NCBI GenBank assembly: GCA_963580285.1
Contig: OY757014.1
Coordinates: 12,786,725 to 12,850,724 of the forward strand
Length of the DNA: 64,000 nt
Direction of reading: 5' to 3'
Source of the DNA: Lucinisca nassula
Taxonomy: Eukaryota > Mollusca > Bivalvia > Lucinida > Lucinidae
Shown: one piece after another, positions 1-64,000 of the stretch
How the letters are laid out: each line of letters starts with the position of its first letter
How positions within the stretch are numbered: position 1 is the stretch's first letter
The notes under the pieces: model-generated
What the model saw: only the letters and a program-made list of their open reading frames with translations
What the model was told of the DNA's origin: nothing
Databases searched by the model: none
Translations under genes and position numbers: made by a program

Positions 1-1126
1 GTAAACTTCTCGTTTCCAAATAACTCCTCCTACAGTTTACATCCGATCAAATTGAAACTTCATACATAGTTAGACGATGATGTGGGGCAGTGCATACTGT
101 TTCGAGGTTACAGTCCACCAAATGTGTATGATAGAGTTATGCGCCTTTGAAATTTTTTGTAATCTTTTTCCTTCCGGATAACTCCCTACAGTTTACATCC
201 GATCAAGCTCAAACTTTATACATAGTTAGACCATGATGTGGGGCAGTGCATATTGTTTCTTGGTTACGGTCCACCAAATATTAATAGAGTTATGCCCCCT
301 TGAAATTTTTTGTAAACTTTTCGTTTCCGGATAACTTCTCTTACAGTTTACATCCAGTCAAGCTGAAACTTCATACATAGTTACGGTCCACCAAATATTA
401 ATAGAGTTATGCCCCCTTGAAATTTTTTGTAAACTTTTCGTTTCCGGATAACTTCTCTTACAGTTTACATCCAGTCAAGCTGAAACTTCATACATAGTTA
501 GGTTACGGTCCACCAAATAATAATAGAGTTATAGCCCTTTGAAATTTTTTGTAAACTTTTCGTTTCCGGATAACTCCTCATTCAGTTTACATCCGATCAA
601 GCTGAAACTTCACCCATAGTTAGACCATGATGTGGGGCAGTGCATATTGTTTTGAGGTAACAGTCAACCAAATAATAATAGAGTTATGCCCCTTTGAAAT
701 TTTTTGTAAACTTTTTGTTTCTGGATGACTCTTACATTTTACATTCGATTTAGCTGAAACTTCATATATAATTAGACCATGATGTGGGGCAGCACATATT
801 GTTTGGAGGTTATGGTCCACCAAATAATAATAATGATATGGAGCAGTGCATATTATTTCAAGGTTATGGTCCACCACTTATTGCCAGAGTTATGCCTATA
901 TTATTTTGAGGTTATGGTCCACCAAATATTACTGAGCATGAAAGTTTGTTGGAGACAGGTAGTTTGAGCCATTGGGGGTTATTAATAGTGCCAGTTAAGA
1001 ATATATGGAGCACATATTGTTCCTTGGTTACATTCAACAAACCCAAACTTGAACAGCAGTCAGTATATAGATGCTCCATCTTACTAATTGCCACGGGCGT
1101 ATAATGCCCTGCTTGGGGAGCTCATG
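1..1126. repeat. Tandem array of ~150-155 bp units (HINE-G family)
   Basis: Six to seven diverged units, each with gatgtggggcagtgcata, ccaccaaataataatagag, gaaattttttgtaaac and cagtttacatccgatcaa. Units around 360-490 are shortened and near-identical to each other. The array is cut by the window start. It ends with a small hairpin (gggcgtataatgccc, 1094-1108) then gagctcatg. Related units occur at 15840-17426, 28085-28210, 28440-28535 and 28780-28930. Confidence 0.85.
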
Positions 1127-1230
1127 TTATTCGTTTGTCAGTCGACCTAACACAAATTTTTAAAGCTCCTCAGTGTTAATGTCCGGGGGGAATACCACTG
1201 ATTTGTAGGAAAGCCATGTAATGGTATTTT

Positions 1231-1500
1231 CATTACGATAACACACCTGTGCGACATAGTGCATTTTTTCGTATCTCCAAAATGGCTACTTTTCTGATGA
1301 AAATCCGTGATATTTTTCTTATTTATACTGCAAACATTGGTTGTAGGTGCTCATTAGAAGGCAGTTCTAACGAGTACCCACAACCTATGTCTTGGAATAA
1401 AAATAAGAAAAATAATTAATACCCCAGTAAACCCCAGTTTTCTCTATATAAAGTGGGGTTTAAGGGGGTGTTCATTTCACGGACTTGTTCACGTAATGAT
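1231..1500. mobile_element. P1 hairpin MITE, copy 1
   Basis: Begins cattacgataacacacctg and ends acttgttcacgtaatga, an inverted pair typical of P1. A central long hairpin (ctcgttagaaccgcctc / gaggcggttctaacgag in other copies) is followed by a second inverted repeat (accccagttttctctatata...gtggggttt). Here the central stem has lost its tip. Confidence 0.75.
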
Positions 1501-1924
1501 AGAAAATAGCTGCGCTTTTCTTCTCATTGTGAGGTCAGTGTTTGGTATGACAGACCTCTAAAGAATCTCGACTGGAATCATGTGTTTGGTAGACCCAGAT
1601 CAGATGTCGTAAAATATGACATCAGATCAGGCTCTATTATATTGTCTGTATACAATGCAGGAATTTAGGGGTCAGACAAAACACTATTATAAGTTGCCGT
1701 TCAGAACCATTTTTTCTGCTGCAACACTCAGAGACAGTCTACCCATCAGTGCTGTCAGTGCTTTGATTTATTTTTCTCTCTTTCATTTGAGGGCATACCT
1801 TATTGACCTATAAGTCAGTTAATGGGGACATCATTTGGTTTGATTTGAACAACCCAGTCAACACTATTAATATCGTTGTTAAGTCGGTCAGTTTACCTGA
1901 CCATATTATGTTTTGTTTTTGTTT

Positions 1925-2215
1925 GTTCATTTGATTTGAGGCTTAACATCCCCATCAACACTATATGTCACTTTGGAGACGTTGTGCCCAATTTCGTTTG
2001 ACTTATACCCGAAATTTAGATGAAATGACATCTCAAGCCATGCCGCCCAATGGAACCAATAGGGTTTATATGCATGGACGGTCCGACTCGCACCACTTTG
2101 CCACCATAGACCCTCTAAGCAGTTTACCAGGACTCATTGTGTGGTCGCTGCAGCTCTGGAAGCACCATGCAGCCCAATCTATTTCTCCAAGCCCCAATGG
2201 GCGAGCGCCAACATT
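1925..2215 (-). mobile_element. SINE-S copy, ~290 bp
   Basis: Reverse orientation relative to the (CAAA)-rich tail seen in other copies. Shared words: gacatctcaagcc, gggtttat, catggacggtccgactcg, tagatcctctaag, gaagca-catgcagccca. About 14 copies or pieces are in the window. The family looks like a non-autonomous retroposon: fixed length, one end in CAAATCAAACAAAC. Its promoter type is not clear. Confidence 0.7.
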
Positions 2216-2337
2216 ATGTCTTGTTTTTGGCATGCTGAAGTTTGGGGACAAGTTGGGCATATCCAATAGCCTTTTATAAAAATATGAGTATACTATTTCA
2301 GTGGCAGACAGTGTAGACACTGATCAGAATGATACAA

Positions 2338-2420
2338 TGATTATTTGACCCATTGCGTACTAGTGGACTCTTCCATTGCTATATATTGGACAAGTTCATT
2401 GTCAAATAAGGGATATTAGG
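2338..2420. repeat. P2 palindromic MITE fragment
   Basis: Holds the P2 end words gacccattgcgtactagtgg and actcttccattgctatat; the palindromic core is missing. Confidence 0.5.
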
Positions 2421-2430
2421 CCTATTTTTT

Positions 2431-4494
2431 AGCTCACCTGTCACGTAGTGACAAGGTGAGCTTTTGTGATCACATTCTGTCCGTCGTCCGTGCCTCCGTG
2501 CGTGCGTCCGTGCGTGCATACGTAAACAATTTCAAATAAGTATATCTCTAATACCCCATGGCCAATCTTGATCAAATTTTATGTGAAGCATCATCAGGTA
2601 GGGCGAAAGGCTGCATAAGGTTTTTGGGCTGATCCGATTGGAATTCTGGTTGCCATGGCAACATATAGCCCTCATAGACTTATAATTGGAAAAATGAAAA
2701 AAAACTTCTTCTCTGAAACCACAGGGCCCAGAGCTTAGAGATTTAGCTTGTAACAATGTTAAGTGGTCACCTACGTAATTCCTGCCAATCATGCCCCTGG
2801 GGTCCAAATTGGCCATCCCCGGGGCCCTTTAGCTCCTATAGACTCATAATGGAAAACAAAAAGCTTCAAAAATCTTCTTCTCTGAAACCACAGGGCCCAG
2901 AGCTTATATATTTAGCATGTAGCAACAACAAATGGTCACCTACATAATTCCTGCCAATCATACCCCTGGGTTTCAAATGGGCCACGCCCCGTGGCCCCTT
3001 CGCTCCCATAGACTCCTAATGGAAAAAAAGTTTCAAAAATCTTCTTCTCTGAAACCACAGGGACCAGAGCTTAGGTATTTAGCATGTAGAAACGGCAAGT
3101 GGTCACCTACATAATTCCTGCCAATCATGCCCCTGGGGTCCAAATTGGCCACGCCCCGGGGCCCCTTAGCTCCTATAGACTCATAATGGAAAAAAGTTTC
3201 AAAAATCTTCTTCTCTGAAACCACGGGGCCCAGAGCTCAGATATTTAGAATGTAGCAACGACAAGTGGTCACCTAAATAATTCCTGCCAATCATGCCCCT
3301 GGGGTCCAAATGGGCCACGCCCCGGGGCCCCTTCGCTCCCATAGGCTCATAATGGAAAAAAGCTTCCAAAATTTTCTTCTCTGAAACCACAGGGCCCAGA
3401 CCTTAGGTATTTTGCATGTAGCAACGGCAACTGGTCACCTACATAATTCCTGCCAATCATGCCCCTTGGGTCCAAATTGGCCACACCCCGGGGGCCCCTT
3501 AGCTCCCATAGACTCATAATGGAAAAAAAAGCTTCACAAATCTTCTTCTCTGAAACCACAGGGCCCATCGCTTAGATATGTAGCATGTAGCAATGGCAAG
3601 TGGTCACCTACATAATTCCTGCCAATCATGCCCCTGGAGTCCAAATTGGCCATGCCCCAAGGCCCCTTAGCTCCAATAGACTCATAATGGAAAAAAAGTT
3701 TCAAAAATCTTCTTGTCTGAAACCACAGGGCCTAGAGCTGAGATATTTAGCATGGAGCAACGACAAGTGGTCACCTAAATAATTCCTGCCAATCATGCCC
3801 CTGGGGTCCAAATGGGCCACGCCCCGGGGCCCCTTCGCTCCCATAGACTGATAATGGAAAAATGCTTCAAAAATCTTCTTCTCTGAAACCACAGGGCCCA
3901 GAGCTTAGATATTTAGCGCGTAGCAATGGCAAGTGGTCACCTACATAATTCCTGCCAATCATGCCCCTGGGGTCCAAATGGGCCACGCCCTGGGGCCCCT
4001 TAGCTCCCATAGACTCTTAATGGTAAAAAAAGCTTAAAAAATCTTCTTCTCTGATACCACAGGGCCCAGAGCTTAGATATTTAGCATGTAGCAACGGCAA
4101 GTGGTCACCTACATAAATCCTGCCAATCATGGCCCTGGGGTCCAAATGGGCCACGCTCCCAGACTCATAATGGAAAAAAAGTTTCAAAAATCTTTTTCTC
4201 TGAAACCGCAGGGCCATGAGCTTAGATATTTAGCATTTAGCAATGGCAAGTGGTCACCTAAATAAATCCTGCCAATCATGCCCCTGGCATCCAAATAGCT
4301 AAGGCAAGGGGGCCCTTAGCTCCCATACACTCATATTGGAAAAAAGCTTCAAAAATATTCTTCTGTGAAACTACAGGACCCAGAGCTTAGATATTAAGCA
4401 TGTGGCAATGACAAGTGGTCACCTACATAAATCCTGCCAATCATGCCCCTGGGGTCCAAACAGGTGAGCGATATAGGGCCATTGGGCCCTCTTG
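2431..4494 (+). mobile_element. HINE-A1: Helentron-like element with 167-bp internal array
   Basis: The left end is a hairpin agctcacctgtcac...gtgacaaggtgagct. Then come a short (gtccgt)-rich stretch and about 11 units of about 167 bp (ttcttctctgaaaccacagg, tcacctacataattcctgcc, ccaatcatgcccctgg, cacgccccggggcccctt). The right end has caggtgagcg, an inverted match to the left-end ctcacctg, then a terminal hairpin agggccattgggccct and CTTG followed by T. Subterminal inverted repeats, a 3' hairpin, T/T insertion and internal tandem arrays match HINE or bivalve pearl-type elements (family knowledge). No protein is encoded. Confidence 0.75.
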
Positions 4495-4508
4495 TTTTCA
4501 TTTTTATT

Positions 4509-6722
4509 AGCTCACCTGTCACATAGTGACAAGGTGAGCTTTTGTGATCACATTTTGTCCGTTGTGCGTCCGTCCGTTCGTCCTTGCGTCCGTAAACAAT
4601 TTCAAATAAGTATATCTCTAATACCCCATGGCCAATCTTGATCAAATTTTATGTGAATCATCATCAGGTAGGGGGAAAGCTTGCATAAGGTTTTTGGGCT
4701 GATGAGATTGGAATTCTGGTTGCCATGGCAACATATAGCTCCCATAGACTTATAATGGGAAAAATTTAAAAAATCTTCTTCTCTGAAACCACAGGGTCCA
4801 GAGCTTAGATATTTAGCTTGTAACAATGTTAAGTGGTCACCTAAATAATTCCTGCCAATCATGCCCCTGGGGTCCAAATTGGCCACACCCCGGGGCCCCT
4901 TAGCTCCTATAGACTCATAATGGGAAAAAAAAGCTTCAAAAATCTTCTTCTCTGAAACCACAGGGCCCAGAGCTTAGATATTTAGCATGTAGCAACAGCA
5001 AATTGTCACCTACATAATTCCTGCCAATCATGCCCCTGGGTTCCAAATGGGCCATGCCCCGGGGCCCCTTCGCTCCTATAGACTCATAATGGAAAAAAAG
5101 TTTCAAAAATCTTCTTCTCTGAAACCACAGAGCCCAGAGCTGAGATATTTAGCATGTAGCAACGACAAGTGGTCACCTAAATAATTCCTGCCAATCATGC
5201 CCCTGGGGTCCAAATGGGCCACGCCCCGGGGCCCCTTCACTCCCATAGACTCAAAATGGAAAAAAGCTTAAAAAATCTTCTTCTCTGAAACCACAGGGCC
5301 CAGAGCTTAGATATTTAGCATGTAGCAACGGCAAGTGGTCACCTACATAATTCCTGCCAATCATGCCCCTGGGGTCCATACCGGCCACGCCCCGGGGCCC
5401 CTTAGCCTCTATAGGCTCATAATGGAAAAAAGCTTCAAAATCTTTTTCTCTGAAACCACAAGGCCGAGAGCTAAGATATTTAGCATGTAGCAACGGCAAG
5501 TGGTCACCTACATAAATCCTGCCAATCTTGCCCCTGGGGTCTAAATGGGCCATACCCCTGGGCCCCTTAGCTCCCATAGACTCATAATGGAAAAAAAAAA
5601 AATAAAAAATCTTCTTCTCTGAAACCACAGGGCCCAGAGCTTAGATATTTAGCATGTAGCAACGGCAAGTGGTCACCTACATAATTCCTGCCAATCATGC
5701 CCCTGGGTTCCAAATGGGCAACGCCCCGGGGCCCCTTAGCTCCCATAAACTCATAATCGAAAAAAGTTTCAAAAAGCTTCTTCTCTGAAACCACAGGGCC
5801 CAGAGCTTAGGTATTTTGCATGTAGCAACGGCACGTGGTCACCTACATAATTCCTGCCAATCATGCCCCTGGGGTCCAAATTGGCCACACCCCGGGGCCC
5901 TTAGCTCCCATTGACTCATAATGGAAAAAAAGTTTCAAAAATCTTCTTCTCTGAAACCACAGGGCCCAGAGCTTGGCTATTTAGCATGTAGCAACAGCAA
6001 GTGGTCATCTACATAATTCCTGCCAATCATGCCCCTGGGTTTCAAACGAGCCACGCCCCGCGCCCCTTAGCTCCTATAGACTCATAATTGGGAAAAGCTT
6101 CAAAAAGCTTCTTCTTTGAAACCACAGGACGCAGAGCTGAGATATTTAGCATCTAGCAAGGGCAAGTGGTCACCTACATAAATCCTGCCCCTGGGGTCCA
6201 AATGGGCCCCTTAGCTCCCATAGACTCACAATGGGAAAAAAGCTTCAAAAATCTTCTTCTCTGATACCACAGGGCCAAGAGCTTAGATATTTAGCATTTA
6301 GCAACGGCAATTGGTCACCTACATAAATCCTGCCAATCATGGCCCTGGGTTCCAAATGGGCCACGCCCCGGGGCCCCTTTGCTCCCATAGACTCATAATG
6401 GAAAAAAAGTTTCAAAAATCTTCTTCTCTGAAACCACAGGCCCAAGAGCTTAGCTATTTAGCATGTAGCAACAGCAAGTGGTCACCTACATAATTCCTGC
6501 CAATCATGCCCCTGGGTTTCAAATGGGCCACACCATGGGGCCCCTTTGCTCCCATAGACTCATAATGGAAAAAGCTTCAAAAATCTTCTTCTCTGAAACC
6601 ACAGGGCCAAGAGCTTAGATATTTAGCATGTAGCGACGGCAAGTGGTCACCTACATAATTCCTGCCAATCATGCCCCTTGGGTCCAAACAGGTGAGCGAT
6701 ATAGGGCCATTGGGCCCTCTTG
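4509..6722 (+). mobile_element. HINE-A2: second Helentron-like element, immediately downstream
   Basis: Same ends as HINE-A1: left hairpin agctcacctgtcac...; right caggtgagcgat, hairpin agggccattgggccct, CTTG at 6719-6722. About 12 units of ~167 bp. Only 14 bp separate it from HINE-A1 in the same orientation, so the pair may be a tandem insertion or a rolling-circle dimer. Confidence 0.75.
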
Positions 6723-6727
6723 TTCTA

Positions 6728-6862
6728 TTTTTGATGGAAAATTCTGTCAGCACATAGTGCAGACCCTGACCAGACACCGCATTCTGCGGCATCTGATCTG
6801 GGCCTGCACTGTTCGCCAAGGTACCTCTTTAGGGGTTTCCCGCATGCAATGGGTTAAATAAG
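6728..6862. repeat. P2 palindromic MITE, right half
   Basis: Palindrome ccagacaccgcattctgcgg / cgcatctgatct, then gggcctgcactgtt and the end word tgcaatgggttaa. HINE-A2 abuts its left side. Confidence 0.65.
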
Positions 6863-7029
6863 CTAAAATCTGAACAAGTATTGGTTTATTGTTACATCTT
6901 TGCAGTCTGAACAGAGACATTGTTGTTCACGAGTTCTTGATAACCTTACGGCTAGTCAAATGGCAACCTATGAAGACTGGCTAGAATGTTGATCAGAGTC
7001 TATGCTGGTGCATGGGGCTAATTGTACTG

Positions 7030-7233
7030 TAATGGTCCGAAGTATTGGAACAGACAGGCCTAAGCAAAGAGTGCAGACCCAGATCAGACCCCTCCTTAAA
7101 GGAGCAGTCTGATCTGGATCTTCACTGTTTGCCATTCTGTCTGCACTTTTTGGACACCTTGCTGGATCATGAAAGAGTTTTTTTGTAAAAAATTTAGGGG
7201 AATTAGAGCAAGTTCTCAAGTTGTCCAATTTTT
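7030..7233. repeat. P4 palindromic MITE, copy 1
   Basis: Holds gacaggcctaagcaaa, a palindrome cagatcagacccctcc...ggagcagtctgatctg, and the right-hand words ttggacaccttgctggatcatg and aattagagcaagttctcaag. HINE-B1 starts in the T run at its right end. Confidence 0.7.
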
Positions 7234-8355
7234 ATGCCCCCGGAATCTAAGAGATTCGGGGGCATATAGTTTTTTTTTTTGGTCTGTCTGTCTGTTTGTC
7301 TGTCTACAAAAACCTTAACATTGGGCATAACTTTTGAATGGTAATAGATAGAGCTTTCATATTTCACATTTGTATACCTTATCACAAGACCTTTCCAGTG
7401 GTACCATAATTTTTGATCTTGTGACCTTGAACTTGACCTTTGACCCTATTTTTTTTCAATTTTTTTCCGTTTGTCTGTTTGTCTGTCTACAAAAACCTTA
7501 ACATTGGGCATAACTTTTGAATGGTAATAGATAGAGCTTTCATATTTCACATGTGTATACCTTATCACAAGACCTTTCCAGTGGTACCATAATTTTTGAT
7601 CTCGTGACCTTGAACTTGACCTTTGACCTATTTTTTTCAAAATTTTTAAAAACATTAACTTTGGCCATAACTTTCGATTGGTAAGTGATAGGGCTTTCAT
7701 ATTTCATATGTGCATTTATTTTCACAAGACCTTTCTAGTGGTACCATAGTTTTTGACCTTGTGACCTTGACAGTGATGTTTGACCTACTTTTTAAAAACT
7801 TTAACATTGGCCATAACTTTCGATTGGTAAGTGGTAGGGCTTTCATATTTCACATGTGCACTCCTTGTCACAAGACCTTTCTAGTGGTACCATAATTTTT
7901 GACCTCGTGACCTTGACCTTGACCTACTTTTGTAAACTTTAACATTGGCCATAACATTCGATTGGTAAGTAGTAGGGCTTTCATATTTCACACGTGCACT
8001 CCTTGTCACAAGACCTTTCTAGTGGTACCATAATTTTTATCCATCCAGACACCACCCCCCCCTCAAGGTCAAGGTCACTGTAGCTATTTTTAGAAAAACT
8101 TTGTCATCGCTCTAGCGCCAACATTTCTTTACTGATTTCAATATAACTTCACACAAATGTTCCTTATGACAATATCTCGAGCGAGTTCGACTTTCAAGGT
8201 CATGACCTCAAGGTCACTGTGGCTATTTTTAGAAAAACTTTGTCATCGCTCTAGCGCCTACATTTCTTGGCCATACCTTTTGATTGCTTAGTGATACTGC
8301 TTTCATATTTAACATGCGCTGTCCGGGGGCATCAGTGTTTCACAAACACATCTTG
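7234..8355 (+). mobile_element. HINE-B1: Helentron-like element with ~150-bp array
   Basis: The left end is a hairpin atgcccccggaatc...gattcgggggcat. Units of about 150 bp follow (gccataactttcgattggta, gctttcatatttcacatgtg, cacaagacctttctagtgg, gtgaccttgacc). The right end has tccgggggcatc, inverted relative to the left end, then hairpin gtgtttcacaaacac and CTTG at 8352-8355. Same terminal logic as HINE-A with a different sequence. The Penelope-like element joins right after CTTG. Confidence 0.72.
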
Positions 8356-10600
8356 TTTCCTTATACACCAACATACCTCATAGAGACGGCATATGTGCAA
8401 GTAATCATGCCCTTGAAACAAGACTATCAAAAGAACCCAAGACATGGGTATTACTCAGACTGCTCCATTTCATCCTCACAAGAACTGCCTTCAAATTCAA
8501 TGACAAATTTTATGAGCAAATATCAGGCACTACAATGGGCACAAAATGTGCTCCAAGCTACGCCATCTTATTCATGGACAAACTTGAGAGAGATTTTTTG
8601 TCAACCAGTAAATTGTTACCCCTGGTATGGTGGAGATATATTGATGATATTTTCATGATATGGCAACATTCTCATGAGGAGTTGAACTCCTTCCTTGTAG
8701 CCTTAAACTCATTCCACGAAACGATAAAATTTACTGCGGACATCAGCAAGAACTCAGTCAATTTTCTGGATGTAAAAGTAACAAAGGACTCAACAGGGAA
8801 TATGATTACAGATCTGTACACTAAACCGACAGACTCCCACCTATATCTTCACTACAGCTCTTTTCACCCTAAACATCAAAAACAAAGTCTACCTTACAGC
8901 CAAGCGCTACGACTTCGCCGCATATGCAGTACTGACGATCTATACAAAACAGCCACACAGAAGTTGTTTCAAAACTTCATACGCAGAGGATACCCAATCC
9001 AGCTCGTCCGAAGTGCCATTGAAAAAGCGTTATCTAAGAATCGCGATGACCTTCTACAACCCAAAAACATAGATAAACAAAACAATAATATCATACCATT
9101 CACCATCACCCACAATCCCTTCAACCCACCGATTGGAAAAATCTTGTCGAAATACAGACGGATACTTGAAATCTCTGAAGAACTTTATCCAATCCTTGAA
9201 AGTAAAATATTTATCACCCACAAACGAGCTACAAACTTGAAACAGTTATTAGTCCGTGCCGACATAAATCCCCCAGTTATAAATAAAGGCAGCTCACCTT
9301 GCGGAAAACCATGCTCTACATGCCCTTTCATGGAAAAAACAGACCATGTAACATCATGGAAGACCAAACAACGGTACATAATTAAGGGCAGTTTTAACTG
9401 CAAAACCAAGAATGTAATCTACGTGATCAGTTGCAAGAAATGCGGACTTCAATATGTAGGACAATCAGGTAACACATTTAATGAACGTTTACGAGGACCC
9501 TTGACAGACATTAGGCAACAGAACCATGTAAAACCAGTCTCACGTCATTTCCTCTCCAACAATCACACGTTAAACGACGTTAACGCAATCATCGTCGCCC
9601 AGACAACAAATAACGTCAACATTAGACTAAGAACAGAAGAGTGTTGGATAGCCAATCAGGCCCAATCTACAATCAAAATATCCAACTGGTCTCAACCTGA
9701 TTCAGTAATGGAGAAACCGTTTCACTGCAAGAACTGTGGTAAATCTTTCACTACAATTAGCAACTTACGAAGACATAACACCTCTTTTCACAAGCCGGAA
9801 AATATCAGATACCAATGCTGGCATTGCCATAGAACATATTCCAGACAGGAAAATGCTAGAAAACATGCACTTCTGGAACACAGAGATATCGAAAAGAAAA
9901 CGGTGAAACTTATGATGCCAAACAAAAGATGGAAACCGGAAATTTTCACACCAGGACCATGGAACCCCCCACCAGAAGCCAGACCCAAGAACAAAACCAT
10001 TTACAAATTGGAATTACCAGTAGGACCATCGGAAAAAAGCCATATAAACACGCTAAAACAAAAAAGAAGGATTAGCAAACTCAGCCAGTTCTTTCCGCTA
10101 ACTATTGAAGAACAGTTCTTTCCGCTAACTATTGAAGAAGCCGTAACAACCATAACATCAAATGAAACATCAACAGTCGGGAGACTCAACATTCTTCAAC
10201 TTCAACAAGATCTAGCCATCACCCCGTCATCATCAACGGAAACAATCGTATTATGATGAGAACATAGAAGAAGACGAACCACAAGATGTACAAGCCACGA
10301 CAATTTACGGGATCTTTGACACAGCTAAAGATTTAATTTAAATTTCTACTAACATTTCAATTCATATCTTTCATAAGGACTCTCTAATATTGACCTTCTG
10401 TTGACACCATAACTTCTACTTTCACTTTGCTTTTGAGAAACTATTTTTAGAACAATAGGTATCACGTGACTAATTTGATCCAGTTTTTTATACTTCAGTA
10501 AACATCTCACTCTGTACAATGTCTTCAAAAAGGTCATTGTATGACCGAAACTAGTCGACAATAAAACTAACCTGTCAAATAAGCCCGTGGTTGATTGTTA
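8356..10600 (+). mobile_element. 5'-truncated Penelope-like retroelement
   Basis: Starts abruptly inside the reverse transcriptase reading frame where HINE-B1 ends, so the 5' part is missing, as is common for Penelope-like insertions. It holds one 632-codon frame (8358-10256) and about 340 bp of 3' sequence with a hammerhead-like half motif at 10532-10560. The exact 3' end and target duplication could not be set. Confidence 0.8.
8358..10256 (+). CDS. Penelope-like RT / GIY-YIG endonuclease with two C-terminal C2H2 fingers (5' truncated)
   Basis: The 632-residue frame has no ATG at its left edge; it enters at SLYTNIPHRDGI, the sequence just after the RT motif A aspartate, so that catalytic residue is lost. 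RT motifs follow: FYEQISGTTMGTKCAPSYA and RYIDDIFMIW (YIDD at 8637-8648), then NFLDVKV. A CGKPCSTCPF linker precedes the GIY-YIG endonuclease (VIYVI...QYVG, 9414-9461; candidate catalytic Arg at 9486). Two C2H2 fingers follow, C-x2-C-x12-H-x4-H (9726-9791 and 9816-9881), with a MEKPF linker. A 27-nt exact duplication (10086-10139) repeats QFFPLTIEE. The frame is otherwise intact, so the insertion is fairly young. RT plus GIY-YIG defines the Penelope class (family knowledge); the added fingers may guide DNA or RNA binding (inference). Confidence 0.88.
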   Translation, partial: SLYTNIPHRDGICASNHALETRLSKEPKTWVLLRLLHFILTRTAFKFNDKFYEQISGTTMGTKCAPSYAILFMDKLERDFLSTSKLLPLVWWRYIDDIFMIWQHSHEELNSFLVALNSFHETIKFTADISKNSVNFLDVKVTKDSTGNMITDLYTKPTDSHLYLHYSSFHPKHQKQSLPYSQALRLRRICSTDDLYKTATQKLFQNFIRRGYPIQLVRSAIEKALSKNRDDLLQPKNIDKQNNNIIPFTITHNPFNPPIGKILSKYRRILEISEELYPILESKIFITHKRATNLKQLLVRADINPPVINKGSSPCGKPCSTCPFMEKTDHVTSWKTKQRYIIKGSFNCKTKNVIYVISCKKCGLQYVGQSGNTFNERLRGPLTDIRQQNHVKPVSRHFLSNNHTLNDVNAIIVAQTTNNVNIRLRTEECWIANQAQSTIKISNWSQPDSVMEKPFHCKNCGKSFTTISNLRRHNTSFHKPENIRYQCWHCHRTYSRQENARKHALLEHRDIEKKTVKLMMPNKRWKPEIFTPGPWNPPPEARPKNKTIYKLELPVGPSEKSHINTLKQKRRISKLSQFFPLTIEEQFFPLTIEEAVTTITSNETSTVGRLNILQLQQDLAITPSSSTETIVL

Positions 10601-10980
10601 ATTCAGTCTTTTCGTATTTTATCCTTTGTTTTATGATTGTTATGGTATGTTTTGTCCAGCCCAGGCTTATTCAATTTCCAAATAGTATAGAAGTGGGGAC
10701 TGGTTTTACAGTAATTCAACCAAAAGCAAATAAAAATTGACTACCGGTATATATATGGTCTGTGGAACAATAACACTCTGTTACAATATTTCATTTCTGA
10801 TATTTGTTCAATTTTATTACTGTCCCTACAAGTATGTGTTTGATTTCTAAGATTGTTAAAATATGTTTGTGAAGTTTTCTTGAAATATTTTGCAAAGGCA
10901 ATGCCCAGATTAGACATGCTGTTTTGTCTAATTGCTGTCTTGTCTAATTGATATTCCCTATCCCGCTGAACACAATAACA
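10257..10980. other. Penelope-like 3' sequence, then unassigned AT-rich DNA
   Basis: 10257-10600 is probably 3' UTR of the retroelement. From 10600 to 10980 nothing is recognisable beyond an AT-rich stretch. Confidence 0.5.
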
Positions 10981-10983
10981 CAA

Positions 10984-11117
10984 TGTAAATGCAGATCATG
11001 TGGCTTTGAAAGAAACCATCAGATTCTGATCTGGATCTACACTGTTCATCATTCAATTTGTGAATTTAAATCAAAAGAGGATATAGTGAATTAATTTATT
11101 CAGCAGAACAAGGGTAA
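10984..11117. repeat. P3 palindromic MITE, degenerate copy
   Basis: Holds gatctggatctacactgtt and attcagcagaacaagggta; the left arm is decayed. Confidence 0.55.
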
Positions 11118-11186
11118 AGTACTTTACTTTGTACAATAAGCCTTTCTCTGAAAGTATGGTACTTAAACAACTATAATAATTATATA

Positions 11187-11731
11187 CAGTCAAACTTCGA
11201 TGGGTCGAACTCGGTAGGCTCGAACACCACGTTTGGGTCGAACTGACTTTTCAGTCCCGGCAAAATCCCTATTCATTTTAACTTAACATGCCACCCTTTG
11301 CTCGAACCACGATGGCTCGAACCCTCGAACTCTAAGCCTGGTCCCTAGAGTGCATTTTCTGTGTAAAATCCCACCGATGGCTCGAACTAATTACCTTTTA
11401 AAAATTCCAGATTTATCGGTCAAGTCACGCAGGCGCGTGATCAGTATCATAAGATGCTGCGTCTTGCCGAAACAGCTGTTTACATAACACAGGTGTACTT
11501 GATTGGCACAATCCCTTTGATCAACAGTTCAAGAGATTAATGTTGAGAAGGTGTCAAATTAAGTTTATTTGGATAAATGTACCGCAAGTCACCAAAATCG
11601 CCGCAGCTTTGATAAAAAATCATAGTACACAAAGATGGTTCTTGCCGAGTCTGACTCCAATGGCTCGAACTACCGATGGCTCGAACTTTTTTCGGCGGTC
11701 CCGGCGAGTTCGAGCCATCGAAGTTCGACTG
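11187..11731. mobile_element. pogo/Tigger-like MITE, 545 bp, TA target
   Basis: The left end CAGTCAAACTTCGATGGGTC and right end GAGCCATCGAAGTTCGACTG are inverted, flanked by TA on both sides (11185-11186, 11732-11733). Internal ggctcgaac words recur. Ends beginning CAGT...CGAAC with a TA duplication are typical of pogo-type Tc1/mariner elements. No transposase is present. Confidence 0.78.
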
Positions 11732-11847
11732 TAGATTAAACAGAGTTATGATGTTTATGGTAATTTTTCTATATAATCAACACATTTTTTTTTATTCCTC
11801 TTTAACCATTAACCTACTGTACCATGATTATAACCTCTTCCCTCTAG

Positions 11848-12145
11848 GCCCCCGCCCATAGAGGCTTGAAGAAATATATGGGCTGCATGATGCTTCCACG
11901 CAGAGCTGAATCTGGCCCGCATACTAGTACTGGTAAACCGCTTAGAGGATCTAAGCCTGTTCAGGAACTGCGGTGCAAGACGGACCGCCCATGCTAATAA
12001 ACCCTATTGGTTTCATTGGGCGACAGGGCTTGAGATGTCATTTCATCTCAATGTCGGGTAAAAGTCCCACAGAATTGGAAGCAACATCTCCAAAATGACC
12101 TTTAAAGTGTTGACGGGGACGTTAAACCTCAAATCAAAGAAACAA
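11848..12145 (+). mobile_element. SINE-S copy with A-rich tail
   Basis: Full-length: ggcccccgcccat start, catgatgcttccacgcagag, taaaccgcttagaggatcta, cagggcttgagatgtcattt, ending gttaaacctcaaatcaaag-aaacaaacc. Confidence 0.75.
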
Positions 12146-12149
12146 ACCA

Positions 12150-12213
12150 AACCTCTTCCCTCTACCTTTGCAAACAGTGTAAATCCTGATTAGACAGCTT
12201 CTTAGCTTCTGAA
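12150..12213. repeat. P3 half-palindrome flanking the ribozyme unit
   Basis: Words tttgcaaacagtgtaaatcc and gattagacagcttctta match a left P3 arm, cut where the hammerhead-type unit begins. Confidence 0.45.
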
Positions 12214-12396
12214 TATTTTCTATAAAAGGGTTATCTTTGGAAGCAAGGAACACACCACAGAACTGGAAATATGAAGTGTACATGTTTTCTGGGCTAGACT
12301 TGCTTGGTTTTGGCCAATTAGGCCTCATCAGTGACCCTCAATTATTTTAAAATTCCATATTGTAATCAATGATCCCAAAGGACAAGAAAATATAAA
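12214..12396 (-). ncRNA. Decayed hammerhead-ribozyme unit (retrozyme-like)
   Basis: The reverse complement aligns end to end with the unit at 48250-48435 (ttatattttcttgtcctttg; ctgatgaggcctaattggcc; cccagaaaacatgt). The CTGATGA core (12325-12331) and GGCC/GGCC stem II (12321-12324, 12312-12315) are kept. GAAA has become AAAA (12308-12311), stem III is lost and stem I has a mismatch, so self-cleavage is unlikely. Confidence 0.7.
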
Positions 12397-12484
12397 CTAC
12401 ACTATGATGTAGGGCAGGGAGACTTTTTCCATCACCACAAATTCCCAGACACCAGCTGTAGTGACGTTAAATATGTTCTATAAA

Positions 12485-12900
12485 AGAAACTCAAGGAACT
12501 CACCAGAAGCCATCTGATCAGAAGGAAGAAACCAGCTGATCAGGATCAACACTGTCATTCAGTTTATGAATTTGAATGAATACATTATTTCAAGCAATTT
12601 GATTGGTTGATACTCATTAAAGGGTGTGGCAAATCATAACCAATAATATCATATTCAAAACCATGTCATAATAAAGTGCTTTCATTTACAAAGTATTTTC
12701 TCTGTGTCCTGCTGAATATTTGAAATAGCCTAACCCATTTTTGACTCTCAGTCAATCAGACTACATGATATAATGCATTTGTTTAAATTCTCAAACTGAA
12801 TGACAGTGTAGATCCTGATCATGCAGATGACTCTGATCTGGATCTACACAGTGTGCAAAGGTAGGGGTCATCGCAAAAATCAGGATAAGGGTTAGATCTT
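12485..12900. repeat. P3 palindromic MITE copies, head to head
   Basis: Two diverged P3 copies: ccatctgatcagaa...caggatcaacactgtcattc with gattggttgat, then tgacagtgtagatcctgatc...gatctggatctacacag with aggataagggtt. Confidence 0.6.
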
Positions 12901-13002
12901 CACATTTTTCTGCATAATAATAACAACAACAACAGCAGAAGTAGATTGTCTTTTTCAATAGAATTTTCTTGGTGATTTGAAAAGATTAACCTAACATGAG
13001 GT

Positions 13003-13315
13003 GCTGCAGCCCATCATGGCTTGGAGAAATAGAGGGGTCTACATGGTGCTTCCGCACTGAGCTGAATCTGACCAAACCAAGAGAAACTGGTAAACAGCCT
13101 AGAAGGTCTAAGCCTTCCCAGAAAAAGTGGTTTAAGTCAGATTGTTCATTATACATTTCTTCAATCTGCATTTCTTTGGGCAGTAGGGCTTGAGATGTCA
13201 TTTCATCTCCATGTTGGGTAAAAGTCACATAAAATCAGAAGCAATGTTTCCAAAATGACCTAAATTATGTGGACAGGGACTTAAAACCTCAACACAAACA
13301 AACAATCAAACAAAA
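13003..13315 (+). mobile_element. SINE-S copy, diverged
   Basis: Words ggcttggagaaatagag, gctgaatctgacc, agggcttgagatgtcatttc, and tail aaacctcaacacaaacaaac. Confidence 0.68.
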
Positions 13316-13390
13316 CCTAAATAAAAAGCAGCTTCCTTTGTACAGTTATCTTCCTTTGATTGTTTTTGTCATATGCCTTCAGATGCTTTG

Positions 13391-13660
13391 CATCACTTGA
13401 ACAAGTCTGTGAAATAAAGACCCCCTAAACCCCACTTTATATAGAGAAAACTGGGGTTTACGGGGATAAACATTATTTTTCTAATTTCTGCTCCAAGACA
13501 TAGGTTGTGGGTACTCGTTAGAACCGCCTCAATGAGGTGGTTCTAACGAGCATCCACAACCTATGTTTGGAGTATAAATAAGAAAAATATCACAGATTTT
13601 CATTGGAAAAGTAGACATTTTTGAGAATGCACCATGTTGCACAGGTTTGTTATCATAATG
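13391..13660. mobile_element. P1 hairpin MITE, copy 2
   Basis: catcac...caagtctgtgaa start and tgttatcataatg end. Central hairpin: aggttgtgggtactcgtt / aacgagcatccacaacct around cctcaatgagg. Opposite orientation to copy 1. Confidence 0.85.
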
Positions 13661-13701
13661 ATAAATTCTTTAGTAGATGATAATCTAATCTGTTTCCTAT
13701 T

Positions 13702-13772
13702 AAAAGGCTTGCCGTTTAATGTGAATTATCTGCAGCAGATGATTCACTTGTAAGGTCAAGCCTTTTTTTCCT
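13702..13772. repeat. P5 palindrome
   Basis: aaaggcttgccgttta...gtgaattatc pairs with gattcacttg...aggtcaagccttt. The same fold recurs at 22960-23165 and 37008-37195. Confidence 0.6.
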
Positions 13773-14185
13773 TAACATATTAAAAGCATTCTCAGAAAAT
13801 GTTGAATTAAAAACGGGCAGTTAAGCCCCTGTCACACTATGCCGCGTTTTCACTGCGATGGGACGGCGTTGTTTAATTTTTCAGAACGCCGTGAGATCGC
13901 AAGAAATATGGGATATTTTTGTGAACATGGACCTGTCATGGCGTCCCTACAGCGACCAAGACGTTGCTACGGAGCTTACATGGCGATCTATCGCGATCCT
14001 GCGGCGTTCTTGATGGCGATTGTATGCGCTCTCACGGCGCTTCCTCTGCGCTTTTACGGCGCTCACAATGCGTGCACTGCGTTTTTACGGCGCTCTCAAT
14101 GCGTGCACTGCGCTTTCACGGCGCTCACATGTTGAAGACGTTCTCAAAGTGTAAACATACATCTTCATCAGTCGAACAGTTTTGT

Positions 14186-14412
14186 TTGATTTGAGGTTTA
14201 ACGTACCATCAACACATTATAGGTCATTTTGAGACGTTGCTTCTAATTTTGTGGGACTTCTACCCGACATTGAGATGAAATGACATCTCAATCTCTGTCA
14301 CCCAATGAAACTAATAGGGTTAATAAGCACGGATGGTCCGACTCGCGCCCCTTTGCCTGGGCAAGCTTAGATCCCCTAAGCGGTTCACCAGTACTCCTGT
14401 GCCGTCGGAAGC
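14186..14412 (-). mobile_element. SINE-S copy inside the phased element
   Basis: ttgatttgaggtttaacgta, atgaaatgacatctcaat, cactagtact-like end. Truncated where ccaccgcaatcaccgcaagc sequence begins. Confidence 0.7.
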
Positions 14413-14544
14413 AAGTCCACCGCAATCACCGCAAGCAGGAGCAAGTCCACCGCCATTACCTTACCCGGAATGAGTCACCTCAGAAGTAGGTTTTCCGGGA
14501 CAGTACACAATCAAACTCTACTCTAGCCACTATTTATACAAGCG

Positions 14545-14567
14545 GGGGGGGGGGGGGGGGGGGGGGG
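14545..14567. repeat. Poly-G run
   Basis: About 23 consecutive G at the edge of a SINE-S copy. It could form G-quadruplex DNA, and its length may be a sequencing estimate. Confidence 0.85.
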
Positions 14568-14880
14568 CCTCCCATCGGGACTGGAAGAAATAGATGGGCT
14601 GCATGATGCTTCCACGCAGAGCTGAAACCGACCTCGCACTAGTACTGGTAAACTGCTTAGAGGATCTAAGCCTGCCCAGGCAAAGCGGTGCGAGATACGT
14701 GTAAACTCTATTGGTGCAAACATGCTTATACGTGTAAACTCTATTGGTTTCGTTTGGCGACAGGGCTTGAGATGTCATTTCATCTCAAAGTCGGGTAAAA
14801 GTCCCACAAAATTGGAAGCAACGTCTCCAAAATGACCTATACAGTGTTGACTGGGGCGTTAAATATCAAATCAATCAATC
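14568..14880 (+). mobile_element. SINE-S copy inside the phased element
   Basis: cctcccatcgggactggaag start, catgatgcttccacgcagag, cagggcttgagatgtcattt, tail gcgttaaatatcaaatcaat. Confidence 0.75.
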
Positions 14881-15218
14881 AGTTAATCAATTATACAAGC
14901 GGAGCTTATATGGCGTTGTAGGAGACCTCTGTGCGCCCCTGTCGAGCTCCTGTAGCGTTGTGGGAGACCTTACTGCGCTGCTATGGCAACCTTACGGCGA
15001 CCTCACTGCGCTCTGATCAGAACGCCGAGCGACGGCGTTTGTTTTGAGCATGCTCAAAATGCGCGCCGTCGCTTGGCGTTCTATGCGATCCCAACGCGTC
15101 TACTGGCGACGCCACTGCGTTGCTACGGCGATGTTTGCGATCGTACTGCGCGCACCTTTGCGTTCTGCATTTTTCTTGGACGCCGTGAGAACGCAGCCCT
15201 GGTGTGACAGGGGTTTTA

Positions 15219-15345
15219 GCAAACATTGCAGGCCCAAAAAAAGATGCCGCAAAACGCGGTTTCTGATTAGGGCCTGCAATTTTTGCAAAAAATTTAACCA
15301 TTTTGAAATGGATTTGTGCTATATATATAAGGTGGAAGATTGGTT
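15219..15345. repeat. P2 palindromic MITE, decayed
   Basis: gcaggcccaaaaaaagatgcc...ggtttctgattagggcctgc, then gaaatggatttgtgctatat and ataaggtggaagattggtta. It ends just before the acceptor of exon a. Confidence 0.55.
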
Positions 15346-15369
15346 AATATGTATATCTTATATTTTCAG

Positions 15370-15432
15370 GAGGATTTCTTGGCCACAGATGATCTCTTTG
15401 TGGAATACCTCAATGTCTTCCTTGCTTTACCG
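15370..15432 (+). CDS. RGS22: RGS22-like exon a (21 codons, first recognised)
   Basis: Acceptor tattttcag precedes 15370 and donor gtaagct follows 15432. The 63-nt phase 0-0 exon reads EDFLATDDLFVEYLNVFLALP without its last two residues counted in the motif; the LATDDLFVEY part is the conserved RGS22 N-terminal signature. An exon with the initiator Met should lie upstream; none was recognised between 1 and 15369. Confidence 0.92.
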
Positions 15433-18400
15433 GTAAGCTATTTTTGATTGTATGAGAGTCCTAGCAAATGGCACTTTGCTTGCAGATTCTTTTCTTTAAC
15501 TCTTGGAGAGACATCAAATTTTTAAGAGAAGATGCCAGTTCAGGCTAACTCCACTTGCAGTTTAGTTCTGGCCATTAGGAAAACATGTCCTTGTGAAATA
15601 ATGACGTCCAACATGAAGTGATAAATTTTTGGGTAAAAATGATATTAACTTTCTTATTTCTGCTTTCAACATAGATTGTGAGTGCTCGTTAGAACCGCCT
15701 CATTGAGGCGGTTCTAACGAGTACCCACAATCTATGTTGTTAGCAAAAATAAGGCAGATAATGTACACCCCCATAAACCCCATTTTCTCTATATAATTAG
15801 GAGTTTAGAGGGGTCTTCGTTTGACAGACTTGTTATTGTGATGTCAAGCTGAAACTTGATATATAGATATGAGACCATGATGTGGAGCAGAGCATATTGA
15901 TTTGAGGATTCGGTTCACCAATTATTAACAGTTATGCCTCTTTGAATATATCTGTGAACATTTTGTTTCTTGCTAACTCCTCCTAACACTTGATCATGCT
16001 GAAACTTGATATTTAGTTTGACCACAATGTGGAGCAACGCATATTACTCGTAATTATAGCCCCGCTTGAAAAGTGGGGCTATATTGGATTTGCCCTGTCA
16101 TTCCGTAATTCTGTAATTCCGTAATTCTGTAATTTTGTAATTCCGTAATTCCGTTATTCCGTTATTTTTTCGTCACAGTTTTCCCCGAAACTAAGAGAGC
16201 TAGAAAACTAAAACTTTGTATACACGTGGACAATGGGTGCCTCCACGGACCTTACCGAAATTATGACCAAGGGCCCATAACTCTTGGAGTTATCTCCCCT
16301 GATAGGTTTTTTTAAATGAAAATGTTTGGTCACAGTTTTCTCAGGAACGAAAGAAGCTAGAAAGCTCAAACTTTGCATAAATGTGGACAATGGGTGGATA
16401 TAGGGAGCTTACCAAAATAATGGCCAAGGGCCCATAACTGTTGGAGTTATCTCTCCTGATAGGTTTTTTAAATAAATGAAAATATAGGTTTTTTTTAAAT
16501 GAAAATGTTTGGTCACAGTTTTCTCAGGAACTAAAGAAGCTAGAAACCTCAAACTTTGCATAAATGTGGACAATGGGTGGATATAGGGAGCTAACCAAAA
16601 TAATGGCCGAGGGCCCATTACTTTTGGAGTTATCTCCCCTGATAGTATAGTTTTTTTTAATAAATGAAAAGGTTTGGTGACAGTTTTCTCAGGAACTAAG
16701 AAAGCTAGAATACTGAAACTTTGTATGAACATGAAAAGTGGGTGGATGTATGGCCCTTACCAAAATAATGGCCAAAGGCCCATCAGGTACTAAGAAAGCT
16801 AGAAAGCTGAAACTTTGTATAAACATGAACATTAGGTGGATGTAAGTAAATAATGGCCAACAACATTACTCTTGGGGTTATCTCCCCAGCAAAGAAAAAA
16901 AAAAATATTAAAGTTTTCTCTGGAACTAAGAAAGCTCCCCTGATAGGTTAAAAGCTTTTAGAGTCAATGTGTCTTACTCCTCTGATAGCGCTATAGCGGG
17001 GCTATAGTCAGATCCTCTGACAGCTCTAGTTTGAGATTGTGATTCACCAAATAAAAACAAAGTTATGCCCCTTTGCAAATTCTTTTAAACATTTTGTTTG
17101 TGGCTACAATTAAAATCTGATATACAGTTATATGTGGGGCAGTACAACATTATCAAGCTGAAACTTGATATTTAGTTTGACTATGATGTGGTGCAGCGCA
17201 TATTGTTTAGAGGTTTTGGTCCACCAATTACTATAGAGTTATTTCCCTTTTGAAAATTTCTGTTAACATTTTGTTTCTGGCTAACTCCTATAATTTTGAT
17301 CTGATCAAGCTGAAACTCGGTATATAGTAAGACCATGATGTGGAGCAGTTCATATTGTTTCGAGGTTGCAGTCTAACAAATATTAACTTGCCACAGGTAT
17401 ATAATTCCCCTCTTGCAGAGGTCTTGTTTCTTATTAACCCATTTAATACCAGAAACCCCTAAACGGGTAGTTGGCAAACAGTGCAGCCCCAGATCAGACA
17501 CCACAGGATGCGGCGTCTGATCAGGGCCTACATTGTTTGCAAAAAGTCCAGCCATTTTTCAAATAGATTTGATGAAAACACAACCTGACACCCCTAAATT
17601 GTGAAATGGGCTCCTCCTGTATATAAGGAGGAAGATTCTATTTGGTACAAAAAGGGTTAAGAGAAAGAAGGCATCACAAAAACATGCCTATATGATTTTG
17701 ACCCCCATGAACCCCACTTTTATATAGTAAAACTGGGGTTTACAGGAGTAAAGCTCATTTTTCTATTTTCTGCTCTAAAATATAGATTATGGGTATTCCT
17801 TAGAACCGCCTCGATGAGGTGGTTCTAACGAGTACCCACAATCAATATTTTGAGCAGAAATAAGAAAAGTATCGCAGTTTTTTACCTTAAAATTTTCGCT
17901 TTTTAGGCGGTTAAGTTTACAATGTATTTTGTAAGGGCGTGTTTTCGTAATGCTTGGCATAACACATACAGATCATTGTATTATGACAGATAGGCCTAAG
18001 CAAACAGCGAAGACCCGATCAGACTGTTCCTGGAACATTCAGGTTCTACACCATTTGCTGTGCTGTTTGCACCATTTTGACCCCTTGCAAGATCGTGAAA
18101 CAAATTTGTGAAAATTTTAGGAAATTACAGCAAGTCCTTAAAGTGTTCGAATTTTTTAATTTTTTACAGTAATAACAAAAAAGAAAAAAAAAATAAATGA
18201 ATAAATTTGCCATCTGCTCCAAATTTTCTTTGTTGCTTTAAATAAATGAGTACATCCTCAGTGCTGGCAAACTGGCAAAATGGCTGGAATAGCATGCCTT
18301 TAAACAGCATTCCAGAATAGAATAATAATGGGGTGGAGTGGCATTTTTGTGGACCGAAAAACGTGAAATAGCTGAATGTTATATGGCTTTGTAACACACA

Positions 18401-21400
18401 CTTCTTTGTCTTCATAGCAAGGTAGAGTGGATGTGAAATATTGAATTTTCAAGTGTAGTTACCCTTGATTTTTCACCTTCACCCTTTCAACCCCGAGTTT
18501 TTGAACTGGACTCCTCAATCTTTGAATAAGGTGACACCCATTCTTGTAAAAAGTGGGGTTTGGTCAATATTATTAATAGGATGACAAACAGTTAAACGCC
18601 AGGGGCCAGTTTTTCAAATCTAATTATGCCATTAGTTAACATTGTTAATTTTTGATCATTGAATATAGCAAATATTCAAATATTTGCTGAAAAAACTGTG
18701 AGCAGCTTTTGCAAATGCAAGAGCTGCTCACATTTTTGCAGCAAAAATAACACTATATTAGATATTCTGCTTTCTAGAGCACATTACGATAACACACCCG
18801 TGTGACATAGTGTATTTTCCGCATCTCCAAAATGGCTACTTTTCTGATGAAAATCCGTGATATTTTTCTTACTGCAAACATAGGTTGTGGGTACTCGTTA
18901 GAACCGCCTCAATGAGGCGGTTCTAACGAGCACCCACAACCTATGTCTTGGAACAGAAATGAGGAAAATAATGTATACCCCCTTAAACCCCAGTTTTCTC
19001 TATATAAAGTGGGGTTTAGGGGGTCTTTAATTCACGGACTTGTTCACATGATGGGTAACAATTTGACCAATAACTGGCCCCTGACCAACAAAGCAACAAG
19101 ATGACAAACAGTATAGATCCTCATGAGATGACGCTGTACCAACTCCACAGGATTGAAAGGATAAAATTTATGCTTTTAAGTCAAGCGGCAGTTTATAGAC
19201 TTGTGTCAACAAACTGAAGTATGGTGGCAAACAAATTGTTATTCTTTTGCAGGGCCCATAAAAATTAAGGTGCATAAATGCACCCTCAAATTTTAGGAGT
19301 AATTTTTGTCAAGCGGGCCATTACAAAAAAGAACAACAAAAAACGCATATTCAAATATAATGAAAAATTTTACCACCAAAAAATGAAAATTTCATTGGTG
19401 CTTAACAGCCATTCACATACACAGAATGTCATTATGCCCCTCTCCCCTCATAGTGGCAATCTTGAAATTATTTAAATAACATCTCCCAAACCGTAGTGTC
19501 AGATTAAGCTGATGGGCCACATTAGGTCAGAATTGCTATAATCATTCTGTTCCAGTATCCAGAATGGTCACTGTTGCTGTGGCAGCCATCTTAAAGACCT
19601 TCAAATGGCTGCGCATTTGCTCCCGAATGGTCGATGGAATTGAGCTAAAACTTGGTGGAAGGCATTGGTGTGAAATGGAGATTCAGATTTTTTAGCTCAC
19701 CTGTCACTCTGTGACATTGTGACCTTTTGTGACCACTCAATGTCCGTTGTGCATCATCCGTTGTGTGTCATCTATCTGTCAACAATTTACTTAAAAGACA
19801 TCCTCCTAAACCAGTGAATAGATTTTAAAATAATTTTACAGAAATGTTCCTTGGGTCACCCTCTACCAAAATTGCCTAAATGGTTCCAGTCCACTGAACA
19901 GGATGGCCACCAGAGCTAAAAATAGAAAAAAATGGAAAATACATTAAAACACCATCTCCTCCTAGGCCACTGGCCCAATTTCAAAATAATTTCACAGGAA
20001 TATTCCTTTGGGGAACATTTACCAAAATTGTCCAAACCATTCTGCTCGGCCACCAAAGCTAAAAATAGAAAAAAATCTTTAAATAACTTTTCCTCTTTAA
20101 CCGGTGTAAGGATTTTGAAATAATTTTACAGGACTGTTCCTTGGGTGATCCTCTACCAAAATTATGAAAGAAGATGGCTGAACAAGATGGCAACCAGAGC
20201 TAAAAATTAAAGAGAAAATAAGAAAAACCTTGAAAGGCCATCTCCTAGGCCACTGGCCCAATTTCAAAATAATATCACAGGAACATTCCTAGGCAGACTC
20301 TCAACCGAAATTGCCCAAATCATACACTTGGATGAACAAGATGGCTGCCAGAGCTAAACATAGAAAAAATCTTTAAACAAAATCTCCTTTTTAACCAGTC
20401 TATGGATTTTGAAATAATTTTACAGGTATTCTTGTTCTTAGACGAATATGTTCACCAGAGCTAAAGACAGAAAAACATTTAAACGACTTCTGTTAAACCG
20501 GTGGATTGATTTTAAAATAATTTTACAGGAATGTTGCATGGATGACCTTGCAAAATTGATAAAAATACTTTTGCTCCACTTCACATGATGGCCACCAGAG
20601 CTAAGAATATAAAAGCCTTTAAATGACTTCTGCTCCTTAACAGCTAGACTGATTTTGAAATAATTTCACAGAAATGTTCCTAGGGTCACCGTCAAGCAAA
20701 ATTGCTGAAACGCGGCACTTCACTTTATATTACCTACCATTTGATTTGCACAATATTGACCAGATGAGCGATTCCAGGCCATCATGGAGCTTTGGTTAAA
20801 ATAATTCTTTTGTGATTTTCAAGATGGCTGCCATTGTGGCCATCTTGAAAATCTTCAAAGAACATTTACTTGAGCAGAAGCAGGTATTGGGCATAATGGA
20901 GATTCAGAATGTTTATAGTTCATACTAATTTATTTTAGTTTGATTGTGATGAGAGCTTTAATCTTATTTGAATCACTCTGGAACACTCATTCCGGATGTT
21001 ATCACGCACATGAGAGAGACGCAGTGACTGTTACACAACTGCTACCCATTTTCACCTGGGTGGAGTATGCAGTGGCATTGCGACACTTTCCCAAGGACAC
21101 ACCTCGCCTCCAGTGACCAGATTTAAACAGACAACCTCTTGATAATAAGTCGAACGTGCTAACCACTGAGCTATCAAAAACATAAAATCATTATGATTGA
21201 TATCCAAGATGCGTCTATGGTGGCCATCTTGATAGTCTTCAACTCAAATCATTCTTCTCTTGAACGATCAGTCAGATTGAGTTGAAACTTGGTGGGAGGC
21301 ATTGGGGTGACATTGAGATTCAGATTTGCTACAATTTTTGTTGTATTGTGATTTTAAGATGGTTACCATGGTAGCCTTCTTGAAATTTCTCAAAGAACTT

Positions 21401-24400
21401 CTACACCCTTCACTGTGCACCAAAATCATCTAAGACCAAATCAACATGTTGTTTCAGAATTGCTAAAGACAATCTGATCTGACAGCCAAGATGGCCACCT
21501 TGGCACAATATAACATTTCCAGGACATTTGCCCCTCGGGACATTAATTTTGCCCCCCAATGAAAAAGTGTATTAATGGACATTTGCCCCCAGTTGAAAAT
21601 ACAACTCAGACATTTGCCCCCCACTGCTTATTTTTGGTATGGACAGTTGCCCCCCAGTGCTTATTTCAAAAAGGGACAATTGCCCCCCAGATTCACCTTG
21701 AATTTGACTCCAGCTATGTATAGGTACATGTACTAGGATTAAAAGATGAAAAATGCTAGTTCCACAGATTTTAGAGGTGCCATTATAGCACACAGATATG
21801 TTGTCGCAATGGATACAATGGGGTTTTCAATGGTATACATTATTTAACTTATTTTATACAAAATATACATGTAGGTTGTGAGTACTCTTAGAAACCACCT
21901 CAATGAGGTAGTTCTAACGATGTTACAAGCAAAAATATGGAAAATATAAAAAAAAATCACCAATACTGTCAGTGCTTATGCTGTCAGTATACACATTTCT
22001 ACTGGGGGCAAATGTCCACCTGCAAAATAAGCACTGGGGGGCAGATGTCCATACCAAAAATAAGCTATGGGGGGCATATGTCCGGGTCGCATTTTCAACT
22101 GGGGGGCAAATGTCCATCAATGCATTTTTTCACTGGGGGGCAAATGTCCTGGGGGGGGGGGGGCAAATGTCCGGAGACCGACTCATCTAGGTCTGGCAGT
22201 GATTTCTGGCCCACTTGGGGTTCTAGTTTCATATTGGCCCAGTTACAGATCATAGGTCTGCTGTATTGGCATTAGGCTGCATGCTATATTCTGATGTTAG
22301 TAATCAAGTAATTTTGTATAGGCACAGTTGACACAAAAAGCTGCGAGACATATGGTTAGAAAAAAAAAAAAAATTCTTGGGTAGTTCATATTATGTTTTT
22401 GCATCAAGCTACATTTCTTCATGTAAGAGTGTATTATTTAGGTTCCTATGTATTGTAACTGCTCAGAGTATTTCTTTTTGGACTAAGATTTTAACCCATT
22501 GTATACTAGTGGACTCTTCCATTGCTATATGTTGGACATTAAAGGGGTGTCAGGCCTATTGTTTTCCTTTTGATTCTATTTTTGACAGAAAGTTCTGTTC
22601 GCAAATAGTGCAGGCCCTGATCAGACGCCGCGTTCTGCGGCGTCTGATCTGGGCCTGCACTGTTTGCCAAGGTAACCCTTCAGGGGTTTCGGGCATACAT
22701 TGGGTTAATTTATCTTCATTTTCATATTGAAGTGAAAATTTAAAAGATGAGCGGGCCCTTTGTAAAAATTCAATAAATTCTTTGATAAATGGAATATAAG
22801 TGTGCTTTATCTGGGCAGATACAATTTATCAGTGATTTGTTTGGTAATTATGAATTTCATTACAATAATTTCACATTAAAGAATCATAAATATTTTACCA
22901 CTGAGGAGCCCAGGTTTTAAAATTTTATCAATAACTTTGAACATTTTAATACTTAATTTGCCAATCACGACATTTGCAGACATGATTTCAAATATTTTGT
23001 CTTATTTTTTTTCAAAGACAATAAGGCTTGACATTGTATGTGAATCACTTGCCGATTCACATGTAATGCTGTAATGTCAAACCTTATTTTCTCTTATTTA
23101 AAGAAAATGAAAATATTAAAAAAATTGCTGTAGTGCTTTAAGCAGATTTTACCAACAAAAGTTTGAAACTTTCATCTGCAGCAGATGACAAAATTGGAGC
23201 AGACGAAATTCTATTCTTAGCTCATCTTAGCCACAAAAAAGAAAAGTAATGCGTACCCCAACAAATGCTAAATAAGAAGTGGGTATTATTGGGGTGACCA
23301 GTGTATGGACTTTTTTCCACATTGAAAAAAAAAAAAAAAAAAACACACAAGATAGAAAATACTGTAAAAATTCTAAAAATTTGGACACCTTGAGGATTTG
23401 CTGTAATTCTCCTAAAATTTTTACAAATTTGTTCCATGAGCCAGCAAGGCATCCAAAAGCTGCAGACGGAATGGCAAACATTGTAGACCCTAATCAGACT
23501 GCTTCTTCAGGAGCAGTCTGATCTGGGTCTGCACTGTTTGCTTAGGCCTATCTGTCCCAATAATTAGGATCATTATGGTAGTTGAATGATTTGGTGATGG
23601 GAGACAACTTTTACAGACAGCATCCTGTTAACACATCCATGTATTGAATACCCATTTCTCTCACACCAGAAAGAAATCAGTGGGTTTAGCCTGGATAGAA
23701 ATTCTGTTCTTTCCATGGTGTTGTTACCCAGGCAAACTATATGAGTACATTGCACGAAAAATAAAACTTTTAATGAAGTAAAATGTAAATTTTTGGTGGT
23801 GCTGTGCAAGAAAAAGAATCTAATATGGGGTTCTGTTAGAGATGGGCGTTTCCAATTCTCAGGATAACCTTCCTGAGCAGAACCGAGGCTGCTGTTGTAG
23901 ATGGCTGTTTCCAACCCTTGGGATGGCCATGCTGAGCCGAACCTTGGTTCTGCTCAGCATAGTCATCCCTAAGGTTCGAAACATGCATCTACAACAGAAC
24001 CCATATCAGATTCTTTTATAAACCCCACTGTATATAGGGAAAAGTATGATTTACAAAGGTGTACACCGTTTTTGTCGCGCCCGCTTTAAGCATGTTGTGA
24101 TGTTGGAGTCAGGTTTTCCATCCATCTGTCCATCCATCTGTCCATTCATCTGTCCATTCATCCACCTGTCATTTGTCCGTCTGTCCATATATCAATAATT
24201 GCGATCCCCCTAGCATTCACCCTAATGTAAGAGTCCATTTCTCAAGAACTATTAGAGCTTCATTAGTGATACTTGGTACAGAATAACAAAATGAATGAAA
24301 ACAGTGTAGATCCTGATCAGATGGCTTTGTCAGAAGCCATCTGATCTGGATCTACACTGTTTGGAATCAGGTAGGGGCTATCGTGAACAGCAGGCTAAGG

Positions 24401-27400
24401 GTTAACCTGTTTTATGTGGGGTTTATCCAAAACCTGACAAATGATACAGGCCCAGAACATTATGTGGTATCTGATCAGAGTCTTCACTGTTTGAAAAATG
24501 TTCTTCCATTTTCTAAATTTCAGAAATTATGTCAACCTGACACCCCTAAATTTTGAAATGGACTGCTTCTATAATTATATCTTATGTTTTCTTGTTTGTT
24601 TTTCAGTTTCCCAAGAAATGTCAAGCGTTATTTTCTCTGAGAAAAAAAAGAGAAATGTCAGTGGCTGCAGTTGTGATTTTTATTGTCGGCCTGCTATTAG
24701 CATGGCACAATATAGGAGTCGAAAATTCCATCCATTTGTATGTCCATTAATTTTTGTTCATCAGTTCATTCATCTGCTTGTCATACCTCCAACATTTCTG
24801 ACGGATCTATCGTTCACCCAAATGGTCAAGTTTATTTCTCAAAAACTATACGAGCTTCATTAATGATACTTGGAAGGTATGGCAACTTTAATGCAAACAT
24901 CCATATTTGACCTTGACCTACATTTCATCGTTCACTGACTTTGTAAACATTTATGACCATTGTAGCGTTCACCCAGATGGTTAAGTTTATTTCTCAAGAG
25001 CTATAAAAGCTTTAATTATACTTGGTACAGACTTGTATCTAGGGATGGCAGCTTTAATGCAAGCATCCATATTTCATCTTGACCTAGATTTCATGGTTCA
25101 CTGACTTTGTGACCTATTGCCTCAAACCTAGAATTCATCCAGATCGTCAAATTTAATTCTCAAGAATTATAAGAGCTTCATTTATGATAATTGGTACCAA
25201 CTTGCATCTAGGAATGACGACTATAATGCAAACATCCTTCTTTCACCTTGACCTACATTCATGGTTCACTGACATAGTGAACTATTACATCAACTCTAGC
25301 ATTCTCCTTAATATTGAAGTTCATATCTCAAGATCTACATGCATGAGAGCTTCATTATACTACTGGGTACAAGTCTGCATCTAGGAATGGCAACTTTTAT
25401 GCAAGCATCTATGTTTTACCTTGACCTAGATTTCATGGTTCCGTGACTTTGCATCCCTACAGGCATGACATAGCCATCAGCGGAACTCTTGTTTGTAAAG
25501 TATACAACCTCTTTATAGCACTATTAATTGGGTCCAAAGCAGAAACCATGTTAGTTAAACATCCGTGTTATATCCAAACAAAAATGAATATATTATATAG
25601 AAAAATGACCATTTATGGTCATTTTTCTATATAATCTATACATTTTTAGGATCCATCTTGAATCCGTGTTATATCCAAACTGTTATGACAAACCGTGTTA
25701 TAAAGAGGTTGTGGTGTATCAATTATTTGAAAATATTATCTGCTAAAGATGTGCTTGGTGATTTAAGTGGTAACAAGGTCCATTTTTCTGCAAGTCTTTG
25801 CAGGTTATGAAAATTTAAAACTGCAATGCAATTAAGACCTACATTTTTAACAGATGCAAAAGGGCTGTGTAATTTGGGTTCATCAATAATAAATTTCTTT
25901 GTATTTTCATTAACCCTTTTTGTACCAAAGGGAATCTTCCACCTTATATAAAGCAGGAGTCCATTTCAAAATTTAGGGGTGTCAGGTTGTTTTCTTCAAA
26001 AGCTGTTTGGAAATTGGCTGAAAATTTTGCAAACAGTGTAGGCCGTGATCAGACGCCGCATTCTGCGGCGTCTGATCTGGGCCTGCACTGTTTGCCAACT
26101 ACCCATTTTGGGGTTTCTGGTACAAAATGGGTTAAAAGAATCCATTAGGGTTTAATCAATTTCTCTTTCTTTACTTGTCTTACCTTGACAAGTTGCATGA
26201 CAAATGACGGAAATTATATCATGCTGTTCACGACAACCCCTATCTTTGGAAACAGTGTAGATCTAGATCAGATGGCTTCTGAAGAAGCCATCTGATCAGG
26301 ATCTACACTGTTTAACATTCAATTTATTAATTTGTAGGAATAAAATGCATCAAGTAATCTGATTGGTTCAAAGTCAGAAATGGGTGTGGCTAATCTTAGT
26401 ATTCAGCAAGAGAAGGGTTAACTACCCAAGTACACAACAATATCACTAAAAAAAGCAGTATAGTAGTACTTCAATGGCTAGAACCTCTTTGGGACCACGG
26501 ACCACGGAAATCTGTTCGAGACAGTCATTACGAAAACACGCCTATACAAAGACATTGCAACCTTTCTCGCTGAAAAATGAAAAATTGTGATATTTTTCTT
26601 ATTTCTGCTCAAAATATAGACTGTGGGTACTCGTTAGAACTGCCTTACTAACGAGTACCCATAATCTATATTTTAGAGCAGAAATAAGAAAAATAAGGTT
26701 TATATACATTTCAATATGACAGTTGCAAATGGATCCCGCTTCTGACTTTAGAAAATGGTTGTGTTAAATTCCTTGGTGTCCGACAGTCTGTCTGTCTGTC
26801 CATCCATCTGCATCCATCTGTCCATCTGTAAACTTTTTCATTTTCAGCTAACCCATCCTACAGTTTGCTGAAACTTGTGTTATAGTTATAAACAAGAAAG
26901 CAGTCTGAGGGACAGCCAAATCCCCAGCCACACTTTGTATCAAGGCTCAACCTTGTGACCTTCACCTGTGACCTTGACCTTCAGTTGGCATGGTTTATTT
27001 ATGGCTACTGCACATCAGCTCACAGAGGGGGTATATTTCACAAAAGTTTAATTAAAATCCTTCAAGGGGTAAAGGAGATATGGAACGGACACAAAATTCC
27101 AAGTTTCAAACACGTGACCTTCACCTGTGACCTTGACCTTGAGTTGGCATGTTTTTTTTTTGGGTTCTGCCCATTCAGCTCACTGAGGGGGACAATTGAC
27201 CAAAGTTTATGAGAATCCTTCCAGGGGTAAGGGAGATATGGAACGGACACAAAATACGAAGTTTCAAACTCGTGACCTTTAACTGTGACCTTGACCTTGA
27301 GTCGGCATGATTTATTTATGTGTTCTGCACATCTGCTCAGTGAGGGGGACATTTGACCAAAGTTTAATGAAAATCCTTTGAAGGGTAAAGGAGATATGGA

Positions 27401-30400
27401 ATGGACACAAACTTAAAAATCCAAACTCGTGACCTTTCAATGTGTCCTTGACCTGGTGTCTGCATGATTCATTTATGAACGCTCCACATGAACTCACTGA
27501 GGGAGATAATTTATCAAAGTTTAATGAAAATCCTTGAGGGGTAAAGGAGATATGGTATGGACACAAAATTCAAAGTTTTAAACTCATGACCTTCAAATGT
27601 GACCTTGACCTTGATTAGGCATGGTTCATTTATGGGTTCTGTACATTAGCTCATTGAGGGGGTTAATTGACCAGAGTTTAATGAGAATCCTTGCAGGGAT
27701 AAAGGAGATACGGAACGGACACAAAATCAAAGTTTCAAACTCTTGACCTTCAGATGTGACCTTGACCTTGAGTCGGCATGGTTCATTTATGGGTTCTGCA
27801 CATCAGCTCACAGAAAAGAATATTTGACCAATGTTTAATGAAAATCCTTCCAAAGGTAAAGGAGATATGGAACAAACACAAAATTCCAAGTTTCAAACTC
27901 GTGTCCTTTAACTGTGACCTTGAGTTGGCATGGTTCATTTATGGGTTCTGCATATCAGCTCACTGTGAGGAATAATTAATTTAATGAAAATCTATCAAAG
28001 GGTTCAGGAGATATGGAGTGGACAAGAAAGTGTTATTGACAGACAGATGGACGGACAGACGAAGGCCATTCGGCGGGAGATTAAAAATGATGTGGAGCAG
28101 GGATATTATTTTGAGACCTTCAAATATTAGCAGAGTTATGTCCCTTTGAAATTTTCTGTAAATGTTTTGTATCTGGCTAACTCCTTCAGTTTATATCTGA
28201 TCAAGCTTAACCCTTATCTTGCTGAATATTCATTTAAGCCACACTCATTTCTGTCTATCAACCAATCAAATTACTTGATGTAATTTATTGCTACAAATTC
28301 ATAAACTGAATGTCAAACAGTGTAGATCCTGATCAGATGGCTTCTTCAGAAGCCATAAAGAAGCCATCTGATCTGGATCTACACTGTTTGCAAAGATAGG
28401 GGTTGTCGTGAACAGCAAGATAAGGGTTAAACTTGTTTTGTCATTAGACCACATATATTATTTTGAGGTTACAGTCCACAAAACAATATTATTTTGAGAT
28501 TGGAGCCCACAAAATAATAGCAGAGTTATGCCCTTTTAACCCATTTAGTACCAGAAACCCCAACAGGGGTACCTGGGCAAATAGTGCAGGCCCTGATCAG
28601 ACACCACAGAATGTGGCATCTGATCAGGGCACCCACTGTTGGCTAAATGTTCAGTCATTTTCCAAATCAATTTTGAAGAAAACACAACCTGGCACCTCTA
28701 AATTTTGAAATGGACTCCTGCTATATATAAGTTGGTACAAAAAGGGTAATGATTCCTAATTCCTATATTAATTACATTAGATGATGCTGAAACTGTGTAA
28801 ATATTTACATCATGATGTGGAGCAGAACATGTTGTTTTGAGGTTACAGTCAGAGTTATGCTCTGTAAAGTTTGTAAATGATGCTCCACTTGTGGAGCTCT
28901 TAATACCATTTGAACTTAAGGCTCCATGAGTGGGGCATCATTTTCACCCACATCTGATTAACGATTGGCTCAAAATTAGTGAAATAATCTTGAACTAAGA
29001 ACTGTAACTCTCACCATACCCTTTGTATTATAGTTATTAACTCCCATGGAATATTTCACTGCACATGCAAAATATATTTGTTTTGAGTGTCTAGAATCAA
29101 GTTCAGTGCATGATTAATTTATTTTAGTTATCTTTTTTGATTAAATACAATATTAATCTTTTGTTTTGCAGACTTTCCCAGTGCCTCTGTGCTTCAACAA
29201 AGATACTGGGGGGTTTGAGGTGGTCAGTGATGCCAAGAAAGAGCTTGCCAAGCAGATTAAAACCGCCATGAGATCTCAGAAAAGAACACCGAGGATGTAC
29301 AAGGTGGCAAAGAAGCATAGCTTTATAGACATTCCATTGTTCCCAATTGATAATATTGTACAGAATGAGAATGTGGAAATTAACACCAGTTTTACTGTAA
29401 CAGTAAGTTGCTGCTCTTATCTTTAACCTTCAAGGGACGTAACTGTTTCAAAATTAGATTTTGTTTTTCCATATTTTTAGGGGTCATCTGTTCAAGGAAA
29501 GAATTGGCTTCTAACATTTACTAACTACTAACATTTTTACAACCAAAAACATAAGCATTCTGGCTTAACTGCTCAATAATTAATCAATTATTAGCTGTAT
29601 AACAACAATGTTAATTTTCAACACATGAACCCTACATTTCAGGTTTATCAGTTGCCCCCTATATTAACTGCATTGTATCACCTTGAACTGATAAAGATAT
29701 GCTATAGTAGTTGCAGATAAGATTGACTAGGTGGAGCTATTCAGGTGTTGTCAATATATGTCAAATTCGCTGAGTCCACCAGAAGAGTCGGTAAAGTGCC
29801 TTTCGCATGCTTTCTGCAAGTGGACCAAATGGCCATATACGCCACAGCTGTGTTTGTGTTACAGTTGAATTCACACAGTTGGGTGACTTGGTTTACCTTT
29901 TTTGTTAATAGAACATTCCAAAGGCAGGTACAAAAGATAGCCCCGCCTAGTCAATCTTATCTGCGACTACTATATCTCAGGACAAGTGAGCTTTATCAGG
30001 TCAACATGACATTTCACTTTTTATGCCCCCACCATTCGAAGAATGGTGGAAAGGGCATTAAGTGTTACCCCTGTCCGTCCGTTCGTTCGTCCGCACCAAC
30101 CAATGTATAGTTAGGTTACGTTCGTTCGTCCGTCCCAACATCGTGTCCGGGCCATAACTCCTAAACCGTATGGAATATATTTATGAAACTTCACAGGTGC
30201 ATTCACCACACTGAGACGATGTGTCATGAACAAGGAAGACAACTCTTGCATTTTTGGTTTTTGAATTATCTGCCCTTGACTTAGTTCCATATAGTAAACC
30301 GTGTCTGGGCCATAACTCCTAAACCGTATGGAATATATTCATGAAACTTCACAGGTGCATTCATCACACTGAGACGATGTGTCATGAACAAGGAAGACAA

Positions 30401-33400
30401 CTCTTGCATTTTTGGTTTTTGAATTATCTGCCCTTGACTTAGTTCCATATAGTAAACCGTGTCCAGGCCATAACTCCTAAACCGTATGGAATATATTCAT
30501 GAAGCTTCACAGGTGCATTCATCACACTGAGACAATGTGTCATGAACAAGGAAGACAACTCTTGCATTTTTGGTTTTTGAATTATCTGCCCTTGATTTAG
30601 TTCCATATAGTAAACCGTTTCATGAATGGCATTTGGCGGGGGCATCCGTGTCCTATGGACACTTTTTCTAGTATGAATGAAAATTTGGAAAGAGTTGAAG
30701 AAAAACAAGTAGCCAGAGTTTTTGCTTATCTCTCTTTGGATGGTCCAGCGGCTGTAGAAGGGCCATGCAATCAGCAAAACTGTAATCAGACTGCACATTC
30801 TAATCTGAGACTTTATTGTTTGCACTAGTGAATTTGTAGATTGTAGTTTTTGATAAATGATGGAAAGTAAAAATGCTTAAATTGTCTTCGGAGTTTGCCT
30901 GCAGAATTCCAAACAGGTACATATTTTTCCAAATTTAGTTGCCTTTCATTTCATTTTTCAGACCCTTAACAAGGAGCAAGGGATCCACTGGATAAAAGCT
31001 GAGAGACTCCCCGCTTTCCTAGAGAGTGACCTTTACCTTGAGTACAGGCTTGCAAAACTACTATCACAGGCCAGATTAACTGGGGAGCATGGAGAGTATA
31101 TTCTAATGAAGATAGAATTTAAACCAAAAGTTAAGAAGGTATGTAATTCTTTACATTACGATAACACAGCCATGCGGCATAGTGCATTTTTTCACGTCTC
31201 TAAAGGGGCTCTTACACTGTCACGACTCTGACCACGATTGTCCACGACTGTCGACGACCAATTGGGACCATGAAAATCGTGGCAAATCGGGGCATACACG
31301 GTTCCGATTTCACTACCCTACGAATACTCACGACATTGCTACGACACTTCAACGAACAATCACGACTGCTGCACGATAATGGAGCCGATTTACAACAATC
31401 CTCTACGATCGACCACGATGTCTTACGATCCTCTAGGATTCTTCTACGACTGCAACACGATTGCTTCAAGATATCAGACGATCATACACGATTTCTCACG
31501 ATCCCTGCAAGACTGCTCTACGACCATGGCACGATTATCAAAGACTCAGTACGATCATGCAGGATTCGATACGATTCACATGATGAACCAAGACTTCTCC
31601 CGATTCGTCAGGATTTATAACGATCTGGGTATATAAAAGTGTTCATCAAATGCACAGTGTCATTCAGTTTCAACTATTTCTGTAGAGAGTATATGACGAA
31701 AATGTTTTTGCAGCCAGGTCAAAAGCTTCTGTATCTTCAAAATTTAGTTCAGCTCGAACAAGACATAATCGAAAATGACATTGCAATGGCTGAACAACTG
31801 CAGGTGCAGAGGAACAGGAGGGACAGGTGACAGTTGACCATAGTTACTTGGGTAATTATATGTACAAAGTTACGTGGAGAAAGTAGTGCGTTCGACGTAG
31901 CATCGGGATAAATCGTGCTAGCGTCGTCATCAATCGTAGTGCATTCCTGGTGAATCTTGCATTGTCGTGAGCAGTCGTCATGATATCGTAGTAGATCGTA
32001 CGGCAGTCGCAACGGAATCGTAGAGGCGTCGTAGATGATCTTGTCTCGTCGTAGCATAATCGTGGTAGAATATAGTCACGATTATTCACGATTAGCCACG
32101 ATTACCACGACGACGGCTCACGACTGAGCTACGATTTCTCTACGACCGCTCTACGATTTGAAAAATGATGCCGACTCGTCACGAATGTTTTGAACATGTC
32201 CAAAACAGTCGTGGTCACTCCCGAACTATCACGATCAACCACGATTCCTCAAGATCTCTGCCGACTTCTCTACGACGTTGTTTACGATTTACCACGATTT
32301 AAAAAATCGTGGTGAGTCGTGGCCAAAATCGTGACAGTGTAAGAGCCCCTTTAAATGGCCACTTTCCTGATGACAATCAGTGATATTTTCTTATTAATAC
32401 TGCAAACATAGGTTGTGGATGCTCATTAGAACCGCCTCATTGAGGCAGTTCTGACGAGTACCCACAACCTATGTCTTGGAACAGAAATAAGAAGAATAAT
32501 GTATACCCCAGTAAACCCCAGTTTTCTCTATATAAAGTTAGGTTTAAGGGTGTGTTCATTTTACAGTCTTGTTTACATGATGCACACCATATTTACCATG
32601 ATAGGAGCATATAACACTTAGACATATCATTTTAATCATAAAAGCAAGCCCTGGAATGTGCTTCCATTAAGCCCACAGTCAGGTATGCTCCTTTTGCCAA
32701 ATTTGGACATGTTTGGTTGGACAAGACATGTCAGAAGTTGGCAAAAGGAGTATATAATAAGTTTCTTAATCCTTATCCTGCTGTTCAGGACAACCCATTA
32801 TGATAACACACCTATACAAATACATTGTAAGCTTTACTGCCGAAAAAAAATGAAAATTTTAAGAAGAAAAATTGTGATATTTTTCTTATTTGTGCTCAAA
32901 ATATAGATTGTGGGTACTCGTTAGAACCGCCTCATCGAGGCGGTTCTTATGAGTACCCACAATCTTTATTTTAGAGCAGAAATAAGAAAAATCAGGTTTA
33001 CCCCTGTAAACCTCAATTTGACTGTATAAAAGTGGGGTTCAATGGGGGTCAAAATTATATGGACATGTTTGTGTTATGCCCGGCCTTTGTTTACAGTGTA
33101 GATCCAGATCAGCCATCTGATCAGGATCTACACTGTTTGTCATGTAGTTTGTGAATTGAATGAATATATCAAGTAATCTGATTGGGTGATTGTTGGTTAT
33201 GGGTGTGGCCTTATTAATTTATTCAGCAGGATAATAGTTAATAATCACAAATCTCTATATCAATAATGTGATTTTTGGGTCGATTGTTTTACTATCGACC
33301 TGAATTTACTAAATGACAGAATCAGAAATAGTGCCGAATTATCTAAAATTGTTAGGATCTGATGAACAAGATAGTCACCAAAAACTTTCAGAAGCTTTGT

Positions 33401-36400
33401 GACATCTTAAAATAAGGTGAGTGGCCCCCGCCCATCATGGTTTGGAGTAAAAGATGGTCTACATGATGCTTCCATGCAGAGCTGAAACCAGCCGCACATG
33501 AGTTCTGGTAAACGGCTTAGAGGATCTAAAAACGGCTTAGAGGATCTAAGCCTGCCCAGGCAAAGTGGTGCGAGTCTAACTGTCCATGCATTTAAACCCT
33601 ATAGGTTTCATTGGGCGGCAGGGCTTGAGATGTCATTTCATCTCAGTGTCAGGTAAAAGTCCCACAAAATTGGAAGTAACGTCTCCAAAATTACCTATTC
33701 AGTGTTGATGGGGACAAAAAACCTCAAATCAAACAAACAAAATAATGTTAACGATTCAGGGCCATCTTGGCCCTCTTGTTTCTATACGACATGGGGTTTA
33801 CAATGGTATTCATAATACAAGAGGACATTCTACATGTGTTAACGTGACCCAATTGTTTTTTAAGGTTAAAAAGAAAGAAGTTGAAGAAGAAGTCAAGACA
33901 GATCCTAAAGAGTCTTTAATGAAGAACTTGTTTGTGTGTATGGGTAATGCCGGAACTACAGACACAGATGCTTGGTACTCTACAGCCAGAATAGCTCAGG
34001 AGACTGAGAGTACTTACTCTGCTCTCTCTAGACCGCAGAGTGAGACTGTTCACTCTAAATCTGGGGGTCGTCCTGTCAGTGCACGGCCAGCTAGTGCTTA
34101 CACTGATCATTATCAAAGATCTGACAGTGGAATGGGTTCCTCCTTGAAAAGCTCTGTTCGTGTTGGCTCATATGGCAGTATGTCTCAAACAAAATATTCT
34201 ACAGTGGAATGTGAAGATAATATATTAGTAAGTAAATTGTTTTCAGCAGATGGTCGACCACATTCTCACAAAATAACAGAATCACTTTGTATGGTTAATA
34301 AAGAACATTCATCTCGTACAAGACCATTCAGTGCCACAGTGTATTCCGCACCTAAAGTTGTAAATACATCAGCTGATCCAGATGCAAGTATTATAGAAGA
34401 TGAAATGGAAAAAGATGATGAAAAAGATTCAGGGAAGGGAGATGATGAAAATGTTGGTAAATCAGGTTTTAATGACAGTTTAAACAGTGATTCTGATGAA
34501 GGAAAAACATTCACATTCAAAAACATTGATGATATAGGTGCAGTAATAGTCGGTGTTGTATTGAAAACAGCTTTGTCAAACTTAGAAGGTAAAACTGATT
34601 TAGATATTGATGATGTACCAGAACTTCAGAAAATATTTCCTGATAAAAGCTTCGCAAATTTGACTGTGGATTCTCTTGAAAATATATGTTTACAAGAAGA
34701 ATCAGAAAATTTAGAAAACAAAGATGAAGAAAAAATTGAAATGGTGAATGACAGAATGAAGAAGGTCTTAGATGAAGAAAGTGATGTGGATTCATTGCTT
34801 GACAGTGAAGAGGATTATGAGGAGCAAGACACTTTCTTTAGAAAACATAAGTTTAAAGTGTACAATTTGTTAAACAGAAAAGGAATAGAACAGTTTAAGA
34901 GGTTTTTAAAGGGCTCACAAGGAGAGAAGAACTGGAATTTGTGGGTTGATATTGACAGGATGAAGTTAATGACAAATGAAGAAGAAATTCAACTGTAAGT
35001 TTATCTAAGCCCAGTTGTTTAAAACTAACAATGTCATTAGTTATCATACCTTCAAAATTTCTATCATATGATAATGTAATATGGCCATTATGCTAATAAT
35101 TTTTCTGAAAAAATGTGAGTAGCTTTTGCAAATGCAAAAGCTACTCACATTTTTGCAGCAAAAATACTTTGTATTAAATACTAAACTTGCTAGAACAGTT
35201 AACATTTTGACCGCTAACACACTTGTTAAGCTAATGATGCTTTGAACAACTGGATCTTGGCTTATCTATCTTCGAGAAATGGTCTTATCTCTGTCAAGCT
35301 AGGTATTGTAATTTTTTTTTTCTTCCTTACCAACAAAGGGGTCTACTTTTGAAGAAGGTGCAAGTGAGACCTTTATCAGAGGACCCAAAAGCTGTCTGAA
35401 GTAAATGCCTCTTTATTTTAGACTTGGAGTATAAGCCTATTCACACACGAAAGGTCTGTATATCATTCTACTCAAATGTGTTTAGTATGAATGAAGCTTT
35501 AAAACCTTAGGGTCTGTAGACTGAGAGTCAGTGCTCTTTACTACACCCAATCTCTTTGTGTAACAAGATGGGGAAGTTTGAGGTGATGAGTATCCTGCAT
35601 CACTTTTGACTTTCTCCTCCATCCCTTATTTGCATCTCATCTATCTTCTTTGGGCCTTGTCGATGTGTCCTTAAACCCCAAACAATCAATCAGTTTTGTA
35701 ACAAGATTGTTGGAATCCAAAGCAGAAACTTTTTGTTACCCCCCCCCCCCCATGGACTGTCTGACTAGCACCATTTTGCAGTCTGTTTCAGCTCTGCATG
35801 GAAGCATTATGTAGCCCAATCTATTCTTCAAGCCCCTATGGGCGAGGGCCACACCAAGTCCGTGGTCCGGACGTCTGTCCATCCTGATGTCTATTAGTCC
35901 GTCTGAAATGTCACACCAGTGCTCCAAGACCATTAAAACTTTCACAGGTGTTAACCTTTTGGAGAAACTTTTTCAGAATTTTGATGTGACACCTAGGGAC
36001 AGAATTTTGATGTGACACCAAGGGACAAGGTCAAGGGGTTTGGCTTGAGGGCATTCAAAAATGACACATTCTGTCCATCCTGATGTCTATTAGTCCGTCT
36101 GAAATGTCACACCAGTGCTCCAAGACCATTAAAACTTTCACAGGTGTTAACCTTTTGGAGAAACTTTTTCAGAATTTTGATGTGACACCTAGGGACAGAA
36201 TTTTGATGTGACACCAAGGGACAAGGTCAAGGGGTTTGGCTTGAGGGCATTCAAAAATCCATTCTATATAAACATAGATCTGTTGCAAATTAAATCAAAA
36301 AGTAATGAAGAGTAAAATACAACACTGCACAAATTTTGCACTGGTGGGAGGTGTGTGTATGGGGTGGGGGATGGGAGGGGTGCATAAATGTAAAAAAAAA

Positions 36401-39400
36401 AGGATTTGGGGTCCTTTTTATCAATATGTCACAAAACTCCTCCCTTGAGACTATCACAGATAATAACCCTATTGATGAGGGCTCCAAAAAGTAGGATCTT
36501 GGGTCCTTTTAGTGTGAAATGAATTTCAAAGCACAGGGATATGTGATCACTCACCAGTTCTTCAACTTGCTCTAGTTATATTTAATCTATCCATTTTTGT
36601 GATCCATCTTTAAATTGTTTTACATCCAAAATAATCTGGCCCCCGCTCATCAGGGCTTGAAGAAATAGATGGGCTGCATAATGCTTCCATGCAGAGCTGA
36701 AACCGACCTGCACACGAGTACTGGTAAACCACTTAGAGGATCTTAGTCTGCCCAGGCAATGCAGTACGGGTGGGCCTGTCCATGCTTATAAATCCTATTG
36801 GTTTCATTTGGGTGGCAAGGCTTGAGATGTCATTTCATCTCAATGTCGGGTAAAAGTCTCACAAAATTGGAAGACAAGTCTCCAAAATGACCTCAACAAT
36901 GTTGATGGGGATGTTAAACTTCAAATCAAACAAACAAACAACCAAAATAATCTTATTTAAGAGATTTTTTGGTATTCCACTGTCTTTTTGGAATGATGAA
37001 CTTAACGCTCTGCATGCTGGTTATTTTTTCAGCAGACAACATTTTGAAATATTTTTTTTTTTTAATTTTCGCTGAAAACAGGATTTGACATCTCTAGCAA
37101 ATTATCTCCTACAATTTGCATAAGATGTCAAGTCCTGTTTTCTAGGAAAATAAGAAAAATATCAACAAACATTTGTTGTCTGCTGAATTAGCCCAAAACA
37201 TGGGTTAAAGGAGGAAGAATGGTTATAAATGCAGTTCAGAGTCCAGTTGTTCAAAACTAACAATGTTGTTAGTTAATATATCAATTAAATTTTGATCATT
37301 TAATTTGGCAAATGTGCAGTATTTGTGCTGAAAAATTGCAAAAGCTGGTCTCAACAACACTATGCATATTAGATTAGATATCGTACTTGCTGGAACAGTT
37401 AACAGTTTTACCACTTATGAGCTACTTAAGCTAATGATGCATTGAACATCTGGTAGCTTGTTTTGGTCTGTCTGTCTGTTTGTTTGTCCGTTAACATTAA
37501 CATTGGGCATAACTTTTGAATGGTTATAGATAGAGCCTTCATATTTCACATGTATATACCTTATCACAAGACCTTTCCAGTGTACCATAAGTTTTGATCT
37601 TGTGACCGTCACCTTGACCTTTGACCTACTTTTTTCAAAATTTTTAAAAACATTAACATTGTCCATAACTTTTGATTGGTAAGTGATAGGGCTTTCATAT
37701 TTCACATGTGCATTCCTTGTCACAAGACCTTTCTAGTGGTACCATACTTTTTGTCCTTGTGACCTTGATGTTTGACCTACTTTTTAAAAACTTTAACATT
37801 GGCCATAACTTTCGATTGGTAAGAGGTAGGGCTTTCATATTTCACATGTGCACTCCTTGTCACAGGACCTTTCTAGTGACCTAGTGACCTTGACCTTGTC
37901 GTTTGACCTACTATTTAAAAACTTTAACATAGTCCATAACTTTTGATTGGTAAGTGATGGGCTTTCATATTTCACATGTGCATTCTTTTTCACAAGACCT
38001 TTCCAGTGGTATCATATTTTTTTACCTCGTGACCTTGACATTTGACATACTTTTTAAAAACTTTAGCATTGGCCATTACTTTCAATTGGTAAGTGATAGC
38101 GCTTTCATAATTCACATGTGCATACCATGTCACAAGACCTTTACAACAATCCCATAATTTTTAGCTCACCGTCACGTAGTGACGAGGTGAGCTTTTGGGA
38201 TCACTTTTCGTCCGTCGTGCGTCCATCCGTCTGTCCGTGCGTCCGTCCGTAAACAATTCTTTAAACGACATCTCCTCCTAAACCACTGATCGGATTTTGA
38301 CCAAACTTCACAGGAATGATCCTTAGGTGGTCCCCTTTCAAAGTTGTTCAAATGGTTCCGGTCCATTGCACATCTAGGTCATAGGAGCCAAAAAGAGATT
38401 TTTTTTTCACCAAAAACTTAAAAAATCTTCTTCTCTGAAACCACAAGGCCCAGGTCTTTGATATTTGGTATGAAGCTTCATCTGGTGGACCCCTACCAAG
38501 ATTGTTCAAATTATAGTGCTGGGGCCAAAAATGCCCCCGCTCCGGGGCCCTTTGGTTTTACATGGGCTTATATAGGGAAAATCTTTAAAAATCTTCTTCT
38601 CTGAAACTGTAAGGCCCAGGTCTTTGATATTTGGTATGAAGCTTCATCTAGTGGACCCCTACCAAGATTGTTCAAATTATAGTGCTGGGGCCAAAAATGC
38701 CCCCGCTCCGGGGCCCTTTGGTTTTACATGGGCTTATATAGGGAAAATCTTTAAAAATCTTCTTCTCTGAAACCGCAAGGCCCAGGTCTTTGATATTTGG
38801 TATGAAGCTTCATCTAGTGGACCCCTACCAAGATTGTTCAAATTATAGTGCTTGGGCCAAAAATGCCCCAGCTCCAGGGCCCTTTGGTTTTACATGGGCT
38901 TATATAGTGAAGAGCTTTAAAAATCTTCTTCTCTGAAACCGTAAGGCCCAGGTCTTTGATATTTGGTATGGAGCTTCATCTAGGGGACCCCTACCAAGAT
39001 TGTTCAAATTATAGTGCTGGGGTCAAATATGCCCCCGCTCAGGGCCCTTTGGTTTTACATGGGCTTATATAGGGAAAATCTTTAAAAATTTTCTTCTCTG
39101 AAACCATAAGGCCCATGTCTTTGATATTTGGTATGAAGCTTCATCCCACAAGGCCATGGTCCTTCTTTCCCCACACCCCCCCCCCCCCCACTTCGGGGCC
39201 CTTTGGTTTTAAATGGGCTTATATAGGGAAAATCTTTAAAAATCTCCTTCTCTGAAACAGCAAGGCCATGGTCTTTGCTATTTGGTATGAAGCTTCATCT
39301 AGTGGACTCCTACCAAGATTGTTCAAATTATAGTGCTTGGGCTAAAAATGCCACTGCCCCGGGGCCCTATGGTTTTACATGGGCTTATATGGGGAAAATC

Positions 39401-42400
39401 CTTAAAAATCTTCTTCTCCGAAACCCCAAGGGCCAGGTCTTTGCTATTTGGTATGAAGCTTCATCTAGTGGACCCCTACCAAGATTGTTCAAATTATAGT
39501 GCTAGGGCCAAAACTGCCCCCGACCTGGTGCCCTTTGGTTTTACATAGACTTATATAGAGATATTCCTTAAAAATCTTCTTCTGAAACAGCAAGGCCATG
39601 GTCTTTGATATTTGGTGTGAAGCTTCCTCTAGTGGACCTCTATCAAGATGGTTTAAATTATAGCCCTGAGGCCAAAAATGCCCCCGCCCCAGAGCCATTT
39701 AGTTTTTCATAGGCTTATGTAGGGAATATCTTTAATAAAAATCTTCTTCTCTGAAACCATTAGGCCCAGGTCTTTGATATTTGGTATGTAGCATATCTAG
39801 TGGACCTTTGCCAAGATTGTTCAAATTATAGCCTTTGTTGATATTTGGTATGAAGCTTCACCTTTTTAGACGTCTCTGAACATTATGCACATTATAGCCC
39901 TGGGGTTAATAATGGCCCCACTTGTTACTCTATGGATCAGGTGAGCGATCCAGGGCCATCATGGCCCTCTTGTTTACCTTGTGACCTTGACCTACTTTTT
40001 TAAGACTTGAACATTGGCCATACCTTTCGATTGCATAGTGATACTGCTTTCATATTTAACATTCGCTGTTGAGGGGCATCAGTGTTTCAAAAACACATCT
40101 TGTTCAAATGATTGTCTCAATTATTTACATGGGTGCCCTTCTTTGTCATAACTGAAGCTGGCTCTGCACCAGGTTGACTTTACCTGTACAGGAGTATGTT
40201 GCAGCTGTAGGTGATCAAAAGATGTGAGAGGTTGTGATGCTATCCAAAGTCAATAAGTTATGGGCTTCCATGCCCTAACGGGTAAGAGTGCTAACCCTGA
40301 TACATTAGGTCTCTCTCTGGGTTTTAGTCTTGCACAGGTCACATGTCAGATGTCCAGAGCAGGCGGTTTTTGTCTGGATGTTTGATGACTGATTCAGTAT
40401 AAGTGAAAAAATCTTGGAAGGGCTATAAATCCAAAACCCAAACCCAAAAAAAAAAGAAAGAAAAAAAAATCAACTAAACAAAACGGTCACCAATATCGCA
40501 GCAGAAACATTTGACAAGGTGGGGCATCTTTTTGATAATGCATCAAAGTATTTCAGTTGAAATTGTTTTGTTAATTCTGCAGGTATTTAACTGGATTACG
40601 GGAAAAATACCATCATCCTGGATCAGAATTTGAGCTGGCATTGGAACAGAAGACTCAGCTAGAACTAGTAGAGCCGTCATCGTGGACACTGGATAAAATG
40701 TTTGATATACAGAATGATATAGCTGGACCTCTCGTTCTTTACTGGTATGTTGACCAATGTACCACAATCCTCCCATGAGCACAGGCAAAAACATTTAACA
40801 ACATATTGTGATAACAAATCTGTGTGCTGTAATGGCATCTTTCATGTTTCTAGAACTAGCATTTTTAATGAAAGATTGTTAGAACTGCCTCAATGAGGCG
40901 GTTCTAACAAGTACCACAAATCTATATTTTTTAACAAAATAAAGAAAATAATAAGCATCCCCGTAAACCCCACTTCTCTCCATATATTTGGGGTTTAGAG
41001 GGGTCTTCACTGCATGGACTTGTTAACCTGATGCAAAATCAACATGGCTTCGTTTTTTACTCGTTTTGGTGCGCTTCTTGGATATTTGGTAAATAACGGT
41101 GAAGTGTGGATGAACACAATATTTTTCAAAGACTTATTTTTTATCAAAATAAGATGCAGTCTTTCAGAGGTCAACTTTTGTTTCAAAAGTATTCTGATTT
41201 ACATAAGCATGCTATCATAAATGAGCCCTAGCATGAGATACCGTAAAAATCCTAAAAATTAGGACACCTTGAAGATGCTGTAATTCTCCTAAAATTATTA
41301 ACAAATTAACAAATTTGTTTCATGATCCAGCAAGGAGCTTGAAAGCATTACGAGAACACGCCTATACAAATACACTGTAAAATTTGCCGACGAAAAAAAC
41401 AGAATTTTTGATGAAAAATTGTGATATTTTTCTTATTTCTGCTCAAAATATAGATTGCGGATACTCGTTAGAACCGCCTCGCCGAGGCGGTTCTAACGAG
41501 TACCCACAATCTATATTTTAGAGCAGAAATAAGAAAAATAAGGTTTACCCCTGTTAACCCCAGTTTTACTATATAAAAGTGGGGTTCAAGGGGGGTAAAA
41601 TTATATAGGCATGTTTTCGTGATGGATGCAAACAGAATGGCAAACAATGAAGACCCTGATCAGACTGCTCGTGTCTGATCTGACGGAGCAGTCTGATTTG
41701 GGGTCTGCTCTGTTTGCTCATGCCTGTCTGTCCCAATACTTAGGATCATTACGGTTCTTGTCTCCAGAGTTTATGACTAGAAAAGACATACAAACTGATC
41801 TTCTCAGCTGCAAAGACAAGCAACAATCTTGAAATTTTAGATACTAGAGGGATAGTACCATTCAATCAGTGCTGATCAAACTGATACAAATGTGCTGATC
41901 AAACTGTAGATGCACAGGCTTATCATCAGTGCTTTTATTGTCCGCAAATGCCATAATATAAGAATCTGATATGGGGTTCTGTTGTAGATGAACGTTTCCA
42001 ACCCGAGGGATGACCGTGCTGAGCGGAACCGAGGCTATGCCGAGGTTCCGCTCAGCACGGTCATCCCGAGGGTTGGATACGCCCATCTACAACAGAACCC
42101 CATATTGGATTCTTTTTCTTGCACAACACCTCCAGTTAGTTTTGACAGCTCGCACATGTATATTGTTTACAAAGTAATAGTAGTGCGGAAGTAGTTCCGG
42201 CAGCTGAATAGAATTGAAGCGCATTTATGTTAGTTGCCTGGGTTGGAACACCAGGGTCAGAACATAAATTTCTATCCAAGGGTAAAATCACGGATTTCCT
42301 TGTCAGGTGTGCAAGAAAACAGGTTTTATCATGAGATGATTAAAATGGTGTAATGAAGCTCCATCAGATCTATCATACAGTCAACCCTCTTTATATCCAC

Positions 42401-45400
42401 ATTTGTTAGATGACAAACTCTTTATAACAACAAATACAATGGAATTAATCGTTCGCTCAATGCTTAGCCTTGGTTTTGATTGGTTGGAAATCCCTACAAC
42501 AAATCTATATTCATGAAAGATTCTTGTAATCTAATGCACCAAGAAACATTTGTCAGAATCTCCTTGGCGAGGCGATTCTAACATATGTCCACTCAAGAAA
42601 CAAATGTTGTGGATATTTGTTAGAATCCCCTTGGCAACGCGATTCTAACAAATGTCCATATTCTTTTCTTTGAGTAATCACAAAAGGTCATTTATTCCCT
42701 TTTATACTACCTCTTATTGGGCTTCACCATATTTGCATTATTTGCTGGCTCCCAGCTTGCACATTGTCAATATTGGAAAAACAGGTAACCAGACCCCGCT
42801 GACCTTGAAAGGTCAGGGGGGTCTGGTTACCTGTTTTCCCAACACTGATAATCCTCAGACTAGGAACCAGCAAATAATGCAAATAAGGTCAATAGTGGCA
42901 AATTCTGTTTAACAGTAAAATGTAATGGGACAAATTCTGTCATTATAACGAGGATCCTAGGTAAAAACACTGGGTAATGTATGATTTTTAATGTGGTAGT
43001 TTTAGGGGAATATATTCACAGGACCCATTTTTTCGCCATTTTTTACAATGAAGAAAACTTTTGGTCATTTTCAGTTGAAAAATTGTGATATTTTGTCTTA
43101 TTTCTGCTCAAATATATAGATTGTGGGTACTCGTTAGAACCACCTCATTGAGGCGGTTCTAATGAGTACCCACAATCTATATTTTAGAGCAGAAAAAAGA
43201 AAAATAAGCTTTACCTCTGTAAACCCCAATTTTACAATATAAAAGTGGGGTTCAAGGGGGTCAAAATTATATAGACGTGTTTTCGTGATGACTTCCTTTT
43301 TCTAGCCCCAGTGGGGGCTATATTGGATTTGCCTTGTCCTTTTGTAATTCCGTTATTCATGATAACTCAAAAACAGTTTGAGGTATTTTCATAAAACTTC
43401 ACACAAATATAGAGCACTATGAGACGATGTGCAGAGCGCATGAACCTTAACTCTGGATTGCCTGCTTTTGGAGTTATTGCCCTTTGAACATTGAAAAATG
43501 GTAATTTTAACCTTGTCTGCTCCATAACTAAAAAAACGTTTGAGATATTTTCATGAAACTTCACAAAAATGTAAAACACTGTAAGACGATGTGCAGGGCA
43601 CATGAACCATAACTCCGGATTGCCTACTATTGGAGTTATTGCCCTTTGAACATTGTAAAATGGCAATTTTAACCTTGTCTGCTCCATAACGCAAAAACCG
43701 TTTGAGATATTTTCATGAAACTTCACACAAATGTAAAGCACCATGAGATGATGTGCAGTGCACATGAACCATAACTCTGGATTGCCTTTTTACCACCTTT
43801 AATTAGAGGCTGAAAGCTGAAATTGTATTTTTCTTTTCTGATAGTGCTATAGCGGGGCTATAGTCAGATCCTCTGACAGTTCTAGTTCCACTTAAATTGC
43901 TAGAATAAATCACAAACTCAAAAAGTATTCGAGAAAAAAAATAAAGTAAAATTTGTATATTCTGACCACCTTGGGACTTGCTCAAATATGGTCTTTAAGA
44001 CCACTTTGTAACAGTGCCAAAGGTGGTCTCATATTTCCTTATTTCTGCTACAGATTAAGATTGTTGGGGCTCGCTAAAACTTCTTAAAGATGGGGCTCTA
44101 CAGAGTAAGCATATTCTTTCTTTTAAGAAGGAATGTGGAAAATAGTGTGTACCTTTTACTATAACCACATGAGGGTAACCCCTAAAGAGGCGTCTGATCA
44201 CAGCCTGCTTTATTTGCTAACAGAATTTTCCATTGAAAATAGAATAAAATGAAAATATAGGCCTGACACCCCTAAAATGACAAAAGCGACTTGTCCATCA
44301 TATAGCAATGGAAGAGTCCACTAGCATACAATGGGTTAAAATTTGACTTTGTGTTCTTTTGTATGACAGGGCTCCAAGATTCCTACTGAAACAATTGATG
44401 AGGACAGAACCGAATAAAAACCAGCTCTACCAGCACCAGAAACTTCTCGACTCCCTCACTGGTATTGATCCCCACCCCCATACTGTCAACCTACTACCCC
44501 TGAGGCCAAAATCCTGCCATCCCAGACTAAGAAATGGTGCTATGGAACCTCCAAGAACAGAGCCAGAGGTCAGTTTTAAACATTTACGAATAATGTATAA
44601 GCCACTGGAGGCACATTCTTTCAGAAATATACATGTAGTCAAAACTCGATTTTTTTAAAATACTATGGTCAGACAAACCCTTTTCATTTTTATGCACCTC
44701 TGCCAACCATGCACTGTTTCTATGCACCCCCGACACACCACCTTGATGAGGCGATTCTAATGAGTACACACAACAGATTCTATGACTGACCCTCAGTGCC
44801 TTGAACTACCCTTGTCTCTGACAAATTTCATGGTCCCAAATGTGTTTGAGCCATCAGTTTCACTGTGTATAGAAACTTAAGGTATAGTCCGGTCAAACTG
44901 TGGGGGGACCTAGACAAAATTGCAACACAAATGTCTTTTTTAGTTTTGACCACCTCTGATATATGTTAATAACATGTAAAAAGTAGGACGGAATCGGAGA
45001 ATATGAAATTTGATTTTTTCCTTCATTTATATTTATGGGTGATTTTATCACTGTGAAACTATTATAACTGGAGTTGTATGCTTGTATAGCTTACAATTTA
45101 GTTATGAAATGGATTCTATTGCATATATATTGATAATAAAACTTTCATGTCATGTTCCATCTCTTAAGTCTATGTTTAGTATGAAAAGGAATGTGTTACA
45201 AGCCAATGCTTTTAAATATTCGTGTTGGTGTACCCCACCCACTAATGCAATTTTTTATTTTGCTTCGTTTCTTGGGCAGTTTTAGTATCAGCGTTTTCAC
45301 TGTGAAGCGATTATTATAGGTTCTTTAAACCAATTTCTCTCTTTCAGTATAAACATATTTTATTGCAACTAATACATACCATATATATGTGTACCATGGG

Positions 45401-48400
45401 GTTGGGTCACAAGTTCTCTCAACATTTGTTACGACCCTTCCCCTACAAAATTACATCAATAAATTATAGTCAAGTGAAAATGATATGAACAAACAAATAA
45501 ATAAATAAATAGTGTGCGCCTTCTCGGGTGAGCATGGAGTGATTGGGATCTACTAAAATACTAATCAGAAAATTGTTTTGTGCTTTTAATGCAACTCCTG
45601 ACAGATCTAAAAAGTGTAGTATAACTTTCGAGGGATATGCATTCATCTCCAAATAAAATCAGATTGATACTCAAAGGGTGAAACCCGCGCGTTTCATGGA
45701 GAAATCTCAACCGTTCGTTTTCATATTTAGAGCATCGAAGGAAATAGTGCTCTGCGTTTTCTCTTTCTTGATTACAGGTACAAAGTGGATTCATTGTTAA
45801 ACAGTTAATATACAAATCATTTGATAAGTTACTGCAATTGTTTCTAATTCTAGAATGCATAACTGACAAATATCTGTCACCATAAATATAGTGAGGCGGT
45901 ACTCTTTGAACATCTAGATGGTGTCTTTTTGTTTGATATTTAAAATGAATTTAAGGAGGGGCTGTTGCGTAAGTTTTCGTCCAGAGAATTCCACAACGTT
46001 ATTCCTGAGAATATACAAGGTTTCCTAAATAGTTCGGTACGATAAAACGGTTGAGTAATATTATTTTGATTTCTCAGACTATAATTGGTGGTTTCCCTTA
46101 TAACAGGAGGGATTAAATCAGTTATGTAGCTTGGAACTAACGCATTCGTTGAGCTGTACATGAAATTCTTTTTTGTTGTTTATGTCTATCTGCTAATGAT
46201 GGCCAGCCACATTCCCTGTACAAATTAGCCAAAGAAACCGATCTCGTGAGACCAGTTACTAGTCTATCAGCCTCATTTTGAAGCTTTTCGAGAGCATTTG
46301 AGTCTTGGAGAGAACCATCCCAGACGACTGAAGAATACTCAAGAATAGGTAGTACATATGAAAGATATATTTGGTTTAGCGCAACTCTAGTGAGCGTAAA
46401 TTTTAATTTTCTCATTGTATCTACAATCTTTGCAGCACTTGTTAATATGTTTTGAATGCGCTCATCCCACTGTCCGTTTTTACTTAAAGTCAACCCAAGG
46501 TGTTTATGAAATTTCCGAGCCTTTTTCGATATTTGCATTTAAATTATTAAAGAAATTACTGTCTGCTGTGGTTGGACTTTAAAATAAACACATCAATAAG
46601 CTATCTTGACTAACATCGACTTCTGTCCAACTTGACTCTTCACAAAATATTTCTAAATTAGGTCTACGTCAGTGCCTGAGTCTAGAACTTATAATAATAT
46701 ACAAGAGCAATCCACCTCCATACATATTCCTGTCTTTCCTGTACGGGTCACTAAAATATTTTAAAATAGTAAGTAGTTCAGAGGATACGTTGGCGTCGAG
46801 ATGCGTCACAGAGAAGCACACGATATTAAAATCCGAAAGATGATCTTGAATATAGGCAATTTTGTTTCGTATGCTCCTAATATTTAGATGAAGGATAGAT
46901 AATGAGTGCTTATTGTCTGGACCTGTATTGCTCTCGACATATCCAGCTTCTAACAGTAGAAGGAACAAAACTAGAGAAAAGTGTACGTTACATAACGAAG
47001 ATTCAAACAGCTGCAGACACACAAGCGTATTTAGCTATAAATAAAAGCTTTGTCAGAAACATCCATCAAAAACTCAGTAACCTATATCTAATCATGAAGG
47101 TCTGATAGCTGCCAATAGTGCAACAAAGAAATAGGACTATGGAGACATATACACCTGCAGAAAACTGGGGTTGGGCAGTGAAAGGTGACAAATTGCTGGC
47201 GGTACATACAGATAAACCACCAGCACCTGAGAGACTGCTCAAGGTCGTCAGGTGTAAATGTAAGGCCGATTGCAAAAGTCTTCTGTGCACTTGTCGCAAG
47301 CATGGCCTTACATGCTCCCAAATGTGTGGAGTATGCAAATGAACTAGCTGTTTGAATTCCATTCAGATGGATAATGCAGATGACACTGAAGACTGTGACT
47401 AGAATCAAGCTTTAGCAGAACAGTGTATTGAAGAAAAAGATGTACATCATGTCTGTATTGTGATTTGACATAAAGGGTCTAGTAATATGATCATTCATGT
47501 AGCAAACCCAGAAATGTAGTATGTGCACCCACTAAAGCATGACATCTCCCCAGGCATCTGGCCAGTCTTATCACAGTCTTGGATGTGCACTTAATGGGAA
47601 GCTGAGGATCCTAGCTTACTTCAAGTGTACACTGATTTTGTTTGATTTTAGGTTTAACGTCACTGTCAACACTGTAAATGTTATTTTGGAGACGTTGCTT
47701 CCAATTTTGTGGGACTTTTACCCGACATTGAGATGAATTGACATCTCAAGCCCTGCCGCCCAATGATACTAGGGTTTATTAGCATGGACGGGCCGACTCG
47801 CACTGCTTTGCCTGGTCAGGCTTAGATCCTCTAAGCGGTTTACCAGTACTCGTTTGCGGGTCGGTTTAAGCTCTGCGTGGAAGCATCATGCCCCGATGAG
47901 CGGGGGCCATCAAGTGTACACTGAAGGCTGTTTAGACCAGATGGATAACCAGGCTTAGATTAGTCTGATTAGCTTTTGATTGCATGATGTAAAACCCACC
48001 ACTGGGTTGTATGTATGTGAATTATACACATAAGTATAAGGATAAGAACCTTGATTTTGTTTGTTTGTTTGATTTGTGGTTGAATGTCCCCATCAACACT
48101 GTAAAGGTCATTTTGGAGATGTTGCTTCCAATTTTGTGGGCCTTTTACCCGACATTGAGATGAAATGACATCTCAAGCCCTGTCGCCCAATAGAACCAAT
48201 AGGGTTTATTAGCATGGATGGTCCACCTCGCACCGCGGTTCCTGGACAGAATTATATTTTCTTGTCCTTTGGGATCATTGATTCCATTGTGGAATTTTGA
48301 AAATATCTGAGGGTCACTGATGAGGCCTAATTGGCCGAAACTAGCTAGTCTGGCCCAGAAAACATGTGCACTCCATATATTTCAGTTCTGTGGTGTATTC

Positions 48401-51400
48401 CTTGCTTCCAAAGGATAACCCTTTTAAAGAACGTATTTAGATCCTCTAAGCGGTTTACCAGTACTTGTGTGCGGGCCGGATTCAGCTCTGCGTGAAAGCA
48501 TCATGCAGCCCATATATTTCTTCAAGCCCCTATGGGCGGGGGCCGATAAGAACCTTGAGATTATCATTTAAGTGATCTAATTATGACTTCAGTCCAATTT
48601 TAGTGTTATATGATTTCAGTGAGTAAAGAAACAATGATCATGACAGTTCGTTTCTGTTGTACCTTGGAATTTCCAAACATTTGCTACTATTTGTATCGGT
48701 AGAGAAATGTATTCTGTGTTGTTTCTTGGTGTTTTTATCCTTTAAGTTTCAATGCAGTAGTCTTGCTGGTTTGTGGTATGCGTTTGATAATTAACATCAT
48801 CATTAGTCGATGTAAATTGTTTAGAGTTCAGTCACAAGGGCAAAAAAGTGGGTGGGGTAATTTTACCCCTGTTTTATCCATATAGGTCATCATGTAATTA
48901 ACAACAAAAAAACTTGTTTAACCATTTTACATGAAAAAGTTTCCATTCTGGTGTAGAAAGATGAGATTTGATGAAATAAAACTCAATTATACCTTGTCAG
49001 ATAGCAAAATATTGAATTTAATCACTAAATTGCTTGCCAAACCTAGGTGCTTTCAAAATGCTAAAAAAAACAAATTTCATATTGTCCGATTCCGTCCTAC
49101 TTTTGATATGTCTTTAAGGGAAGGTATTCCAGTACAAAAATGCTAAAAACATTTGTGTTGCAATTTTGCTTGGGTCTAGGCCAAATATCGCTAGTTTGCC
49201 TGGACTAGTATTGTCCTGTCCAAGCAGCTATCACTGAATTGGTGATCACATTGCACAGACGAACAGACTGATCTGCACCTTCTTTGTTCACAAATGACAA
49301 TCAAAGAACTGACAGCACTGGTGGGTCAATCTTCTATGAGTGTAGACTGGGAAAATAGTTCTGAACTCGGACATAAACTGGTTCCTTTAACCCTTAAATT
49401 CCAGTATTTTAAGCAAACAGTGTAGACCCTGATCAGATGCCGCATTATCTACACTGTTTGCCAATGACCCAGTACACAAGCCCAGTCCAGATTTTGCCTG
49501 TACTTCATGCACAGCACTCTGATATCAGAAGGAGAAGACTAGTGCTGCTATTAATAACATGTTGAGCCGTAGTCACATGGAAATAGAGGCAGGAAGCTTA
49601 TGTGGTTAGTAATTTTATGACGAGGATTGTTAAACAGTCAACCTAAAATCAAATTTTCTGAAGACATGGCTCAGATGTGTCCATTTGACTAATGAAACTT
49701 AAATAACTTGAATGCAGATGGTTGGTTTACTGTGGGTATTTCAAACTCACCCGTGAGTTCTAATACTTCCAAAAACTCCATTTTGGATAATTAAGGAAGG
49801 TTTGCCTGATTTTATCTTAAAAAGATATGTTGAGTACTCATTAGAATTGCCTCATTGAGGTGATTCTAATGAGTACCCACTACATTTATTCAGTAAAAGA
49901 ACCATAATATACCCTCAAGTGATCCCCGTTATGGCTCATTATCTGGTGTCATGATTAACCCCCACAAATCTCGAAAAAAATTTCATGGTCCCAAATGTGT
50001 GCAAGCTATTGAAGTTAAGCTATACCTTGATTTATTTAGATTTCAAAGCATTTGTAATGTTGCTTATTTTAATGTACTATAGATTCAGCCAAGCCCCTTC
50101 CATCTCTACCCAGAGCAGAGGATGCAACTTGAAACATCTCCACCAGTTGGAATGCATCGGTCTTATACCCAGCCTACCCTAGAATTTATTGCTCAGTGGC
50201 AGAAGAATTCGGACGAAATGCAAACACATGAACATCTGTCACCAAGATCTCCTAGATCACCTAGGATACCCCTAGGAAGAACGTCGACACCAAGGATTAA
50301 GAGTGCTCCGCCTAAAAAGTAGGATTTTGTCTTAATGTATAAATCAAACCAAGATGAACATGATATAAATATTTCAACCCTTATACTGAATAAATCTATT
50401 TAGCCACACCCATTTCTGACTATCCACCAATTAAATTACTTGATGTAGTGTATTCATTCAATACACAAACAGCATGACAATGTAGATCCTGATCATATGG
50501 CTTCTGCAGATGCCATCTGATCTGGATCTACACTGTTTGCAAAGGTAGGGGTTTTCATGTTCAGTGGGATAAGGGTTAACCCATTTGGTACCGGAAACCC
50601 CAAAACGGGTACCCTGGCAAACAGTGCAGGCCCAGATCATTCTGCGGCGTCTGATCAGGGCCTCCACTGTTTGCAAAAAGTTCAGCCATTTTCGAAATCA
50701 ATTTTGAAAAAAAACCACAACCAGACACCCCTTAATTTTGAAATGGACTCCTGCTATATATAAGGAGGACGATTCCATTTGGTACGAAAAGGGTTAATAG
50801 ATGTATTGAGCTGAGTATTCCCAGCTGTTCACTAGATCCAGTTTGATGTACTCATAGTTTGTAATGTTTCAGACAAATCAAGTCTCCATTGAGGAGCGCG
50901 TTAGCTCAGTGGTTAGTGTACTTGCCTCTGATACTAGATGCCTCCAGTTCGATCCCCAGAGGCGGTGATTATTTCGGTGTCTGAACACCCTCCATTGGCA
51001 TCATTTGCAGGGATGAATGCCAAAAAGTGCACCATCCTTCGGATCGGGACGTTCATTGGAGGCCCCCTGTGCAGGAAGAGTCATCTCCACCCCTACCTTA
51101 ATTACATGATTATTACATGATTACTGTGTAGGCTTTCAACCCTGCAACCTGGTGAGTATGTAATGTACACCTGCGAGTAATGGTCAAATATGACGGATCT
51201 CAGTATAAGTAGAAAGAAAGAGAAAAAAGAAAGAAAGACTTCTCATTGTGGGCAGTCTAGGCTCAGTTGAGACTTGAATTATTATTCTAACACAGCACAG
51301 CTATAAAGGCAATGGAAAAGAAATGAGATTAAATCTGCAGTAAATCACTGGGCAACTTGACATGAAAAGCCACCATTTCTTGATGTCACATCACGATAAC

Positions 51401-54400
51401 AAGTCTGTGAAATGAAGACCCCCTAAACCCCACTTTATATAGAGAAAAGTGGGTTTACGGGGTATACAGTATCTGCCTTATTTTTGCTCAAAAACATAGA
51501 TTGTGGGTACTCATTAGAACCGCCTCATTGAGTCGGTTCTAACGAGCACCCACAATCTATGTTGAAAGCAGAAATAATAAAGATGTTATCATTTTTACCT
51601 AATATTTATCATTTTCTGACACCATGTTGGACGCCATTATTTCTTACGAACATGTTTTCTTCATGCATGAAGTTTTTTTTATGATGTAAAATATATGCAG
51701 TCATGTTGTAATACTCAATTATGAGAGAAATGATAGAGAATTATATCCACCCACCAACATATTGTTTTTGGTTTGTGTAGCAGGTTTGAGGCACTTTATC
51801 TCCTAAACCAAACAATGGATTCTGACCAAGCTTGTATAACAACATCACTAGGATGGGAAAAAATAGTTCTTAGGCTTTGATTGCCTTGATCTCATTTTAA
51901 AGGTAGCAGTCTCCTAAAAACTTTCAATTTTGGGCCAAAAATTGCTTATCTGCAGTTTATCTCTCAGCTTTTTGATTTTGGTACAATATTTCATTGCATT
52001 CTACCAAAAATTTGATTAGACTTTTGAAACCTTAACCTTGTTTTCAAGGTCACAAGCTCCCAAAAACTGTCAATTTTTAGCCAAAAAATGGATTCTCTGC
52101 ACCTATCAGATGAACTTGATACAATATATCACTGCTATCTTCAAAAGATTTGGTTAGACTTTGATGACCTTGACCTCATTTTCAAAGTCACAGGCTCCTG
52201 AGAACTCAATTTCTGGGCAAAAATGGCTTGTCTGCACCTTTTCTCATGAACGAATCATTGAAGAATGGTAGAACTTTGTACAACTTATTTATTGAATCTG
52301 CCAAAAATCTGATTAGATTTGTCGTGACCTTGACCTTATTTTCAAGGTCACAGGCTCTCAAAAACACAAATTTGTTACAAACATGGCTTGTCTGCACCCT
52401 TTCTCATGCGCCAAATAATGAAATTTGGTCAAATTTTATACAGTTTATTATTTCCACCTACCAAAGATTTGATTAGATTTTGGTGACCTTGTCACTATTT
52501 TCAAGGTCAAATGGTTGTTAACAATATATTTATGGTGGGGGCATGTATTTATGGTGTGGGGGACATAGTTTTCTTCTGATTTAATTTTTTGTGCTCCAAA
52601 TACAGGTCGCCAGTGCTTGCAAGGCCCAAATCTGGCAGATCATTACGGCCCACTTCTGCAAGATCCACATCATCACGCTTATCTGTAGAATCAGCAACTG
52701 GCCGCTACAGGATCAAGTCAGCTTCAGAGAGGCCAAAGTCTTCTCAGATTTCTCTGAAATTGCCATTGGATACTGGTATAGCTAGTCCAAAACATAACGG
52801 AGAGAGACTATCACGGCCAGGCTCTGCAAGCTCCAGTATAACATCAGTTAGTTCTGTAAGGTCAGAGACAGAGGAGTCAGAAACTTCTGTGTTTATTGGT
52901 GGGAGAAGGATGGAGACATTGCTGCAGGCCTTACATTATGAGCCAGATTCTGGAGGATTCTTCAGGCATTATGTAGAGAGAAGTGGAAATAAGGTAATGT
53001 GTACCATAAAAATCATAAAATCTCGGACATTTTGAGGACTTGCTGTAATTCTCCTAAAATTTTAGCAAATTTGTTTCAAAATCCAGCAAGGATTCCAAAA
53101 AGTGCCAATGGAATTGCAAACAGTCTAGGCCCTGATCAGACTGCTCCTTCAGGAGCAGTCTGATCTGGGTCTACATGTTTGGTTACTGTTTGCTTAGGCC
53201 TGTCTCTCCCAATACTTAGGATCATTCCATTTTGGTGGCTCACTTTAATAGCTGCATGTCTGACTGGTGGTCAGGGGACCATGGATTCAGCAACATTTCT
53301 TCAATGACATTGTCTGTGCAGCCATTGTCTCCCTTGCTCTGATTCAAGCAGGTCAGTTGTCCTATTACAGGGGGAAATGGGCAGACAATTTACATGTAGT
53401 ATCTTACCTTATATGGTCCAAAATATAAGAAAAAGTATTGGAAATGACATCTGCAAATGTTGTGATTAGCAATTTTTGTGACAATTTCTGTCTGTGACAG
53501 TGGTTTTGCTGAGTAAAGACCAGTGCATTTGATGATTGCTTTCCATTGTCAGTCCTAATTATAAAACTAATATTATTGTTCATCAGCCTTTTTATAACAC
53601 TGTGTATTATAATGCAGTATTTGATATTTAATGTAGTACACCACAGCCTCATTATAACACGGTTCATTATAACATGGTTTTGGATTTAACATGGTTTCAA
53701 GATGGATCCCAAAAATGTATAGATCATATAGAAAATGACCATAAATGTTCATTTTTTTTATATATAATCTATACATTTTGTTTGGATATAACATGGTTGT
53801 TTAACTAACAGCTTCTGTTTTGGACACCATTAATAGTGCTATAAAGAGGTTGTGGTGTATTTGCTATAGCATGTTTTCAGATACATCCCAAAAATGTAAA
53901 GCTTATATAGAAAACGCACCATAAATCGTTATTTTTTCAATATAATTTACACATTTTGTTTCAATATAACATGGTTGTTTAACCCACTTTGGTTTCTGCT
54001 CTGGACCACAACAGTAGTGTTATAAAGAAGTTGTAGTGTATGACTTAATGTAGGAAACACTAGTATAAATATGTTGTATGCAATAAAGTCTTGTTATACA
54101 ACTTGTCATAACAACATAGTTTGGATATAACACTACCATGCAATGCCTTCCCTATGTTCACTTTACTGCATACCCTTCAGGGGCGTAGCTAACTGTACGC
54201 AGATAAGCAATTGTGTACTAGAAGAAGAAGAAGAAGAAGAAGAGAGAAGAAGAGGAAGAAGTAAAATAAGAAGAAAAAGATGATGGAGAAGAAGAAGAAG
54301 AAGAAAAAGAAGAAGAAGAAGAAAAAAGTTCATATGTCTAGGATATATGCAACACTATTTATTAGCTAGCATAGTTTCCTCCTTTGCCATGGGGACAGCA

Positions 54401-57400
54401 CTCCCTAAAGGGAGCAAATTTTTCCTGTAAGAGAGGTCCCCATTTGGTAAACGAAGTTAGTATTTTCTTTGGTTGCGTAAAAATAATTTTCTTCTAGCTA
54501 TGCCCCTGTCCTTGCAGGATGTGGAAATCCTGGTTTTACTCCAGGATAGCAATTCTTATCCTGCCCAGGCAGGATGAAAATCTAGAATTCTCGCATATCT
54601 GATGAGTACTAGCTGCTTGTAAAGAATTCAGTGTATGCCGCCATTAAGGCTGACTTCCTTGAACATAATGATGTCACTGAACTTCATAATAATACCATGA
54701 AAGTATGGTGGATGCTTGCAGTCAGATTGACTGCAGGTTCATAAATGAAAGGTATACAAGAAAAAAAATCTACAACAGGTGTGAGGGGTACACAGAGAAA
54801 TCCATCCCTCGGCATCACAATCCCACAGCACTCGGCAAGCTTTGTGATGCTGGACTATGACTTTCAGTCCAAACTTTACTGTCTTTCATAAATATAACAC
54901 AGACTTGTTTGTATAGCTCTGAAAAATAGTATTATGTAGGGACTATACTGTATATTTCTGTAGATTTTCTCCATTTATCAATAAGCAGGCTGTATTTCAG
55001 ACTTTATTTGCTTGTTTGATTTGAGGTTTAACATCCCCGTCAACACTGTAAAGGTCATTTTGGAGACGTTGCTTCAAATTTTGTGGGACTTTTACCCGAC
55101 ATTGAGATGAAATGACATTTCAAGCCCTGTTGCCCAATGAAACCAATAGGGTTTATAAGCATGGACGGTCCGAAAACGCACTGGGCAGGCTTAGATCCTC
55201 TAAGCCGGTTACCAGTATTCGTGTGTGTGTCAGATTCAGCTCTGTGAGGAAGCATCATGCAGCCCATATATTTCTTCAAGCCCTGATGGGTGGGGGCCGG
55301 TTTCAGACTTTAAATGTCTTTCAAAATTCCCTTAAAGTTAATTGATTTAATATTGAAATGTGTTCTGGTTCTTTACCATTAGAGGAGATTACTGATCCAA
55401 TGATGAAAATATAGTCATACCTGTGATACCTCCCTCATCAGGAGGAGACTCCCTCATTTTGATGCTAATTTGTGCCTAATTTATGCTAAATTTTAGTAAA
55501 ATTTTGGAATCGCCCTCTTTTGAACTGAGAATTTCCCTATCTCCCTCATCACAATGGCAAATCTCCCTCATAGATTTCAGAAAATTATCACAGGTATGTA
55601 TAGTACATGCAGTATGTTTGCAACAACAGACTTTTCTCAAGAGCAGTTTGGATAAGGTCTGTTCCATTTCTGATATATTATCCTCTATGCCTCTGATGTG
55701 GAAGTTACTAGTGATATTTTATATATATTTACAGAGATGGCTTAACAATTTGAATTTCTGGAGGGATGTTCAGGCATATCATTTGCTGTTTTATTCTAAG
55801 ACTTTAGATGCTTATATTGTGAATAAGAAGGCAAAAGTGAGTATGCTGCTAGTAGTCTTAACTCTTTTAAAAATCTTAACACTAGTGGCCTTTGCTGTTG
55901 GTAATCCTCTTAAATATATAAAGCATTAAATCTTAACTCTTATCCTGCTAAACACAACCCCCCTTACCTTTGAAAACAGTGTGGATTCAGATCAGATGGC
56001 TTCTGTAGCCATCTTATCAGGATCTACACTGTTTGTCATGCATTTAGTGAACTGAAAGAATATACATTATATAAATATATCAAGCAATTTGATTGGTGGA
56101 AAGTCAGAAATGGGTTTGCCAAAATTGATTTATTCAGCAAGATAAGGGTTAATTTTGTTTTACATTATCACTTATGAGCCATATCAAGAGAAAATCTTTT
56201 TTTGTCCTGTGTGAACAGCTAAGGTACAGGACAGTACCTTAGTGTTTGCTGTTTGGCTAGTATGATATCTCTAGTTTCTATATCCACAATTTCAAGACTT
56301 GCTACCCTATTTAATTTAACTGACAGGTTTGTTGTTCATATTACCACATAGTTTAGTTAATATCTTCTTGTCCTTTGGGACCATTGATTCCATTGTGGAA
56401 ATTCAAAAATATTTGAGAGCCATTGATGAGGTTATGGGACAATCATGTGAGATCTCGGGGGAGACTTCGCAAGACAACCGTCTCGAACTGGTTAACTTTT
56501 TCTTCCTCCACATAAAATGTCAGCCTCTGTGTGGGTCGACCAACAGTCCATATTATCATAATTATATTGATATTTAATGTTTGTTTGTTTTTTTGTTAAT
56601 GCTCATTATTCATCCGCAACTATTATTGACATTTATGCCGTTGGCGCAAAGGATTAAGCCTTTTACTGTGCTTTGACCTTCTCGACTTACCTGTACAGAA
56701 TGTCTTGTTGGAAATAGCAGGCGCTTTAATGGAAACTATTTTTTAAACAAATATAACTTATTTATTTTTCAATTTGACAAACAAGTTCCGATTTAATCTA
56801 ATTGTCCGTTTAAATACCTTCAAAAAGATATCAAATAAGTGGAACTTTTATTTAATTAGCTGCCGGCATTTTTATTTTCAAATTAACAACCCTTAATCCT
56901 TATATGAAGCATACAAAACTGTGGAAAAACAACGACAGTACCCTACTTTAACGGCTACAATCTTCACTTTCTGTTAATATTGCAAACAAACGCCCGCATC
57001 AGACGCAATGTGGTTACAATATTGTGCACTTTGATAGCAATCATAATATTTCAAAATTATATTTAATAGCGGCATTTTGCGATTAAACTTGGAGCTTATT
57101 CAGAAAAAGCTTTATCGTCTACACACGCGTGTAATCCCAAAGCGTGTCATTCTCCGTCGACCGTGAAATAAACACATCTTCGCCTGGGCATCTCCTTGGA
57201 ATGTAAATCAATCTAAAATGTGGTGTCTGATCTGCGTCTTATTTATTTATTTATTTATTTATCAATCTAAAATGCGGTGTCTGATCTGCGTCTTATTTAT
57301 TTATTTATTTATTTTTCATGACCCGATTAGATTTTTTATACTTAGTCAACAATTTAAACAAACATTGCTAGTAATAAGATTGAAAGAAAGACAGAAAGAA

Positions 57401-60400
57401 AGATGCCGTATGTGCAGTCTAATCTGACATTTCGCTGTTCGCATTTTCGCATTTCTGACATATCGCTATTCGCACATTGTTTTGATTGAATACAAGAACA
57501 CAAAAGAGATGTTTGTATTTTTCCTTTTCGTAACATACGTTTGATTATTTATTCCGTCTGGTATACCAGATAATAGCCGTTAAAGAGGCCATTAATGCCC
57601 ATGTAAATTGTTTTGTATTCATTATTATTTCCTTGATTGGGTAAAGTGTTTACATGGGTTGTGGGTGCTCGTTAGAACCGCCTCGATCGTTAGAATCGCC
57701 TCATCGAGGCGGTTCTAACGAGTACCCACACCCTATGTTTTGGAACAAAAATAAGAAAAATAATGTATACCCCCGTAAACCCCAGTTTTCTCTATATGAA
57801 GTAGGGTATAGGGGGTCTTCATTTCACGGACTTGTTCACGTGCTGATTAACAAATTATCAAGAATCGACTGAGCCGCACGGATGTGTTATCGTAATTTAT
57901 TTATTTATTTGTTGATATTTTTGCTCAATGCGTGGATTGTTGGTTATATTGAGAACCAGCTCATTCCGATTTATTTATTTTTATATTTATGTATTTATTT
58001 CAACTGTTAAATGATTTATTAAGATAAGGGTGTACACCTTTTCTGGTGTTCCTTCAATCATACCGGGGAAAATAAACCCAACTTTATATATTGAACAGTC
58101 GGATATTCAGGGATCGGCTTGATTTTAACATAACACAAAAACATAGTTCGACAGTACTTGCTTCTTATTCTTTTATATTATTTTAGTCACGGTTGTTTTT
58201 TTAATCAAGACAACAAGCCGTGTAATGAACACCCCCTTAAACCATGATTTATATAGAGAAAACTGGGGTTTACTGTGGTATTCATTTTTTTTATTTCTTC
58301 TCCAAGACATAGGTTGTGGGTACTCGTTAGAGCCACCTCAATGAGGCGGTTCTAACGAGAATACAAAACCGGTTTTGAGTATCGATAAGTTTTCATTAAT
58401 AAATTAACTGTTTTTGAGATATCAAGAATACCCTACTATGCCGCACGGATGTGTTATCGTAATTTATTTATTTACGATTTATTTATTTAAAATTTATTTA
58501 TGGCTCAATACGTTGATTGATGGTACTATTTAGAACCAGCTCATTCTGATTTTTTGTTTTTAATTTATTTATGCATCACGCCAACATGTCCAAGAAATGA
58601 AGACCCCCCTTAAATCCCAGTTTATATAGAGAAAAAAAGGGATTTACGGGGGTATTCATTATTTTTCTTATTTCTGCTCCAAGACATAGGTTGTGGGTAC
58701 TCGTTACGAGGCGGTTCTAACGAGCACACACAACCTATGTTCTGAGCATGATTTTGACTTAATAAACACAAAAACATAGGTAGAAAGATTTCAATTGGCG
58801 CTTCTGTGTCATAATCAACGTTTTATTACACTCAGGGGAAAATATCACGGGTATTTAAGCAGAAGACAATTATCGCTTTTATGACACGTGGATTGTGTAT
58901 TGCGTTCCGGCTACCGACCGTCAGGTAGCCCGAGATAACTGGACACGCGTGCAAGGTATAATTGATTACCTTATTTCCGGAAAGATTGTGTCATGGGTAC
59001 TACTGTGCATTCTTTATTCATATGAAGTATTGGTGCTATTTAGATAATGAGTACCAATTGTTATTGTTATTATTATCATTATTATTATATCTTTGTTTGT
59101 TTGATTTGAGGTTTAACGTCCCCGTCAACACTGTAAAGGCCATTTTGGAGGTTAATATGTCCGTGTAATGAGCACAACTCTTAACCCACTTTACAGGTGG
59201 GTTTACAAGGGTAATAATTGATTTCCTTATTTTTGCTCAAAAATTTATTGATGATACTCGTTAGAAATGCCTCAATGAGGCGGTTGTAACAAGCATGAAA
59301 ACACGCCTATGTAATTTCGACCCCGTTGAACCCCATCTTATGTAGTAAAACTGGGTTTTACAGGGGTAAAGCAATTTTTTCTAATTTCTGCTCTTAAATA
59401 TAGATTATGGCTACTCGTTAGATTAAATATAGATTGTGGTTACTCGTTAGATTACATATTGAACCGCCTCGGTTTTAACGAGTACCCAGAATCTATATTT
59501 TGAGCAGAAATAAGAAAAATATTACAAGTTTACATATTTCTTTACATTAACAATCAATAACTGCCCCGCCCATCGGGGCTTGAAGAAATAGATGGGCTGC
59601 ATGATGCAAGTACACGCAGAGCTGAAACCGACTGCACACCGCTTAGTGGATCTAAGCCGGTGCGAGTCGGAACGTCCATGCTTATAAACCCTATTGTTTT
59701 CACTAGGCGGCAGGGCTTGAGATGTCATTTCATCTCAATGTCGGGTAAAAGTCCCACAAAATTGGAAGCAACGTCTCCAAAATGACCTATACAGCGTTGA
59801 CGGGGACGTTAAACCTCGAATCAAACAAACAAATTAACAATCAATGAATCTTTCTTTCCAGAATAAATATTTGATGTTTGAATTTGCAGTCTGTTATTAT
59901 AGATAATTAAAATGGTTGCAGGTAAATCAAGAGTAATTAAAACCTAATGCTTCGTTTTATAGTTTTGATTAGTCAAGTTAATTTCGAACAGTGTAAGTAA
60001 GCATTACCTTACATGGATATGTTACAACATTGAATGATCATTGTGACCATTATGATAACACATCCGTGTGAAATAATGCATTCTTTAGGTTGCAGAAAAC
60101 GGTTATTAAAAAATTGTGTCATAGTTTATTACTACTTTAAATATAGGTTGTGGATCTTGTTGGAACCGCCTCGCTTCTAACCGCGGTACCCACAACATAT
60201 GTTTGGGACAAAAGTAATAGAAAATATATATATGTTTGTTCCAACAAACCACAGTTTTCTCTATATAAAGTTCGATTTAGAAGGGGTGTTCATCCGTGAC
60301 ATGGACTTGTTAACATTATAATGATAGTCAAGCAGATTTAAGTGCATTTTGGACGGGAAAGCCAAAACATAGACACCTATGCTGGAAACACTGCATGCTC

Positions 60401-62297: not shown

Positions 62298-62316
62298 GTA
62301 AAAATATTGAAATATA

Positions 62317-62400
62317 CAGTCAAATTTTATTGGCTTGAACACCTTTGGGACCATGAAGAAAATTTGTTTGAATTAGGGGAAGTTTTAACTACTGAGGGTT
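62317..62400. repeat. pogo-like MITE left-end fragment
   Basis: cagtcaaattttattggctt resembles CAGTCAAACTTCGATGGGTC at 11187; gaacacctttgggaccatga follows. It starts 20 bp after exon j. Confidence 0.5.
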
Positions 62401-62516
62401 AATCATAGAGCTAGGTCTTGAGACATAATTGGATTGACTTAAGGGGAATGCATATAATCTTCAAGGGAGGCAACTCCTTCAAAAGTATTTTCATCTCCCG
62501 TGTCAATAAGGGTCAA

Positions 62517-62567
62517 CTCTTAAAGGAAAGAATTTGCTCCTGAGGAGCAAATTCTTTCCTTTAAGAG
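62517..62567. repeat. Perfect 24-bp palindrome
   Basis: ctcttaaaggaaagaatttg... through gctcc, 3-nt loop tga, and its exact inverse ggagcaaattctttccttta-agag. All 24 pairs match. Confidence 0.9.
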
Positions 62568-62701
62568 CTCACCCCTTTTCCATGGCTTGGAGCTTATGGA
62601 AAAGCGAACAGGAAGTTCTGAAAGTCGTCTCTCTCCCTTTGAAAAATAGCAGAAAAATGTACTAGGTGTTCCCCTTAAGGATATCTTTTTGCTCTTCTGT
62701 A

Positions 62702-62785
62702 AAATAAAGGTATGTTGTGTGTACTCATTAGAATTGCCTCTATGAGGTACTTCTAATGAGTGCTCTCAACAAACCTTTGCAAAAT
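62702..62785. repeat. P1 hairpin fragment
   Basis: ggtatgttgtgtgtactcat, tagaattgcctctatgaggt, acttctaatgagtgctctca; core only. Confidence 0.55.
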
Positions 62786-62795
62786 TAAAAGAGCC

Positions 62796-63022
62796 GGTGC
62801 ACAGCATTTCCTACAATTTACATGTTTGCCCAGTGAAGACTCAGATCAGCCTGAGCATCCACACAGTCTGAACAGAGTCTTCGTTGTGCACTCTGAGGAT
62901 AGCTAAGGACCCAGTGCACCTTCATGCAGCAAGAGAAGTCTCTGGCCAGACTATATAGATACACAGGCTGATCTGATTCTTCACTGGACGCATATACAAA
63001 TTGTAGGAAATGTGCCGCCTCG
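62796..63022. mobile_element. MITE with gcacagcatttcctac ends
   Basis: gcacagcatttcctacaatt and aattgtaggaaatgtgcc are inverted ends about 225 bp apart. Inside, agactcagatcagcctgag / aggctgatctgattctt also pair. Confidence 0.7.
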
Positions 63023-63049
63023 GCTCAAATTAGAAAAACATACCCAGAT

Positions 63050-63310
63050 TGTCCTACCATAATGATCCTAGTATTGGTTTAGAAAGTCCAAAGAAATCAA
63101 TGCAGACCCAGATCAGACAGTTCCTTCTATTTTGTGAGATCATAGGGTTACATAAGAGGGTTATCTATATAATCTGGACTGGAATAATGTTTGGGGTTAG
63201 GCAAACTGTGCAGACCTACATACGTAGGGTCTACACTGTTTGCCTACAGTACAGGAATTTAAAAGAATGAGGTGTCTGATCAGGGTTTTACACTGTTTGC
63301 TTACAGTATT
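63050..63310. repeat. P4 fragment and related hairpin
   Basis: tgcagacccagatcagacag is P4-like. At 63197-63243, ggcaaactgtgcagacctac / gtagggtctacactgtttgcc forms a stem like those of P2-P4 with a new tip. Confidence 0.6.
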
Positions 63311-63461
63311 AAACAAAATGTTAACAGTTTAAGTCACCATTCAGTATCATTTTCCAGCTTACATTCAGACACAATTGACTCAGCAGTTCCGTTGGTGCTC
63401 TGATTGCATTTAAGTTAGTTTCTCCAAATACTGTCATTATAATCTGGGTCTTCTGAACTTG

Positions 63462-63500
63462 CTGATGGGGGCGTTAAACCTCAAATTGAACAAACAAAAC
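63462..63500 (+). repeat. SINE-S tail fragment
   Basis: gatgggggcgttaaacctca then aattgaacaaacaaaac; the tail end only. Confidence 0.55.
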
Positions 63501-63574
63501 TTACATCTTGGTTTAGCATCTAGAATAAGGTAGTCCTTACTTGACTTTGGTTCAGTGACTTTATTAAGTCTCCC

Positions 63575-63805
63575 CACTTTACCCCCGAGCATCTGTCTGT
63601 CTGTCCCTGTCCGTCACAAAATCGTGTCCACTCTATAACTTGAAAACCGTGCAAGCTATCTTCATGAAACCTCATAAATATAATTCAACATTAGACGACA
63701 TGCAGATCACAAGAACTATAACTCTCGCAGTTATACTTTTTGAGTTATCTCCCTTGGAAGTTTGTTGGTCACAAACTCGTGTATGTATGTATAAGCAAAT
63801 CTTGA
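63575..63805. repeat. Start of a tandem-array element
   Basis: cccccgagcatctgtctgtc then gtgtccactctataacttga, ttcatgaaacctcataaata, gacgacatgcagatcac, like the openings of HINE-C and HINE-D units. Only one unit is seen before it fades. Confidence 0.5.
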
Positions 63806-64000
63806 GACCAAAGTCATTAAAAATGGTACTAGCTGCTCCTCGCTTGGCACTCAGATTTACGGGTTAGAGCTAGGACTGGTCGACCCAGTGTCAGGATAAT
63901 GTGACTAGGTGTGGTATCATGTAATGTGTCTGGGACATGATACTTCAGTGAGGCAGCACTATAAAAGTGAGCATTGAGCTCCCTGTCGCAACCAGACACC

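What the first reader, a model, noticed from the sequence alone, without database searches (positions are those of the whole stretch)
31203..32351. DNA transposon filled with CGA/TCG words at the helical period
Seen: in the left arm CACGA/TACGA-type words (some one base off) start at 31321, 331, 342, 353, 363, 374, 386, 396, 406, 416, 426, 436, 447, 458, 469, 479, 489, 499, 510, 521, 532, 542, 552 and on to 31621, mean 10.3 bp. On the other side of the central frame the word is inverted (TCGT) at 31892, 903, 913, 924, 934, 945, 955, 965, 975, 986, 996, 32007 and on to 32060, mean 10.5 bp; then direct words return to 32295. So roughly 80 short sites sit on one face of the helix through ~900 bp. 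Known: many transposases bind subterminal repeats, but sparse and irregular ones. Inference: one side of the DNA could bind a polymer of transposase or a host protein, or favour a nucleosome or DNA curvature; the words are CpG-containing, so methylation may matter too.
Basis: partly seen in the sequence, partly recalled or inferred. Interest (0 to 1): 0.87.

Follow-up and report, generated by a model that had tools for sequence, protein, structure and literature searches.

The report
Transposon arms with helix-phased words
A 1.15-kb mobile element, likely a shortened PIF/Harbinger transposon from a bivalve-like genome, repeats a six-letter, mostly CpG-containing word every 10 to 11 base pairs along both arms, a layout that likely lets copies of one of its proteins line up along one side of the DNA; two other elements carry different words at a similar spacing.

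Summary
The phasing is real. Three arrays (31319-31624, 31902-32064, 32077-32298) hold 61 YACGAY-type units (5 of 66 scanned words dropped); 48 of 53 neighbouring spacings are 10 or 11 bp, mean 10.45, and 0 of 300 shuffles reach the spectral peak of any of the three. Neighbouring spacers are no more alike than distant ones, so the element is not simply a fresh tandem repeat. It has 47-bp inverted ends (87%), a TATA box and a 45-aa ORF 93% identical over 42 aa to the start of a 431-aa DDE transposase: most likely an internally deleted PIF/Harbinger element. The layout recurs with other words: GCG in a second element of this window (13824-15215; 10.7 and 10.8 bp) and, less cleanly, CGT upstream of a Harbinger transposase in L121. 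Best mechanism: family-specific, helically phased binding sites for the element's own protein, probably the fast-evolving Myb-like partner, forming a filament that would pair the ends and control the transposase promoter. Binding is inferred; no Myb-like gene was seen; nucleosome wrapping is the main rival. Other genomic copies could not be checked (genome search did not complete).

The parts
31204..32350 (+). Element 1 (1147 bp): non-autonomous PIF/Harbinger-type element
   Evidence: Inverted ends; exact ends and flanks; transposase N-terminus
31201..31203 (.). Left flank TAA (TWA target-site type)
32351..32353 (.). Right flank TTA; differs from the left TAA in the middle base
31204..31247 (+). 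Left terminal inverted repeat, including the first three CACGA words (12 then 10 bp apart)
32307..32350 (-). Right terminal inverted repeat, including three words (12 then 10 bp apart)
31276..31291 (-). Short inverted block of two words inside the left end
31319..31624 (+). Left phased array, 28 units of YACGAY type
31630..31639 (+). TATA box, with TCAKTY initiator-like sites at 31660 and 31664
   Evidence: the meaning of the motifs is recalled knowledge
31693..31830 (+). 45-aa ORF, first part of a Harbinger transposase, ending in TGA
31902..32064 (-). Right inverted phased array, 15 units
32077..32298 (+). Right direct phased array, 18 units, broken by a palindrome region; contains two short TRF tandem calls (32073-32104, 32086-32158)
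32188..32205 (.). Palindrome TTTTGAACATGTCCAAAA at which words invert; 15 of 18 bases shared with element 2
   Evidence: weak, blastn-short of element 1 against element 2 finds nothing
13824..15215 (.). Element 2: a second phased element (word GCG), inverted ends 29 of 36 alike, TTA on both sides, interrupted by a nested insertion at about 14190-14890 (by eye)
13844..14123 (+). Element 2 left array, 20 GCG words, period 10.7, with a 75-bp gap after 13866
14899..15162 (+). Element 2 right array, 21 GCG words, period 10.8
15042..15059 (.). Element 2 palindrome TTTTGAGCATGCTCAAAA, flanked by inverted GCGACGGCG / CGCCGTCGC

Best explanation
This is likely an internally deleted PIF/Harbinger DNA transposon whose two arms carry a mostly CpG-containing word (YACGAY) every 10-11 bp, and the words are likely binding sites that would line up copies of the element's own DNA-binding protein along one side of the helix. 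Shown: the inverted ends, the phased words with unrelated spacers, the transposase N-terminus behind a TATA box, and the same kind of layout with other words in two further elements. Inferred: the protein is the Myb-like (SANT/MADF) partner that PIF/Harbinger elements use. In Harbinger3_DR that protein is reported to recognise a 9-bp subterminal motif (PMC9710019), and Myb-like proteins are reported to be much more divergent than the transposases (PMC9179366), which would explain why the word changes between families while the spacing stays. Also inferred: cooperative binding forms a nucleoprotein filament on each arm. The filament would tell the element's ends from stray single words, bring the two ends together for cutting, and, because the left array stops just before the TATA box, control transposase expression.
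For: Harbinger origin: 45-aa ORF identical at 39 of 42 residues to P0002; P0002 matches DDE_Tnp_4 at 3.9e-35. Phasing. Words constrained, spacers not: adjacent spacer identity 1.15 of 4 against 1.13 for distant pairs, 812 of 2000 permutations reach it. Imperfect words sit in phase and keep GA: 6 of 7 gaps, 0 of 20000 shuffles. Generality: element 2, GCG at 10.7 and 10.8 bp, 0 of 300 shuffles for each arm; L121, 65 in-phase CGT pairs among 86 words in its 1.7-kb arm against a shuffled mean of 15.9 and maximum of 29 (0 of 300), and none among the 10 CGT words of its other half. Shared ends: 8 of 14 bases the same in all three elements, each preceded by TAA or TTA. In both elements with coding sequence the array ends before a TATATAAA box. 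Contrast: of 39 viral stretches with four ACGA words, 30 contain repeated units, as tandem repeats do; the other 9 have 4 to 6 distinct words.
Against: No protein binding was tested and no Myb-like gene was seen, either in the deleted copy or in L121, which is cut off at its contig end. L121 is the only outside element. Tested blind in 400-bp pieces, only 1 of 4 has CGT (10.3 bp) as its best trimer with few shuffles above it (9 of 300); in the other three the best trimer is AAA, TGT or CGC at other periods and 86, 93 and 179 of 300 shuffles reach it. One L121 run (790-870) gives a best period of 8.96. L121 neighbouring spacers are somewhat alike (2.85 against 1.98 of 7), so part of it may be tandem duplication. 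TRF also calls short tandem stretches in element 1 (32073-32104, 32086-32158) and a 31-bp one in element 2 (14046-14129). The bootstrap range for the left arm of element 1 is wide, 9.52-11.27, and element 2 lies at 10.7-10.8 rather than 10.4. Long-range phase is not held better than by a random walk. G and A of the word are invariant in the 61 units partly because the scan favours them. The flanks of element 1 are TAA and TTA, not a perfect duplication. Other copies of element 1 were not seen.
Confidence: 0.6

Rival explanations
1. The phased words favour wrapping of the arms around nucleosomes, which would bring the two ends together or keep the promoter shut; no sequence-specific protein is needed.
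For: Periods of 10.2-10.8 bp and CpG steps about once per turn; AT steps lie about 4-5 bp from the word in element 2 and in the two L121 stretches tested, and GC steps are strongly periodic in element 2 (18.4 and 7.1), where the word itself is GC. mPing work links internal GC content to transposition and proposes nucleosomes (PMC9921582, passages read).
Against: AT steps at the word period reach only 1.0-3.5 against 6.2-14.0 for the word in the seven stretches tested, and GC steps only 0.5-2.8 in element 1 and L121. In element 1 the AT offset is 2-3 bp, not 5. The need for specific letters, ACGA, then GCG, then CGT, is unexplained.
Confidence: 0.18
2. The arrays are the worn remains of a tandem repeat with a unit near 10.5 bp, spread by slippage or unequal exchange, without function.
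For: TRF calls short tandem stretches in the right arm of element 1 and in element 2; L121 spacers are partly alike; ACGA arrays of tandem origin exist in viral contigs.
Against: In element 1 adjacent spacers are no more alike than distant ones while the words stay recognisable. Imperfect words keep GA in phase. Three elements with different words would each need the same accident.
Confidence: 0.12
3. The words are bound by a host protein (a repressor or a CpG-binding factor), either captured by the element or used by the host against it.
For: CpG observed/expected of 1.77, 1.36 and 1.53 in the arms of element 1, element 2 and L121, against 0.46 in a 30-kb stretch of the window (no background was taken for L121); the left array lies next to the promoter.
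Against: The word differs between two elements of the same genome, which suits element-encoded readers better than one host protein.
Confidence: 0.1

Closest known systems
PIF/Harbinger transposons with a Myb-like subterminal-binding protein, such as Harbinger3_DR (PMC9710019, PMC9179366, PMC4482050: passages read)
   Same: Transposase family, TWA-type flanks, inverted ends whose first base is A or G, subterminal sites
   Different: A 9-bp subterminal motif is reported there; here tens of words per arm near the helical period
IS607-family element IS1535 (PMC6188088, abstract and passages read)
   Same: Direct repeats in helical phase near a transposon end; cooperative filament that captures the second end
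   Different: Bacterial serine transposase and four core 9-bp motifs about 20-60 bp from the end; here a DDE-type eukaryotic element and arrays of hundreds of bp
CACTA/Spm elements with TNPA (PMC2613891, passages read)
   Same: Separate DNA-binding protein on subterminal repeats, motifs diverging between families, self-regulation
   Different: Different transposase and ends; no helical phasing in the passages read
Galileo and foldback elements (PMC3688188, passages read)
   Same: Long repetitive inverted arms with several transposase-binding sites
   Different: P-type THAP transposase; three sites, at about 70, 561-577 and 701-718 bp from the end

Membership tests
PIF/Harbinger (PHIS) | DDE_Tnp_4-type transposase | tested here: inconclusive
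   The element keeps only a start, 39 of 42 residues identical to P0002, which has the domain
PIF/Harbinger (PHIS) | 3-bp TWA target-site duplication | tested here: inconclusive
   Element 1 TAA/TTA (mismatch); element 2 TTA/TTA; L121 TTA on the one side held
PIF/Harbinger (PHIS) | First base of the inverted ends usually A or G | tested here: met
   AGGGGCTC on both ends of element 1; criterion from PMC4482050
PIF/Harbinger (PHIS) | Second ORF with Myb/SANT domain | not testable with these tools
   Absent from element 1; DNA around P0002 not held; L121 cut off
Spy (PHIS) | Insertion in AAATTT without duplication | tested here: inconclusive
   If the end is put at GGGG, element 1 is flanked by AAA and TTT; element 2 fits a TTA duplication better
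Spy (PHIS) | Transposase of over 500 aa | tested here: not met
   Partner P0002 has 431 aa; criterion from PMC11304231
NuwaII (PHIS) | C|TNA|G target site | tested here: inconclusive
   Element 1 has C before TAA but A after TTA; element 2 has G before and after TTA; L121 has A before TTA. Criterion from PMC4482050. No tree of the groups was made
IS607 | Serine transposase, no terminal inverted repeats | tested here: not met
   DDE-type partner, 47-bp inverted ends
CACTA | Ends beginning CACTA | tested here: not met
   Ends begin AGGGGCTC

The most novel reading that the evidence does not exclude
A whole clade of animal PIF/Harbinger transposons carries helically phased, family-specific word arrays hundreds of base pairs long. 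The word changes together with the fast-evolving Myb-like protein while the spacing of about one turn stays, making a eukaryotic nucleoprotein-filament end and promoter switch in one, comparable to bacterial IS607 ends or plasmid-partition iterons (the latter recalled).
Probability: 0.4. Interest if true: 0.8.

Novelty: new variant of a known kind. Interest (0 to 1): 0.66.

Why it matters
The transposition mechanism of PIF elements has not been thoroughly characterised (PMC9710019, passage read). Arrays that change their letters but keep the helical spacing give a direct handle: sequence alone would predict the binding word of each family, a one-protein-per-turn geometry, and a link between end recognition and self-regulation. 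Each can be tested with one purified protein and spacing mutants. Shortened copies like this one would also compete for the protein.

Tried and rejected
Coding as reason for the period: rejected, since 10.4 is not a multiple of 3 and the arms lie outside the ORF. A-tract curvature: rejected as main cause, A/T runs are rarer in the arms of element 1 than outside. CpG decay as source of the imperfect words: not supported; the C position is C 51, A 6, G 3, T 1 of 61 units; one dropped word, TACAAC at 31391, has G to A. Long-range phase locking: tested and not shown in the left array, the right inverted array and one L121 stretch. Homology between the arms of elements 1 and 2 by blastn-short: nothing at E up to 1, so the shared palindrome is only suggestive. 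More outside elements: the 21-bp end in viral contigs gave none; a degenerate 17-bp end gave 4 viral contigs without strong phasing (best 6.1-7.9; 60 control windows mean 4.8, maximum 7.0); P0002 and alignment A1 (26 of the 120 listed relatives) gave no confirmed viral locus, although 16 stretches matched A1's patterns; A1 gave one confirmed locus of 114 matching stretches in genome contigs, L121. In 120 viral loci fetched for a three-word pattern the longest exact ACGA chain is 3 to 5 words. Structure: best model of P0002 has mean pLDDT 75 (the other four 50-59) with a long N-terminal helix 5-41; no PDB relative by sequence; the PDB fold search gave only a weak piggyBac match, E 0.053, none at 0.001, and told nothing about the binding word. 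Rfam and tRNA scans: nothing. Papers: nine searches; I saw no listing that describes helically phased arrays in Harbinger ends; only those listings and the passages named were seen (PMC2872659: abstract and outline only).

Full report
What was checked. The sequence at 31203-32351 was read. CGA occurs 51 times and TCG 28 times there, at 44 and 24 per kb, against 4.3 and 4.5 per kb in the rest of the window. A spectrum over all 64 trimers and periods 5-20 gives ACG at 10.5 bp for the left arm, TCG at 10.4 bp for the right inverted block and CGA at 10.2 bp for the right direct block; none of 300 dinucleotide shuffles reaches any of the three peaks. Taken as a whole the element shows CGA at 10.2 bp (1 of 500 shuffles) and TCG at 10.3 bp (16 of 500). 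In 356 other 340-bp windows of the 64 kb the best non-homopolymer trimer reaches 10.2, against 13.9 for the left arm and 10.6 for one right-arm window; with homopolymer trimers allowed, background windows reach 14.4.

Anatomy of the words. A scoring scan found 75 word-like hits: 66 in the three arrays and 9 in the ends and the short inverted block. I dropped 5 of the 66 (31303, 31311, 31391, 31899, 31888: poor words or out of step) and analysed 61 units. The consensus is YACGAY. G and A are invariant in the 61, partly because the scan favours them; the C position is C 51, A 6, G 3, T 1. Of 53 neighbouring spacings (five longer gaps left out) 29 are 10 bp and 19 are 11 bp; mean 10.45. A test that does not depend on my word choice takes only exact CGA words: in 6 of the 7 places where two of them are 19-23 bp apart, NGA stands at an in-phase position between them, against 0.79 expected and 0 of 20000 shuffles. 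The imperfect words are therefore part of the array.

Not a recent tandem repeat. The four spacer bases of neighbouring units agree at 1.15 of 4, distant units at 1.13 of 4, and 812 of 2000 permutations reach the neighbour value. TRF does call two short tandem stretches in the right direct array (32073-32104 and 32086-32158). For contrast, of 39 viral stretches matching four ACGA words, 30 contain repeated units and 9 have only distinct units, with 4 to 6 words each.

Limits of the phasing. Words flip orientation: forward in the left end, two reversed (31276-31291), a long forward array up to 31624, then after the core a reversed array (31902-32064) and a forward array (32077-32298), then the right end. 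Exact CGA loses the 10.4-bp peak at the inner end of the left arm, where imperfect words are common. Order of spacings does not hold phase better than a random walk in the three stretches tested. Bootstrap ranges of the period are 9.52-11.27 (left), 10.34-10.49 (right inverted) and 10.13-10.91 (right direct). 'One face through 900 bp' is not shown; 'about one word per turn within each array' is.

What the element is. It has 47-bp inverted ends, 87% alike. The core has TATATAAAAG at 31630, initiator-like TCAKTY sites at 31660 and 31664, and an ATG at 31693. The 45-aa ORF matches P0001 and P0002, the only candidates returned from a collection of 5.8 billion proteins; the match to P0002 is 39 of 42 residues. 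P0002 has a DDE_Tnp_4 domain (3.9e-35) and 4084 relatives at E up to 0.001 among 7987 scored; among the 120 listed are named HARBI1-like proteins of Saccostrea, Mercenaria, Lingula and the sea urchin Diadema. I conclude that element 1 is an internally deleted PIF/Harbinger copy. The host is likely a bivalve: the best named relatives of a retroelement ORF in the window are from Ruditapes, Argopecten and Ylistrum, at 50-53% identity, closer ones being unnamed. That is inference, and weak.

The same layout elsewhere. A scan of all 4-mers over the window pointed to a second element, 13824-15215, with inverted ends (29 of 36 alike) and TTA on both sides. Its word is GCG, at 10.7 bp (left) and 10.8 bp (right), 0 of 300 shuffles for each. 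CG spectra of the 200-bp windows from 14174 to 14774, in its nested insertion, peak at 6.4-8.0 bp, not near 10.5. A search of prokaryotic genome contigs with 26 aligned transposases returned one relative, L121, a 3505-bp contig of an Arenicella bin (48% identity in the best segment). Between its end (188) and its TATA box (1881) lie 86 CGT words; 65 pairs are in phase against a shuffled mean of 15.9, 0 of 300, and the 10 CGT words of its other half show none. Its spacings are mostly 10 with some 12. In fixed 400-bp pieces the signal is weaker: in one of four pieces CGT at 10.3 bp is the best trimer (9 of 300 shuffles); in another CGT at 10.3 bp ranks second; the best trimers of the other three pieces (AAA, TGT, CGC) are at other periods and are reached by 86, 93 and 179 of 300 shuffles. 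The three elements share 8 of 14 end bases, AG[CG][CG][CG]CT[CG]T[CT][AC]CAC. Elements 1 and 2 also share a palindrome (15 of 18 bases) about 154 and 165 bp from the right end, with words inverted around it; blastn-short did not find it, so it is only suggestive.

Mechanism. [quoted passage not shown] Myb-like proteins are more divergent than transposases (PMC9179366). In IS1535, four helically phased 9-bp repeats nucleate a filament that captures the second end (PMC6188088). In CACTA elements a separate protein binds subterminal repeats that differ between families and regulates its own activity (PMC2613891). I infer that the words here are sites for the Myb-like protein (or the transposase), one protomer per turn, making a filament that recognises and pairs the ends and controls the adjacent promoter. 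The change of word with similar spacing fits a reader that evolves quickly in a fixed geometry.

Rivals. Nucleosome wrapping is not excluded. AT steps are only weakly periodic (1.0-3.5 against 6.2-14.0 for the word); GC steps are weak in element 1 and L121 (0.5-2.8) but strong in element 2 (18.4 and 7.1), whose word is itself GC. A-tract bending is unlikely. A host reader is possible; CpG observed/expected is 1.77 in the arms of element 1 against 0.46 outside. Neutral tandem remains are unlikely for element 1 as a whole, less so for parts of element 2 and L121.

What is missing. The DNA around P0002 is not held, so the Myb-like gene and the arms of the full-length partner were not seen. No binding data exist here. 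The placing within the PHIS groups rests on flanks and on P0002, not on a tree.

Verdict. The element is a known kind; helically phased word arrays in its arms are a variant that my nine paper searches did not show described.

Noticed in passing
window 13824-15215: Second phased transposon with word GCG and TTA on both sides, split by a nested insertion; part of the argument but outside the given coordinates.
   Followed up: yes
window 21521-22172: Foldback-like element with inverted arrays of a roughly 33-bp unit; in its left arm CCC has a best period of 10.9 (0 of 300 shuffles), in its right arm GGG 16.7. The unit is about three helical turns.
   Followed up: partly
window, 32 matches such as 13517, 15688, 18897, 32425, 32920, 57671: A short near-perfect hairpin repeat around GTTAGAACCGCCTCA and its complement recurs across the window (32 half-site matches with up to 2 mismatches); identity unknown.
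   Followed up: no
window 2666-6688 and 38412-39831: Long tandem arrays with a 166-bp unit, close to nucleosome length, at two places about 32 kb apart.
   Followed up: no
window 8313-10256: ORF with reverse transcriptase (just under the Pfam cut-off) and weak GIY-YIG and C2H2 finger matches; Penelope-like, a recalled label.
   Followed up: partly
window 31693-31830: The kept 45-aa ORF covers the predicted long N-terminal helix of the transposase; if made, it might bind and poison the full enzyme.
   Followed up: no
L128, L133, L146: Three viral contigs share the same exact 10-bp tandem repeat ACGACGGCCT.
   Followed up: no
L121: A contig of an Arenicella bin in the prokaryote collection encodes an animal-type Harbinger transposase, so it is likely host contamination.
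   Followed up: partly
window 14544-14567: Run of 24 G inside the nested insertion, possibly an assembly fault.
   Followed up: no
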